Shown: in pieces, positions 1 through 59,026 of the stretch
Numbering within the stretch: position 1 is the stretch's first letter
Layout of the letters: every line of letters starts with the position of its first letter
Assembly (NCBI GenBank): GCA_030431485.1
Contig: JAUIIR010000020.1
Coordinates: 1-59,026 of the forward strand
Direction: 5' to 3'
Origin: Alphaproteobacteria bacterium
GTDB lineage: Bacteria; Pseudomonadota; Alphaproteobacteria; Rhodobacterales; Rhodobacteraceae
Length of the DNA stretch: 59,026 nucleotides
Notes under the pieces: model-generated
Told to the model about the DNA's origin: nothing
What the model saw: only the letters and a program-made list of their open reading frames with translations
The model's database searches: none
Program-made: the position numbers and the translations under genes

Positions 1-1
1 C

Positions 2-598
2 GAGATCAATTCGGTTGAAGATCTTCAGGGTCTGCGCTTTCGCATGCCCGGTCAGGGCGGTCAGGTGCTGGGTCGTCTCGGCGCCTCCGTTCAGAACATC
101 CCCGGCGGCGAAATCTATCAAGCGCTTGCATCAGGTCAGATCGACGGCGCCGAGTGGATTGGTCCATACGCGGACGAGCGCATGGGCTTCCAGGAAGTCA
201 CCAAGACCTACTACGCAGCTGGCTTCCATGAGCCGGGTTCGGCGCTCTGCCTCGGCTTCAACCTCGAAGTCTGGGAAAGCCTCTCGGATCAGCACAAGCA
301 GATCGTCAACGTCGCTGCACAAGCGGCCCACGCGCAAAACACTGCCCTTTCGCTGGCGGAAAACGGCGCCGCACTGGCGCGTCTGCAGGCCGCAGGCGTT
401 CAGGTTCGCCAGTTCCCGGATGACGTCTGGGATGCCTATGGTCGCGCTTCGGCCGAAGTTCGCGAAGAGAACATGGGCGATCCGGACTACGCAAAGATTG
501 CAGAAAGCTATTTCGCGTCCATGCAGGAATCTGCGGATTGGTACGAAATCGCCGACGGCGAATACATGCGTCAGCGTAACCGCGTAAACGCGGGCTGA
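2..598 (+). CDS. TRAP transporter solute-binding protein (DctP/FcbT1-like), C-terminal part
   Basis: This is the last ~198 residues of a periplasmic substrate-binding protein of a tripartite ATP-independent periplasmic (TRAP) transporter; the reading frame is open to the left window edge, so the signal peptide and N-terminal lobe are missing. The run 'GGEIYQALASGQIDGAEW' with a following 'GFQEVTKTYYAAGFHEPGS' is typical of the DctP family that COGs call mannitol/chloroaromatic (FcbT1). The two genes that follow on the same strand are the small and large permease subunits, which fixes the assignment. The substrate cannot be read from sequence; organic acids are usual for the family. A strong hairpin terminator lies directly behind the stop codon, so the binding protein is probably made in excess over the permease. 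Confidence 0.9.
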   Translation, partial: EINSVEDLQGLRFRMPGQGGQVLGRLGASVQNIPGGEIYQALASGQIDGAEWIGPYADERMGFQEVTKTYYAAGFHEPGSALCLGFNLEVWESLSDQHKQIVNVAAQAAHAQNTALSLAENGAALARLQAAGVQVRQFPDDVWDAYGRASAEVREENMGDPDYAKIAESYFASMQESADWYEIADGEYMRQRNRVNAG

Positions 599-614
599 TC
601 TCCAAAACGTACTT

Positions 615-649
615 GCCCCGCCCGGGCATTTGTCAGGGCGGGGCTTTTC
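615..649 (+). terminator. Hairpin terminator after TRAP binding protein
   Basis: The 9-bp arms gccccgccc (615-623) and gggcggggc (636-644) are exact inverted repeats and are followed by cttttcg. It sits between the binding protein and the small permease and probably acts as a partial terminator or 3' stabiliser that lowers expression of the permease genes. Confidence 0.8.
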
Positions 650-706
650 GTCGCTTACCAAACAGACGTGATACCCCGATCAATGGGGCCAATAGAGGGG
701 CATGGT

Positions 707-1618
707 ATGGTCGACTTCATCCTTTGGGTGCTTCAGAACATTGTAATGGCTCCGTATCACCTGTTGATGGCGGTGTTTAATCCTGGTGCCTGGCTGAACT
801 GGTCAGAGCCGACATCTGTGATGCGCTTTATTTATTATGGCGCATCCGTTGAATTGTTTTTTGTCGTTTTTACCACATTCCTGATTCTGACCGTTCTTGG
901 CCTCGCGTGGAAACGACAAATCCTCTGGGCATGCGTCAGAGCGATGGAGAGCATGGCAAACGGGATCGGCCGATTTGCGGCGTGGGCAGGATTGCTCATG
1001 GTGCTCCAACAGGTGATGATCGTTTTTTTGCAACGCATTTTCCGCGTGGCCGAAATCGAAATGGGCCCTCTCGGCACCGCCTTTGCCAAAGACCTCAGCT
1101 GGTGGGCGGAAGAGCTCAAGCTCTACAATGCGATGGTCGTTGCTTTGTGCGTGACCTATACTTTTGTTCAGGGTGGACACGTTCGCGTTGACCTATTTTA
1201 TTCCAAGATGAAATACGGCACTAAGCGCTTGATCGACATGTTTGGCAGCATGTTCTTCATGCTGCCGGCTGTGACGATCACATACCTTTACGCTTGGTTC
1301 TTCATGTGGCGGCATTTGATGACGCCCGCTGTAACTGCGAACGGTAACCTTGATCTCATGTTGCGTCAGTCCCGGGTCTTCCGATGGAACGTCGAGACCA
1401 TCGGCTTCAGCCCCAACGGATTCAACGCTTATTTCCTCTTCAAAATCCTGATCGTGGCATTCTGCGTCCTGACCTTTGTGCACGCGATGGCGTTCTTCTG
1501 GCGCTCGCTGTTGGAGTACATCGAGGGCGAGGAAAGCGACGGCAAATACCTTGACCGCGATGGCTTTGCCAGCGAAGCGGAAGAGATCGAACACGCGATC
1601 CACTCCGGGTCCACCTGA
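707..1618 (+). CDS. TRAP transporter small permease subunit (DctQ/FcbT2-like)
   Basis: A 303-residue integral membrane protein with several long hydrophobic segments (N-terminal amphipathic helix, then spans around residues 50-75, 90-115, 150-165, 180-205 and 240-265). This is the small membrane component of the TRAP transporter, which pairs with the large permease that follows. It is longer than the common 160-200-residue DctQ, as expected for the FcbT2 subtype. I chose the ATG at 707 because gagggg lies 6 bases upstream; a GTG at 668 and an ATG at 683 are in frame but have weaker ribosome sites. The large permease starts 62 bases downstream on the same strand. Confidence 0.87.
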   Translation: MVDFILWVLQNIVMAPYHLLMAVFNPGAWLNWSEPTSVMRFIYYGASVELFFVVFTTFLILTVLGLAWKRQILWACVRAMESMANGIGRFAAWAGLLMVLQQVMIVFLQRIFRVAEIEMGPLGTAFAKDLSWWAEELKLYNAMVVALCVTYTFVQGGHVRVDLFYSKMKYGTKRLIDMFGSMFFMLPAVTITYLYAWFFMWRHLMTPAVTANGNLDLMLRQSRVFRWNVETIGFSPNGFNAYFLFKILIVAFCVLTFVHAMAFFWRSLLEYIEGEESDGKYLDRDGFASEAEEIEHAIHSGST

Positions 1619-1680
1619 AACGATGAACGCAAAACAAACAATGACGCCGCAAACGGCGCGCAGTTGGGAGGCCGCATAAA

Positions 1681-4035
1681 ATGCTTTTCGGACTGGACGG
1701 AGTTGAGGTCGGGATCCTTATCGTATTCCTGACGCTCTTCGCCGGGATCATGACGGGCTTCCCGGTGGCCTTTGCCATCGCGGGGGCTGGCGTCATCTCT
1801 TTCGCCATAATCGCGGCATTGGACTCGGCAGGTTTGCTGATCCACCAAGCCATCGACAAGGGCTCACCAGAATTTGCGGCCCTTGTCGCTGAGGGTATCG
1901 CGCGAGATGCCATATCCGTTTTCCGATACCCTGACTTACCGCGCATTGAGGAACCGGTTTTCCCCGGCGGTTGGGAACAGGCGATGGAGCGCAACATCTC
2001 TTTCATCGTGAACCGGATCAACGAACGTGTGATTGCTGGCCAGTCAATCGAAACGCTGCTGGCGGTTCTGATGTTCGTGATGATGGGCATCACGCTGGAA
2101 CGTTCGCGGATCGCAGAAGACCTGCTGACCTCTATGGCGCGTGTATTCGGCCCGCTTCCGGGCGGTCTGGCTGTGTCCATCGTGATCGTGGGCGCGTTCC
2201 TTGCGGCATCAACCGGCATCGTAGGCGCGACGGTTGTGACAATGGGGCTCCTGGCTCTGCCAACGATGCTTCGGAACAACTACTCGCCAGAGTTGGCGAC
2301 GGGTGTGATCGCGGCCTCTGGCACGTTGGGACAGATCATCCCGCCATCCATCGTGATCGTTCTTCTCGGAACACTGGTCGGCGACCTTTACGCGACAGGG
2401 CAGGAAACCCGCGCGCAGCTTGCCGGTTGTAGCGACGCGCTGACCTATCTGGGTGAACCAGCGGTTCTGTCGGTGGGGACATTGTTCCAGGCGGCGTTGC
2501 TGCCAGGACTGTTCCTCGCGCTCCTCTATGGCCTCTACGCCTTCGGCTTCGCGCTTTTGCGGCCGTCCAACGCGCCGCCGGTGCAGATGGCTGGCGATAC
2601 CGGGGAAGTCGTGACGCGCAACGAAGCGCTGACGTGGTATCTCGCTGCGCCGGTTGGTCTGATCCTGGCGATCTCGATCGGTTTCGGTAGCGGTCTGATT
2701 GGCACTCAGTCAATTTCGGTGTCGGACTACGCAGAACGCGCCGAAGGCCCAAGTCTGCGCACCAACGTGTCGGAGTCCTGCCAGGCCGCGATGATTGACC
2801 TGCACGGTCAGGACGCGTGGGACGAGGCGGTGGCGCAGCGTGCCGCCATGGCTCAGGCGGGCGACACCGGTGAGGTTGTCGAGCTGACCGAGGAAGAGCG
2901 CGCGGCGGCTCTGATCGAAGCCCGCGAAAACGCGGCACCGATTGGCTCAGGCGTGGCAACTGTCTTTACCTTGCTGGCTCTGGTCCTGATTCTCGCACGC
3001 GGTGTCTCGCCGTCTTCTACGCCTTTGCCGCTGATTGTTGGTGGGATCGGTGTGGTCCTCGCGTTCCTCTGCGACGTGATCTTTATTTCGCCGCTCACAG
3101 GGGCCGGGGCAACCTTCATGATCCTCGCCATCCCGATGATCCTGACCATGTATGGCGTCTGGCACGCGATGGGTCGGCTATCGCAAAATGAACTTTTGCG
3201 TGTGGTCTTCCCGCCGCTGGTTCTGATTGTGGCCGTGTTGGGCTCCATTCTGGGTGGCATCACCAATCCTACACCGGCAGCGGCGCTGGGTGCGGCAGGT
3301 GCCATCATGCTGGCAGCCTATCGCAAGCTCAAGGAAGAGCAGGGCGCATTCAAAATCGTCATCTGGGCCTCGCTGGCGCTGGTGATCATGATCCTGCTTG
3401 GTGTGAACTTCGACCTCCGGATCACGCGGGAAGGTGTGCCGCTCGAGGACTGGATTGCCTATATCCTAGCGCAGGTCGCGTATCATTTCGCGTTCTTTGG
3501 CCTGTTGTACAGCTGTTGGGTCCTGTTCCGGACGAACATCCTCGGTCCCGTTGTGCGCGAGACGGCAAAAGTGACGTCGATGGTCTTTACCATTCTGATC
3601 GGATCGCAGTTGCTGAACCTCGTGCTGATCTCCTTTGGTGGCGAACACTACATTCAGGATTTCCTGCGCTCCTTCGACAACGAAACCATTGTGTTCCTTG
3701 TCGTGATGCTGATCCTGTTCGTCTTGGGTTTCGTGCTCGACTTCCTTGAGATTATCTACATCGTGGTGCCAATCGTGGGTCCCGTGATCTATGGGGGCAC
3801 GCTTGATCCGGCTTGGGTCACGATCATGATTGCGATCAACCTGCAGACTTCGTTCCTGACACCGCCCTTCGGCTTTGCGCTGTTCTATCTGCGCGGGGTT
3901 GCTCCTAAAGAGGTGACAACGGGCCACATCTATCGCGGTGTCATTCCGTTTGTCGGCATTCAGGTGTTGGGGCTTGCCTTGCTCTGGTTCTTCCCGGGGA
4001 TCGTCACGATCCTTCCTGACCTGATCCAGAACTGA
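1681..4035 (+). CDS. TRAP transporter large permease subunit (DctM/FcbT3-like), long form
   Basis: A 784-residue polytopic membrane protein forming the transport channel of the TRAP system. The N-terminus ('LIVFLTLFAGIMTGFPVAFA') and the segments around residues 135-235 and from 480 onward match the DctM fold. Standard DctM is about 430 residues; here the hydrophobic core is broken by hydrophilic stretches near residues 57-115 and 340-415, the second rich in Ala/Glu and containing a Cys. Such long forms occur with FcbT-type binding proteins. The three genes together make a complete sodium-driven organic-solute importer. A bidirectional terminator follows. Confidence 0.9.
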   Translation: MLFGLDGVEVGILIVFLTLFAGIMTGFPVAFAIAGAGVISFAIIAALDSAGLLIHQAIDKGSPEFAALVAEGIARDAISVFRYPDLPRIEEPVFPGGWEQAMERNISFIVNRINERVIAGQSIETLLAVLMFVMMGITLERSRIAEDLLTSMARVFGPLPGGLAVSIVIVGAFLAASTGIVGATVVTMGLLALPTMLRNNYSPELATGVIAASGTLGQIIPPSIVIVLLGTLVGDLYATGQETRAQLAGCSDALTYLGEPAVLSVGTLFQAALLPGLFLALLYGLYAFGFALLRPSNAPPVQMAGDTGEVVTRNEALTWYLAAPVGLILAISIGFGSGLIGTQSISVSDYAERAEGPSLRTNVSESCQAAMIDLHGQDAWDEAVAQRAAMAQAGDTGEVVELTEEERAAALIEARENAAPIGSGVATVFTLLALVLILARGVSPSSTPLPLIVGGIGVVLAFLCDVIFISPLTGAGATFMILAIPMILTMYGVWHAMGRLSQNELLRVVFPPLVLIVAVLGSILGGITNPTPAAALGAAGAIMLAAYRKLKEEQGAFKIVIWASLALVIMILLGVNFDLRITREGVPLEDWIAYILAQVAYHFAFFGLLYSCWVLFRTNILGPVVRETAKVTSMVFTILIGSQLLNLVLISFGGEHYIQDFLRSFDNETIVFLVVMLILFVLGFVLDFLEIIYIVVPIVGPVIYGGTLDPAWVTIMIAINLQTSFLTPPFGFALFYLRGVAPKEVTTGHIYRGVIPFVGIQVLGLALLWFFPGIVTILPDLIQN

Positions 4036-4059
4036 TGCATACCGGCAGCCGTGACAAAA

Positions 4060-4087
4060 AAAGAGCCGCCCCTCGGGACGGCTCTTT
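4060..4087. terminator. Bidirectional terminator between TRAP operon and cupin gene
   Basis: The arms aaagagccg (4060-4068) and cggctcttt (4079-4087) form a perfect 9-bp stem flanked by A-run and T-run, so it can stop transcription from both the TRAP operon (+) and the convergent cupin gene (-). Confidence 0.9.
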
Positions 4088-4101
4088 TCTTTGGTCAGTG
4101 A

Positions 4102-4488
4102 TCAATCTTCATTCGGATCGGCATCCGCGTCTTTCTTAGTGTCGTGCTCTGTGCCCGGTTCATGCTCGGGTGGGGAATATGTCGTGTAAAGGCGCATCAT
4201 GCCGGTGCCGGTGTTCTTGAAATTGTGATACTTGCCGGACGGCACAATCGCCACATCACCCGCCGAGATCTCCATTTCGTCCTCACCGATCTTGGCCTTG
4301 CCCATGCCATCGACGAAATACAAAAGCTGGTCGTGACCCTCATGGGTTTCGCCGCCGATCTCTCCACCCTCGGGGATGGCCATCAGAACCAGCTGGGTTT
4401 TGTCTCCGGTCCACACCACATCACGAAACTTGTCGTTGCTGCGGGCCATCTTCGCGATGGGCATTACCAATGTGTCATGTTCAGACAT
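4102..4488 (-). CDS. Cupin-domain protein
   Basis: A 128-residue single-domain cupin. The first cupin motif is visible as 'GGETHEGHDQLLYFVDG' (about residues 44-60) and the second as 'GDVAIVPSGKYHNFKNTG' (about 77-94), supplying His residues that normally bind a divalent metal. The C-terminus is a charged acidic tail rich in Asp, Glu and Lys. Function in this subgroup is unknown; small cupins of this kind are usually isomerases, dioxygenases or ligand sensors. The gene stands alone, convergent with the TRAP operon. Confidence 0.8.
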   Translation of the reverse strand: MSEHDTLVMPIAKMARSNDKFRDVVWTGDKTQLVLMAIPEGGEIGGETHEGHDQLLYFVDGMGKAKIGEDEMEISAGDVAIVPSGKYHNFKNTGTGMMRLYTTYSPPEHEPGTEHDTKKDADADPNED

Positions 4489-4563
4489 GTCTGTCGCTCC
4501 TGTGTCTTTGCGACAGAGGAACGTACAAACACGGGTTCTGTTCCCGTCAGGATGATGAGAGAC

Positions 4564-5376
4564 TTACCCGCGCAGGTCTGGCAGGGAAATATTTGCCACC
4601 TGTTCGGCAATCGGATCCGTCGACATTGGATGCCGATCTGCCGAGTAGCTGTCGGGCGTCTGAAATGGTTCCCAGCCGCCGTGGCGATAAAGCTCAAGCC
4701 CAGAGAAGGCGGATTTGTAGCCCATCTTTGCGCTTCCGGGCACCCAATACCCCAGATACACATAATGCAGACCTGCTTCCCGAGCGATCTCGATATGATC
4801 CAAGATCATATAAGTGCCCAGGCTTTGCGCAGGCACATCCGGTGAATAAAACGAATAGACCATGCTCAACCCGTCATCGAGCACATCCGTGAGACAGACC
4901 GCCTGTAGCTTGCGGGTCTCTTCGTTGGTATACTCAATCACCCGCGACCGGATCGGCGTTTCCTCGACCATCGCCGCGAAATCGAATACATCCATATCCG
5001 CCATGCCACCATCGGCATGCCGCGCGTCAAGGTAGGTGCGGAACAGCTCATACTGATCTTCTGTGGCCCAAGCGCTTGTCGCGTTGCGACGCAGATGAGC
5101 GTTTCGGTTGCTGGTACGACGCTGACTGCGCGAGGGTTTGAATTTTTCCACCGAAATCCGGGCCGACAGACAGGCCGCGCAATCCGAACAAGACGGTCGA
5201 TAAAGAACATTCTGCGACCGGCGAAAGCCCTGTTTGGAAAGGCTGTTGTTCAGCTTGTCGGCCGCTTCTCCCTGAAGTGCCGTAAACAGCTTGCGCTCCA
5301 TCCGTCCCGGTAAGTACGGGCAGGGTTGAGGCGCAGTGACATAGAACTGCGGCGCAAGTGGCAGCGAGTGGCGCAT
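4564..5376 (-). CDS. bpt: Aspartate/glutamate leucyltransferase (Bpt)
   Basis: A 270-residue aminoacyl-tRNA-protein transferase of the N-degron pathway: it adds leucine from Leu-tRNA to proteins beginning with Asp or Glu, marking them for ClpS/ClpAP. Visible family features are the N-terminal '[14 protein letters not shown]', the Cys cluster '[16 protein letters not shown]' (about residues 58-73) that matches the conserved ATE1-type N-terminal domain, and the GNAT-like C-terminal half with '[18 protein letters not shown]'. Its length is normal for the family. It stands between the cupin and the aspartic protease genes on the same strand, with short spacers. Confidence 0.93.
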
Positions 5377-5452
5377 AGCTTTCTCATCGTCGATATGGCC
5401 TGACCGTAGCCCAAGCGTTGGGTCCCGCCAACCCCCCAGAAAAGGGGATTGA

Positions 5453-6034
5453 TCAGCGTTCGAGGATCAGCCGGCCATTGTTGATTTCCAACCGGGCAAA
5501 CCGGTTCAGGTATTCCATCCCCAGAAGAGATTTGGACATCTCGCCCTCATTCACAAACGCCCGCACATCGCGGTCGTGAAAAGGCCCCAGGGCCACGTCT
5601 TCCAACCGAACCGGCGCGGTGCGGACAAGACCATTCGCGGTCATCGCCTCGGAATAGAAAATCACGTCGTCTTCGTCCAACCCGACGCGCTTGGCGTCTT
5701 CTTGCGTTAGCACCATGCTGGTCGCACCGGTATCGACAACAAAGCGCACCGGAGCATCGTTGATATCAAGCGTCAGATAGTAGTGACCATCCGGCCCGCG
5801 CGGCACCTCTATCCGGCCCGCGTCTTCCATGATCAATTGCTGCGGCTGCACCGTTAGACGGATGTCGCCCCAAAGGCCTACAGCTGCGATCACGCCCACA
5901 AAGATCAACCCCCAGACCGCACCCTGTTGCAATGTCTTGTTCAAGCTCTGACGGTTCTGGACGAAAAACCAGAACACGATCACTGCCCCCAGCAGAATCA
6001 AATAGGCCAGATTGCCATAGTCCATTGCTGACAT
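5453..6034 (-). CDS. Membrane-anchored retropepsin-like aspartic protease (TIGR02281-type)
   Basis: A 193-residue protein with two N-terminal membrane spans (about residues 8-23 and 40-54) followed by a single retroviral-type aspartic protease domain. The catalytic motif '[10 protein letters not shown]' places Asp101 as the active residue, and '[10 protein letters not shown]' near the C-terminus is the second conserved element; such proteins act as homodimers. The domain is expected on the periplasmic side. Alphaproteobacterial relatives are often annotated as clan AA aspartic proteases with unknown targets. Confidence 0.85.
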
Positions 6035-6099
6035 AGCCGCTCCCCACTCTCCGCTAGTGATAATGTAGGTGCGTCCCCCCGGCTTGTGTAGGCCAGGTC

Positions 6100-6723
6100 T
6101 TAACTCCCAAGAGCGAGGCCAAAGCCACGAATGCCATCCAGTACAAATTGCACGGATAAGGCCGCGAGAAGCATCCCCAAGAGCCGTGTGACAACCACAA
6201 TGCCGGTTTTGCCCAAGGCCCGTTCGATAAGCGAGGCGCTCAGGAACAGCACAAAGACAATGACCAGAACCGCAACCATGACGCTCAGAACCGACGCCAT
6301 ACCAACCGCGCCATCGGCCTGACCGACAAGCAGGATGATCGACGCAATGGCTCCGGGGCCAGCGATTAGGGGAATGGCAATCGGGAACACCGATGGATCG
6401 GGCACGTCATCCACATCCGCCTTGTCCTCGCGCCGTTTGGTGCGGCGTTCAAACAACATATCGAGCGCGGTCAGGAACAGCAGAATGCCACCTGCAATGC
6501 GGAAAGCTGGCATGGAGATGCCGATAAAGCCAAGCACCTGCTCTCCGAGGAACGCGAAGAGAAACAACAGGCCCGCCGCAATCACCGTGGCCCGTACCGC
6601 AATCGCCCGGCGCTGCTGCACCGTCATGCCGGGCGTCAATGCGATGAAAACAGGTGTCAGTCCAATCGGGTCAATGACCACGAAGAGCGTAACAAAGGCT
6701 GATATGAGAAACGCCGGATCCAT
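6100..6723 (-). CDS. MarC family integral membrane protein
   Basis: A 207-residue protein with six predicted membrane spans. The N-terminus 'LFVVIDPIGLTPVFIALTPG' is the diagnostic start of the MarC/UPF0056 family, and the second half carries the related 'FPIAIPLIAGPGAIASIILL'. Despite the name, the family has no proven role in multidrug resistance, and its substrate is unknown. Length and topology are typical. It lies in the same direction as its neighbours but with ordinary spacers, so co-transcription is not certain. Confidence 0.88.
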   Translation of the reverse strand: MDPAFLISAFVTLFVVIDPIGLTPVFIALTPGMTVQQRRAIAVRATVIAAGLLFLFAFLGEQVLGFIGISMPAFRIAGGILLFLTALDMLFERRTKRREDKADVDDVPDPSVFPIAIPLIAGPGAIASIILLVGQADGAVGMASVLSVMVAVLVIVFVLFLSASLIERALGKTGIVVVTRLLGMLLAALSVQFVLDGIRGFGLALGS

Positions 6724-6791
6724 GCCAGACCGCTACAGCGCCGGCAGAAGCGTGGCAACCCAAAGCGCGGAATTTGATGCCGTACACAGCG

Positions 6792-8645
6792 TTACGGATT
6801 TTCGGCGGCGTCCAGTTTCTCCAGCGCTTTTTCCCAGAGCGCTTCCGCCCGATGCAGCCCGTCCATCACTTCCGCGTATTTCTTGTTCCAGATTTCCAAC
6901 TCCCCCTTACGCGCATCTTCATAAAGGGCCGGATCAGCAAGTTTCTTCGCCAGCGTCTCGCGCATCTCCTCGATTTTCTCGACCCGCGCTTCGCATTTGC
7001 GGACCTCGGACCGTAGCGCCAGCAACGTGTCCCGGTCGGGCCGGGCAGGGCGCGCGGGTTTGGGCTTTTCGGCTTTGACCGGCTTGTCCGACGCCAGCAA
7101 CATCGCGCGATAAGCGTCAAGGTCGTCCTCATAAGGCGCCACCGTGCCGTCTTTCACCAGCCAGAGCCGATCGGCCACCATCGACAGCAGATGCATGTCG
7201 TGGCTGACAAGGATCACCGCGCCCGAATAGGCGGTCAGCGCCTCGACCAGCGCTTCGCGGCTTTCGATATCAAGGTGGTTGGTCGGCTCATCGAGGATCA
7301 AAAGATGCGGCGCGTCCAAGGTTGCCAAGAGCAATGACAGCCGCGCTTTCTGCCCCCCCGACAGTTTGCCGACAAGGGTCTCGGCCTGCGCCGCCATCAG
7401 ACCAAACCCGGCCAGACGCGCCCGGTGGTGCGTTGGCATCTCATCCGGTCGTGCGCGCCGCAGATGATCAAGCGGCGTCTCATCCACGTGTAGTTCATCC
7501 ACCTGATGCTGGGCGAAAAACCCGATCCGCAGTTTCGATGACCGCGTGATCCGGCCCGCCATCAACGGTAAACGGTCGGACAAAAGCTTGGCCAGCGTCG
7601 ACTTGCCCTGACCGTTTTTCCCCAAAAGCGCGATCCGGTCGTCCTGATCAATCCGGAGGTCAAGCTTGCGCAGCACCTCGGTCTCGCCATAGCCGGTCAC
7701 ACCGTTTTCGACCCGAATGATCGGTGGAGACAGCTCGTCGGGCTGCGGAAATGTAAAAACGCGTTTGGCGATGTCCTCGGGGGCGGCCACCATATCCATG
7801 CGCTCAATCATTTTCAGACGCGACTGCGCCTGCTTCGCCTTGCTCGCCTTGGCGCGGAACCGGTCAACAAAGCTTTGCAGATGCGCCACCCGGGCCTGCT
7901 GCTTTTTCGCAACCGCTGCCGCCTGCGCCCGCCGTTCAGCCCGCTGCCGTGCAAACTGATCATAGGGGCCCTGATAATAAGTCAGCCGCCGGTCTTCGAG
8001 ATGCAGGATCGACCCTACCGCCCGGTTCAGCAGCCCCCGGTCGTGACTGATCACGATCACCGAATAAGGGTATTTCGCCAGATAGCTTTCCAGCCAAAGC
8101 GCGCCCTCAAGGTCCAGATAGTTTGTCGGTTCATCCAGCAGTAGCAGATCGGGCTGCGCAAAAAGCACCCCCGCCAATGCCACGCGCATGCGCCAGCCGC
8201 CCGAAAACGCGCTGCACGGCATGCGCTGCTCGTCATCGTCAAAGCCCAACCCTTTGAGGATCGCCGCCGCGCGCCCCTCTGCGGACCAGGCGTCGATATC
8301 TGCCAGGCGCGTCTGTACCTCGGCGATCCGCGCGCCGTCTGTCGCGGTCTCCGCCTCTGCCATAAGTGCCGCGCGCTCAGTATCGGCTGCGAGCACCGTA
8401 TCAATCAGCGACACGGAGGATCCCGGGACTTCTTGGCTCACGCCCCCGATCCGCGCGCCCCGCGGCACAGAGAGGCTTCCGCCTTCAAGCGCCAGTTCCC
8501 CCCGGATCAGACGGAACAGCGTCGTCTTGCCGGCCCCGTTCGGACCCACAAGGCCTACCTTGTGGCCATCGGGAATGACAGCCGATGCCCCCTCAAACAA
8601 GGGGCGGCCTTCAACGGAGTAACTGATATCTTCGATCTTCAACAT
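6792..8645 (-). CDS. ABC-F family ATPase (translation factor type)
   Basis: A 617-residue protein with two ABC ATPase domains in one chain and no membrane spans. The first domain has Walker A 'GPNGAGKTT', signature 'SGGWRM' and Walker B '[13 protein letters not shown]'; the second has 'GKNGQGKST', 'LSGGQKARL' and '[12 protein letters not shown]'. The two are joined by a Lys/Arg/Gln-rich helical linker (about residues 240-320) as in ABC-F proteins that enter the ribosomal E site. A Lys/Pro-rich stretch and a coiled-coil tail close the protein, resembling YheS/Uup-like members. The start at 8645 gives the canonical '[10 protein letters not shown]' beginning; upstream in-frame sequence is not protein-like. 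Confidence 0.9.
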
Positions 8646-8718
8646 GGCACGCCCATAGCAATGCCGGTGACGACAGACCAGCGGCCATCTCTTCTCTGGT
8701 TCAAAAATACTTCGGGAG

Positions 8719-8775
8719 TTTGAGGGCAGAGCCCTCAAATCCCTGCGCAGCAGGGATGAATGCCCTTTCAAGGGC
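8719..8775. repeat. Three consecutive perfect hairpins
   Basis: Three hairpins follow each other almost without gap: arms tttgagggc/gccctcaaa (8719-8727 and 8731-8739), atccctgc/gcagggat (8739-8746 and 8750-8757), and gccctt/aagggc (8762-8767 and 8770-8775). They lie in the divergent space between the ABC-F gene and ndk. The compact tandem layout suggests a REP-like or terminator-like repetitive element, or a structured 5' leader of ndk. Confidence 0.7.
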
Positions 8776-8842
8776 TTTCCAACGCCAAACCCGCATGCTA
8801 ACGGGCGCTCCAATCCCTAACCCAAACCACGGAGCGACCATC

Positions 8843-9265
8843 ATGGCCCTCGAACGCACATTCTCGATCATCAAACCCGACGCCACCCGCCGCAACCTGA
8901 CCGGCAAGATCAACGCCAAGTTCGAAGAAGCGGGCCTGCGCATCGTTGCACAGAAGCGCATCCATCTGACCAAGGCACAGGCCGGCAAATTCTACGCGGT
9001 CCACGCAGAGCGTCCGTTCTACGATGAGCTGTGTGAATTCATGGCGTCCGAGCCGGTTGTTGTTCAGGTTCTCGAAGGCGAAGGCGCAATTGCCAAGAAC
9101 CGCGAAGTCATGGGCGCCACCAACCCGGCAGATGCCGCTCCCGGCACCATCCGTGCCGAGTTCGCCGAATCTGTTGGTGAGAACTCCGTGCACGGCTCCG
9201 ACGCTCCGGAAACCGCAGCAGAAGAAATCGCTTTCTTCTTCTCGGGTCTCGAACTGGTCGGCTAA
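8843..9265 (+). CDS. ndk: Nucleoside diphosphate kinase
   Basis: A 140-residue cytosolic enzyme that transfers the gamma phosphate from ATP to other NDPs through a phospho-histidine. The N-terminus '[16 protein letters not shown]' and the C-terminal catalytic segment '[20 protein letters not shown]', holding the active-site His, are diagnostic. Length is typical of the tetrameric bacterial form. The start at 8843 is supported by ggag at 8831-8834. The leader upstream is full of strong hairpins and the gene is closed by a rho-independent terminator, so it is probably transcribed alone. Confidence 0.97.
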
Positions 9266-9294
9266 GGTATCCTGTCAGTCGAATTGACATGTGA

Positions 9295-9322
9295 GCCGGG
9301 CATGTGCCCGGCTTACTTTTTT
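9295..9322 (+). terminator. Terminator of ndk
   Basis: The arms gccgggca (9295-9302) and tgcccggc (9305-9312) form a perfect 8-bp stem, and a run of six T follows at 9317-9322. The T-run overlaps the last codons of the convergent TfoX-like gene. Confidence 0.88.
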
Positions 9323-9651
9323 GCGATCACCCCGATCTCATCCAGAAATCGCTCGATTCCGGATGGCACAGCATCCGGTCGCGCCGCGACCTCCGCCTTG
9401 ATGGTGTCGAACCGCAGCCGCAGGGCTTTCTTCTCCTCGCCTTTGCAATCGTTCCACGGTCGTCCCTGCAGCCCCATGAGCAGCACATAGTAGCCGATGA
9501 AATGCGGGCGCATCCCTGACAGCAGCAAGCGCCTATAGGCTTCATCTGCGCCCATCTCGCGCAAGTCATCTGCAGATGTGATCCCCGCTTTGGCGCAGGC
9601 GGCATCCATCGCCGGTCCCAGATTGCGGATCGACGAGATCGGCTTCGCCAC
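9313..9651 (-). CDS. TfoX C-terminal domain protein
   Basis: A 112-residue protein matching the TfoX/Sxy C-terminal domain, a helix-hairpin-like fold: 'SSIRNLGPAMDAACAKAGI' followed by 'DDLREMGADEAYRRLLLSG' and 'LLMGLQGRPWNDC'. The N-terminal TfoX domain found in competence regulators is absent, as in many alphaproteobacterial members, so no competence role should be inferred. I place the start at GTG 9651, whose first base is the last base of the TAG stop of the upstream aminotransferase; this one-base overlap implies translational coupling. Confidence 0.8.
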   Translation of the reverse strand: MAKPISSIRNLGPAMDAACAKAGITSADDLREMGADEAYRRLLLSGMRPHFIGYYVLLMGLQGRPWNDCKGEEKKALRLRFDTIKAEVAARPDAVPSGIERFLDEIGVIAKK

Positions 9652-10832
9652 TACGCCGCCTTCGCCAGACCGGTCGCGAAGTCGCACAACGTGCGCAGAG
9701 CCGCCTCAAACCGGCTGTCTTCTAGCGTCATCGCAACACGCACATGACCTGCCGCCGACTCGCCAAAGCTTTCGCCGGGCATTACCGCGATATGGTGCGC
9801 GTCGAGCAGTGCAAAGGCGAAATCCTCGCCACTCATCCCCGTGGCGCGCACATCCAGCATCACGTACATCGCGCCCTGCGCCGGAATCATCCGCACCGCC
9901 TTCTGCCCGGAAAGAACCCGCGCGGCGATGGCACGCCGCCGCAGGAACGGCGCGGCGACCTGCGTTTCCAATTCGGCTCCTGCACGCAGGCCGAACAGCG
10001 CGGCATCCTGAATGTAGCCCGGCACGCCGTAGGTGGTGTTGGTCGCCAGATCAATGAGGCAGGTGATGACCTCTTCCGGGCCGACGATCCAGCCAATCCG
10101 GCTGCCTGTCATCGCATGGCTTTTCGACATCGACCCGATCACCAACGTGCGTTCGGCCATACCGGGCAGGGCGCGCGGGCTGAGATGTGCACCCTCCCAG
10201 ACCTGCGTGTCATAAACCTCGTCCGAGATCAGCCACATGTCCCGCGCTGTCACCACGTCTGCAATGCCCGCAAGCGTGTCGTGCGGATAGACTGCGCCTG
10301 TCGGGTTGTTGGGCGTGTTGATGAGCATGGACGCCGCGTTATCGCAGGCGGCTTCCAACACATCGCGTTGGGGCAGGAAGCCTTGCGACGAACGGGTCGG
10401 CACAGCCCGGGGCACAGCGCCCGCAGATCGGACGACACCGGGGTAGGTCGCGTAATACGGGTCGATGTAGAGCGCCGCGTCTCCCGGTCCGCACACCGCC
10501 ATATGCGCCGCAAAGAGCGCGGCCTGACCGCCCGGTGTGATAAGGACGTTTTCGCGCCGGGTCGGGACACCCGACTGTGTCTCGACCCGCGCTGCAACTT
10601 CGTCCCGTAACGCACTGATACCTGGTACAATTGCGTATCCTGTGTGCCCTCCAACCGCGCTGTCATACATCGCCTTGAGGATCGACGGATCGGTGCGGAT
10701 GTCGTGTTCTCCGATGGTCAGCTCGGTCACGGGTGTTCCCGCGTCGATCATGGCGCGGGCGCGGTAGAACACGTCCCAGCCGTCGGATCCGTCGCCGTTG
10801 AGGTTGGTGATGCGGTGTGACAAGGCTGGCAT
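9651..10832 (-). CDS. PLP-dependent class I/II aminotransferase (AruH-like)
   Basis: A 393-residue fold-type I aminotransferase. The PLP-binding lysine lies in 'SMSKSHAMTGSRIGW', the Asp that contacts the pyridine nitrogen in 'LISDEVYDTQV', and 'NTPNNPTGAV' is the conserved Asn/Pro segment. The stretches around the PLP lysine resemble arginine:pyruvate aminotransferase AruH as I remember it, but the substrate cannot be fixed without alignment; aspartate or aromatic aminotransferase activity is also possible. It is coupled to the downstream TfoX-like gene by a one-base overlap. Confidence 0.85.
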   Translation of the reverse strand: MPALSHRITNLNGDGSDGWDVFYRARAMIDAGTPVTELTIGEHDIRTDPSILKAMYDSAVGGHTGYAIVPGISALRDEVAARVETQSGVPTRRENVLITPGGQAALFAAHMAVCGPGDAALYIDPYYATYPGVVRSAGAVPRAVPTRSSQGFLPQRDVLEAACDNAASMLINTPNNPTGAVYPHDTLAGIADVVTARDMWLISDEVYDTQVWEGAHLSPRALPGMAERTLVIGSMSKSHAMTGSRIGWIVGPEEVITCLIDLATNTTYGVPGYIQDAALFGLRAGAELETQVAAPFLRRRAIAARVLSGQKAVRMIPAQGAMYVMLDVRATGMSGEDFAFALLDAHHIAVMPGESFGESAAGHVRVAMTLEDSRFEAALRTLCDFATGLAKAA

Positions 10833-10916
10833 GATGGTCTCCGGGTACTGGTCCCCAACTCCTGCCAGAGCCGGTGCCCGAAAGTCCAGATCGAACCGGC
10901 ACGAGGCGCAAAACCC

Positions 10917-10945
10917 TTGACCGGAAAACCGGATCGCGTCTAACT
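10917..10945 (+). promoter_or_regulatory. Candidate sigma-70-type promoter before cysS
   Basis: TTGACC at 10917-10922 and CTAACT at 10940-10945 are separated by 17 bases. The -10 match is weak (3 of 6 bases). If used, transcription would begin at or next to the ATG at 10953. Confidence 0.35.
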
Positions 10946-10952
10946 GCGCGCC

Positions 10953-10994
10953 ATGACCCGTATTGCAACTATCATTTGCTGCATTATCCGCTAA
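10953..10994 (+). CDS. Possible 13-residue Cys-containing leader peptide of cysS
   Basis: A short open frame encodes MTRIATIICCIIR and ends 83 bases before the cysS start. It carries two adjacent Cys codons in a 13-codon frame, in front of the gene for cysteinyl-tRNA synthetase. It has no Shine-Dalgarno sequence, but a weak promoter would put the transcript start at its ATG, so it could be read as a leaderless frame. Downstream, ggcggg (11002-11007) can pair with cccgcc (11046-11051) just before the cysS ribosome site. Attenuation by Cys-tRNA supply is a hypothesis; the frame could be chance. Confidence 0.3.
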   Translation: MTRIATIICCIIR

Positions 10995-11077
10995 TCCATC
11001 TGGCGGGTCGGTCTTCTATTCCCATCTTGAAGTGAAGTTGCTACTCCCGCCGCGAACCCGGCCCGCGAGGAGCATCC

Positions 11078-12478
11078 ATGACCATCTGGCTGACCAACAC
11101 CGCCACCCGCAAGAAAGAGGAATTCACGCCTCTCGATCCGACAAATGTGCGGATGTATGTCTGTGGGCCCACCGTCTACGACCGCGCCCATATCGGTAAC
11201 GCGCGTCCGGTGATCGTGTTCGACGTGCTCTTTCGGCTGTTGCGCCATGTCTACGGCCCAGAGCACGTCACCTATGTGCGCAACTTCACCGACGTGGACG
11301 ACAAGATCAACGCCCGCGCAGCGGATTCTGGGCGTAGCATTGGCGACATCACCGCTGAGACCACGCAATGGTATCTCGAAGACATGGCAGCCATCGGCGC
11401 GCTGGAGCCGACGCACATGCCGCGCGCCACTGCCTATATCGCCGAGATGGTGGCGATGATCGAAGACCTGATCGCGAAGGGGCACGCTTACGAGGCCGAG
11501 GGTCACGTGCTCTTCGCCGTTGACTCGTGGAAGGAAGGCTACGGCAAGCTATCCGGTCGCTCCGTCGATGACATGATCGCTGGTGCCCGGGTTGAGGTCG
11601 CTCCTTACAAACGTAACCCGATGGATTTCGTCATGTGGAAGCCCTCCTCGGATGATCTGCCCGGATGGGACAGCCCGTGGGGCCGGGGCCGCCCCGGCTG
11701 GCACATCGAGTGCTCGGCCATGGCCTATGACCTTTTGGGGGATCAGTTCGACATCCACGGTGGCGGCAACGACCTCATGTTCCCGCACCACGAAAACGAG
11801 ATCGCACAGTCGAAATGCGCGGGCCACGGCTTTGCGCGCTACTGGCTGCACAACGAGATGTTGCAGGTCGAGGGCAAGAAGATGTCCAAGTCGCTGGGAA
11901 ATTTCTTCACCGTGCGGGATTTGCTCGATCAGGGTGTGCCGGGCGAGGTGATCCGGTTCGTGTTCCTCTCGACGCATTACCGCAAGCCGATGGATTGGAC
12001 GGCGGAGAAAGCTGAGCAAGCTAAGAAGACCTTACAAAAATGGCGTGAGCAAACACGAGATGTCGTTCCAGGCGAAGAATACCAACCAGTAACTGATGCG
12101 TTGAAAGACGACTTGAACACTTCGGCTGCTATCACGCAGCTTCACGCTCTGTCAGCAGCCGGTGACGTGACGACCTTGCTCTACAACGCCCGCTTGTTGG
12201 GCTTGCTGACACCTGAATTGGGTGGATGGGAGCAGATACTCTCAGCAGACGGAGCCGATGTGTCGTACCTGCAAGAAATTTCTGAAGTTATGGTGGCATT
12301 GCGCGCAAAGGCAATGGAAACAAAGGATTTCTCGGCTGTGGACGAGATGAAGGCTGCATTGGCTGATGCTGGTGTCGATGTCCGCATGTCAAAATCGGGG
12401 GTCGATTTAGTCCCTAGTGAGCGATTTGATAGCGCCAAGCTTTGGAAGATTGAACGCAATCGCGAGACAGAAGTATGA
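11078..12478 (+). CDS. cysS: Cysteinyl-tRNA synthetase
   Basis: A 466-residue class Ia aminoacyl-tRNA synthetase charging tRNA-Cys. The zinc-site start '[19 protein letters not shown]' contains the HIGH-like signature, '[10 protein letters not shown]' and '[17 protein letters not shown]' supply the other zinc ligands, and '[11 protein letters not shown]' is the KMSKS loop. Length is normal. The first two thirds use GC-rich codons like the neighbours, but from about 12,010 to the stop the codon choice changes sharply (TTA, ATA, CGA, AGT, ACT, GTA appear), so the anticodon-binding end looks like a replaced or foreign segment. The start at 11078 follows gcgagg. Confidence 0.96.
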
Positions 12479-12510
12479 TTGCTTTCTTTGCTCTCCGCTC
12501 GACCCGCTGC

Positions 12511-12597
12511 GCCCGGCGGCACGCCGGGCAGCCCCCGACCGCCCCCATGGGCGGGGGCTTCTCCCCCACCCGCGGCCGGGGGCTGCCCTCTGATCAG
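12511..12597 (+). promoter_or_regulatory. GC-rich nested hairpins in the cysS-cimA gap
   Basis: The 130-base gap holds gcccggc/gccgggc (12511-12517, 12523-12529), then an outer 8-bp stem agcccccg/cgggggct (12530-12537, 12577-12584) enclosing gccccc/gggggc (12541-12546, 12553-12558), and the palindrome ctgatcag (12590-12597) just before cimA. There is no T-run, so a 5' leader structure or repeat element is as likely as a terminator. Confidence 0.6.
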
Positions 12598-12608
12598 GGG
12601 AACTCGCA

Positions 12609-14228
12609 ATGACCAAAACCCGCCTGACCCTCTACGACACAACGCTGCGCGACGGCCAGCAGACGCAGGGCGTGCAGTTCTCAACCCCCGAGAAACATCG
12701 CATCGTCGAGGCGCTCGACGCCCTAGGCATCGACTATATCGAAGGTGGCTGGCCGGGGGCGAACCCCACGGACTCTGCCTTCTTCGAAGAGGTCGGCCAG
12801 ACACGTGCCACCGTGACGGCCTTCGGTATGACCAAACGCGCGGGTCGATCAGCCGAGAATGACGACGTTCTGGCAGCGGTCATGAACGCGGGCACCAAGT
12901 CGGTCTGCCTTGTCGGCAAGACCCACGATTTCCACGTCACCGCTGCCCTTGGCATCAGCCTTGACGAAAACGTCGAAAATATCCGCGCGTCGGTCGCGCA
13001 TATCGTGTCCCAAAAACGCGAAGCACTCTTCGACGCGGAGCACTTCTTCGACGGTTACAAGGCCAATCCCGATTACGCGTTGACCTGTCTGCACGCCGCG
13101 TATGACGCGGGCGCGCGCTGGATCGTGCTCTGTGACACCAATGGCGGCGCACTGCCGAGCGAAGTTGGCAAGATAACCGAAGCCGTCATCGCCTCCGGCA
13201 TCCCCGGCACCCATGTCGGCATCCACACCCACAACGATACGGAAATGGCCGTGGCCACCACGCTCGCTGCCGTCGACGCAGGTGCACGGCAGATTCAAGG
13301 CACGCTGAACGGGCTTGGCGAACGCTGCGGCAACGCGAACCTGACCGCGCTGATCCCGACGCTGCTGCTCAAGGAACCCTACGCCAGCACCTACGAGACA
13401 GGTGTCACGCCGGACGCGCTCGAAAGCATGACGCGGATCAGCCGGATGCTCGATGAAATCCTCAACCGCGTGCCGCTCAAACAATCGGCCTATGTCGGCT
13501 CATCGGCCTTTGCCCACAAGGCCGGGCTGCACGCCAGCGCCATCCTGAAAAACCCGACGACTTACGAACACATCGAGCCTGGCTTGGTGGGCAACCGCCG
13601 CGTGATCCCGATGTCCAATCAAGCGGGCCAGTCGAACCTGCGCCGCCGTCTGGCCGAAGCTGGGATTGAAGTGCCCGACAAGGATCCGGCACTGGCGCGT
13701 ATCCTCGACCGCATCAAGGCGCGTGAGGCAGAGGGCTATTCCTACGACACAGCGCAGGCGAGTTTCGAGCTGCTGGCGCGCGACGAATTGGGGATGCTGC
13801 CCGAGTTCTTCGAAGTCAAACGCTACCGCGTGACGGTGGAGCGGCGGAAGAACAAGTACAACAAGATGATCTCGCATTCCGAGGCTGTGGTGGTCGTCAA
13901 AGTGGATGGCGACAAAAAGTTGTCTGTCAGCGAGTCGATGGATGAGCTTGGCAATGACCGCGGCCCCGTGAATGCGCTTTCGAAGGCGCTGGCCAAGGAT
14001 CTTGGACCGTATCAGGATCTGATCGATGACATGCGGCTTGTGGATTTCAAGGTCCGTATCACTCAAGGCGGGACCGAAGCCGTCACCCGCGTCATCATCG
14101 ACAGCGAAGACGGGCAGGGACGCCGCTGGGCCACTGTGGGCGTCAGCGCCAACATCATCGACGCATCGTTTGAGGCATTGCTTGACGCGGTGCGCTGGAA
14201 GCTGGTGCGGGATGCCGCGTCGGCATGA
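12609..14228 (+). CDS. cimA: (R)-citramalate synthase
   Basis: A 539-residue enzyme of the DRE-TIM metallolyase family that condenses pyruvate and acetyl-CoA to citramalate, the first step of the threonine-independent route to isoleucine. The N-terminal signature 'LYDTTLRDGQQTQGVQFS' and the metal-site 'GIHTHNDTEMAVATTLAAVD' with 'GTLNGLGERCGNANL' identify the family; the C-terminal third (after about residue 410) is the LeuA-type allosteric dimer domain. Length fits CimA rather than 2-isopropylmalate or homocitrate synthase. A structured GC-rich leader precedes it, and its stop overlaps the start of the next gene by four bases (ATGA). Confidence 0.9.
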   Translation: MTKTRLTLYDTTLRDGQQTQGVQFSTPEKHRIVEALDALGIDYIEGGWPGANPTDSAFFEEVGQTRATVTAFGMTKRAGRSAENDDVLAAVMNAGTKSVCLVGKTHDFHVTAALGISLDENVENIRASVAHIVSQKREALFDAEHFFDGYKANPDYALTCLHAAYDAGARWIVLCDTNGGALPSEVGKITEAVIASGIPGTHVGIHTHNDTEMAVATTLAAVDAGARQIQGTLNGLGERCGNANLTALIPTLLLKEPYASTYETGVTPDALESMTRISRMLDEILNRVPLKQSAYVGSSAFAHKAGLHASAILKNPTTYEHIEPGLVGNRRVIPMSNQAGQSNLRRRLAEAGIEVPDKDPALARILDRIKAREAEGYSYDTAQASFELLARDELGMLPEFFEVKRYRVTVERRKNKYNKMISHSEAVVVVKVDGDKKLSVSESMDELGNDRGPVNALSKALAKDLGPYQDLIDDMRLVDFKVRITQGGTEAVTRVIIDSEDGQGRRWATVGVSANIIDASFEALLDAVRWKLVRDAASA

Positions 14229-15001
14229 GTTTTGATGCCGACCTGATCGCTTGTGCGCAGTTGGTCGAGAAGGGAGATCCTGACCGGTTCGCAGCAACGA
14301 TGGCCGCGCCCGTCGCGGCGCGTAAAGTGTTGTTTCCGATATATGCGTTCAATGTCGAGGTGTCCCGCGCCCCATGGGTGACAAAAGAGGCCATCATCGC
14401 CGAGATGAGGTTGCAATGGTGGACCGATGCTCTGGAAGAGATTGCATCCGGGGGGCTGGTGCGGCGGCACGAGGTGGTGACCTCCTTGGCACATGTACTG
14501 GATGCGCCTGCCGCGCGGGAGCTGCAAAAGGCCGTCGAAGCCCGGCTTTGGGACGTTTATCGCGATCCGTTTGAAGATCAGGCGGCATTTTCAAAATATA
14601 TCGAAGACACTGCCGCGTCCCTTCTGCGCGCCGCTTCGCAGGCCTTGAGTGGTGACATGCCCGGCATGCTAACCGACTTGGGCTATGCCAGCGGCCTTGC
14701 GCAATTCCTGCGTGCTGTGCCGGAACTGGAACGGCAGGGACGCAGGCCTTTGGTGGATGGACGGCCCAACGCGGTGCGTGACCTCGCCCAACAAGGATTT
14801 GACCGTTTGGTAAAATCTCGCCAGCGCCGCGCCGATCTGTCCAAAGCGGCCCAGCCCGTCACCCTTGCCGCATGGCAGGCGGGGCCGATTCTGAAGCAGG
14901 CCAAGGCCGACCCGCGCCTTGTGGCGAACGGTACGCTTGGCATGTCCGAAGCGTACAAGAAGCTGCGCCTCATATGGTGCGCGGCATCCGGGCGCTGGTA
15001 G
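14225..15001 (+). CDS. Squalene/phytoene synthase-like protein
   Basis: A 258-residue all-helical protein of the squalene/phytoene synthase superfamily. The segment 'LFPIYAFNVEVSRAPWVTK' followed by 'EMRLQWWTDALEE' matches the family, but the Asp-rich DxxxD motifs needed for prenyl diphosphate binding are not present. It therefore resembles the NDUFAF6 group, whose mitochondrial member assists complex I assembly, more than a carotenoid or hopanoid enzyme. It overlaps cimA by ATGA and is probably translated from the same message. The biochemical role is inferred only loosely. Confidence 0.75.
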   Translation: MSFDADLIACAQLVEKGDPDRFAATMAAPVAARKVLFPIYAFNVEVSRAPWVTKEAIIAEMRLQWWTDALEEIASGGLVRRHEVVTSLAHVLDAPAARELQKAVEARLWDVYRDPFEDQAAFSKYIEDTAASLLRAASQALSGDMPGMLTDLGYASGLAQFLRAVPELERQGRRPLVDGRPNAVRDLAQQGFDRLVKSRQRRADLSKAAQPVTLAAWQAGPILKQAKADPRLVANGTLGMSEAYKKLRLIWCAASGRW

Positions 15002-15002
15002 T

Positions 15003-15245
15003 TCAGAACGCGACCGCCACGCTGCATCCCAGGCCCGTCGCAAGGATATCCGCCGGGTCGGCCACATCGTCGATCAGTTCCTTGAGCACCCCAACACCGA
15101 TGGCCGCCAGACAGCCCGCCGTCGGGTTGCCGGTTTCCTGCGTCACGATATGCGACACCGCCGCCCCGGCGGCGAAATGCGCAGCCTTGTCGTAATGTTG
15201 GCAGGCGGAAAGCAGAGGAAGAGAGAGCAAGAGCATTCGGAGCAT
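15003..15245 (-). CDS. Small lipoprotein with YfiM-like segment
   Basis: An 80-residue protein with a hydrophobic signal and a lipobox 'LLSAC' that puts the acylated Cys at about residue 15. The mature part begins 'QHYDKAAHFAAGAAVS' and continues with a conserved 'GVLKELID', which recalls the YfiM/DUF2279 type of small envelope lipoproteins. Function is unknown. The ATG at 15245 is used; a GTG three codons upstream is also possible. It converges with the squalene-synthase-like gene with one base between the stop codons. Confidence 0.65.
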   Translation of the reverse strand: MLRMLLLSLPLLSACQHYDKAAHFAAGAAVSHIVTQETGNPTAGCLAAIGVGVLKELIDDVADPADILATGLGCSVAVAF

Positions 15246-15331
15246 GGCAAACACCGTTCTGGTGGACAGTGACGCCCACCCTGCGGTGAAACTCTTAAAG
15301 TCTCATTACTGCTCGACCAGTGTGTCTGCCG

Positions 15332-16570
15332 TCAGGCGGTGGTGTCTTTCGGCTGGAACATCAGCCAGATCAGCGACCCACCTGCCAGCATCAGGAAAGG
15401 TACCATCGCCATGTTCACCGCACTCCACCCTTCAGCAGGAGTGCCACCGGAACAGTTTAGCAATCCCCCCGAGGCGAGCGACGCCATCGTGACGCCGCCG
15501 AACACGAGCACGTCATTCATGCCCTGCACCCGCCCGCGCTCGTGCGGTTCATGGGATGCGGTCAGCATGGCCGTCGCCCCGATGAAGCCGAAGTTCCAGC
15601 CAAAGCCCAACAGAATCAGAGCTATGTAGAAATTCGCGATATCCACACCTTGCAGGGCCACAGCTCCGGCTGCGGCCAGGATCACCAGTCCCGTGGCCAC
15701 GATCTTTTCCACGCCGAAGCGCACGATCAGGTGGCCGGTGAAGAAGGAAGGGATGAACATCGCCAGAACATGCGCCGATACGATGTCAGCCGCGTTGTTG
15801 GCGGTGTAGCCACATCCGACAACGGCCAGCGGGGTCGACGTCATGACGAGGTTCATCAGCGCATAGGTGACCATGCCGCAGATGATCGCCACGGCGATGC
15901 GCGGTGTCTTGATCAGCTGCAACCGTGTGCGACCTTTGGGATCATCCGCATGGGGCGCTTTCGGCTTTGGAATATCGAGTAGCAGGAAGAGGGTCGAACC
16001 GATTACATTCAGCACGATCACCGCGAAGTAGGTGCCGAGGAACGGAACGACATACCAATCCGCCGTTGCTTTGACCAATTGTGGCCCAAGGATTGCGGCG
16101 GCGAGGCCTCCGGCCATGACATAGGAAATGGCCTTGGGGCGGAACTCATCGGTTGCGGTGTCGGCGGCGGCAAATCGGTAGAACCCCTGTGCCGACATGT
16201 AGATCCCGGTCAGAAAGCTGCCCAAGAGGAACACAGGGAAAGACGCGATGTAGAGACCGTACGCCCCGATTGCGCCGCCCAGCGCGCCGCCCATCGCGCC
16301 CACGGAAAACCCTGCGCGTCGGCCATATTTCTGCATGAAGGCCGAGATCGGCGTGGCCGTTGTCATTGAGCCCAGAACGATCAGCGAGATCGGCAGCGTC
16401 GCGAAGCAGATGTTCGACGCAAGCGACTGACCTGCAAGACCGCCCACGGTAAAAAGCATTGGCATCTGCGCGCCCAGAATGGCCTGGGCGAGAACCAGAA
16501 CAAACACGTTGCGCTTGGCGCGGCGGTTTTCTGTGGCGGTGTCGGGGGAGGCGGGGACAACTGTGCTCAT
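15332..16570 (-). CDS. MFS transporter
   Basis: A 412-residue protein with about twelve membrane spans of the major facilitator superfamily. The loop between spans 2 and 3 has 'MQKYGRRAGFSVGAMGG', the equivalent of the family motif A (GxxxDRxGRR), and the first spans contain 'VLAQAILGAQMPMLFTVGGL'. The substrate is not recognisable. The ATG at 16570 removes a non-conserved N-terminal extension. The gene stands alone on the minus strand, divergent from cobK. Confidence 0.85.
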   Translation of the reverse strand: MSTVVPASPDTATENRRAKRNVFVLVLAQAILGAQMPMLFTVGGLAGQSLASNICFATLPISLIVLGSMTTATPISAFMQKYGRRAGFSVGAMGGALGGAIGAYGLYIASFPVFLLGSFLTGIYMSAQGFYRFAAADTATDEFRPKAISYVMAGGLAAAILGPQLVKATADWYVVPFLGTYFAVIVLNVIGSTLFLLLDIPKPKAPHADDPKGRTRLQLIKTPRIAVAIICGMVTYALMNLVMTSTPLAVVGCGYTANNAADIVSAHVLAMFIPSFFTGHLIVRFGVEKIVATGLVILAAAGAVALQGVDIANFYIALILLGFGWNFGFIGATAMLTASHEPHERGRVQGMNDVLVFGGVTMASLASGGLLNCSGGTPAEGWSAVNMAMVPFLMLAGGSLIWLMFQPKDTTA

Positions 16571-16659
16571 GCGAGAAGCCGTATGTCCAAATTCAAGTTC
16601 CTGCAAGTGTCCGAAACGCTGCGTGGCGCTTTGCCCCAAGGTTTTGTAAACGAGGCGGG

Positions 16660-17400
16660 ATGAAAGATTTTGACGGCTCCAATTCCTCTGGCCGCGGTCA
16701 GGTGGTGATCCTCGGCGGCTCTGCCGAGGCGCGGCATTTGGCCGGTCGGCTGGGTGAGGCTGCGCAGCTGTGGTTGCCGGACCGCGACCGGATTACCGGG
16801 CAGGGGGCATCAGTGTCGGCGGCACTGGCCGCGCAGGTGGAAACGGCGGACGTCTTGGTTCTTGCACCCCACCCCTGTGACATTGAGAGCCTGCGGCGTG
16901 GCGCGCGGATTGGTGCGCAGGCCGGCGTTCCGGTGGTGAGGCTCGCGCGTCCGGCGTGGTGGCCAACCGCACGGGATCATTGGGTCGATCTGTCCAGCGC
17001 CCGGGATGCGGTGGCGCATATCCCGAAAGGGTCGCGGGTCCTGGTGACGCTCGGGCGGTCCGCTCTGCACGAGTTGCGCGCGTTGCGGCACGCGTATCTT
17101 TTTGTCCGCCAGTTGACCCGGCATAACGCGCCGTTTCCGCTGCGTTATGGACGCTATCTGCACGGCACTGCGCCGTTCTCCATCGCGCAGGAAATCGCAC
17201 TGATGCGCAGGTTTCGGATCGACGCGGTGCTGACCCGCAATGCAGGAGGGCCGGGCGGCTGGCCCAAGATCGCGGCGGCGCGGGCATTGGGACTTCCAGT
17301 CTACATGGTGGCGCGTCCCCGGGGTGCTTTTGGTCCCGAGGTCACAAGTGTAGAGGCTGCGATGCATTGGTTGGAGACGAAGCTTTGGTTGGACGCCTGA
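16660..17400 (+). CDS. cobK: Cobalt-precorrin-6A / precorrin-6A reductase
   Basis: A 246-residue NAD(P)H-dependent reductase of cobalamin (vitamin B12) biosynthesis that reduces the C18-C19 double bond of precorrin-6A. Visible features are the nucleotide-binding start 'VVILGGSAEARHLAGRL', 'LVTLGRSALHELRAL' and the C-terminal 'VLTRNAGGPGGWPKIAAARAL', which holds the substrate loop of CobK/CbiJ. The start at 16660 follows gaggcggg. No other cob gene lies in the window, so this step is encoded apart from the rest of the pathway. The downstream glycosylase gene overlaps its end. Confidence 0.85.
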   Translation: MKDFDGSNSSGRGQVVILGGSAEARHLAGRLGEAAQLWLPDRDRITGQGASVSAALAAQVETADVLVLAPHPCDIESLRRGARIGAQAGVPVVRLARPAWWPTARDHWVDLSSARDAVAHIPKGSRVLVTLGRSALHELRALRHAYLFVRQLTRHNAPFPLRYGRYLHGTAPFSIAQEIALMRRFRIDAVLTRNAGGPGGWPKIAAARALGLPVYMVARPRGAFGPEVTSVEAAMHWLETKLWLDA

Positions 17401-18014
17401 TCGAAACCGACGCCTGTGTCGCCGAAGGCGCGGACTGGCTGGCCAAAACCGAACCGCGCTTTGCCGAAGCGCTGGAGCAGACCGGCCCGCTGCCTCTGCG
17501 GCGGAGGCCGGACGGGTTTGCGCAATTGCTAAGCGCCATTGTCAGCCAGCAGGTCAGTGTTGCCTCGGCGCGCGCGATTTGGGCCAAGCTAGAGGATGCG
17601 GGGGCTGTGACACCTGACGCGGTGCTACACCATGATCAGGACGGGCTGCGGGAGTTGGGCCTCAGCCGGCAAAAGGCGCGGTACGCCTGCGCGCTGGCCG
17701 AGGCAGGGATCGACTATGATGCGCTGCGCGTTGCACCCAATGACGAGGTGATCAAGACCCTTACCGCTGTCACCGGCATCGGCGTCTGGACCGCTGAGAT
17801 CTATGCGATGTTCTCGCTTGGGCGGGCGGATGTGTTTGCGCCCGGGGATTTGGCGTTACAGGAAGGTGCCCGGATTTTGTTCGATCTGCCCGAGCGGCCG
17901 AAGGAAAAACCGCTGCGCCAGATGGCCGAGGCATGGAGCCCGTGGAGATCGGTTGCGGCGCGGGCGCTCTGGGCCTACTACCATGTTGCAAAAGACCGAG
18001 AGGGGATCGCATGA
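17385..18014 (+). CDS. DNA-3-methyladenine glycosylase II-like (AlkA/HhH-GPD)
   Basis: A 209-residue base-excision repair glycosylase with a helix-hairpin-helix plus Gly/Pro/Asp motif: 'LTAVTGIGVWTAEIYAMFSLGRADVFAPGDLAL' spans the hairpin and the catalytic Asp (in 'PGDLAL'). The region before it, 'AQLLSAIVSQQVSVASARAIW', is also typical. The N-terminal domain of E. coli AlkA is missing, as in the short Mag-like group. I prefer the TTG at 17385, with ggag nine bases upstream, giving a 16-base overlap with cobK. Its stop overlaps the esterase start (ATGA). Confidence 0.87.
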   Translation: MVGRLIETDACVAEGADWLAKTEPRFAEALEQTGPLPLRRRPDGFAQLLSAIVSQQVSVASARAIWAKLEDAGAVTPDAVLHHDQDGLRELGLSRQKARYACALAEAGIDYDALRVAPNDEVIKTLTAVTGIGVWTAEIYAMFSLGRADVFAPGDLALQEGARILFDLPERPKEKPLRQMAEAWSPWRSVAARALWAYYHVAKDREGIA

Positions 18015-18676
18015 CACGGGTGTTGCAAGCTGAGCGCAAGGAACCGGTATCCGGGGAGACCCGCTCGGCGGTCGTGTTCCTGCACGGCTATGGGGCCAAC
18101 GGGGCCGACCTTTTGGGGCTGGCTGACCCGCTGGGCGAACACCTGCCGGACACGCTGTTTGTCGCGCCGGATGCGCCCGAAGCCTGTGCCGGTGCGCCGT
18201 TTGGGTTTCAGTGGTTTCCGATCCCTTGGATCGACGGCTCATCGGAAGAGGAATCGATGGCGGGCATGGCCCGCGCGGTCGATGACCTGAACGCGTTTCT
18301 CGACGCGCTGATGGTGGACGAGGATCTGCTGCCCGAGCAGGTGGTGCTGTTTGGTTTCAGCCAGGGCACGATGATGGGCCTGCATGTGGCCCCGCGGCGC
18401 GAAGACCCGATTGCGGGCATGGTGGCCTTTTCTGGCCGGTTGCTGGCACCCGAGCTTCTGGCAGACGAAGTTCAAAGCCGGTTCCCGGTGTTGCTTGTGC
18501 ACGGTGATCAGGACGATGTCGTGCCACCGCAATCCTTGCCGGAAGCGGCTGAAGCCTTGCAGAAGGCGGGGTGGGAAGATGTCTATGCCCATATCATGAA
18601 GGGCACAGCGCATGGGATCGCGCCGGACGGCTTGTCTGTGGCGCTCGCCTTTATGCGGGACAAGTGCAACCTCTAA
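18011..18676 (+). CDS. Alpha/beta-hydrolase, phospholipase/carboxylesterase type
   Basis: A 221-residue esterase of the YpfH/EstB group. The oxyanion-hole start 'VVFLHGYGANGADLLGLA', the nucleophile elbow 'GFSQG', the acid in 'HGDQDDVVP' and the His in 'TAHGIA' form a complete Ser-Asp-His set. There is no signal peptide, so it acts in the cytosol. Substrate is unknown; small carboxylic esters or lysophospholipids are usual in vitro. It is the third gene of an overlapping cobK-glycosylase-esterase unit. Confidence 0.85.
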   Translation: MTRVLQAERKEPVSGETRSAVVFLHGYGANGADLLGLADPLGEHLPDTLFVAPDAPEACAGAPFGFQWFPIPWIDGSSEEESMAGMARAVDDLNAFLDALMVDEDLLPEQVVLFGFSQGTMMGLHVAPRREDPIAGMVAFSGRLLAPELLADEVQSRFPVLLVHGDQDDVVPPQSLPEAAEALQKAGWEDVYAHIMKGTAHGIAPDGLSVALAFMRDKCNL

Positions 18677-18754
18677 GGTATCGGCAGGCAACGCGAATTC
18701 GCTTTGTCGAAACCGAACCCCGTGCAAAGCTGAGGCCAAACAGGGAGGCCGCAC

Positions 18755-19297
18755 ATGTCCTATCAACTCGACACATCCCCAACGCCATGCTTGTGGCGTG
18801 ATCAGGATGTCGGCAATCTGATGCCGGATGATGTTTCTTCGAAACAGATGGACGACAAGACAGGACGCAAACTGCTGCTCTGCGCCAAGAAGCGGTTTGA
18901 TTCCGTGAGGGGGATTGGCCGTGGCACTGATTACTCTGGCATTGTGGTGCCTGACGGAGACCTCAAAGGGCTTTGTTTTGTCGCCGCGGATGAAATGGCG
19001 CGGTATCTGTCAGCGCAAGGCGAGCGCGCCAAGGCGGTCCGCGTGCGTCCCGCGGGCAGAAACGGCGGAGACCATTATTTCACCGTCGTCAATAATGGAA
19101 ACCGCGGCAATTCCGCGATTGTAGACAACACGTGGTATCAGTTTGACGAAGGCACCAAAGACAAGCCGTTTTGTCTTGTCGGAACCCTCGGAGCCATCCG
19201 GTTTGTTCTCGGGTTCAATTCGAACATGGTGTCCATGTACGATGCCGGGCTGGATGTGCTAGCAAAATGGGACAACTACGAGTGCTTCTCTGGCTAA
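18755..19297 (+). CDS. Unrecognised 180-residue protein with possible papain-like triad
   Basis: I do not recognise this protein. It has no signal peptide or membrane span. A Cys at the start of a likely helix (C74 in 'LKGLCFVAADEMARYL'), a His opening a strand (H107 in 'GDHYFTVVN') and an Asp in the next strand (D124 in 'AIVDNTWYQF') come in the order and spacing of papain-fold Cys-His-Asp enzymes, including transglutaminase-like and polymorphic-toxin deamidases/peptidases. This is inference from pattern only. A strong gggagg ribosome site lies 7 bases before the ATG. The gene follows the esterase by 78 bases and converges with mnmA. No adjacent immunity or secretion gene is visible. Confidence 0.6.
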   Translation: MSYQLDTSPTPCLWRDQDVGNLMPDDVSSKQMDDKTGRKLLLCAKKRFDSVRGIGRGTDYSGIVVPDGDLKGLCFVAADEMARYLSAQGERAKAVRVRPAGRNGGDHYFTVVNNGNRGNSAIVDNTWYQFDEGTKDKPFCLVGTLGAIRFVLGFNSNMVSMYDAGLDVLAKWDNYECFSG

Positions 19298-19299
19298 GC

Positions 19300-19338
19300 C
19301 GGTTGGATTTGGCGTCTCAACCGCGCCAGATCCAACCG
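19300..19338. terminator. Long hairpin overlapping the end of mnmA
   Basis: The arms 19300-19314 and 19324-19338 are inverted repeats matching at 14 of 15 positions around a 9-base loop. One arm lies inside the last codons of mnmA, so the same bases encode its C-terminus and form the probable bidirectional terminator between the two convergent genes. There is no T-run. Confidence 0.65.
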
Positions 19339-20456
19339 CCGCCCAAGATGCGGCTACCTTCGGTTTCATAGAACACACAGGCCTGACCCGGTGACACGCC
19401 TTCTTCGGGTGTCAGCAGTTCTACCTCGGCTGTGGTGTCCGTCAGAGGGCGGATGATCGCCTCACGCGGAGGGCGGGTTGAGCGGACTTTAACCGAGACA
19501 TGCCATTCGGTCTGGCTGGTGAAGGGGGTGTCGCCCAGCCAGTTAATTTCACGCACCGGGACTGTCCGGGTGGACAGCATGTCTTTCGGGCCGACGATCA
19601 CCTGCTTGGCGTCCACGTCGAGTCGGACCACGTAAAGCGGATCGCTCAGCCCGCCTATGCCAAGACCCCGGCGTTGGCCGATGGTGTAATGGATCACACC
19701 GTTATGCGTGCCCAGTACCCGCCCATCTGCATGCACGATCTCACCGGGTTCCGCCGCACCAGGGCGCAGCTTTTCGATCACGCTGGCATAGTTGCCGTTG
19801 GGCACAAAGCAGATGTCCTGACTGTCGGGCTTGTCCGCCACCTGAAGCCCATAGCGCGCTGCCAGTTCGCGGGTCGCGTTTTTGGAGGGAAGATGGCCCA
19901 GCGGGAAGCGCAGGTAATCAAGCTGTTCTGGTGTGGTCGAGAACAGGAAATAGCTCTGGTCGCGGTTCGCATCGGTCGCGCAGTGCAGTTCGGGCCCGTG
20001 GACACCCATCTTGCGCTGGATGTAATGGCCGGTCGCCATGCAATCCGCTTCGAGGTCTTTCGCGGTTTCGAGTAGGTCCTTGAACTTCACCCGCTCGTTG
20101 CAGCGGATGCAGGGTACAGGGGTCGCGCCCGCAAGGTAACTGTCAGCAAACTCGTCGATCACCGCATCCTTGAAGATGTTCTCGTAGTCCAGAACGTAAT
20201 GCGGAAAGCCCATGTCTTCGGCAACGCGGCGCGCATCGTGGATGTCGATACCCGCGCAGCACGCACCTTTCTTGGCCAATGCTGCACCGTGGTCATAAAG
20301 CTGCAGCGTCACGCCGACCACGTCATAGCCTTCCTCTGCCAGTTGCGCCGCGACCACCGAACTGTCCACGCCGCCCGACATCGCCACGACGACGCGTGTC
20401 TCGGACGGGGACTTGGGGAATCCAAGCGAGTTGAGCTTTGGCGCGTCGAGGGCCAT
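19317..20456 (-). CDS. mnmA: tRNA-specific 2-thiouridylase MnmA
   Basis: A 379-residue ATP-dependent enzyme that thiolates U34 of tRNA-Lys, -Glu and -Gln. The PP-loop '[19 protein letters not shown]', the catalytic Cys in '[13 protein letters not shown]' and the second active Cys in 'QDICFV' are all present. The length is normal. The ATG at 20456 is used because an in-frame GTG further upstream adds a non-conserved extension; a ggag site lies about ten bases upstream. The last codons form half of a long hairpin. Sulfur would come from a cysteine desulfurase relay not encoded here. Confidence 0.95.
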
Positions 20457-20600
20457 GTCGTATGTCTCCAGGTCGGTCGGGCTGATCGGGCGAAATATAG
20501 GTAAATCCGAGACAGTCTCAACCCTTGGCTTCACGTCACATTAAGGCGCATCGCGCAAAGCTGCCCACGGAGCGTTGTCTAGGCTTGGAAAGGGCCGTTT

Positions 20601-20873
20601 ATGTATCTCAAGAAAGCAAACGGCCCACGTACTGTGACGCTGAGGGACGGACGTGTCCTGTCGCGGGCGGATTTGCCGCCGTCCAACACGTATCGCTGGG
20701 TGGCGTCGCGCAAAGCGGTGGTTGTTGACGCGGTTGTTCACCAGCTGATTTCCCGAAAAGAGGCGCTCGCACGCTATGCCCTGAGTTAAGAGGAACTGGA
20801 TGCGTGGATTGCGGCGTCGCTGCAGCATGGACGTGATGCGCTAAAGGCGACGGCCGTTCAGAAATTCCGGTGA
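20601..20873 (+). pseudogene. sciP: SciP-like DUF1153 regulator with in-frame stop
   Basis: The frame beginning at 20601 encodes the conserved start of the alphaproteobacterial DUF1153/SciP family ('MYLKKANGPRTVTLRDGRVL', then 'RWVASRKAVVVDAVV'), a small helix-turn-helix protein that binds CtrA and dampens its promoters. At 20787-20789 a TAA replaces what is normally a Glu codon in the 'LSEEE' region. The same frame then continues for 27 more codons with the family's C-terminal 'DALKATAVQKFR' to a TGA at 20871-20873. The product is therefore 62 residues instead of about 90. A good ggaaaggg ribosome site precedes the ATG. It sits directly upstream of ctrA, as in Rhodobacter. A sequencing error cannot be excluded. 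Confidence 0.8.
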
Positions 20874-20883
20874 GCATGCCTCA

Positions 20884-20898
20884 TTAATACAATCTTAA
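20884..20898 (+). promoter_or_regulatory. CtrA box (TTAA-N7-TTAA) upstream of ctrA
   Basis: The sequence TTAA-tacaatc-TTAA is an exact full CtrA binding site. It lies 92 bases before the ctrA start, with a further TTAACC half site at 20934-20939, so ctrA is probably autoregulated. Confidence 0.75.
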
Positions 20899-20990
20899 GT
20901 TGTTTTTAGCCCTCTTGACGTGATAACCTGAAATTAACCTTTCAACGTCAAAGCTTCGTTTGCCGGACGTTGACATTGCGGAGAAACCTG

Positions 20991-21701
20991 ATGCGCGTAC
21001 TTTTGGTCGAAGATGACCCGACCACGTCGAAAAGCATCGAATTGATGTTGAGCAATGCCAATCTGAACGTCTATTCCACCGATCTAGGGGAAGAAGGCAT
21101 CGATCTGGCCAAGCTTTACGACTACGATTTGATCCTGCTTGATTTGAACCTGCCCGATATGAACGGCTTTGACGTTCTCCGGCAATTGCGGCTTGCCCGT
21201 ATCGAAACGCCTATCCTGATCCTGTCAGGCAATGATGCCAGCGAAGACAAGATCAAGGGCTTTGGCTTTGGCGCTGATGATTACCTGACGAAACCCTTTC
21301 ACCGCGAAGAACTAATCGCACGAATCCACGCCATTATCCGTCGGTCAAAAGGCCATTCTCAGTCGATTATCCGGACCGGCAGGGTTGAGGTCAATCTTGA
21401 TGCCAAAACTGTGCAGGTCGAAGGCAATACCGTGCATCTGACAGGCAAGGAATACCAGATGCTCGAACTGCTTAGCCTGCGCAAAGGCACAACGCTGACC
21501 AAGGAAATGTTCCTGAACCACCTCTATGGCGGTATGGATGAACCTGAGCTCAAGATCATCGACGTGTTCATCTGCAAGCTTCGGAAAAAACTGTCCGAGG
21601 CGACAGGCGGTGGCAGTCACATCGAAACCGTCTGGGGCAGGGGCTATGTGCTGCGCGACCCCGAGGTCGAAGCGGAAGGGCGGATCGCCATCGGCGCATG
21701 A
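20991..21701 (+). CDS. ctrA: Cell-cycle response regulator CtrA
   Basis: A 236-residue OmpR-type response regulator. The receiver starts '[20 protein letters not shown]', with Asp51 in '[10 protein letters not shown]' as phosphoacceptor and 'ILILSGND' plus 'DDYLTKPFH' as the conserved Thr/Ser and Lys regions. The winged-helix domain ends '[14 protein letters not shown]'. In Rhodobacteraceae CtrA is not essential and controls motility, gene transfer agents and related traits; in Caulobacter it controls the cell cycle. The ATG at 20991 follows ggagaaacc. A CtrA box in its own leader and the interrupted sciP upstream complete the module. Confidence 0.96.
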
Positions 21702-21842
21702 CTGCGCTCTGCAGTAAAACCGCACCAATCAGATGCCATCCGAAGCGCCCAAACCGCTGACTTGTCCGACGCGACAGTGTTTAAGTGTCGTTTCAAATCT
21801 GGACGCTGTGCCACCCCCGGCCTATCACTCTGTCCAAGGTAA

Positions 21843-26071
<4,229 letters not shown>

Positions 26072-26089
26072 CCACTTTTGTTCTCAAAT

Positions 26090-26104
26090 GTTCTCATAAA
26101 GTTC
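26090..26104 (+). promoter_or_regulatory. SOS (LexA) box GTTC-N7-GTTC
   Basis: The bases 26090-26104 read GTTC-tcataaa-GTTC, an exact match to the alphaproteobacterial LexA operator. A further GTTC lies 10 bases upstream (26080) and an inverted GAAC at 26128-26131. The box is 53 bases before the start codon of the small peptide gene. Confidence 0.75.
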
Positions 26105-26157
26105 TTTACAGACCATTGGGAATATGAGAACAAAGAGGCAACAAGGAGGACGACACA

Positions 26158-26292
26158 ATGATGCAACGGATCAAAACCTCGCTTCACACCGTTAAAGCCC
26201 AAACCAATGCGCCGCTTCTTCAGGATGCACTTGGGGCAATGTCATTGGTGGTGATGTTGGTGGCTGCGTTGCATCTGCCGGTGCTTGTCTGA
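26158..26292 (+). CDS. 44-residue single-span membrane peptide under SOS control
   Basis: The frame encodes 44 residues: a basic amphipathic N-terminal half with four Lys/Arg residues, 'PLLQDALGAM', and one hydrophobic span 'LGAMSLVVMLVAALHLPVLV' to the C-terminus. A near-perfect ribosome site aaggagg (26143-26149) lies 8 bases upstream. A LexA box lies upstream and a rho-independent terminator downstream, which strongly suggests an independent, DNA-damage-induced gene. I recall similar 'LLQDALGA' peptides in Rhodobacteraceae but no function. The design resembles Caulobacter SidA, an SOS-induced inner-membrane division inhibitor, though no sequence similarity is claimed. Confidence 0.7.
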   Translation: MMQRIKTSLHTVKAQTNAPLLQDALGAMSLVVMLVAALHLPVLV

Positions 26293-26420
26293 CCTGTTAC
26301 CTTTTTCTGCCTGCGTGTTTTGCCTGAGCGCTCATTCGCATCCTGTCCCAACTGATGCACCTGTCCCAGAAGGCCGCCTGCCTTCAGAGTGATCATGGCC
26401 CCAACGAACACGTCACTGTA

Positions 26421-26454
26421 CCGCCGCCTTCATTCGAAGAGCGGCGGTTTTTTT
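26421..26454 (+). terminator. Terminator of the SOS peptide transcript
   Basis: The arms ccgccgc (26421-26427) and gcggcgg (26441-26447) are followed by seven T (26448-26454). The 128 bases between the peptide stop and this hairpin hold nothing I recognise. Confidence 0.9.
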
Positions 26455-26477
26455 ATCAGTTGGTAAAATTTCGAACA

Positions 26478-26930
26478 TCAGGCGCTTTGCGTTTCCGCAA
26501 GCTGCGCGACAGCCTCAGATGCGGCTTCGAGCGTCAGCAGGATGGACGCATGACGGTTCTTGAAGGCGACGGCGGGGCGCAGCACTTCCAATCCGTCGAA
26601 CGGAGCGGATGGGGTTGGGCCATCTTCCTTGAGCATTGTCCGCAGTTCATCCCTCGCACGGGTGATTTGGTCGGGCGTTGTGCCGATGATGGCTCCACCG
26701 ACCACGGACGCGGCCGCCTGACCCAGAGCGCAGGCTTTGACATCCTGACCAAATGCGCTGACCGCGCCGTTTTCGAGCGTCAGATCGACCGTCACAGTCG
26801 AACCACAGAGCGGCGACCGTTTCTTCACCGTGGCGCTCGGCGTCTCAAGCCGCGTGTGGTGCGGTATGTCGGCGGCCAGTTCAAGAATTTGGCCGGAATA
26901 GAGTTTGATCAGATCGGTGTCGCCGGACAT
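26478..26930 (-). CDS. NifU/IscU-like iron-sulfur scaffold protein
   Basis: A 150-residue protein with the IscU/NifU N-terminal fold. Two of the three cluster-binding Cys are visible, C42 in 'RSPLCGST' and C67 in 'VKACALGQAAAS'. The third position, normally Cys in an 'HCSxLA'-type motif, reads 'NRHASILLTLEA' with Ala128 after His127. It may still bind a cluster or zinc using His, or be a divergent assembly factor. The ATG at 26930 follows agggaaag; an in-frame upstream extension is not conserved-looking. It is divergent from hisI with a 68-base gap. Confidence 0.82.
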   Translation of the reverse strand: MSGDTDLIKLYSGQILELAADIPHHTRLETPSATVKKRSPLCGSTVTVDLTLENGAVSAFGQDVKACALGQAAASVVGGAIIGTTPDQITRARDELRTMLKEDGPTPSAPFDGLEVLRPAVAFKNRHASILLTLEAASEAVAQLAETQSA

Positions 26931-26998
26931 GGCTTTCCCTTTCGCCGTTCCCCCCATAGATAGGGGACCATCCGGCGGATGCAAAAAGGTTTTTCCAA

Positions 26999-27355
26999 AT
27001 GAGCTTTGATCCTGCGACCTTGGTCTATAACGAAGCGGGTCTGATCCCGGCGATTGCGCAGGACGCGGTGTCGGGCGAGGTGCTGATGATGGCCTGGATG
27101 AATGCCGAGGCTGTTTCAAAGACGCTTGAGACCGGGCGTGTGACCTATTGGTCGCGGTCCCGCCAGGCGTTCTGGGTCAAGGGCGAAAGCTCGGGTCATG
27201 TGCAGGAGCTGGTGGCGCTGCGGGTGGATTGCGACCGGGATTGTCTGTTGGTGACGGTGAAGCAGACCGGGCCTGCCTGTCACACGAACCGGCGCTCGTG
27301 TTTTTACACCGAAGTCCAGGATGGCGCAGAAGTGGAGATCATGGCGCCGATGTAG
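26999..27355 (+). CDS. hisI: Phosphoribosyl-AMP cyclohydrolase
   Basis: A 118-residue zinc enzyme of histidine biosynthesis that opens the adenine ring of PR-AMP. The conserved segments '[20 protein letters not shown]', '[18 protein letters not shown]', '[12 protein letters not shown]' and '[13 protein letters not shown]' carry the Cys and Asp metal ligands. The HisE domain is absent, so this is the single-domain form usual in alphaproteobacteria. No other his gene is nearby. It converges with gluQ. Confidence 0.95.
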
Positions 27356-27401
27356 GCGTCGGATTGTGCATATTTTTGAAAAGAAGAAGCATGGGGCGGT
27401 C

Positions 27402-28247
27402 TTAAAGCCCAACCATGTTTCTGATGTCCTGCGGGGTATGGCCCTCGGCACGGTAGAGCGCGATGGCGCGGGCGTCGTCGCGCTTGGCGAGGCGTTTGCC
27501 CGCATCGTCGCGGATCAGACGGTGGTGATGGTAGATCGGCGTGGGCAGGCCCAACAGTGCCTGCAGCAGTACGTGGATCGGTGTCGCCGTCGCAAGGTCT
27601 TCGCCCCTGATCACATGGGTGATGCCCTGGGCGGCGTCGTCGATCACGACGCTGAGGTGATAGGCGGCGGTATTGGTGTCACGCCGTGCGAGGACGATGT
27701 CGCCAATCTCGTCAGTGAGGTGCGCGGGCGTTAACCTTAATACGGGGTGAACACCGGTCTCTATGTACTGTGGCAGGATTGAGAGGTGGTCGACAGCGCG
27801 CGCCATGTGAAGCCGCACGGCATCAGTGTAGGAGCGGTCGGACCATGCGCGATGACGGCAGGTGCCGGGATAGATCAGCCCGTCGGGCCCGTGCATCGGC
27901 GCACCTTCCTGCGGGGCAGAGGCGGCGCGCCGAATGTCGCCGCGCGTGCAAGAACAGGGGTAAAGGAGCCCCATTTCGCCCAATCGCTCTAACGCCGCGT
28001 CATAGGCATCGGTGTTTTCGGATTGGCGCAGCACCGGGGTTTCCCAGCTTAGGCCAAGCCAAGCCAGATCATCAAAGACCTGTGTCTCGAACATCGGGGT
28101 GCAGCGGGCGGTATCGGTGTCTTCGATCCTGATCAGAAATCGACCATCTGCCTTTCGCGCCATGTCAAAGGCCAGCAATGCCGAATAGGCGTGACCCAGA
28201 TGCAACTGGCCTGTCGGGCTGGGGGCAAATCTAGTGACAAAGCCCAT
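27402..28247 (-). CDS. gluQ: Glutamyl-Q tRNA(Asp) synthetase
   Basis: A 281-residue truncated relative of glutamyl-tRNA synthetase that glutamylates the queuosine at position 34 of tRNA-Asp. The HIGH-type motif is in 'TRFAPSPTGQLHLGHAYSA', the zinc ligands in 'YPCSCTRGDIR' and 'YPGTCRHR', and 'KRLAKRDDAR' stands for KMSKS. The anticodon-binding domain is missing, which distinguishes GluQRS from GltX. It follows the Pmp3-like peptide and trmFO on the same strand, so tRNA-modification genes are grouped here. Confidence 0.93.
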   Translation of the reverse strand: MGFVTRFAPSPTGQLHLGHAYSALLAFDMARKADGRFLIRIEDTDTARCTPMFETQVFDDLAWLGLSWETPVLRQSENTDAYDAALERLGEMGLLYPCSCTRGDIRRAASAPQEGAPMHGPDGLIYPGTCRHRAWSDRSYTDAVRLHMARAVDHLSILPQYIETGVHPVLRLTPAHLTDEIGDIVLARRDTNTAAYHLSVVIDDAAQGITHVIRGEDLATATPIHVLLQALLGLPTPIYHHHRLIRDDAGKRLAKRDDARAIALYRAEGHTPQDIRNMVGL

Positions 28248-28256
28248 TGTGCGGGA

Positions 28257-28472
28257 TCACGTGTCGTCGCGGTGCCCGTAGCGACGAGCACGTCTGTCTT
28301 CGGCGCTTTGATAGATCAGCACCCAGGCAAGCAGGATGAACATCGGATGTGTCAGTCCGCCGGAAAAGATGATCGCCGGAATCCAGATGATCAGCACGAT
28401 GAGTGCTGTGAAAAGCCGGCCCGTCAGCAAGATCGAAAGCGGAGGAAGAAAGAGCGCCAGAACATAGTTCAT
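28257..28472 (-). CDS. Small membrane protein resembling YqaE/Pmp3
   Basis: A 71-residue protein with two membrane spans. The start '[16 protein letters not shown]' and the following '[12 protein letters not shown]' recall the Pmp3/YqaE stress-related proteolipids, extended by a second hydrophobic stretch and a charged Arg/His-rich tail. The match is by pattern only. Its ATG overlaps the trmFO stop (ATGA), so it is translationally coupled to trmFO, and gluQ follows by 9 bases. Confidence 0.6.
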
Positions 28473-29821
28473 GCGTATTCAACCTGTGCTGCGAGCCATT
28501 CGGACCACGCTGCTTTGGCACGGTCGGTATAGGCCTTGTAGCGGTCCTTGCGGCCGCGCCGGCCGCCTTTCAGGCCATCGACTGGTCGGAAAAGGCCGAA
28601 ATTGACGTTCATCGGCTGGAAGGTCTTTGCTTCAGCCCCGCCAGTGATGTGGTGGATCAAGGCGCCATGCGCGCTGTCCTGCGGCACGGTCGGGATCGGT
28701 GCGCCGGTGATCTCGGCGGCGGCCATGCGGCCCGCCAGAAGACCCATCGCGGCGGATTCGACATAGCCTTCGACACCCGTAACCTGTCCGGCAAAGCGGA
28801 TGTTCGGTTTTGAGCGCAGACGCATCTGGTTGTCGAGCAGGGTTGGGCTGTTGAGGAACGTGTTGCGGTGGATGCCGCCAAGGCGCGCGAAGCTGGCATT
28901 CTCAAGCCCGGGAATCATCCGGAAAACATCGGTTTGCGCGCCGTACTTCATCTTTGTCTGGAAGCCTACGATATTGTAGAGCGTTCCCAAAGCATTGTCG
29001 CGGCGCAGCTGGACCACGGCCCAGGGTTTGACGTCGGGTGCATGCGGATTGGTCAGGCCAACGGGCTTCATCGGGCCGTGGCGCAGGGTTTCGCGACCGC
29101 GTTCGGCCATCACCTCGATCGGCAGACAGCCGTCGAAATATCCTGCTGTTTCGCCTTCGTGGAATTCGGTCTTGTCGGCAGCCAAAAGGGCGTCGATGAA
29201 GGCCTCGTATTGGGCCTTGTCCATCGGGCAGTTGATGTAAGCGCGCTGTTCTTCCTCGGTTTCGCCCTTGTCATAGCGCGATTGGAGCCAGGCTTTGTCC
29301 ATGTCGATGCTGTCGAAATAGACGATGGGGGCGATGGCGTCGAAAAAGGCAAGCCGGTCTGTGCCGGTTTCCGTCTGGATCGCCTGACCCAACGCGGCGC
29401 TGGTCAGGGGGCCGGTGGCGAAAATCCACTGGCCCTCGGCGGGAAGCTCCTTGATTTCTTCGTGGCTTACACGAACATTTTCATGTGCGTGCAGGCGTGC
29501 CGTAACCTCGGCGCTGAAGGCGTCGCGGTCGACAGCCAAGGCGCCTCCGGCAGGCAGGCGATGCTGATGGGCGGTGGTGATAATCAACCCGCCCGCTTCG
29601 CGCATTTCCCAATGCAGCAGGCCCACAGCGTTCTGTTCGTGATCGTCCGACCGGAACGAGTTGGAGCACACCATTTCGCCCAGATCGCCGCTCTTGTGGG
29701 CGAAGGTTTCGACTTTCGGGCGCATTTCGTGGATCACGACGCGCACGCCGCGGTTCGCAGCCTGCCAGGCGGCCTCGGATCCGGCCATGCCGCCGCCAAC
29801 GATGTGGAGTTCCTGTGTCAT
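28469..29821 (-). CDS. trmFO: Folate-dependent tRNA m5U54 methyltransferase
   Basis: A 450-residue flavoprotein that methylates U54 of tRNA using methylenetetrahydrofolate. It opens with the FAD-binding '[18 protein letters not shown]' and 'VVIHEMRP', and contains '[10 protein letters not shown]' (read here as '[11 protein letters not shown]') and '[17 protein letters not shown]', which are typical of TrmFO and separate it from MnmG. Length is normal. It heads an overlapping unit with the small membrane protein and gluQ. Confidence 0.95.
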
Positions 29822-29857
29822 GGGGGCGATGTAATCCGTCGCTAAGGGTTTGTCACG

Positions 29858-30475
29858 TCACTGATCGGGGGCGATCAGCCCCAGTCCGCGCAGGTAGACG
29901 CCGATGCCGCTTTCCAGAAGCTCTTCCGGGGGGAAAGGCGACTTGGTCCCGGGTGAGTTGCGGGCAAACAACTCGACCACGCCGTGGCTGAGGGCCCAGA
30001 CATGGGCCGAAAACATCGACGCCGGCGGGCGCTTTTCGGGCGGGATGTGCTGTGACAGGTCCTCGGCAGCGCGTTCCAAGACACCGCGCGCGCGGCTTGA
30101 CGCAGCAGCAAGGTCGGGTGTGCGGTTAACCGAGATGCCACTTTCAAACATTGCAATATAATGACCGGGGTATTTTCGCGCAAAAGCTAAATATGCGCGC
30201 CCCGTCGCCTCGAACGCGGCCAAAGCCGAGGGTTGGCCGCTGTCATAGGCGTATTGCATCACGTCGGCGAAAATCTCGTAGCCCTGAAGGGCGGCTTCGG
30301 CAATCAAATCGTCACGGCCTTCGAAGTGACGATAGACGGCGGCGGGGGTCACGCCCGCCTGCTTTGCAGCTTCCGACAGGGTAAAGCCGGTCGGGCCCTT
30401 TTCGGTGATCAGCTCAAGCGCTGCATCAACGAGGGCCTGCCGCAGATTGCCGTGATGGTAGCCGCGTTTAACCAT
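29858..30475 (-). CDS. TetR/AcrR family transcriptional regulator
   Basis: A 205-residue regulator. The N-terminal helix-turn-helix is clear: '[20 protein letters not shown]' followed by '[20 protein letters not shown]'. The C-terminal ligand domain resembles the TetR_C_33/WHG type ('[12 protein letters not shown]'). I use the ATG at 30475 because it gives the normal '[10 protein letters not shown]' start; it overlaps the ppk2 stop by eight bases, so the regulator is read from the ppk2 message. The ligand is unknown. Confidence 0.85.
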
Positions 30476-31337
30476 CCCAAATTTCCGGTCCGCCGCAAAC
30501 ATTTGGATCGACTTGACCCAGCGTCTTGAGGTCTTTGCGGGTGTAATCAAGCTGGGTCAGCACGCTGCGGATCGCGTTGATCCGGGCGCGACGCTTGTCA
30601 TCAGACCGCACGATGGTCCATGGCGCGTGATCTGTGTGTGTTTTGGCGAAGGTCTCCTGGATGGCATCGCTGTAGGCGTCCCATTTCTTGAGTCCTTCGA
30701 CGTCAATCCAGCTGAGTTTCCATTGCTTGAGCGGATCGCTTTCGCGCTCAAGGAAGCGGCGCAATTGTTCGGCGCGGCCAACATTGAGCCAGATTTTGCA
30801 GAGCTTGATGCCGTCATCAATCAACATCTTTTCAAAATCAGGTACTTGCCGGAAGAAATGCATGCGCTGTTCCGGTGTGCAGAAGCCAAACACATGCTCG
30901 ACAACACCCCGGTTGTACCAACTGCGGTCGAAGAACGCGATTTCGCCAGCGGCGGGCAGATGGTCAACATAGCGCTGGAAATACCATTGGGTCGCTTCGG
31001 TTTCGGTTGGTTTTGAAAGCGCCACGACCCGCGCATTTCGAGGGTTAAGATTTTCACGAAACCGTTTGATTGTGCCGCCTTTTCCAGCAGCATCCCGGCC
31101 TTCAAAGACAATTGCGACCCGGGCGCCGGTATCCTTGGCCCAGGCCGACATCTTGACCAGTTCGATCTGCAGCGCGTCGAGGTCCTTTTCATAGGCCTTG
31201 CGCGGCATGCGTTCCGAATAGGGGTATTCCGGGTTCAGAATGTCGCCTTTTTCTGCGCGTTTGATCGCATTGCGGATGGTGTCCGGTGCGGTGTCGTTGA
31301 AAAAGGCGCTGATCGCACCCTCAAAGGGAAGGTCCAT
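30468..31337 (-). CDS. ppk2: Polyphosphate kinase 2
   Basis: A 289-residue PPK2-family enzyme that moves phosphate between polyphosphate and nucleotides. The P-loop is '[20 protein letters not shown]', the lid region contains '[25 protein letters not shown]', and '[13 protein letters not shown]' is also conserved. The single-domain length suggests class I, which favours making NTP from NDP, but class assignment needs alignment. A TetR regulator overlaps its 3' end. Confidence 0.92.
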
Positions 31338-31389
31338 CGGAGACCCTTTCTGTCATCTGCTCTGATCTGAATATGGGATGTTAATCCGA

Positions 31390-32343
31390 TTAACGCAAAC
31401 CCGCTCGTGCCGCAGCACGGTCGATTGCCGCGATGACCTCGGGTTCGGCCGCGTGGTGCGGCATGTGACCAATGCCTTCGAGCACGGTGAGGTTTGCGCC
31501 TGAAATCTGGTTGGAGAGAGGGATCGAATGGATTGAAAGGCCCACGGTCGTGTCGGCATCGCCGTGTACAATTTCGGTTGGGACATCAATTGCACCATAG
31601 CGCGTGTACAGAGCTTTGATTTCGTCCAGAAGGTTCGCACGCTGCATAGAGTTGGCGCGCATCGTATCGCGGCGGAGTGTGAGAGGCGCGCCAATATGTT
31701 CGGCATAGCCGGGCGGTTCTTTTTGCGGTTTGAAGACGTCCTCAATGGCCCTGTCGACAACGGGATTTGGCACAAAGGCAGTGAGTGCAGGCACAACCAC
31801 GGCACTCCCGACATCGCTGGAGGTGACCTTGTAATAGAGGCTCAAATCACTCGACCATGGGTTGGACGCTGCGGCAAGCAGGATCAAGGCCGACAGGCTG
31901 TCAGGGCGCTCCACTGCCCAGGCCAGCGCAACGGCGCCCCCGTAGCTCTGGCCCAGCACCATTGGGCGCTGCAATCCGAGTTGCTCTGACGCATCGGCCA
32001 GAAGCTGCGCCTGTTCGATCAGGGTTGTGCCGTCTGGATTGACCCGTTCGGTGTAGCCAAGACCCGGTCGGTCGAATGCAGTGACGCGGTAGCGGTCGGC
32101 GAGTTTGTCGACGAGGGAAAAGGTGAAATCGCGCAGGTTGCCGCTGGCGCCGTGGATCAGCACGATGTCGGGGCCGTTGCCCTTGGTAACGTAGTGCACC
32201 TGTGTGCCATTGACGGTCAGAAAATCGCCTTCGGGTGGAAATCGCTCTTCGGCTTTGGCCTCGCGATAACTTGCCGTGCAGGCTGTCGTCAGCACCAAGG
32301 CGGCTGCACATCCCAGCAGCACGCCGAACCCCTTTAACGCCAC
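31390..32343 (-). CDS. Exported alpha/beta-hydrolase lipoprotein
   Basis: A 317-residue hydrolase with a signal peptide and lipobox 'LTTAC' (acylated Cys about residue 22), so it is probably membrane-anchored in the periplasm. The hydrolase domain has the oxyanion 'LIHGASGNLRD', nucleophile elbow 'GQSYGG' and catalytic His in 'EGIGHMPHHA'. The substrate is unknown; haloalkane dehalogenase, epoxide hydrolase and esterase relatives share this layout. It starts nine bases after the metA stop and is likely its co-transcribed neighbour. Confidence 0.82.
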   Translation of the reverse strand: MALKGFGVLLGCAAALVLTTACTASYREAKAEERFPPEGDFLTVNGTQVHYVTKGNGPDIVLIHGASGNLRDFTFSLVDKLADRYRVTAFDRPGLGYTERVNPDGTTLIEQAQLLADASEQLGLQRPMVLGQSYGGAVALAWAVERPDSLSALILLAAASNPWSSDLSLYYKVTSSDVGSAVVVPALTAFVPNPVVDRAIEDVFKPQKEPPGYAEHIGAPLTLRRDTMRANSMQRANLLDEIKALYTRYGAIDVPTEIVHGDADTTVGLSIHSIPLSNQISGANLTVLEGIGHMPHHAAEPEVIAAIDRAAARAGLR

Positions 32344-32352
32344 GTGGGCCTC

Positions 32353-33297
32353 CTAACGGTTGCGCAGATCCGTGCTGGCTGCGCCAATCTGCTCAATGTC
32401 GAATGGAGTCGTGAGGTAGATCTCCGACACCCAGTTGCCATAGAGAAGATGCGCATGGCTGCGCCAGCGGTTCTGTGGCGGTTTGCTTGGATCGTTGTCG
32501 GGATAATAGTTGGCAGGCACGTTGATTGGCGTGCCATTGGCGACGTCGCGGTCGTATTCGTCCTTGAGCGTGTTGCTGTCATACTCGAAGTGGTTGAACA
32601 CATAGAGCGCACGGTGAGCCGGGTCTTCGACAAGGCATGGGCCGGTTTCGGTGCTGTCAATCAGGATGGGCAGGCCAGCCTTTTCGACATCCTCGCGCCG
32701 TATCTCGGTCCAGCGACTCACCGGAATCACCATGTCATCCGAGAACCCGCGCAGATAGGGCGATGCGGGCGCCAGATTGCGGTGCCGGATGCAGCCGAAC
32801 GCTTTTTGCGGTAGCTCGATCTTGGGCACGCCGTGGAAATGGTGGATCATCGCCATGCCGCCCCAGCAAACGCCAAAAGTGGAGTGCACATTGGTCTGGG
32901 TCCAATTCATCACCTGGGTCAGCTCATCCCAATACGTCACATCCTGATACGGGAGATGCTCGATCGGCGCGCCGGTGATGATCAGACCGTCGAACTTTTC
33001 ACCTGTGTCTGCGACTTCGGCAAACGGGCGGTAAAAGCTTTCCATGTGTTCTGCCGCAGTGTTCTTGGTCTGATGCTCGGTCATCCGGATCAGATTGAAC
33101 TCGATCTGCAGCGGCGTTGCGCCGATCAGCCGGGCAAACTGGTTCTCGGTCTGGATCTTTTTCGGCATCAGGTTAAGCAGCGCGATACGCAGCGGGCGAA
33201 TGTCCTGTTGGCTGGCAAGCTCGTCAGGGATGACCATAACGCCTTCGCGCTTGAGCACATTATAGGCGGGTAGGTTGTTGGGCAGTTTGATCGGCAT
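32353..33297 (-). CDS. metA: Homoserine O-acetyltransferase, MetA type
   Basis: A 314-residue enzyme that activates homoserine for methionine synthesis. '[20 protein letters not shown]' and the catalytic Cys144 in '[13 protein letters not shown]' mark the MetA fold. In '[19 protein letters not shown]' the residue after GAPI is Glu; at this position Glu goes with acetyl-CoA use and Gly with succinyl-CoA use in characterised MetA proteins. I therefore call it an acetyltransferase (MetAA). A P-loop protein ends three bases upstream and the hydrolase follows, forming a tight unit. Confidence 0.92.
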
Positions 33298-33300
33298 GGT

Positions 33301-34167
33301 CTACGCCTCTTTCTGATCCAGAGCGCGCGCAATCAACGCATCGAATGTTTCGGGGCTGGCATCGGTCATGAGGTCATGTGCATCGATGGTGACACCCCAG
33401 CGATCCGCCATCATCTGGTATCTCGGCTGGCGGTGTGCAAGAGCCTGCGCATATGTCCAGCGGATAAAGGTATCTGGATCAACGTCGTCTTCTTGGGAGT
33501 TGTTTTCCTTCAAATACTGGTCCCAGACCCGGCTCAGGAACTCAGGCTGGTAGGCCATTGGTTTCGGAGCCTTGTCGAAGCGGCGGATCAATTCCTGGGT
33601 ATGGGCCTCATCGCCTTTGATCCAGACCAACAGGGCCTGTTTCGACAGTTCGGCCATGATCGGATCGTTCGGGTCTTCGGGATCCACCCATTCGCAGATC
33701 GAGCCACCGGTATCGCAGACAAAATGCGGGTAGCCGTAAAGGTCGATGGCGCGATCTATGAAATAGCCTGTGTCGAGCAGCGCAGCCATTTCGGCGCGGC
33801 GAAACTGGTCCTGACGCTTGCGGTATTCGTCGATGGCCATGCCGCCGCGTGTCGGGTCGCCGGGTTTGCCGAGGTAGGCCGATACAGGGGCAAGGTTATG
33901 GAAGCTGATATTGGAGCCGATGTAGATCGAGTCGGACATCAGCAACTCGCGTAGGAATGGCACCTTCATGGCTTCGCGTTTGGCGTTGTCGGCGATATAT
34001 TCGCCCATGTAGCGGGTGCCGATCCGGTAATCTATCGAGTAGTGAAACCAGACGCCGGTGTCGCGCAGCAGGTTGGAGATATGGGTCTTGCCCAGACCCG
34101 ACATGGCAAAGAGGACAACACGTTTGTTGGGCGCGTTCAGCCAATCCTGTCCGGAAGCGTAAATCAT
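33301..34167 (-). CDS. P-loop ATPase-like protein of unknown function
   Basis: A 288-residue soluble protein. A Walker A motif is present near the N-terminus as 'VVLFAMSGLGKTHISNLL'; the 'SIDYRIGTRYMGEYI' that follows and 'HFVCDTGGSICEWVD' in the middle are distinctive but do not match a kinase I can name. The C-terminal third is acidic and rich in aromatic residues. It ends three bases before the metA start on the same strand, so translation is likely coupled and a link with methionine metabolism is possible. Confidence 0.65.
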   Translation of the reverse strand: MIYASGQDWLNAPNKRVVLFAMSGLGKTHISNLLRDTGVWFHYSIDYRIGTRYMGEYIADNAKREAMKVPFLRELLMSDSIYIGSNISFHNLAPVSAYLGKPGDPTRGGMAIDEYRKRQDQFRRAEMAALLDTGYFIDRAIDLYGYPHFVCDTGGSICEWVDPEDPNDPIMAELSKQALLVWIKGDEAHTQELIRRFDKAPKPMAYQPEFLSRVWDQYLKENNSQEDDVDPDTFIRWTYAQALAHRQPRYQMMADRWGVTIDAHDLMTDASPETFDALIARALDQKEA

Positions 34168-34255
34168 CTGCAGTGTTCCATGCCATAAATTCGTCGCTTG
34201 GGCTTAACGATGCGGTGGGAAGCCGTCAAACGGTTGTACTCAAACACACGAGAAA

Positions 34256-34281
34256 CCCCGCCGGACACAGGTCCGGCGGGG
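34256..34281 (-). terminator. Terminator of the FadL-type porin gene
   Basis: The arms 34256-34266 and 34271-34281 are a perfect 11-bp inverted repeat around acag. Read on the minus strand it is followed by tttctcgtg, so it ends the porin transcript before the P-loop/metA unit. Confidence 0.85.
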
Positions 34282-34322
34282 CCACTCTTGAAACGTCGTA
34301 CCGATTAATTCTGCAGATCGGA

Positions 34323-35648
34323 TCAGAAATCGACTGTCAGCGAGACACCCACACCCAGAGCGGTATTGTCTTCGAACTTGGTGCCGGATGCGTCTTCCGC
34401 ATCGCCGATCCAAGCGTATTCGAGACCGCCCCGCAGGGTCATGTTGTCCATTTTGTACTGACCGCCCACGCCGATGCTGACAAAGCCATCGCGCGGTGCC
34501 AGACGGGACACGGTGTCGCCATTCTGCGCCTCGTAGGATACCTGAGCGAAGCCAGACAGGTCTTCCGAGAAGGCGCGGCCAATGCCGAGCTTCCACGTGG
34601 TGCGGTCATTATCGAAGCCGGTGACATTGCCGCCGGTCACACCTTCGTATTCCGGAGTGCGGACTTCCCACTTGGACCACTCGACCCATTTGACCTGACC
34701 AAAGACCAGTGTTCCCGGTGCGATGCCGGTCTGGAAATCAAGCGCGACTGCCTGCGGCATGGTGACCTTGGTGTCGCCGCCGGTGGCGTCGATGCCAAGT
34801 CCGGCAATGGTTTCCGAGGTGCTGAATGTGTGGGTGATTTCGCTCTGCCAAGACAGCGCCACGCGCAATGCGATATCCGGGATTTCGTATGCCACACCAA
34901 GGATGGCACCCCAGTCGCCGACGCGACGACCGCTGGCGTTGTATTCCATTGACGTGCCGAAATTCTGCGCAGCCGCGCCAAGTGTCTGCGCCTGTGCGCC
35001 CAGAGCCTGAGCTTGCGCTCCCAGTGCCTGCGCCTGTGCGCCCAGTTCCTGTGCGGTGGCCAGATCACCTGCAGCGCCTGCCGCTTGTGCCTGTGCGCCC
35101 AGTGCCTGCGCTTCCGCGCCGAGCGCTTGCGCCTGCGCGCCGATGCCCTGGGCGTTGCGTCCGACAGAGCTGCGTACCAGAAGGTCCGGGATGGTGATGT
35201 CGGCCTCGCTTTCGACATATCGGGCGCCTGCGAACACAGACACGCGGTCGGTCACGCGATACTTGCCGACCAGAGCGATCTGGTTGCTGTCCCAATCTGC
35301 GGTCAGACCGGCATAGATGCCTTGGGTGTATTCCGCGCCGGCTCCGTATGGGTTGTTGACATACATGCCAAAGGTCAGTTTTTCGGTGAAGTCGTTTTTG
35401 TAGGCGAGGCTGTAGTTGCTGTAGTCTTTCAGCATGTTGCCTGTGCTGCCTTCCCCGCCACCTGCGGCCGTAAGTTCCGGTGAATATTTACCGGACAACT
35501 CGGGCATGACATGCGAAAAGCTCAGCTGAAGCTGGTCATTGCGCGTGAACAGAAAGCCGTAATCGTTGTTGGAGCGTTCGATACCGCCCGCATGTGCTGC
35601 GCCTGCGGCAACGGCAAGCGCGATGGCGCTTGTCATGACTGTCTTCAT
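34323..35648 (-). CDS. FadL/OmpP1-type outer-membrane transporter with heptad-repeat insertion
   Basis: A 441-residue outer-membrane beta-barrel for hydrophobic compounds. A signal peptide ends at 'AAGAAHAGG', and the mature protein shows alternating strands and a C-terminal Phe ('GVGVSLTVDF') as outer-membrane proteins do. Residues 166-230 are an insertion of about eight 7-residue units of the form AQxxGAx with a short break 'AGDLAT', almost entirely Ala, Gln, Gly and Leu. This should be helical and probably forms a surface loop. The ATG at 35648 follows gaggg. The gene is monocistronic, closed by a strong terminator. Confidence 0.87.
   Translation of the reverse strand: MKTVMTSAIALAVAAGAAHAGGIERSNNDYGFLFTRNDQLQLSFSHVMPELSGKYSPELTAAGGGEGSTGNMLKDYSNYSLAYKNDFTEKLTFGMYVNNPYGAGAEYTQGIYAGLTADWDSNQIALVGKYRVTDRVSVFAGARYVESEADITIPDLLVRSSVGRNAQGIGAQAQALGAEAQALGAQAQAAGAAGDLATAQELGAQAQALGAQAQALGAQAQTLGAAAQNFGTSMEYNASGRRVGDWGAILGVAYEIPDIALRVALSWQSEITHTFSTSETIAGLGIDATGGDTKVTMPQAVALDFQTGIAPGTLVFGQVKWVEWSKWEVRTPEYEGVTGGNVTGFDNDRTTWKLGIGRAFSEDLSGFAQVSYEAQNGDTVSRLAPRDGFVSIGVGGQYKMDNMTLRGGLEYAWIGDAEDASGTKFEDNTALGVGVSLTVDF
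34959..35153 (-). repeat. 21-base tandem repeats inside the FadL-type gene
   Basis: In-frame imperfect 21-base units encode AQALGAQ-like heptads: four units, an 18-base spacer region, then five more. The unit length keeps the reading frame, so copy number can change without frameshift. Confidence 0.85.
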
Positions 35649-35766
35649 TGGACCCTCATCCCTTTTTTTGATGTTGTCTCCTCTGCGTTGTCCGTACCTA
35701 AGCGGCTGACGTGCGGTCAATTTTTACCATACGTAAGCCTCAGGCTTGTGCCGCAGCGTCACAACG

Positions 35767-36633
35767 TTAACGAGAACGGGTCGAAGACCAGATATTGTAG
35801 TAATTCGCGCCAAAAATCAGAACTGCGCCGAGGAACACGAACGGGTCCAGAGGTTCGGCGTAAAGCAGCATTCCCACAACGGCGATAACCGGCAGCCGGG
35901 TGAAGTCGATGGGCATCACGATGGTGGCCGGGGCCAGTGACAACGCGGTGGTCAGGCAGAAGTGGGCCACCAGACCTGCGATGGCAATCACAACGACCCA
36001 AGGCAGATTGGCCGCGGTTGGCAGCGCAATGTCGCCGTCAAATCCGGCAAAGCCGAGGCCCAACACAACCTGCATCGCCGTCAGGTAGAACAGGATACAG
36101 GTAATGGATTCGGTGCGTGTCAGTTTCCGGGTGAACACAGCCGATCCGGCAAAGCCGATCGCGGCCAGTGCCGCTGTGATCAGGCCCACGTGGAAGGTCT
36201 CGGGGCTGGGGCGCGTGACCACAAGAATCCCGATGAAGCCGATCACCGCCGCGATGGCCTGTGTGCGTGTCAGGCGCTCTCCCAAAACGAAGGGTGCCAT
36301 AAGCATCACCCACAGCGGGGAGGTGAATTCCAGCGCGAAAACCTGTGCCAATGGGATCACTGTGATTGAATAGAACCACAGATTTTGGCCGGCGAAATGG
36401 CTGACATTGCGAATAAAGTGCAGCCCAAGGCGCCGCGTGCGGACTTGATGCAACGTGCCTGCGATAAATGCGATGGTGATCACAATGACGACGCCAATCA
36501 GGCTTCGGTACATCATGATCTCGAACGTATCGAGATCGAGACTGACCGCGCGCCCGGCAATCGCCATCGACGTGAACGACACAATCGCCCCAATCATCCA
36601 AAGGCAGGCGCGGATTGTGGGTGACAGGCTCAT
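35767..36633 (-). CDS. EamA/DMT family transporter
   Basis: A 288-residue protein with ten predicted membrane spans arranged as two EamA repeats. 'FTSPLWVMLMAPFVLGERLTRTQ' in the first half and 'IAVVGMLLYAEPLDPFVFLG' in the second are the typical ends of each repeat. The family exports metabolites or amino acids; the substrate here is unknown. It lies between the FadL-type gene and the SH3 protein gene, all on the minus strand but with separate spacers. Confidence 0.88.
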   Translation of the reverse strand: MSLSPTIRACLWMIGAIVSFTSMAIAGRAVSLDLDTFEIMMYRSLIGVVIVITIAFIAGTLHQVRTRRLGLHFIRNVSHFAGQNLWFYSITVIPLAQVFALEFTSPLWVMLMAPFVLGERLTRTQAIAAVIGFIGILVVTRPSPETFHVGLITAALAAIGFAGSAVFTRKLTRTESITCILFYLTAMQVVLGLGFAGFDGDIALPTAANLPWVVVIAIAGLVAHFCLTTALSLAPATIVMPIDFTRLPVIAVVGMLLYAEPLDPFVFLGAVLIFGANYYNIWSSTRSR

Positions 36634-36671
36634 GAGCAGAGACCCCGGATGTCACTCTGGCGGTAAATCAT

Positions 36672-37289
36672 CTAATCACGCGGCAGGTGGCAGCATCCGG
36701 TCAGAAAGCGTCTCTGGCCCGGCGATTTCAGGTGCATTGTAATGGTCCAGCCATAGACCCGGTCGCTCATTCCGTCCGAGCAGGTGGCACCGGAAATCGT
36801 GGCGTCGATGACCTTTGTTTCTTCGGCGCTCAGGCTCACTAGGGCAGGGCTGCCAAGCCGGCCTTCTGCCGTGACAATGCTGTCCACGGCAAAATGGGTG
36901 TCACCATCCTCGGGGTGTGAATAGCGTGCATTGTCGTCATAAAGTCTAAGCGCCCAGAACGGCTCCGTCCCGCCGCACACCAATCCCTGCGGCACTGTCG
37001 TGCCGCCCAGCATGGGAATGTCGTCTGAGGCGAGGAAACGTGTTGAGACCCACCCGTCGCTCTCGGCCAGTCCGATCCGCGCCCACTTGCCTGATTGTTC
37101 AAACTCAAGAACTTCGATCCCGCGCGCATCGTGCGGCAGATCGCCGATATCGGCAGCGCTTGCCGAAGGCGCGGCCCGCACATTCAGCACATCGTTTGCT
37201 GCGACACCTGTCACGCGGCGGTAAGACGGCTCTGCCAAACCCAGTGTGGGAAGGACCAGTAGACCGGCACACAGGCTCGCGCGGATCAT
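36672..37289 (-). CDS. Exported SH3-domain protein
   Basis: A 205-residue protein with a signal peptide ('[14 protein letters not shown]'). Residues about 22-85 are a bacterial SH3 domain ('[20 protein letters not shown]' and '[19 protein letters not shown]'). The second half begins '[12 protein letters not shown]', a motif shared with COG3650-type periplasmic proteins, and contains several Cys residues that could form disulfides. The ATG at 37289 overlaps the guaA stop (ATGA), so it is coupled to guaA. The function is unknown; a cell-wall or periplasmic binding role is usual for SH3b proteins. Confidence 0.75.
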
Positions 37290-38857
37290 TCCCACTCGAT
37301 GGTTCCCGGTGGTTTCGACGTGATGTCGTAGGTCACGCGGTTGATGCCTTTGACCTCATTGATGATCCGGGTGGCGGTTTCGCCAAGGAAGTCATGGCTG
37401 AACGGATAGTAATCCGCCGTCATGCCATCGACCGATGTCACCGCGCGCAGGGCACAAGCGTAATCATATGTACGGCCATCGCCCATCACACCGACGGTGC
37501 GGACCGGCAGAATGGCGACGAAGGCCTGCCAAATCTCGTCATAAAGGCCATGTTTGCGAATCTGGTCGATATAGACCGCGTCCGCTTTGCGCAGGATCTC
37601 GAGCTTCTCGCGGGTGATCTCGCCGGGGCAGCGGATCGCAAGGCCGGGACCGGGGAAGGGATGGCGACCGATAAAGCTGTCGGGCAAACCCAGTTCACGC
37701 CCCAGATCGCGCACTTCGTCTTTGAACAGTTCGCGCAGCGGCTCCACAAGCTTGAGACCCATCTTTTCAGGCAGGCCGCCGACATTGTGGTGACTCTTGA
37801 TCGTCACCGATGGTCCGCCGCTAAAGCTAACAGACTCGATCACGTCCGGATAAAGCGTGCCTTGGGCAAGGAATTCCGCGCCTTCGATCTGGTTGGCGTA
37901 TTTCTGGAACACGTCGATAAAGAGGCGACCAATGATTTTTCTCTTTGTCTCCGGATCGCTTACGCCATCAAGCTCACCCAAAAACAATTCTTGTTCCTGA
38001 GCGTGGATGACTTGCAAATTCATGTGGTCGCGGAACATCGCGACCACCTCGTCAGCTTCGTTGAGACGCAAAAGTCCGTGGTCGACAAACACGCAGGTCA
38101 GCTGGTCACCGATGGCATCGTGCAATAGTGCTGCGGCCACCGAGCTGTCGACGCCGCCGGACAGGGCGCAGATGACTTTCTTGTCACCGACCTGTTCTTT
38201 GATCTTGCGGATCGCCTCTTCACGGTACGCTCCCATCGTCCAGTCACCGGCGAAGCCCGCAAGCTGCACGAAGTTTTGATAGAGCGTTTTGCCGTTCGGC
38301 GTGTGGTGGACTTCGGGGTGGAACTGCACCGCGTAAAACCGGCGGTTGGTGTCGGCGGTGATGGCAAAAGGCGCGCCGGGAGATGTACCCAGAACATCAA
38401 AACCCGGAGCGATTTCAGACACATGGTCGCCGTGGCTCATCCACACCTGTTCGCGACCGGTGCCGTCCATAAACCACCCGCCGAGCAGGTCGCTGCGGGT
38501 TTCGGTTGGGGTGACATACGCGCGGCCGAATTCGGCTGTCGCATGTTCGCCCGCCTCGACCTTTCCGCCCAGATCCTGCATCATTACCTGCTGGCCGTAA
38601 CAGATGCCAAGGATCGGCACGCCCAGCTCATAGGCCTTTTTCGGCGGGCGCGGACTGCCGTCTCGCATCACGCTGTCCGGGCCACCGGAAAAGATGATCG
38701 CCTTGGGGTCAAACGCGGTCAGGAAATCATCCGTCACGTTCTGATAGGGATGGATTTCGCAATAGACGTTCAGCTCGCGCAGGCGGCGCGCAATCAGCTG
38801 CGTCACTTGGCTGCCAAAGTCGATGATAAGAAGGCGGTCGTGTTCTGTCGTGCTCAT
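37286..38857 (-). CDS. guaA: GMP synthase (glutamine-hydrolysing)
   Basis: A 523-residue two-domain enzyme converting XMP to GMP. The N-terminal class I amidotransferase has its Cys in '[10 protein letters not shown]' and its His in '[11 protein letters not shown]'; the ATP pyrophosphatase has the PP-loop '[15 protein letters not shown]'; the dimerisation end is '[16 protein letters not shown]'. Length is normal. The ATG at 38857 gives the expected start; upstream in-frame sequence is not conserved-looking. The SH3 protein gene overlaps the stop. Confidence 0.96.
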
Positions 38858-38933
38858 GGCTCCTGATAGGCAGAGCCTTGGTAAATGGCAATATTGCCAA
38901 TCCGCTTTGTGCGATGTCGGGCGGTATCTGTGT

Positions 38934-39110
38934 TCAGGAACGGCTAAGCGCCATATGGACAATCCGCGCCCCGACGATCCTCACGAAAAAACACATCGCA
39001 ATCGACACACCAAAAAATAGATACGTGCCAGCGAATCCCGCCCAGGCGATTCCCAGACCAAGCACCAGCACGGCGATCATCGCGGATGTCTTTTTCGCTG
39101 CATATTGCAT
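38934..39110 (-). CDS. 58-residue membrane protein, unknown
   Basis: A tiny protein with two likely spans, '[19 protein letters not shown]' and '[18 protein letters not shown]', and a basic N-terminus '[10 protein letters not shown]'. I do not recognise it. The ATG at 39110 is preferred over in-frame sequence to 39185. It lies upstream of guaA and next to another small membrane protein on the same strand. Confidence 0.5.
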
Positions 39111-39177
39111 GTGGCTATCCTGATCCGATGTGCTGGAATAACCGATCGTAGGTCGATTGGTTCCAGCGACAGCGGGA

Positions 39178-39348
39178 TCAATCAATCAGCACGTTGATCA
39201 GCGTCGCTCCGATAATCCAGATCGCCAAGGCGAGAAACAGTGCCATTCCGAGACCGTAGAGCCCGCCCAGGACACTGCCGAGAATGGCAACCACACCTGC
39301 ACCACCAACGAGACCCATCAAAGAGCTCTTCTTGCGTTTCCAGTCCAT
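39178..39348 (-). CDS. 56-residue glycine-rich membrane protein, unknown
   Basis: The frame encodes 56 residues: a basic start 'MDWKRKKSSLMGL', a Gly-rich span 'VGGAGVVAILGSVLGGL' and a second span 'GMALFLALAIWIIGATLINV'. A perfect aaggagg ribosome site lies about 6 bases upstream on the minus strand, which makes a chance frame unlikely. It is immediately upstream of the 58-residue membrane protein gene. The function is unknown. Confidence 0.6.
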   Translation of the reverse strand: MDWKRKKSSLMGLVGGAGVVAILGSVLGGLYGLGMALFLALAIWIIGATLINVLID

Positions 39349-39531
39349 CACATCCTCCTTCTGCGTATCTTAGTGTCTCGCAGGCCGGGGCGTCTTTGAT
39401 CTCGCGCAGAGCAGGAATGTCGCTTTCGCGACGCACAGGACGCAATCGGTCCCTGACCGCATCTTCTCTCATATTATGGAGTGTGCACGCGGCCGCAGGC
39501 CGGCACCGGTTTTTCCCGCAGGAGGGCAGTC

Positions 39532-41076
39532 ATGGCAGAAGCAGCAACACGCAAACGGTCCCGTGGTGGCGGCGGCGCGGCGCGCCGGGCCGAACGCACA
39601 GCGGTCTCTGTCGAAACGGCCAAATATATCGAGCGGAATATCCCGAACTTCGAGGTTCTCTCGGAAGAGGCGCTGGAGATTATCGAGACAAACGCCGAAA
39701 CCGTTCTCGCTGAGATTGGTGTCAACTTCGTCAACAACCCTGCCGCCCTTGATCGCTGGCGTGATGCCGGTGCGGAAGTCACCGGCGAACGGGTGCGTAT
39801 TCCGCGTGGTCTGGCCCGCAAGCTCTGCAGCACGGCACCTTCGAACTATACCCAGCACGCGCGCAATCCAAACCGTACGGTGGAAATCGGCGGACGCAAT
39901 TTGGTGCTTGCGCCGGTCTATGGCCCCCCCTTTGTGCACGATGCGCTTGGGGGACGTCGTTACGCGACGATGGCGGATTTCGAAAAGTTCGTGAAGCTGG
40001 GCTACATGTCGAAATGGCTTCACATGTCCGGGGGAACGGTCTGTGAACCGACCGACATTCCGGTGAACAAGCGCCACCTTGATATGCTGATGGCGCATAT
40101 GACGCTGTCCGACAAACCGTTCATGGGCTCTGTTACAGAACCCAGCCGGGCGCAGGACAGTGTCGATATGTGCGAAATTCTGTTCGGTCAGGAATTCGTT
40201 CAGAACAACACTGTGATGACCTCGCTGATCAACATCAACTCACCTATGACGTTCGATGATGTGATGATGGGTGCGCTTGAGGTTTATGCCCAAAACAATC
40301 AGGCCTGTATCATCAGCCCGTTCATCGTCGGCGGTGCAATGGCGCCCGTCTCGGTCATGGGGACACTGACTCAGGTTCTGGCAGAAGTGATGGCGGGTAT
40401 TGCGTACAGCCAGATTGTGCGTCCCGGCGCACCCGTGATCTTCGGTGCGTTTGTGACCTCGATTGACATGAACTCCGGTGCTCCGACCTTTGGCACACCT
40501 GAGGCCAGCCAGATCACCTATGGGGCGGGGCAGTTGGCGCGTCGTCTGGGGCTTCCGTTCCGCTCGGCCGGCAGCTTCACAGGGTCTAAGCTCCCGGATG
40601 CTCAGGCGGCGTATGAAACCGCTAACAGCCTGAACATGGGTCTTCTTTCTGGCGTGAACTTCATGCTGCACGCCTGCGGATGGCTGGAAGGGGGACTTGT
40701 TGCATCCTTTGAGAAGTTTGTGATGGATGCCGATCAGTTGGGTGCGTTGCACAAGATGGCCCAAGGCGTTGCCATTGACACCGATGCACAGGCGATGGAT
40801 GCGATTGCCGAAGTGGGACCGGGTGGTCACTATCTGGGCTGCGCACATACGCAGGCGCATTTCAAATCGGCGTTCTGGCGCTCTGAGGTCTTTGACTTCA
40901 AACCCTATGAGACCTGGTCGGAAGAGGGGGCGCGGGACACCATGTCTCTGGCCACAGAACGGGTCCAGCGCCTGATCGACACCTATCAGCAGCCAGCACT
41001 AGATCCCGGCATCCACGAGGCTTTGACCGAATTTGTGACCAAGAAGAAAGCGTCGATGCCGGACGCCTTCATGTAG
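39532..41076 (+). CDS. Trimethylamine methyltransferase family protein (MttB-like, non-pyrrolysine)
   Basis: A 514-residue TIM-barrel protein of the MttB superfamily (COG5598). After a basic, Gly-rich N-terminus come 'VYGPPFVHDALGGRRYAT', 'GGTVCEPTDIPVNKRHLDML' and 'GAFVTSIDMNSGAPTFGTPE', which are typical. No in-frame TAG occurs, so it lacks pyrrolysine and belongs with the glycine-betaine-type demethylases rather than true trimethylamine methyltransferases. No corrinoid protein or MtbA-like partner lies nearby. The ATG at 39532 follows aggaggg. Its stop overlaps the convergent DUF6477 gene by eight bases. Confidence 0.85.
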   Translation: MAEAATRKRSRGGGGAARRAERTAVSVETAKYIERNIPNFEVLSEEALEIIETNAETVLAEIGVNFVNNPAALDRWRDAGAEVTGERVRIPRGLARKLCSTAPSNYTQHARNPNRTVEIGGRNLVLAPVYGPPFVHDALGGRRYATMADFEKFVKLGYMSKWLHMSGGTVCEPTDIPVNKRHLDMLMAHMTLSDKPFMGSVTEPSRAQDSVDMCEILFGQEFVQNNTVMTSLININSPMTFDDVMMGALEVYAQNNQACIISPFIVGGAMAPVSVMGTLTQVLAEVMAGIAYSQIVRPGAPVIFGAFVTSIDMNSGAPTFGTPEASQITYGAGQLARRLGLPFRSAGSFTGSKLPDAQAAYETANSLNMGLLSGVNFMLHACGWLEGGLVASFEKFVMDADQLGALHKMAQGVAIDTDAQAMDAIAEVGPGGHYLGCAHTQAHFKSAFWRSEVFDFKPYETWSEEGARDTMSLATERVQRLIDTYQQPALDPGIHEALTEFVTKKKASMPDAFM

Positions 41077-41380
41077 TGGCAGTTGGTCCAGCGACCTGCG
41101 TCTGAGCACGCAGGAGGCGGGTCTCTCCCATGACCGCGGTCAGGACATCCACATGCGCGGCGATGCTGTACCCGGCATCGCCGTTCTCGCGTTTCTCGTT
41201 CAGATCTGCTTCCAGCGCCATCAGGGCCATCAGGCTTGCACCCAGACGCGGTATCGTCCCGTAACCCAGTAACCGCGGAAGCCGCGCCTCGCGGCGATAG
41301 CTCTCTGCACCAATGCGTGCGGCACGGATCAAAAGCCGCGGCCGGCGCAGGGCGGAAATTTGGGTCAGAAGGTCTTGCAT
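41069..41380 (-). CDS. DUF6477 family protein
   Basis: A 103-residue helical protein. 'LRRPRLLIRAARIGAESYRR' near the N-terminus and 'AHVDVLTAVMGETRLLRA' near the C-terminus match the small family I know as DUF6477, found in Rhodobacteraceae next to a DUF6456 gene, as here. The function is unknown. The ATG at 41380 follows gaaagga by six bases. It is divergent from the DUF6456 gene across an AT-rich space with DnaA-like boxes. Confidence 0.7.
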   Translation of the reverse strand: MQDLLTQISALRRPRLLIRAARIGAESYRREARLPRLLGYGTIPRLGASLMALMALEADLNEKRENGDAGYSIAAHVDVLTAVMGETRLLRAQTQVAGPTATT

Positions 41381-41485
41381 GCCATGTCCTTTCAAGGCTG
41401 TTGGATGTCAGCGTTTGGCGGGACAATGGCACAACCTATTGGTGTGTTGCGTTTGGGTTGATGGTGGCGAACGGTTAGTGACGAA

Positions 41486-41508
41486 TTTGTTTACGATTTG
41501 GAAACAAA
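41486..41508. promoter_or_regulatory. Inverted repeat TTTGTTT-N9-AAACAAA
   Basis: An exact 7-bp inverted repeat in the AT-rich divergent space between DUF6477 and DUF6456. It could be an operator for the DUF6456 regulator or another factor. Confidence 0.4.
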
Positions 41509-41572
41509 AGATTTGGGGTCTCTAAAAAGTTAATAAATCAGAAATAAATACACGCATAAGTGGATTTCTGTT

Positions 41573-41601
41573 TGTGGATAAATCTGGGGATAATTTCCAC
41601 A
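41573..41601. promoter_or_regulatory. Cluster of three DnaA-box-like sites
   Basis: TGTGGATAA (41573-41581) is the exact reverse complement of the DnaA box TTATCCACA. TGGGGATAA (41585-41593) differs at one base, and ATTTCCACA (41593-41601) differs at one base from TTWTNCACA. They lie 25-53 bases before the DUF6456 start, beside an AT-rich tract. Confidence 0.5.
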
Positions 41602-41626
41602 AGGAGCACTCAACAGGGGGAAATTC

Positions 41627-42667
41627 ATGTCACATGTGCACCGTTCTAAAACCGCATCCGGACTGCGCGCTTTGTTGCCCGATGCTGCGCGCCATTATCT
41701 GGCACATACGGCAGACGGCCGACCGCTCCGCGACATTGCTCGCGAGGTCGGATGTCACCCGTCCACGATCCTGAGACAGGTCCGAAAGCTTGAATCCCAA
41801 AGGGATGATCCGCTTGTCGACCGGGTTCTGAGTGAAAGTTCGGTTGGCAGCACTAGACCTGAAGGGCCTGAGCCCGGCATTGGCGCCGTTGCCGATGCGC
41901 TTCGGGGATTATGCCAGACCGGCGCTTTGCTGGTGTATCGAGACGGCGTCGATCAAGCGGCGATTGTGCAAACCGCAGGCGAAGGAGACACCCGCGTTCT
42001 GGGTGTTGTTGATCTGGATATCGCGGCGGCGCTCGCGCTACGGGATTGGATCGCCCCGGATGGCGGCACATCAATCAAGCGCTACCGGATCACGGAAGAC
42101 GGGCGTGGCGCTGTCGTCAAACTGGTGGCAGAACGAGACGCTCAGGCTGCGCAGACGGATGACACGCCGTCATCTGTGCTCTTCATGAACAGCACCGTCC
42201 GGAGAACGCGATATCGGTCAGGGACACATGGGCCGGGTAGTGATAATCCGTTGGCTGTGTTGGCACGGCGGCGCGACTCGGATGGGACGCCGTTTCTGCC
42301 CGCAAGGTTTGTAAAGGCAGGCGAACGCTTGCATGAAGACTTTGCAATCGCGGGGTTTTCTGACCAAGCCCTTTTGGGCTGGGACAGCCCGGACGCGCTG
42401 CAGCCCTTGTATGCACGTGCGGAAACACTGGCGGACCGTGGCCGATCAGAGGCGATGTGCCGGACGCTTGATGCGGTTCGAGACCTGGGGCCGGGGTTGA
42501 GTGAGGTTGTTTTGCGTTGCTGTTGTTTGCGGGAAGGGCTTGAGGCGACGGAAAAACGCCTCGGTTGGTCGGCGCGGTCTGGTAAGATTGTCCTGCGCAT
42601 CGCTTTGCAGCGGCTCAGCCTGTTCTACGCAAAAGCGCGCGCCAAAGAGCCTGTTTTGGTCGGATAA
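41627..42667 (+). CDS. DUF6456 helix-turn-helix protein
   Basis: A 346-residue protein with an N-terminal helix-turn-helix ('RPLRDIAREVGCHPSTILRQ', about residues 32-52) and a C-terminal DUF6456 domain ('AGERLHEDFAIAGFSDQALL' and 'VVLRCCCLREGLEATEKRLG'). It is probably a DNA-binding regulator, but its targets are not known. The leader is AT-rich and carries DnaA-like boxes and a 7-bp inverted repeat, so it may respond to replication state or to itself. The ATG at 41627 follows a G-rich site. Confidence 0.75.
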   Translation: MSHVHRSKTASGLRALLPDAARHYLAHTADGRPLRDIAREVGCHPSTILRQVRKLESQRDDPLVDRVLSESSVGSTRPEGPEPGIGAVADALRGLCQTGALLVYRDGVDQAAIVQTAGEGDTRVLGVVDLDIAAALALRDWIAPDGGTSIKRYRITEDGRGAVVKLVAERDAQAAQTDDTPSSVLFMNSTVRRTRYRSGTHGPGSDNPLAVLARRRDSDGTPFLPARFVKAGERLHEDFAIAGFSDQALLGWDSPDALQPLYARAETLADRGRSEAMCRTLDAVRDLGPGLSEVVLRCCCLREGLEATEKRLGWSARSGKIVLRIALQRLSLFYAKARAKEPVLVG

Positions 42668-42738
42668 CGGATCGCCGCGTCGGGACAGAATGACGCAAGA
42701 GGTTAAAGACCCAACGCCGAACTCCGTTATACGAGGGT

Positions 42739-42810
42739 GCAGGAGGTACTCGTTACATTTGGGAATTTGAAGCTGCAACGCAGCTATGCAACACTGGTAC
42801 TACCTCCTGC
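42739..42810 (+). promoter_or_regulatory. Structured leader upstream of lipA
   Basis: The arms gcaggaggta (42739-42748) and tacctcctgc (42801-42810) are a perfect 10-bp inverted repeat. Between them agctgc/gcagct (42771-42776, 42780-42785) forms an inner hairpin. One arm contains a full Shine-Dalgarno sequence (aggaggt) and the other its complement. A regulatory leader or small RNA is possible. Confidence 0.5.
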
Positions 42811-42859
42811 GACTAAATATGTTAGAGCAGTCAAAACCCAAACGTGCGGGGAAAAACTG

Positions 42860-43810
42860 TTGCGTGACCTCAAGATCCCAGAACAGCGCCATCCTGAAAA
42901 GGCGCATCGACCGGACAATGCTCAGCCGAAGAAACCCAGTTGGATTCGGGTGAAGGCCCCCGGGGGCGAAGGCTATAACGAAACCCGCCGCATCATGCGC
43001 GAGCACAAGCTGGTGACCGTTTGCGAAGAAGCAGGCTGTCCAAATGCGGGCGAATGCTGGAGCCAGGGTCACGCGACCATGATGATCATGGGCGAGATCT
43101 GCACGCGGGGCTGCACCTTCTGCAACATCGCAACGGGTCGCCCCGACACGCTGGATGCGTTCGAGCCAGGACGCGTTGCAGACGCGGTTCAGAAGCTCGG
43201 CTTGAACCACGTGGTGATCACCTCGGTGGACCGTGACGATCTGGAAGACGGCGGGGCAGAACATTTTGCTCAGACCATCCGCGCGATCCGCCACCGCTCG
43301 CCGGACACAACGATTGAGATCCTGACGCCGGATTTCCTGAAATGCGGACCTGACGCCTTGGAGACGGTCGTGGCTGCGCGACCGGACGTCTTCAATCACA
43401 ACCTCGAAACCGTGCCCGGTCTATACCCCGAAGTCCGCCCCGGCGCCCGGTACTTCCATTCCCTGCGTTTGCTGCAGCGTGTGAAAGAGATCGACCCGTC
43501 GATCTTCACCAAGTCTGGCATTATGGTTGGATTGGGTGAGAACCGTCAGGCCGTGATGCAGGTCATGGATGATATGCGCGCGGCAGATGTCGATTTCCTG
43601 ACGATTGGCCAATATCTGCAGCCGACGCCAAAGCACCATGCGGTTGACCGGTTTGTGACGCCCGAGGAGTTCTCCGGATATGAGAAGGCAGCCTATGGGA
43701 AAGGCTTCCTGATGGTGTCTGCAACGCCGCTGACCCGGTCGTCTTACCATGCGGGCGACGACTTTGCCCGTTTGCGGGCCAATCGCGAAGCAAAACTCGC
43801 GCGGGTTTGA
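42860..43810 (+). CDS. lipA: Lipoyl synthase
   Basis: A 316-residue radical-SAM enzyme that inserts two sulfurs into octanoyl-protein to make lipoate. The auxiliary cluster Cys motif is '[13 protein letters not shown]' and the radical-SAM motif is 'CTRGCTFC' (CxxxCxxC). The last conserved element is '[12 protein letters not shown]'. I place the start at TTG 42860, which gives the usual N-terminus [18 protein letters not shown] after Met and has ggggaaaa upstream. The long leader contains a strong inverted repeat. Confidence 0.94.
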
Positions 43811-43832
43811 CCCTAAGGCGGTAAGGCTTTAC

Positions 43833-43855
43833 GCCAAAGCCTTGAAGGCTTTGGC
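43833..43855. terminator. Hairpin between lipA and the cytochrome gene
   Basis: The arms gccaaagcct (43833-43842) and aggctttggc (43846-43855) form a perfect 10-bp stem with a 3-base loop, directly abutting the stop codon of the minus-strand cytochrome gene. It probably serves both convergent genes. Confidence 0.7.
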
Positions 43856-44737
43856 TTACTGCAGTGCTTTAAGATAGGCTGCCACCGCCTCACGGTCACT
43901 GGCCGGTAGCTTGGCGAAATTCTCGATCACCGCTACCATGTGCCCACCGGCGCTGTCGAAATCGGGCGTAAACCCGGTCTCAAGGTAGTAGGCGATTTCG
44001 GTTGGTCCCCAAGTCAGGTCGTCGGGGGTCAGAGACGGGATTTGACCGCGGCCGGTCGGGTTTGGTGCTCCGGCCAGCCATTGCGACCGGTCAAGCCCGC
44101 CCAAAGCGTCTCTTGGCGTATGGCATTCGCCACAATGCGCCAGAGCTTCGACCAGATAGCGTCCGCGCTCCAACTCGGGGGTGGGGGTGTTTGCAATCAC
44201 CCAATCGTCGCTAAGATACAGCTGTTTCCAGACTCCAACGGATCGCCGGATGTTGAACGGAAAGCCCACCTTGTGGGGTTGGCTGGGCGTCGCATCTTCG
44301 GGCAGGGTTTGCCAGAAGGCCCACAGATCGACTACGTCCTGATCGGTCATGTGGACATAGGATGTGTAGGGGAAGGCCGGATAGTAGTGCCGACCGTCGG
44401 GCGATACGCCGTTTTTCAAAGCACTTGCAAAGTCACCCAAAGACCATGATCCGATGCCAGCCTCAGGATGCGGGGAAATGTTCGGGGCGATGAACGTTCC
44501 AAAGTCCGAACCGAATCTTTGTCCTCCAGCCAGGACCAGCTTTGCATCGCCGGTGGCCTCGGGAGCCGCGTGGCATGACGCGCAGCCTGCTGCGGTGAAC
44601 ACGGTTTCCCCGTTTGCCGCGTCCCCTGTGAGACTGTCGAACGCCGAGGCGTCCACCGGGGCAGCACGCGTCACAAAAAGTCCGGCAGCCACGATGGCTG
44701 CCAGACCCAATGCGCTTACCATCAGACCACGCCGCAT
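43856..44737 (-). CDS. Diheme cytochrome c
   Basis: A 293-residue exported protein with an N-terminal hydrophobic anchor or signal and two heme c sites, CASCH (about residue 52) and CGECH (about residue 200). The layout with 'ALKNGVSPDGRHYYPAFPYTSY' resembles the diheme cytochrome subunits of dehydrogenases such as those for alcohols, gluconate or sulfur compounds. No dehydrogenase gene is adjacent. It follows a cytochrome c' gene by nine bases on the same strand, so the two are probably an electron-transfer pair in the periplasm. Confidence 0.88.
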   Translation of the reverse strand: MRRGLMVSALGLAAIVAAGLFVTRAAPVDASAFDSLTGDAANGETVFTAAGCASCHAAPEATGDAKLVLAGGQRFGSDFGTFIAPNISPHPEAGIGSWSLGDFASALKNGVSPDGRHYYPAFPYTSYVHMTDQDVVDLWAFWQTLPEDATPSQPHKVGFPFNIRRSVGVWKQLYLSDDWVIANTPTPELERGRYLVEALAHCGECHTPRDALGGLDRSQWLAGAPNPTGRGQIPSLTPDDLTWGPTEIAYYLETGFTPDFDSAGGHMVAVIENFAKLPASDREAVAAYLKALQ

Positions 44738-44746
44738 TGCGCCGGA

Positions 44747-45211
44747 TCAGTTTGCCGGGGCACGATGTGTGTCGTGGCAGGCTTTGCAGGCACCACCGAT
44801 TTGCCCCATTACCGGACCGAGAGCCTCAACGCCGCCAGAGGCCGCAGCCTGCATCGCTTGCGCAGCAGTTCCGAAATCGGACCATTTTGACAGGAAATCG
44901 TCGTTCTGTTCCCAGATCGTTGGTTGTGCGCGAGTGCCGTCGATCGACATATTGTCGGAACCTTCCGGCCACATCGGGCCTTGCTGGATGGTCGAGACCG
45001 CGACCAGCGTGTCTGCGGCGGCTTGTGCGGCGTCTGCGTCGTAATCCATTTTGCCTTGGGCCATGCCGCCCAGAATGCCGAGGTTGATCGCCATAATGCG
45101 AAATTGCCCCTGACGCGCCTTCAGCTGAGCCGAAAAATCGTCCTGCGCAAAAGCTGCCGTGCCGCATCCAAGCGCCGCGAGAGCAACTGCAAATGTGAGA
45201 TGTTTTTTCAT
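44747..45211 (-). CDS. Cytochrome c' family protein
   Basis: A 154-residue exported protein with a signal peptide ('MKKHLTFAVALAALGCGTAAFA') and a single heme c site near the C-terminus ('ACKACHDTHR'), the hallmark of four-helix cytochromes c' and c556. The ATG at 45211 gives a clean signal peptide. In this family the heme can bind NO or serve electron transfer. It is the first gene of a two-gene cytochrome unit and is divergent from a LysR-type regulator. Confidence 0.88.
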   Translation of the reverse strand: MKKHLTFAVALAALGCGTAAFAQDDFSAQLKARQGQFRIMAINLGILGGMAQGKMDYDADAAQAAADTLVAVSTIQQGPMWPEGSDNMSIDGTRAQPTIWEQNDDFLSKWSDFGTAAQAMQAAASGGVEALGPVMGQIGGACKACHDTHRAPAN

Positions 45212-45309
45212 GACTTTAGACTCCCTGAAAAATTGTATGACCTTCCATCTAGTATGCCTCGCGCATTGCACAAATTAATTGTTAGAAAATGCAAAAGGGG
45301 TCCGCATAC

Positions 45310-46182
45310 ATGCACAAGTTGAACTGGGATGATCTGCGCTTTGTGCTTGCGGTTGCAGATACCGGATCGGTGAATGCCGCAGCCAAGCTGTTGGCGGTCA
45401 ATTATGCCACCGTCCTGCGCCGCATCGCGTCGTTCGAAGAGGCGTGTGGCGGGCCGGTATTTGAACGTGATCGCAGCGGATATAGGCTGCGCCCCAACCG
45501 GGCCCCCGTGATCGAAGCGGCACGGCTTGCAGCGCAGCATGTGCACTCTGCCGAAGCCCTGATGCAGGAGAGACAGAGCATCGCGGGTCAATCGCTGCGC
45601 ATCACCTCGACCGATACATTTTGTCAAACGGTGTTGGCGTGGATCCATCCGGCATTGGCGCGGCGGGTTTTGCCTGACAGGCTGACCTATCTGAGCTCGA
45701 ACGCCCATCTCGACATGGCGCGACTTCATGCCGATATCGCGTTGCGACCGGCATTGAGTTTGCCCGATGACCTGGCCGGGCGTCAGGTCGCCATGATGGA
45801 GTTTGCGGTCTACAAGCGCGCGTCTTCCAAAGACGCCGCGACTTGGCTGGGCCTGACCGGCGCGTTGGAGCGTTCCGGACCCGCGAAATGGATGGCGCGT
45901 GCGCTGCAACCGGATGCTGTTTCGGCAGGGGCCGACAGTTTTTGCGTGCTTGCCGAGATGCTGCTCAAAACCAACGCGAAGGCTATTCTTCCCTGCATCC
46001 TCGGCGACACCAGTCCCGAGCTTGTACGTGTAGATTGCGATGTTCCAAAGATGGATGTGCCTGTTTGGGTCGCCTGTCATCGTGACCTTGCTGGCAGTGA
46101 CCGTCTGAACCACCTGATGGATGCTATGGAGAAGCTCATGCAGCCGCATCTTGGGGTTTTGAGTGGCGTTACTTCGGCTTAG
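45310..46182 (+). CDS. LysR family transcriptional regulator
   Basis: A 290-residue regulator with an N-terminal helix-turn-helix ('LNWDDLRFVLAVADTGSVNA' and 'YATVLRRIASFEEACGG') and a LysR-type effector domain. It is divergent from the cytochrome c' gene, the usual arrangement for a LysR regulator controlling its neighbour, but its ligand is unknown. I prefer ATG 45310, with aaagggg upstream, over ATG 45289. Its stop overlaps the convergent small membrane protein gene by four bases. Confidence 0.85.
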   Translation: MHKLNWDDLRFVLAVADTGSVNAAAKLLAVNYATVLRRIASFEEACGGPVFERDRSGYRLRPNRAPVIEAARLAAQHVHSAEALMQERQSIAGQSLRITSTDTFCQTVLAWIHPALARRVLPDRLTYLSSNAHLDMARLHADIALRPALSLPDDLAGRQVAMMEFAVYKRASSKDAATWLGLTGALERSGPAKWMARALQPDAVSAGADSFCVLAEMLLKTNAKAILPCILGDTSPELVRVDCDVPKMDVPVWVACHRDLAGSDRLNHLMDAMEKLMQPHLGVLSGVTSA

Positions 46183-46364
46183 CGTAGCACGCGGTTTGGA
46201 ACCCGTTCAGCGTCCAGCGACATCCAGTCAGGCCAGCCAATCCATGTCTCGATTGTGTAGATCACAAGACAAACAGCAATGATCCCCAGGACCAGTTTCA
46301 CCCGTGCCGGGCTAGGCGGGTTTCGCGCCCATTGTGACATGCGCAGAAGGTTGAACCAGTTCAC
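46179..46364 (-). CDS. 61-residue membrane protein coupled to hpt
   Basis: A small protein with a polar start '[18 protein letters not shown]', one span '[20 protein letters not shown]' and a short tail. I recall similar proteins after hpt in related Rhodobacteraceae, without a function. Its ATG overlaps the hpt stop (ATGA), which implies translational coupling, and its stop overlaps the convergent LysR gene. Confidence 0.7.
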
Positions 46365-46903
46365 GCCTCGGGGAACCGCACCTTGCCGATAAAGGGCAGG
46401 TTGCGGTTGCGCTGCGCGTAGTCGATGCCGTAGCCGACGACAAATTCATCCGGGATCGAGAATCCGATCCAATCCGCTGTGACGTCGGTTTCCCGCCGTG
46501 ACGGTTTGTCGAGCAGCGCAATTGTCCGCAAGCGCCCCGGATTGCGCGATTCGAGAAGGCCCACCACGTGCTTGAGCGTATGACCGGTGTCGACGATGTC
46601 TTCGACAACCAGAACATCGCGGCCTTCGATCTGGCCGCGCAGGTCTTTGAGAATCCGCACTTCGCGGCTCGACTCCATGCTGTCGCCGTAGGACGAGGCC
46701 TCAAGGAAATCGACCTCAACAGGCAGGTCCAGTTCGCGCACCAGATCGGCGATGAAAACGAAGCTGCCCCGCAGCAGACCCACCACCACAAGCTTGTTTG
46801 TATCGCGGAATTCTTCCTTGATCGCGTAGGACAGTTCCTCAATCCGGGCAGCAATAGCCTTGGCCGAGATCATTTCGTCGATGACATATGGACGCTCTGA
46901 CAT
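46361..46903 (-). CDS. hpt: Hypoxanthine phosphoribosyltransferase
   Basis: A 180-residue purine salvage enzyme making IMP or GMP from free base and PRPP. The PRPP-binding motif '[17 protein letters not shown]' and the N-terminal '[18 protein letters not shown]' are diagnostic. The ATG at 46903 follows aagggaaa; a long in-frame extension upstream runs antisense through the RatA-like gene and is not coding. A small membrane protein is coupled to its 3' end. Confidence 0.95.
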
Positions 46904-46975
46904 AGGTTTCCCTTGATTTTTCGCGCGCACAATACGACATCCCCCGCCACTGTCACGGTCAAAACACAAGAGCAG

Positions 46976-47419
46976 ATGCCGACACATTCCGAAACCCGCA
47001 CCCTGCCATACACGGCACAACAGATGTACGATCTGGTCGCAGACGTAGCGAATTACCCCAAGTTTCTGCCGTGGACCGCTGCGGCGCGCATACGCTCGCG
47101 CGAAGATCGGGGCGATCATGAAGAGATGCTGGCAGACTTGGTCATCAGCTTCAAAGTGTTCCGCGAACGGTTTGGCAGCCGGGTTGTGCTTTGGCCCGAG
47201 CAGAAGAAGATCGACACCGAATACCTTGATGGCCCGTTCCGGCACATGCACTCGAACTGGGGTTTCAAGGATGTCGAGGACGGGGTCGAAGTGACCTTCT
47301 TTGTCGATTTTGAGTTCAAGAACCGCATTCTGCAGGGGGCTGCAGGTATGTTCTTTTATGAAGCCATGCAGCGGATTGTGCGCGCCTTTGAACGTCGCGC
47401 GGCCGAGCTTTACGGATAA
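46976..47419 (+). CDS. RatA/COQ10 family START-like protein
   Basis: A 147-residue START-like protein. '[22 protein letters not shown]' and '[20 protein letters not shown]' are typical of the COQ10/RatA family. Mitochondrial COQ10 binds ubiquinone and helps respiration; E. coli RatA was described as a ribosome-association toxin. In alphaproteobacteria the ubiquinone role is the more likely one. It is divergent from hpt with a 72-base gap. Confidence 0.88.
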
Positions 47420-47433
47420 GCTCACGATCCAAT

Positions 47434-47460
47434 CAAAAAAGGCGGACCTTTCGGCCCGCC
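47434..47460 (-). terminator. Terminator of the ammonium transporter gene
   Basis: On the minus strand the arms ggcgggcc and ggtccgcc (47441-47460) pair with one mismatch around gaaa and are followed by a six-T run. It may also act on the convergent RatA-like gene. Confidence 0.8.
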
Positions 47461-47485
47461 CTGGCGTTTTCAACAGTCGGCTCCC

Positions 47486-48664
47486 TCACGACGCGTGATC
47501 GTACGCACGTTCGCCGTGCACGATGATATCGAGCCCGGAATTTTCGGTCTCTGCATCTACCCGCAGCGGTGTGATCGCCTTGACGACGTAGACCAGCACC
47601 ACGGTCACGACTACGGTGAATACGCCGACAATCGCCAGTGATCCCAGTTGCGCCGCAAAGCTGCCCGCACCAAAGACCGCGATCATGATCGTGCCGAAGA
47701 TGCCGCCCACGCCGTGCACGGCGAACACATCCAGCGTGTCGTCGATCTTGAGCATGTTGCGGATCACGTTCACCGCTTCCTGGCACATAATGCCTGCAAT
47801 GGCCCCGATGATCAGCGCCTCGATCGGCCCGACAAAGCCCGAGGCCGGTGTGATCGACGCAAGCCCCGCAATCGTGCCGGTGACCATGCCGACCAGAGAT
47901 GCCTTGCCGAACTTGATCTTCTCCCACAGCGCCCATGTCAGCGATGCTGTTGCCGCCGAGATGTGGGTGACGGTCAGCGCCATCGCCGCACCGCCATCAG
48001 CCGCCAGTTGTGAGCCGCCATTAAAGCCGAACCATCCGACCCAAAGCATCGCAGCCCCGATCATCACGTAGCCGGGATTGTGCGGCGGCGTGGTATCTTT
48101 CTTGCGCGGCCCAAGGAACACAGCAATGATCAGCGCCGCCAGACCTGCGGTTTCATGCACCACGATCCCGCCGGCAAAGTCGCGGACACCTGTTTCGCCG
48201 AAGATGCCGCCATCGGCAAGGAAGCCGCCACCCCACACCCAATGTACCACCGGCGCATAACACAGCAGCATCCACAGGCCCGAAAAGAGCAGCACAAAGC
48301 CGAAGCCGACCCGTTCGACATATGCGCCAACGATCAGGGCAGGGGTGATGATTGCGAATGTCATCTGGAAGGCGAAGAACAGAACCTCGGGCAGGGTGCC
48401 CGACAGATCGTCGGTTCCGACCCCCAGAAGGAACATCTTGCCCAGACCACCCCAATAGGCGTCGCCATCGCCAAATGCGATGGTATAGCCGAAGGCGAGC
48501 CACAGAACGCTCATCAAACAGGCAATTGCATAGCAGTGCATGAAGACGCTCAGCACATTTCGTGCGCGCACCAGTCCACCGTAAAACAGGGCAAGCCCTG
48601 GCAGCGTCATGAACAGCACAAGCGCTGTTGCAACGATTATCCAGGCCGTATCGGCTCCGTTCAT
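47486..48664 (-). CDS. amtB: Ammonium transporter Amt family
   Basis: A 392-residue protein with about eleven membrane spans that conducts ammonia/ammonium across the inner membrane. The twin pore histidines are in 'GGIVVHETAGLAALI' and 'DVFAVHGVGGIFGTI'. No glnK (PII) gene is adjacent, unlike the classic glnK-amtB pair, and there is no signal peptide. The ATG at 48664 is preferred because aaagga precedes it by 8 bases, whereas ATG 48673 has no room for a ribosome site. A sigma-54-like element lies 76 bases upstream. Confidence 0.92.
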   Translation of the reverse strand: MNGADTAWIIVATALVLFMTLPGLALFYGGLVRARNVLSVFMHCYAIACLMSVLWLAFGYTIAFGDGDAYWGGLGKMFLLGVGTDDLSGTLPEVLFFAFQMTFAIITPALIVGAYVERVGFGFVLLFSGLWMLLCYAPVVHWVWGGGFLADGGIFGETGVRDFAGGIVVHETAGLAALIIAVFLGPRKKDTTPPHNPGYVMIGAAMLWVGWFGFNGGSQLAADGGAAMALTVTHISAATASLTWALWEKIKFGKASLVGMVTGTIAGLASITPASGFVGPIEALIIGAIAGIMCQEAVNVIRNMLKIDDTLDVFAVHGVGGIFGTIMIAVFGAGSFAAQLGSLAIVGVFTVVVTVVLVYVVKAITPLRVDAETENSGLDIIVHGERAYDHAS

Positions 48665-48739
48665 CTGTCCCATCCTTTGATTTGGCGTTGTTGCGCGCGG
48701 TCAAAGCGGATCGGGATCGCGGAAAAAAGAGGCAAAACG

Positions 48740-48753
48740 GCAAACTGCCTGCC
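48740..48753 (-). promoter_or_regulatory. Sigma-54-like -24/-12 element before amtB
   Basis: Read on the minus strand the bases are GGCAGG-cagt-TTGC, which has the GG-N10-GC spacing and most of the TGGCACG-N4-TTGC consensus. It is 76 bases before the ammonium transporter start. Such matches also occur by chance. Confidence 0.35.
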
Positions 48754-48822
48754 TGAAATTCATGCAGACATGGTTTTTGTTTAATTATTGTGCGAAAATG
48801 CTGGTATGTGCGTAATAATACG

Positions 48823-49302
48823 TCACATATTGCGCAGCGTCGCCGCCAACAAAGATAACGCCTCGTCCCGCGCTGCGGCCCGCACGTTGGCGCGTCCAAG
48901 CGCCCCGAAGTCGATGGTTTTCGTCGCAACGCCCTCTGCAGTTGCCAAGCCGAAACACACCCGCCCTTCGGGTTTGAACTCCGACCCGCCCGGTCCGGCG
49001 ATGCCGCTGATCGACACCGCGACCGTCGCAACCGCCGCCGTCCGCGCGCCAGATGCCATCTCCCGTGCGACCTCTTCCGACACCGCGCCATGCGCCTCCA
49101 GCGTAGCGGGCAAAACCCCCAGCATGTCTGTCTTGGCCTGATTGGAGTAGGTCACGAATCCCCGCTCGAACACCGCAGACGATCCCGCGACATCGGTGAT
49201 CGCCGCCGCGACCATCCCTCCAGTGCAGCTTTCGGCCGTTGTCACCGTGGCACCGGCGGCCACCGCAAGGCGCAGCAGCTCTTCCGCTACAGGCAAGGTC
49301 AC
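48823..49302 (-). CDS. CinA C-terminal family amidohydrolase (PncC-like)
   Basis: A 159-residue protein consisting only of the CinA C-terminal domain, which deamidates nicotinamide mononucleotide. 'TVTTAESCTGGMVAAAITDV' and 'SISGIAGPGGSEFKPEGRV' are the conserved segments. The start is GTG 49302, which overlaps the pgpA stop as GTGA; longer in-frame sequence upstream is antisense to pgpA. It ends the ispF-pgpA-cinA unit, an order common in Rhodobacteraceae. Confidence 0.9.
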   Translation of the reverse strand: MTLPVAEELLRLAVAAGATVTTAESCTGGMVAAAITDVAGSSAVFERGFVTYSNQAKTDMLGVLPATLEAHGAVSEEVAREMASGARTAAVATVAVSISGIAGPGGSEFKPEGRVCFGLATAEGVATKTIDFGALGRANVRAAARDEALSLLAATLRNM

Positions 49303-49787
49303 ATCAGCACCAGATGAAACAGAGCCGCCAAAGCCGCCACGCCGATGGCCGCAAACACACCCGCGATCACGTCGTCCAGCATCACGCCCAACGCATCGCC
49401 GCGCGCATCTGCCTTGCCGACCAGCCAGGGCTTCCAGATGTCGAACAGTCGGAACAAGACAAACGCCGCGATCCATCCAGGATATAAAGCCAGCAGGTCC
49501 ACCGACATGCGCGATGCCCCGTAAGCCACTGGAAAGAGGGCAATCCATTGGCCCACAACTTCGTCCACTACGATATAAGACGGGTCGTGATCGTCCTGGC
49601 CCTTGGTCAGGTCACGCGCGGCAATCCAGCCGGACATGAACACAAAGAAAGTCAGGTTCACTAACAGCCAGAACCCGCCAATCGACAGCACCGCATAAGC
49701 GACGGGCAGGGCGGCCAATGACCCCCATGTACCCGGCGCGGGCTTCAGATATCCGACACCGAAGAAAGTCGCGATCAGCTTGTTCAT
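49299..49787 (-). CDS. pgpA: Phosphatidylglycerophosphatase A
   Basis: A 162-residue membrane enzyme removing phosphate from phosphatidylglycerophosphate to give phosphatidylglycerol. '[20 protein letters not shown]' at the N-terminus, '[20 protein letters not shown]' in the middle and '[14 protein letters not shown]' at the end are characteristic acid-rich motifs. It overlaps ispF upstream and cinA downstream by four bases each. Confidence 0.92.
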
Positions 49788-50263
49788 GCCGACACCAGCG
49801 CAGCGGTTGCAATCGCCGCAATACCTTCGCCTCGCCCGGTGAAGCCCAGCTTTTCAGACGTCGTCGCCTTGACTGAAATGTCCTCGACCGGAAGCCCCAT
49901 GATGCCAGCCATCTCGGCGCGCATCGCTTCGGCATGCGGCCCGATCTTGGGAAACTCGCAGACAAGGGTACAATCCACATTGCTGATCTCAAACCCGGCA
50001 TCCCGCACCATCTGCACGGCATGTCTGAGGAAGATATCGCTGGCCGCGCCTTTCCATTGCGGGTCTGAGGGCGGAAAATGACGGCCAATATCCCCGGCAG
50101 CCAACGCGCCATAGATGGCGTCGGTCACAGCATGCATCCCGACATCGGCATCAGAATGGCCCATAAGAGCCTGATCATGCGGTACTTTAATGCCGCATAT
50201 CACGACGTGATCGCCCGGCCCGAACTGGTGAACGTCATAGCCATTGCCAAGCCGCACTTTCAT
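49784..50263 (-). CDS. ispF: 2-C-methyl-D-erythritol 2,4-cyclodiphosphate synthase
   Basis: A 159-residue MEP-pathway enzyme. '[11 protein letters not shown]' and '[20 protein letters not shown]' hold the zinc-binding Asp/His residues, and '[18 protein letters not shown]' is the other family signature. In many alphaproteobacteria IspF is fused to or preceded by IspD; here it is a free protein and no ispD is next to it. The ATG at 50263 gives the canonical start. It leads the ispF-pgpA-cinA unit and is divergent from dusB. Confidence 0.95.
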
Positions 50264-50443
50264 ATGCAAATCCCTCAAATCGTTACGGCTTATCTACGTT
50301 TTGTCCGTGGGCTGTGCAATCGCTCCCGCCCACCTGCCCAATAATTAGGCATATGCGTTTTGTTGGTCTGTTTTTCAGGCTAATATCATTGAATGGCGTG
50401 CAGCCAACGCGTAGCTCAAACTCATCAATCAAGGATTGCATCG

Positions 50444-51427
50444 GTGACTCCGTCCGCTCCACACAACCTGATTTCGCCTCCCGTGCTGCTGGCCCCGCTG
50501 GCCGGGATCACCGATCTGCCCTTTCGAACACTGGTGTCGGGGTTCGGCGCTGGCCGCGTGGTGTCGGAGATGATCGCGAGCGGCGAATTTCTGACCGCGC
50601 GGCCGGGCACGCGCGAGAAAGCCGAGCTTGGTGCCGGCATTGCCAACACCTCGGTTCAACTGGCCGGCCGCACACCCGAAGCGATGGCCGAGGCCGCGCG
50701 TATGGTCGAAGGCATGGGGGCGCAGGTTATCGACATCAATATGGGATGCCCCGCGAAGAAGGTTGTTGGTGGCTATTCCGGATCAGCGTTGCTGCGCGAT
50801 CTCGATCACGCGAGCAACCTGATCGAAGCCGTCGTCGGCGCGGTGAGCGTGCCGGTGACGCTCAAGACGAGGCTTGGCTGGGATGATGCTTCGCACAATG
50901 CGGCCGAACTTGCGCAGCGTGCAGAGGCGCTTGGTATTGCGATGATCGTAATTCATGGGCGCACCCGTTGCCAGTTTTACAAAGGTCATGCGGATTGGGC
51001 GGCGATCCGCCCGATCAAAGAGGCCGTATCGATCCCCGTGATTGCCAATGGCGACATCATCGACACCGCGTCGGCGCGGCAAGCTCTTGCGCAGAGCGGT
51101 GCTGACGGTGTGATGGTCGGGCGCGGTGCCCAAGGTCGGCCCTGGACATTGGCACAGATCGCGGCGGATATCTACGGCACGCCGCAGCCAATTGTTCCCA
51201 AGGGCCACGCGCTTGTCGACATGGTCGCAGGGCATTACGAAGCCATGCTCGATTTTTACGGCGCCGAATTGGGCAATCGCGTCGCCCGCAAGCATCTGGG
51301 CTGGTACATGGATGAGGCGGGCACCGGTCCCGCCCTGCGCAAGACCATCGTGACGGCCAATGACCCGAACGCAGTGCTCTCGGCACTGCCGGACGCTCTC
51401 CTTTCAGACGTGAGGCAAGCCGCATGA
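50444..51427 (+). CDS. dusB: tRNA-dihydrouridine synthase (DusB/NifR3)
   Basis: A 327-residue flavoenzyme reducing uridines in the tRNA D-loop. '[17 protein letters not shown]', '[20 protein letters not shown]' with the catalytic Cys, '[14 protein letters not shown]' and 'IANGDI' with '[12 protein letters not shown]' are typical. In Rhodobacter the gene is nifR3, first of the nifR3-ntrB-ntrC operon, as here. I prefer GTG 50444 with aagga 8 bases upstream. It overlaps ntrB by four bases (ATGA). Confidence 0.93.
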
Positions 51428-52533
51428 CCGACCCCGCGTCCGGCGAACCCGAAATGGTAGACGAGCGGCTGATCTGGTCGTCGCTGCCAGTGCCGGCCAT
51501 TATCATCGACGAAGACGAAAACATCTACGACATGAACCCGGCTGCCGAAGGTTTCATGAACAATTCGGCAAAATGGCTGCGGGGCCAGCCGATCTGGGAT
51601 CGTTTGACGGTCGACGCGCCGATGGAAAAAAGCCTTGCGCGCGCGCGTGCCAATGGCACGCCGCTTTTCGTCAACGATGTGGATGTGGGCACCGGCAACC
51701 GTCCTCCTCTGGTTTGCAATCTCCAACTGGCGCCGGTGCAGGGCCAGGATGGGTGCATGATCCTGCTGATCAGTCCGCGCGAACTCGCCGGTCGAGTGAA
51801 TCAGAGCCAATCGGTTAAGTCAGCTGCGAAATCCGCCATCGGCATGGCAGAAATGCTGGCGCATGAGATCAAAAATCCGCTGGCGGGGATCACGGGCGCG
51901 GCCCAGCTTCTGAGCATGAACCTGACCAATGGGGATTTGGAGCTGACCGACCTGATCGTTGCCGAAACCCGTCGTATCGTGAAGCTGCTGGAACAGGTCG
52001 AGCAGTTCGGCAATCTGTCCGCACCGGAACGCAAGCCGGTGAACCTTCATGACGTGCTGGATCGCGCGCGCCGCTCTGCACTGCTCGGTTTCGGCGCGCA
52101 CATGAAAATCATCGAGGATTACGACCCCTCGCTGCCTCTCGCGCTGGGGGATGCGGATCAGTTGCTTCAGGTGGTTTTGAACCTGATCAAGAACGCGTCC
52201 GAGGCAGCTGACGCCAAGACTGGCGGAACCATTCGCCTGCATACCTACTACGAACACAGCTACAGCCTGCGGCGCGCCGATGGGTCAGGGCAGTCCTTGC
52301 CGCTTCAGGTCGAGGTGATCGACGACGGCCCCGGCCTGCCGCCCGAGATCCGTGGTGATGTGTTCGACCCGTTTGTGTCAGGGCGCGAGAACGGCACCGG
52401 CCTTGGCCTCGCTCTGGTGAGCAAAATCATTTCGGATCACGACGGCTGGGTTGCTGTCGACAGCGTGCCCGGAAAAACCCGCTTCCGCATTTCACTGCCG
52501 CAAGCGCCGCGCAAACAAAAGGAGTCAAACTGA
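51424..52533 (+). CDS. ntrB: Nitrogen sensor histidine kinase NtrB
   Basis: A 369-residue soluble kinase/phosphatase that senses nitrogen state through PII. An N-terminal PAS domain ('[20 protein letters not shown]') is followed by the phosphoacceptor His147 in '[13 protein letters not shown]' and an ATPase domain with '[17 protein letters not shown]', '[10 protein letters not shown]' and '[12 protein letters not shown]'. Its stop overlaps the first base of the ntrC start. It phosphorylates NtrC when nitrogen is scarce. Confidence 0.94.
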
Positions 52534-53903
52534 TGGATGGTACGGTACTTGTCGCGGATGATGATCGCACGATCCGCACGGTTCTGACACAGGCGCTGAC
52601 ACGGGCCGGGTGCAAGGTACACGCGACCTCGTCACTGACCACACTGATGCGCTGGGTCGCCGAGGGCAAAGGCGATGTGGTGATCTCGGATGTGGTCATG
52701 CCGGATGGCAACGGGCTCGAAATGCTGCCCAAGATCAGTCAGGACCGGCCCGATTTGCCGGTGATCGTCATCTCGGCTCAGAACACCATCATGACCGCAA
52801 TTCAGGCTGCCGAGGCCGAGGCCTACGACTACCTGCCCAAACCGTTCGATCTGCCGGACTTGATGAAGCGCACCGCGAAAGCGCTCGACTCCCGCAGCCG
52901 TGTGGCGCGACCGACGCCCGACAAGGTGGTTGACGATGCGCCGGATGATCTTCCTCTGATCGGCAAGACCCCGGCGATGCAGGCGCTGTACCGTCTTGTC
53001 GCCAAGGTGATGAACACCGATCTGCCGGTGCTGATCTGTGGCGAATCCGGCACCGGCAAATCCCTCATCGCCCGTGCGCTGCACGATTTCTCCGACCGGC
53101 GGTCTTTGCCGTTCGTCACGGTCACCGGCAGTGACTTGTCTGACATCGAAGGACCCGCACGCATTTTGGCCCGCGTGCGCGGCGGGACGTTGCTGATCGA
53201 CGAACTGGCGGATGTCCCTGACGAGGTCCAGGCCCGCATCGTCCGGATGATGGACGGACCGGGCGAACACGTGCCGCGCTTTATCGCCACCAGCCAGACC
53301 GACCCCGGTCAGGGCATTGCCGACAGCGGCGTGCGAGAAGACCTGTACTACCGCATCAGCGGCGCCACGATTTCCGTGCCGTCACTGCGTGAAAGGGTGG
53401 ATGACATCGCGCTGCTCAGCGAGCACTTTCTGCTCCGCGCGGAACGGGACGGAGGTTCCAAGCGCTGGCTCTCCGAGGACGCCGCCGATCTCTTCCGCGC
53501 CTACAGTTGGCCCGGAAATGTACGTCAGCTTGAAAACGTTGTGCGCCGCCTCAGCCTAACATCGCGCGCCGATGAAATCAGCCGCGCCGAGGTGGAAAAC
53601 GTGCTTGGCAACCAACCTGAAACCGGTCCGGTTCTGCGCGGCGGGGACAGTGAAAAGCTCAGCACCTCGGTGGCCCGCCATCTGCGCCGTTATTTCGACC
53701 TACACGGAACCATGTTGCCTCCGCCGGGCCTTTACCCGCGAATCCTGCGCGAAATCGAAGCCCCTCTGATCGAAATTGCGCTCGAAGCAACGGGCGGAAA
53801 TCAGGCGAAATGCGCGGATTTGCTGGGAATTAACCGAAATACGCTCAGAAAGAAGATCACCGACCTCGATATTCAGGTGACACGCCGCCGGAAATTGATG
53901 TAA
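52533..53903 (+). CDS. ntrC: Nitrogen response regulator NtrC, GAFTGA-less form
   Basis: A 456-residue response regulator with receiver (phosphoacceptor Asp53), AAA+ domain (Walker A 'GESGTGKS', Walker B-like '[13 protein letters not shown]') and a Fis-type helix-turn-helix ('[20 protein letters not shown]'). The ESELFGHExGAFTGA segment that touches sigma-54 is missing; '[20 protein letters not shown]' takes its place. This is the form known from Rhodobacter capsulatus, where NtrC activates the housekeeping sigma-70 polymerase. It is third in the dusB-ntrBC unit. Confidence 0.94.
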
Positions 53904-54002
53904 AACTGCCACATAATAGTGTTCTGACGGTGACGCAGTTGGTCGGAAACACAATATATGGCGGTAGCCGGACTGCGCGGCACATCAAGGCGGGGGTTGG
54001 CT

Positions 54003-56300
54003 GTGGCCACCTGGGCACGCTCGTGGAATTGGACCCGGCTCAGCCGGATGCGCCGTCAACGGCGCTATCAGAACGCCATGACGCTTGGTCTGGTGCTGCT
54101 GGGCCCCGTTCTGGCGATTGCGACCATTCTCGTTCTTGGCCCGTTCGACACGGGCGCGGGTGCGCAGTTCAACCTGCGGCTCGTTCTGCTGGCCGATCTG
54201 ATCTACGTTCTTTTGCTGGCGGCTCTGGTGCTCAGCCGTGTGGTCAACCTGATCGCCGCGCGACGCGCCAAATCCGCCGGATCAAGGCTACACCTGCGCC
54301 TGACCGGCGCATTTGCTCTGATGGCGCTGTTGCCGACCATCACAGTGGCCGTCTTTGCCGTGCTCACAATCAATATCGGGCTGGAGACGTGGTTCTCTGA
54401 ACGCGTTCGCAATGTGGTGGGCGCGTCGCTTTCGGCGGCAGAAGCCTATGAGCAGGAACACCGCGAGGGGTTGTCTCAGGATGCACGCGCACTGGCGGCG
54501 TTCCTTGATGCCAATCGTCGTGCAACCTTCATCATGGACGATGGCGAATTACGGCAGGCGCTCAGTCAAGGGCAGGCCCAGATCCAACGTGGCCTGCGCG
54601 AGGCATATGTCATTGATGGTGCAGGGGAAATTCGAGCGCGGGGAGAGGGGTCATACCTCTTCGATTTTGAACGCCCATCGCCGGATGTGTTCTCGGAAGC
54701 AAATGAGATCGGCATCGCATTGGTTCAGGATTGGGACAACAATGAATTGCGGGCCATGATCCCGCTGCAGGCGTTCACAGACCGATATCTTTACATCACC
54801 CGCGAGGTCGATGGGCAAATCCTCAATCTGCTTGACGACACACAGGAAACAGCCCTGTTTTATCAGCAGCAGGAAAATGATCGCGGACGGGTCCTGTTTG
54901 ACTTTGCGTTGCTCTATCTAGGCTTTGCGGTGCTGCTCATCCTTGCCGCGATCTGGCTGGGTTTGTGGTTTGCCGAACGGCTCAGCCGCCCTGTCGGTCG
55001 CCTGACTGGCGCGGCACAGCGCGTTGGGTCAGGCGATCTGGACGTCAAGGTTCTTGAAGAAGACGGCGACGACGAAATCGCCATGCTGGGCCGCTACTTC
55101 AATCAGATGACTCGGCAACTCAAAGGCCAGCGTGATACGCTTCTCGACAACACCCGACAGATCGAGCGGCGTCAGCGTCTGTTCGACTCAGTGCTGACCT
55201 CGGTCACCTCTGGCGTCGTGGGTTTGGATGCAGATGGCCGCGTGACCTTTGTAAACCGGTCAGCCGAGCGACTGCTCGCCTGGCACGAAAATCAACGCAG
55301 CGTTCAGATCACAGTGGCAGTACCAGAATTCGGCCCGCTGTTTGACCGCCTGCGCGAGCAGGGCATTGAGACTGCGCAGGAGGAAATCAAGGTCAGTCGC
55401 GAGGGCCGATTGGAAAACCTGCTTGTGCGTTTGTCCACAAGACGGCGCGAGGATGGTGGGCTGGAGGGCTACGTTATTGCCTTCGACGACGTGACAGATC
55501 TGGTAAGCGCACAGCGCATGGCGGCCTGGGGCGACGTTGCGCGCCGCATCGCGCATGAAATCAAGAACCCTCTGACACCTATTCAACTGTCTGCAGAGCG
55601 TATCCGCCGCAAGTTCCGCCGTCATCTTGGGGACAGCGATGCCGAAAGTCTGGAGCAGCTGACCGAGGTAATTGTACGCCAAACCAATGACTTGCGGCGT
55701 ATTGTTGATGAGTTTTCCAAGTTCGCCCGGATGCCGGAGCCTGAACGCAAGCCCGAGGATATCGTGGATATCTTGCGCAGCGTGGTTCTGTTGCAGGAGG
55801 CGGGTCAGCCCAATGTGACCTTCGTGGTGGATATGCCGGACACCGGCATCCCCGCAGAAATCGACGCAACCATGATAGGTCAGGCATTTACAAATCTGGT
55901 GAAGAACGCCGGAGAAGCTATTGAAACCTATATGGAAACGAATCCAGACGATCCGATCTCGCCCGAGATTCGCGTGGTTTGTACACATGCTGAGGAGATG
56001 GCCGAGATTCGGATTGCGGATAACGGCATCGGTCTTCCGGAAGACCCATCACGTCTCTTTGAGCCTTACGTGACGACACGCGAGAAAGGCACAGGGCTGG
56101 GATTGCCGATCGTCAAGAAGATCATCGAAGAACATGGTGGCACGCTAACGCTCGAACAGGCTGATCCGTTTGATGCGACCGAGCGGCGCGGTGCGATGGC
56201 TGTGATCCGGATTCCGGTTCTTCTGGAAGTGCAGAATGAAATTGAAATCAGCCGTTTAGGGGGCGAAGAGCGCCCTGCGGCTGCGGAATTTAAGACGTGA
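54003..56300 (+). CDS. ntrY: Membrane sensor kinase NtrY
   Basis: A 765-residue membrane histidine kinase. Three N-terminal spans and a periplasmic region precede a fourth span (about residues 300-325), a HAMP domain ('FAERLSRPVGRLTGAAQRVG'), a PAS domain, the phosphoacceptor in '[20 protein letters not shown]' and an ATPase domain with 'GTGLGLPIVKKIIEEHGG'. It works with NtrX in nitrogen, redox and envelope control. I prefer GTG 54003 because a G-rich ribosome site lies upstream; an in-frame ATG at 53958 lacks one. Confidence 0.92.
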   Translation: MATWARSWNWTRLSRMRRQRRYQNAMTLGLVLLGPVLAIATILVLGPFDTGAGAQFNLRLVLLADLIYVLLLAALVLSRVVNLIAARRAKSAGSRLHLRLTGAFALMALLPTITVAVFAVLTINIGLETWFSERVRNVVGASLSAAEAYEQEHREGLSQDARALAAFLDANRRATFIMDDGELRQALSQGQAQIQRGLREAYVIDGAGEIRARGEGSYLFDFERPSPDVFSEANEIGIALVQDWDNNELRAMIPLQAFTDRYLYITREVDGQILNLLDDTQETALFYQQQENDRGRVLFDFALLYLGFAVLLILAAIWLGLWFAERLSRPVGRLTGAAQRVGSGDLDVKVLEEDGDDEIAMLGRYFNQMTRQLKGQRDTLLDNTRQIERRQRLFDSVLTSVTSGVVGLDADGRVTFVNRSAERLLAWHENQRSVQITVAVPEFGPLFDRLREQGIETAQEEIKVSREGRLENLLVRLSTRRREDGGLEGYVIAFDDVTDLVSAQRMAAWGDVARRIAHEIKNPLTPIQLSAERIRRKFRRHLGDSDAESLEQLTEVIVRQTNDLRRIVDEFSKFARMPEPERKPEDIVDILRSVVLLQEAGQPNVTFVVDMPDTGIPAEIDATMIGQAFTNLVKNAGEAIETYMETNPDDPISPEIRVVCTHAEEMAEIRIADNGIGLPEDPSRLFEPYVTTREKGTGLGLPIVKKIIEEHGGTLTLEQADPFDATERRGAMAVIRIPVLLEVQNEIEISRLGGEERPAAAEFKT

Positions 56301-56325
56301 TGTGAACAAAAACGAGGGTGAGGTT

Positions 56326-57741
56326 ATGAGCGATATTCTGATTGTAGACGACGAACGTGATATTCGTGAATTGATCGGGGACATCCTTGAAGACGAAGGA
56401 TACACGACCCGATTGGCGGGCAATTCTTCCGAAGCGATGGCTGAGATAAACGCTGAGGAGCCGTCGCTGTTGATCCTCGATATCTGGCTGAAGGACAGCA
56501 AGATGGACGGAATCGACATTCTCAAGACCGTCAAACGCGACAACCCGGATGTACCTGTGGTGATCATTTCAGGGCACGGCAATATCGAGATTGCCGTCGC
56601 TGCGATCAAACAGGGCGCCTATGATTTCATCGAAAAGCCGTTCAATATCGACCAGTTGCTGGTTGTTATTCGCCGCGCGATGGAAACCAGCCGGTTGCGC
56701 CGCGAAAACAACAAGCTCAAGCGCCGCGAAAGCGATGTGGCGCAGATGGTGGGTGATTGCGCAGCCTATCGGGGTCTGGTGTCCAACCTCGACAAGGTGA
56801 CCAAATCGAATGGGCGCGTCTTGCTCTCCGGCCCTGCGGGCAGCGGTAAGGAAGTGGCCGCACGCTATATCCACGCCAACTCCAACCGGGCCAGTGCACC
56901 GTTCATTACGGTTAACTGTGCGGGCGTTGCTCCAGAGACAATGGAAGAGGTGCTGTTCGGCCGCGAAACGCCCGAACGCGGGGTAGAGCCGGGTTTGCTC
57001 GAACAGGCGCATGGCGGGGTGATCTATTTCGATGAAGTCGCCGACATGCCAATCGGCACCCAATCCAAGATCCTGCGCGTTCTTGTGGATCAGCAGTTCC
57101 AGCGCGTTGGCGGTGCTGACAAAGTGCGTGTGGACTTGCGGGTGATATCCTCCACCAACCGCGACCTGCAGGCCGAGATTGCGGCGGGCACGTTTCGCGA
57201 AGAACTGTATCACCGTCTGAACGTCGTGCCGATTGCGGTGCCCAGCCTTGAAGACCGGCGTGAGGATATTCCGACTCTGGCAGAGCATTTCATCGATCTT
57301 TTCAACCAGACGCAGGGTCTGCCCAAGCGCGGCCTCAGCACCGACGCGGTGGCGTTGTTGCAGACAATGGTCTGGCCCGGAAATGTGCGCCAACTCAAGA
57401 ACCTGATCGAGCGGGTTCTGATCCTGGGCGATGGCACCGGCGATATCGCGGCGCGGGAATTGCCGCAGGACGCTGGCCCTGCCGAGGACGAAGAGGGCCG
57501 CGTTGTGTTGTCTGGAACGCTCGCCACAATGCCGCTGCGCGAGGCGCGCGAGGCGTTCGAACGGGAATACCTGCTGACCCAAATCAACCGCTTTGGCGGC
57601 AACATCAGCCGCACGGCGAGCTTTGTCGGAATGGAGCGCAGCGCGCTGCACCGCAAGCTGAAGTCGTTGGGCGTTGTGACCAGCTCCAAGGCCGGGGGGC
57701 GGGTGGCTTATCTTGAGGACGAGGTGGAGCAGGCGTCGTAA
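56326..57741 (+). CDS. ntrX: Response regulator NtrX, GAFTGA-less form
   Basis: A 471-residue regulator with a receiver ('DILIVDDERDIRELIGDILE', Asp52 in 'LLILDIWLKD'), an AAA+ domain (Walker A-like 'GPAGSGKE', Walker B 'GGVIYFDEVADMP') and a Fis-type helix-turn-helix ('GGNISRTASFVGMERSALHR'). As in NtrC here, the GAFTGA loop is absent ('LFGRETPERGVEPGLLEQA'), so it should not work through sigma-54. The ATG at 56326 follows gagggtgagg. It is encoded directly after its kinase ntrY. Confidence 0.93.
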   Translation: MSDILIVDDERDIRELIGDILEDEGYTTRLAGNSSEAMAEINAEEPSLLILDIWLKDSKMDGIDILKTVKRDNPDVPVVIISGHGNIEIAVAAIKQGAYDFIEKPFNIDQLLVVIRRAMETSRLRRENNKLKRRESDVAQMVGDCAAYRGLVSNLDKVTKSNGRVLLSGPAGSGKEVAARYIHANSNRASAPFITVNCAGVAPETMEEVLFGRETPERGVEPGLLEQAHGGVIYFDEVADMPIGTQSKILRVLVDQQFQRVGGADKVRVDLRVISSTNRDLQAEIAAGTFREELYHRLNVVPIAVPSLEDRREDIPTLAEHFIDLFNQTQGLPKRGLSTDAVALLQTMVWPGNVRQLKNLIERVLILGDGTGDIAARELPQDAGPAEDEEGRVVLSGTLATMPLREAREAFEREYLLTQINRFGGNISRTASFVGMERSALHRKLKSLGVVTSSKAGGRVAYLEDEVEQAS

Positions 57742-57783
57742 GGATCTATCTTGGGGGTCGTGGCAACAATCCAGGTCTACACG

Positions 57784-58887
57784 ATGCGATACCTCATACT
57801 GGCCTCTGCTGTTGCGCTGATGGCAAGCGCCGGGGGGGCGGTGGCTCAGGGGAGTGGGCAGATCGACCGCTCGGGCGTGGACCGGGCGGCGTGGGAGTTT
57901 GCGCAGGAGCTGAACACCGCCGATGCGTTCCGCGCCTATCTGGAGGCGTTTCCCGAAGGGCTGTTTCGCAGCGAGGCGGAGGCGCAGCTCTTTGCCATAC
58001 GACCCGATCTTGCGCCGCAGCCTGAACCCGGGCCACAACCGGAGCCGCCGCGCACGTCGCTTGTGATCGTGACCCCGGAGGAGGCGTGCACCGTCTGTCC
58101 CCGTATGATCCGTATCCCGGGCGGCGAGACGGTTTTGGGGTCCGAGCAAGGCGGGGCCGAGGGGCCGCGCATCAGCCAGACCATCGCGGCGTTCGAGATT
58201 GCGGCGACCGAGATCACCGTGGGTGACATGCGCGCGTTCGAGGCGGCGACGGGGACGCGCACGGGGCGGTCCTGTTTTGTCTGGACACAGGAGGGCCGGA
58301 TGCGCGCGCGGGACGGGGCCTATTGGGGCGCTCCGGGGTTTGACGTGACGGACGATCATCCGGCGGCCTGCCTCAACTGGGACGATGCGATGGCCTATGT
58401 GGACTGGCTCAACGACGAAGACCCGCGCGGCGGGTGGCGGCTGCCGTCGGAGGCGGAGTTCGAATACGCGGCGCGTGGCACGCTGGATCAGCAGTACCCG
58501 TGGCCCGGCGGGCTGGGGGCGATCTGTCAGCGGGTGAACGGGGCGGGGGCGGAGAGCCGGTTCCGGCACCGCAACACGGCCTGCAACGACGGGACCGAGG
58601 CGCCTGTACCGGCGGGGGTGTTCCCGGTCAACCCATTCGGGCTGTCGCACATGATCGGGAACCTGTGGGAATGGACGGCGGATTGCTGGAACGGTTCGCA
58701 TCGCGGCGCGCCTTCGGACGGGGCGGCGCAGACGGGTGGGACGTGCAGCAGCCGGGTGCTGCGGGGCGGGTCCTGGGACGATCCGCCAGAGAACCTCCGG
58801 GTCAGCTACCGGGTGGGCATCCCCAAGACCCGCCGCCAGGCCAATGTCGGCTTCCGCGTGGCGCGGGACCTGGCTCCGGGCGAATAG
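57784..58887 (+). CDS. Exported SUMF1/formylglycine-generating-enzyme-like protein
   Basis: A 367-residue protein with a signal peptide ('MRYLILASAVALMASAGGAVAQ'), a helical region to about residue 75, a Pro/Glu-rich linker and a C-terminal SUMF1 fold. Domain signs are 'MIRIPGGETVLGSEQGG', 'ATEITVGDMRAFEAATG', 'GGWRLPSEAEFEYAARG', 'GNLWEWTADCWNG' and 'RVLRGGSWDDPP'. Several Cys residues could form disulfides. Whether it is an enzyme or a binding protein is unknown. It is more GC-rich than the ntr genes beside it and lies 42 bases after ntrX, where alphaproteobacteria often have trkA or hfq. Confidence 0.82.
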   Translation: MRYLILASAVALMASAGGAVAQGSGQIDRSGVDRAAWEFAQELNTADAFRAYLEAFPEGLFRSEAEAQLFAIRPDLAPQPEPGPQPEPPRTSLVIVTPEEACTVCPRMIRIPGGETVLGSEQGGAEGPRISQTIAAFEIAATEITVGDMRAFEAATGTRTGRSCFVWTQEGRMRARDGAYWGAPGFDVTDDHPAACLNWDDAMAYVDWLNDEDPRGGWRLPSEAEFEYAARGTLDQQYPWPGGLGAICQRVNGAGAESRFRHRNTACNDGTEAPVPAGVFPVNPFGLSHMIGNLWEWTADCWNGSHRGAPSDGAAQTGGTCSSRVLRGGSWDDPPENLRVSYRVGIPKTRRQANVGFRVARDLAPGE

Positions 58888-58900
58888 GTCCGTTCTGGTC

Positions 58901-58904
58901 CTAG
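58901..58904 (+). mobile_element. Possible insertion site of an IS701-type element (CTAG)
   Basis: CTAG matches the YTAR target recalled for IS701-family elements and lies between the SUMF1-like gene and the start of a transposase-like frame. The element's right end is outside the window, so the duplication cannot be checked. Confidence 0.25.
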
Positions 58905-58970
58905 CATTACAGTTGCGCTTTGTCGTGATCTCTGAATCAATGCCTTACCATGATAATGAGAGGGTCATGG

Positions 58971-59026
58971 ATGGCAGGTTTGGCGATAGAAGAGATGCTG
59001 GAACTATGGGCGTCTTCGCTTCGAGA
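58971..59026 (+). CDS. Probable IS701-family transposase, N-terminal fragment
   Basis: The frame from ATG 58971 runs off the window after 18 residues, 'MAGLAIEEMLELWASSLR'. I recall this start from IS701-type transposases of Rhodobacteraceae and Rhizobiales; eighteen residues are too few to be certain. A ribosome site gagaggg (58958-58964) lies upstream. The 66 bases between the CTAG and this frame would be the element's left end. Confidence 0.45.
   Translation, partial: MAGLAIEEMLELWASSLR

What the first reader, a model, noticed from the sequence alone, without database searches (positions are those of the whole stretch)
26080..26292. SOS-controlled 44-residue single-span membrane peptide with its own promoter and terminator
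Seen: an exact GTTC-N7-GTTC box (26090-26104) with an additional GTTC and an inverted GAAC nearby, an almost perfect aaggagg ribosome site, a 44-codon frame with a basic N-terminal half and one C-terminal membrane span, then a strong terminator at 26421-26454. Known: GTTC-N7-GTTC is the alphaproteobacterial LexA operator, and Caulobacter SidA is a tiny SOS-induced membrane peptide that blocks division. Inferred: this could be a Rhodobacteraceae SOS checkpoint peptide that does the same job with unrelated sequence. It lies right behind ligA-recG, which fits a DNA-damage neighbourhood.
Basis: partly seen in the sequence, partly recalled or inferred. Interest (0 to 1): 0.78.

Follow-up and report, generated by a model that had tools for sequence, protein, structure and literature searches.

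The report
SOS-controlled peptide gene with RNA tail
Next to recG, most sampled Rhodobacteraceae (a large family of marine and photosynthetic bacteria) carry a tiny gene that looks switched on by DNA damage; it makes a small membrane peptide, probably a brake on cell division, and its message ends in a conserved folded RNA that no search here found described.

Summary
The 44-codon frame (26158-26292) is a real gene under purifying selection (pN/pS 0.19). A profile finds it in 346 of 394 sampled genomes of the window's family. In a 385-genome class sample only 5 matched, all in that family. Its promoter is almost invariant: GTTC, then GTTC-N7-GTTC running into a TTTACA -35, then a facing GAAC-N7-CAAC. 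The peptide gene follows, whole or cut by the locus end, in 117; the last locus ends too soon. LexA control is inferred, not measured, but close to certain.

Between stop codon and terminator (26307-26454) lies a conserved structured RNA. It has a covarying closing stem and hairpin, repeated UGYCY motifs in loops, and no credible Rfam match. The locus looks like an SOS-induced bifunctional transcript: membrane peptide plus 3' RNA.

Most likely the peptide is a SidA-like division brake acting on FtsW/I/N; this is inferred from class resemblance and untested. What the RNA does is open. Ten literature searches showed no description. Novelty: new variant of a known kind.

The parts
26080..26083 (+). 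extra upstream GTTC half-site, 10 bp before the main box
   Evidence: 88-94% conserved per position in 160 modules and outside the search patterns
26090..26104 (+). GTTC-N7-GTTC, LexA operator (binding inferred)
   Evidence: present in 30 of 30 peptide-selected loci
26105..26110 (+). TTTACA, putative -35 that runs on from the second GTTC
   Evidence: TAC of it 88-93% conserved and outside the search patterns; -35 role inferred
26128..26142 (+). GAAC-N7-CAAC, facing degenerate second LexA element; its first six bases GAACAA are the putative -10, 17 bp from TTTACA
   Evidence: CAAC 91-100% conserved and outside the search patterns; exact GAAC-N7-GAAC in L181
26143..26149 (+). AAGGAGG ribosome binding site
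26158..26292 (+). 44-codon gene of a single-span membrane peptide
26307..26418 (+). conserved structured RNA body in the 3' untranslated region: P1 26313-26320 with 26406-26413, P2 26338-26342 with 26354-26358, P4-like 26369-26374 with 26380-26385
   Evidence: z -2.18 on this strand, +0.67 on the other
26420..26454 (+). intrinsic terminator of the transcript
   Evidence: -21.2 kcal/mol, z -6.27; stem with compensatory changes in 50 sequences
23981..26071 (+). recG, conserved upstream neighbour (context)
   Evidence: NF008164, 1104 bits; same strand upstream of 158 of 160 modules

Best explanation
This is a Rhodobacteraceae SOS gene whose transcript does two jobs. In undamaged cells LexA sits on two facing operator elements that cover the -35 and the -10/start region and shut the promoter (elements shown by conservation; binding inferred). 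When RecA on single-stranded DNA makes LexA cleave itself, a transcript of about 0.3 kb is made from about 26140 to the terminator at 26454 (start inferred, terminator shown by sequence). It is translated into a roughly 40-residue peptide with a mostly basic N-terminus in the cytoplasm and one C-terminal membrane helix carrying conserved D, G, H and P (sequence shown; orientation inferred from charge). The peptide most likely binds a membrane partner in the late divisome, FtsW/FtsI/FtsN being the prime candidate, and delays septation until the DNA is repaired, as SidA does in Caulobacter (inferred). The 3' part folds into a conserved multibranched RNA that displays repeated UGYCY motifs in loops (shown by comparison) and probably acts as a regulatory RNA, by pairing or by protein binding (inferred). 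The 0.6 is for LexA control plus a division-delaying peptide; LexA control alone I put at 0.95, a real conserved RNA structure at 0.93.
For: Peptide conserved and constrained. Exact LexA-type box in 30 of 30 peptide-selected loci. One promoter copy per positive genome, 144 of 196, reversed control 0. The same box lies before lexA, an error-prone polymerase and mmcB in the own genome. One membrane span in 159 of 160 peptides with invariant D and G and nearly invariant L and P. RNA: swapped-flank tests 0 of 2000, 12 of 19 pairs with two-sided changes, 0 of 500 shuffles, strand asymmetry. Class precedent: SidA, DidA and YneA are small SOS- or damage-induced membrane proteins that act on FtsW or FtsN (passages).
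Against: No expression, binding or phenotype data. Division has no direct support: no divisome gene is among the neighbours checked. The second operator half is degenerate (CAAC, not GAAC) in nearly all members. The simple scan finds no sigma-70 consensus. 48 of 394 family genomes gave no profile match; of 20 of these probed, 15 lacked the promoter pattern too. RNAalifold on the 50-sequence alignment recovered only the terminator, and the RNA model matched only 3 of 20 same-family genomes outside the genus.
Confidence: 0.6

Rival explanations
1. The peptide is a TisB-like SOS toxin: it inserts in the inner membrane, lowers the proton motive force and puts damaged cells into dormancy.
For: Small, hydrophobic, single span, LexA-type control; TisB is an SOS-induced membrane-depolarising peptide (abstract start in a listing).
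Against: One copy, fixed place behind recG and family-wide conservation, slow evolution of the span with fixed D, G and P, no match on plasmids or phages, short leader in the window's genus and no sign here of an antisense antitoxin; the conserved RNA is on the same strand.
Confidence: 0.15
2. The peptide modulates another membrane protein (a transporter, protease, sensor kinase or the gene-transfer-agent pathway) and does not touch division.
For: Many small membrane proteins tune transporters or sensors (recalled). SOS and gene-transfer-agent control are linked in Rhodobacter and discussed for Dinoroseobacter (PMC6473078, passages). ctrA lies upstream in the window.
Against: Class precedent of SOS membrane peptides acting on division; no neighbour of that kind among those checked apart from ctrA.
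Confidence: 0.15
3. The RNA is the main product, or only a stability and termination element of the peptide message, without a function in trans.
For: A stable 3' fold can protect a short mRNA (recalled); no target is known; UGYCY copies could be a by-product of conserved loops.
Against: Loops are conserved while stems covary, motif copies are threefold above shuffles and mostly unpaired, which a plain stability stem does not need; and the peptide is itself constrained, so it is not a dispensable leader.
Confidence: 0.35

Closest known systems
SidA of Caulobacter crescentus (and DidA)
   Same: Small inner-membrane protein; [quoted passage not shown] alphaproteobacterial host
   Different: SidA is 29 residues, this family about 40. 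No SidA sequence was compared. No RNA tail is mentioned for SidA in the passages read. Division effect untested here
YneA, ChiZ, SosA (SOS division inhibitors of Gram-positives and mycobacteria)
   Same: SOS-induced small membrane proteins with one span; YneA uses it to bind FtsW TM7 (PMC13396833, passages)
   Different: YneA and ChiZ carry a LysM domain outside the membrane; here the chain ends about where the span ends
UdsC / RSP_7527 of Rhodobacter sphaeroides
   Same: A roughly 300-nt transcript encoding a small hypothetical protein, with a small RNA processed from its 3' UTR (PMC6238624, PMC8625941, PMC9779115, passages)
   Different: RpoHII-dependent promoter by sequence, 67-nt RNA, 5' end at position 1,289,874; the homologue of the present gene lies at 1,264,762 in what I take to be the same genome
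TisB of E. coli
   Same: LexA-controlled small membrane peptide
   Different: Part of a toxin-antitoxin pair tisB/istR-1 (abstract start; the antisense nature of istR-1 is recalled); here the RNA is on the same strand and the gene is family-wide and single copy
ChvR, damage-induced sRNA of Caulobacter
   Same: Alphaproteobacterial small RNA linked to DNA damage
   Different: Controlled by ChvI-ChvG; no SOS box was found near mitomycin-induced sRNA genes there (PMC6237742, passages)

Membership tests
Alphaproteobacterial LexA regulon | GTTC-N7-GTTC operator overlapping the promoter, kept in relatives | tested here: met
   30 of 30 peptide-selected loci; logo over 160 modules
Alphaproteobacterial LexA regulon | same operator before known SOS genes of the same genome | tested here: met
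   lexA, error-prone polymerase and mmcB by family models; ImuA and ImuB only weakly
Alphaproteobacterial LexA regulon | LexA binding and induction by DNA damage | not testable with these tools
   no expression or binding data held
SOS-induced small membrane division inhibitors (SidA class, by function) | short protein with one membrane span | tested here: met
   hydropathy 1.6 or more in 159 of 160; helix 18-43
SOS-induced small membrane division inhibitors (SidA class, by function) | blocks division / binds FtsW or FtsN | not testable with these tools
   needs over-expression, two-hybrid or multi-chain prediction
SidA family by sequence | sequence homology to SidA | not tested
   no SidA sequence was fetched
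TisB/istR-like type I toxin-antitoxin | antisense RNA antitoxin against the toxin message | tested here: inconclusive
   the conserved structured RNA favours the sense strand; no antisense transcript search was possible
Bifunctional mRNA with 3' regulatory RNA | conserved coding frame and conserved RNA fold in one unit before one terminator | tested here: met
   co-transcription itself is inferred
Bifunctional mRNA with 3' regulatory RNA | RNA regulates targets in trans | not testable with these tools
   no target data
Known Rfam family | match above the curated threshold | tested here: not met
   0 at gathering in 5 loci; three hits at E 3 or worse in the window stretch, all far below threshold
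Known Pfam or NCBIfam family | match of the peptide | tested here: not met
   0 families

The most novel reading that the evidence does not exclude
A LexA-controlled dual-function transcript fixed in the Rhodobacteraceae: one SOS signal releases both a membrane checkpoint peptide and a multi-loop RNA. Its repeated UGYCY loops either titrate an RNA-binding protein or pair with RGRCA sites in many mRNAs, so that the division brake and a post-transcriptional programme are set by the same molecule.
Probability: 0.45. Interest if true: 0.87.

Novelty: new variant of a known kind. Interest (0 to 1): 0.77.

Why it matters
My searches found no account of how Rhodobacteraceae hold back division after DNA damage. 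[quoted passage not shown] This gives a concrete candidate, matched by profile in 346 of 394 sampled family genomes and small enough to delete in model strains. It would also be a LexA-controlled conserved RNA in alphaproteobacteria; in Caulobacter no SOS box was found near mitomycin-induced sRNA genes (PMC6237742, passages). The RNA offers twelve pairs with two-sided changes and repeated loop motifs for direct mutation tests.

Tried and rejected
Rejected: that the box is chance (weak alone; conservation settles it). Rejected: a known protein or RNA family. Disfavoured: an anti-Shine-Dalgarno role for the RNA (CCTCC avoided) and a mobile toxin-antitoxin module (no plasmid or phage match; the phage query was a composite peptide).

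Led nowhere: the search for related loci with the profile (not conserved enough); RNAalifold on the 50-sequence alignment, which gave only the terminator, and three local RNAalifold variants, of which one showed P2 and P4 and two showed little. The pairing was therefore tested with swapped flanks and with a named structure on a sequence-only alignment. P4 was left out because its 3' side was badly aligned. Ten literature searches (one search was rejected for its wording) showed no description of this gene or RNA in their listings; supplementary tables could not be searched. Not done: target prediction for the RNA, complex prediction with FtsW, SidA comparison.

Full report
Observation. The 44-codon frame runs 26158-26292. 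On its own the GTTC-N7-GTTC box is not significant in this window (5 found, 2.19 expected, 6 of 100 shuffles with 5 or more), so conservation had to decide.

The gene is real. A search of 61 relatives with the peptide matched 17 of 17 genomes of the genus (the window's included) and 14 of 20 others of the family at E<=10, 13 of these 14 below 0.05. It also matched 4 of 24 genomes outside the family at E 0.3-0.9, which is chance level. A 16-row profile matched 346 of 394 family genomes at E<=0.01, drawn almost one per genus (345 of 393 genera), nearly always once. In a 385-genome class sample the only 5 matches were in the family, the window's genome included. In 16 same-genus sequences pS is 0.388 and pN 0.075, ratio 0.19, and 0.13 in codons 19-44. 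No Pfam or NCBIfam family matches, and no plasmid or phage record.

The promoter. In 30 of 30 loci found by the peptide alone an exact GTTC-N7-GTTC lies close upstream; in the 17 same-genus loci it is 68 nt before the start. In 160 non-identical modules taken from 176 loci the layout is GTTC at -10 (88-94% per position), GTTC-N7-GTTC at 0-14, TTTAC at 15-19, TGAGAACAAA at 35-44 and CAAC at 49-52 (91-100%). The main box, the TT after it and most of GAACAA were part of the selection patterns, so their conservation there is by construction; the upstream GTTC, the TAC of TTTAC and CAAC were not. TTTACA and GAACAA stand 17 bp apart and can serve as -35 and -10; this is inferred, and the simple scan finds no sigma-70 consensus. 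GAAC-N7-CAAC reads as a degenerate operator facing the first one; in L181 it is exact GAAC-N7-GAAC.

The promoter predicts the peptide. The titles name genera that I know as Rhodobacteraceae, or for a few bins only Rhodobacterales or Alphaproteobacteria. A strict peptide motif fits 73 of the 80; five more have the peptide by eye, and two end inside the gene. Of all 118, 111 entered the module set. Two are duplicates of modules already held and carry the peptide, two are short Paracoccus versions that my filter dropped, two are cut but show the N-terminus, and one (L152) ends 77 nt after the start of the box. By genome, the pattern occurs once in each of 144 of 196 genomes of the order, and its reversed control in none. 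Of 20 family genomes without a profile match, 5 carry a looser form of the pattern, each before a diverged short frame; 15 do not, and the other 28 non-matching genomes were not probed.

Regulon context. In the own genome TGTTC-N7-GTTC occurs 49 times against 19 for the reversed control. Of the 30 sites fetched I could read 26 (four failed my position filter, their loci being short); 19 were not fetched, one of them the window's own. Among the 26 the box lies before lexA (TIGR00498, 179 bits, above its cut-off), an error-prone DNA polymerase (NF004225, a 400-residue piece below the whole-protein cut-off), MmcB (PF06319, 154 bits) and, weakly matched, ImuA- and ImuB-like proteins; many of the others have GC-rich spacers and look like chance. 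The neighbours in the window are ctrA (NF045991), ligA and recG. recG precedes 158 of 160 modules on the same strand (one of the other two has under 300 nt upstream), and the NifU-like gene follows on the other strand in 130 of 160.

The peptide. 159 of 160 have a 19-residue window with mean hydropathy 1.6 or more, ending a median of 1 residue before the C-terminus; net charge before it is +1 or more in only 95 of 160, so the basic N-terminus is a tendency. The consensus around the anchor is T-L-L-Q-D-A-x-G-A-x-[AS]-L-V-V-M-L-x-x-[AG]-L-H-L-P-G-L; D and G are the anchor and so fixed, L at +15 is 156 of 160 and P 154 of 159. AlphaFold2 gives a helix at 18-43 with pLDDT about 89-92 over residues 21-40 and 57-58 over residues 1-20, pTM 0.38. 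Fixed polar and small residues in the span argue for a protein contact and against a generic pore.

The RNA. In 145 of 160 modules a script found a terminator (median 175 nt after the stop to the end of the T run), and in 139 of these a CTGCC start. In 60 of the 139, drawn at random, the body without terminator has a median z of -2.5 against dinucleotide shuffles, 68% below -2. With 116 non-redundant bodies, swapping 3' flanks between sequences never reached the own-flank pairing in 2000 permutations: closing stem P1 116 sequences, hairpin P2 94, hairpin P4 48, P3 42; P3 exceeds its best permutation only narrowly (12.79 against 12.73). On a sequence-only alignment of 24 bodies, 88% of cells pair in P1 and P2, 12 of 19 pairs show two-sided changes and none of 500 shuffles equals this; slid versions pair 27-50%. 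That structure was drawn from one row (L044) and the consensus, and I chose the 24 rows from 62, so the slide control is somewhat favourable. Against this, RNAalifold on 50 sequences recovered only the terminator. In the window the plus strand has z -2.18 and the minus strand +0.67. A covariance model finds one match per genome in 19 of 61 genomes, all within 20 nt of the end of the peptide codons; 16 of the 19 are of the genus, and four of the matched genomes gave training rows. It missed one genome of the genus and 17 of 20 other family genomes, and matched none of 24 outside the family. UGYCY occurs 4.39 times per body against 1.49 in shuffles (99 of 99 above their own shuffles), with unpaired probability 0.72 against 0.43 overall; anti-Shine-Dalgarno CCTCC is avoided (9 of 99 against 41.3). 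In the genus the 3'UTR differs by 0.144 per site against 0.295 at third codon positions and 0.147 in the promoter. Rfam has no credible match.

Mechanism. Shown by comparison: conserved operators, a constrained membrane peptide, a covarying RNA and one terminator in what reads as one transcription unit. Inferred: LexA binding, damage induction, the start site, orientation in the membrane, action on the divisome, and any function of the RNA in trans. SidA, DidA and YneA act on FtsW or FtsN, which makes that complex the first place to look. A TisB-like toxin is less likely, for the reasons given among the rivals.

Known or new. UdsC is the nearest published architecture that I saw, but it is RpoHII-dependent, and in the genome that I take for R. 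sphaeroides 2.4.1 (contig length recalled) it lies 25 kb from the present gene. Mitomycin-induced Caulobacter sRNAs had no SOS box. Eight papers were read as passages only (PMC6473078, PMC9779115, PMC8625941, PMC6238624, PMC2864571, PMC4211646, PMC6237742, PMC13396833); other titles were seen in listings. I rate the locus a new variant of a known kind: the peptide fits the functional class of SOS membrane peptides, and the RNA tail is what sets it apart.

Noticed in passing
window 20994-26071: The gene sits in a run ctrA (NF045991, above its cut-off), ligA, recG on the same strand: the cell-cycle master regulator is about 5 kb upstream of the SOS locus.
   Followed up: partly
L181 (R. sphaeroides-like genome), promoter region printed: Here the facing element is an exact GAAC-N7-GAAC, which supports reading the usual GAAC-N7-CAAC as a weakened second LexA operator.
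   Followed up: partly
3' RNA bodies of 99 modules; window 26307-26418: CCTCC, the anti-Shine-Dalgarno word, is strongly avoided in the RNA (9 of 99 against 41.3 in shuffles), as would suit an RNA that must itself be translated.
   Followed up: no
L062, L118, L139, L166 (Paracoccus): Paracoccus versions are shortened to about 31-36 residues with a different C-terminus (LWLPAILQA or similar), and L139 has lost the G of the D..G motif.
   Followed up: no
own genome, L197 (G000:C67:13181-13196): A LexA-type box lies before a protein with an XRE-like N-terminus and what looks like a peptidase S24 tail (by eye), possibly a second autoproteolytic repressor.
   Followed up: no
window 15755, 18470, 40034, 54132: Four further exact GTTC-N7-GTTC matches with less AT-rich spacers; probably chance.
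   Followed up: no
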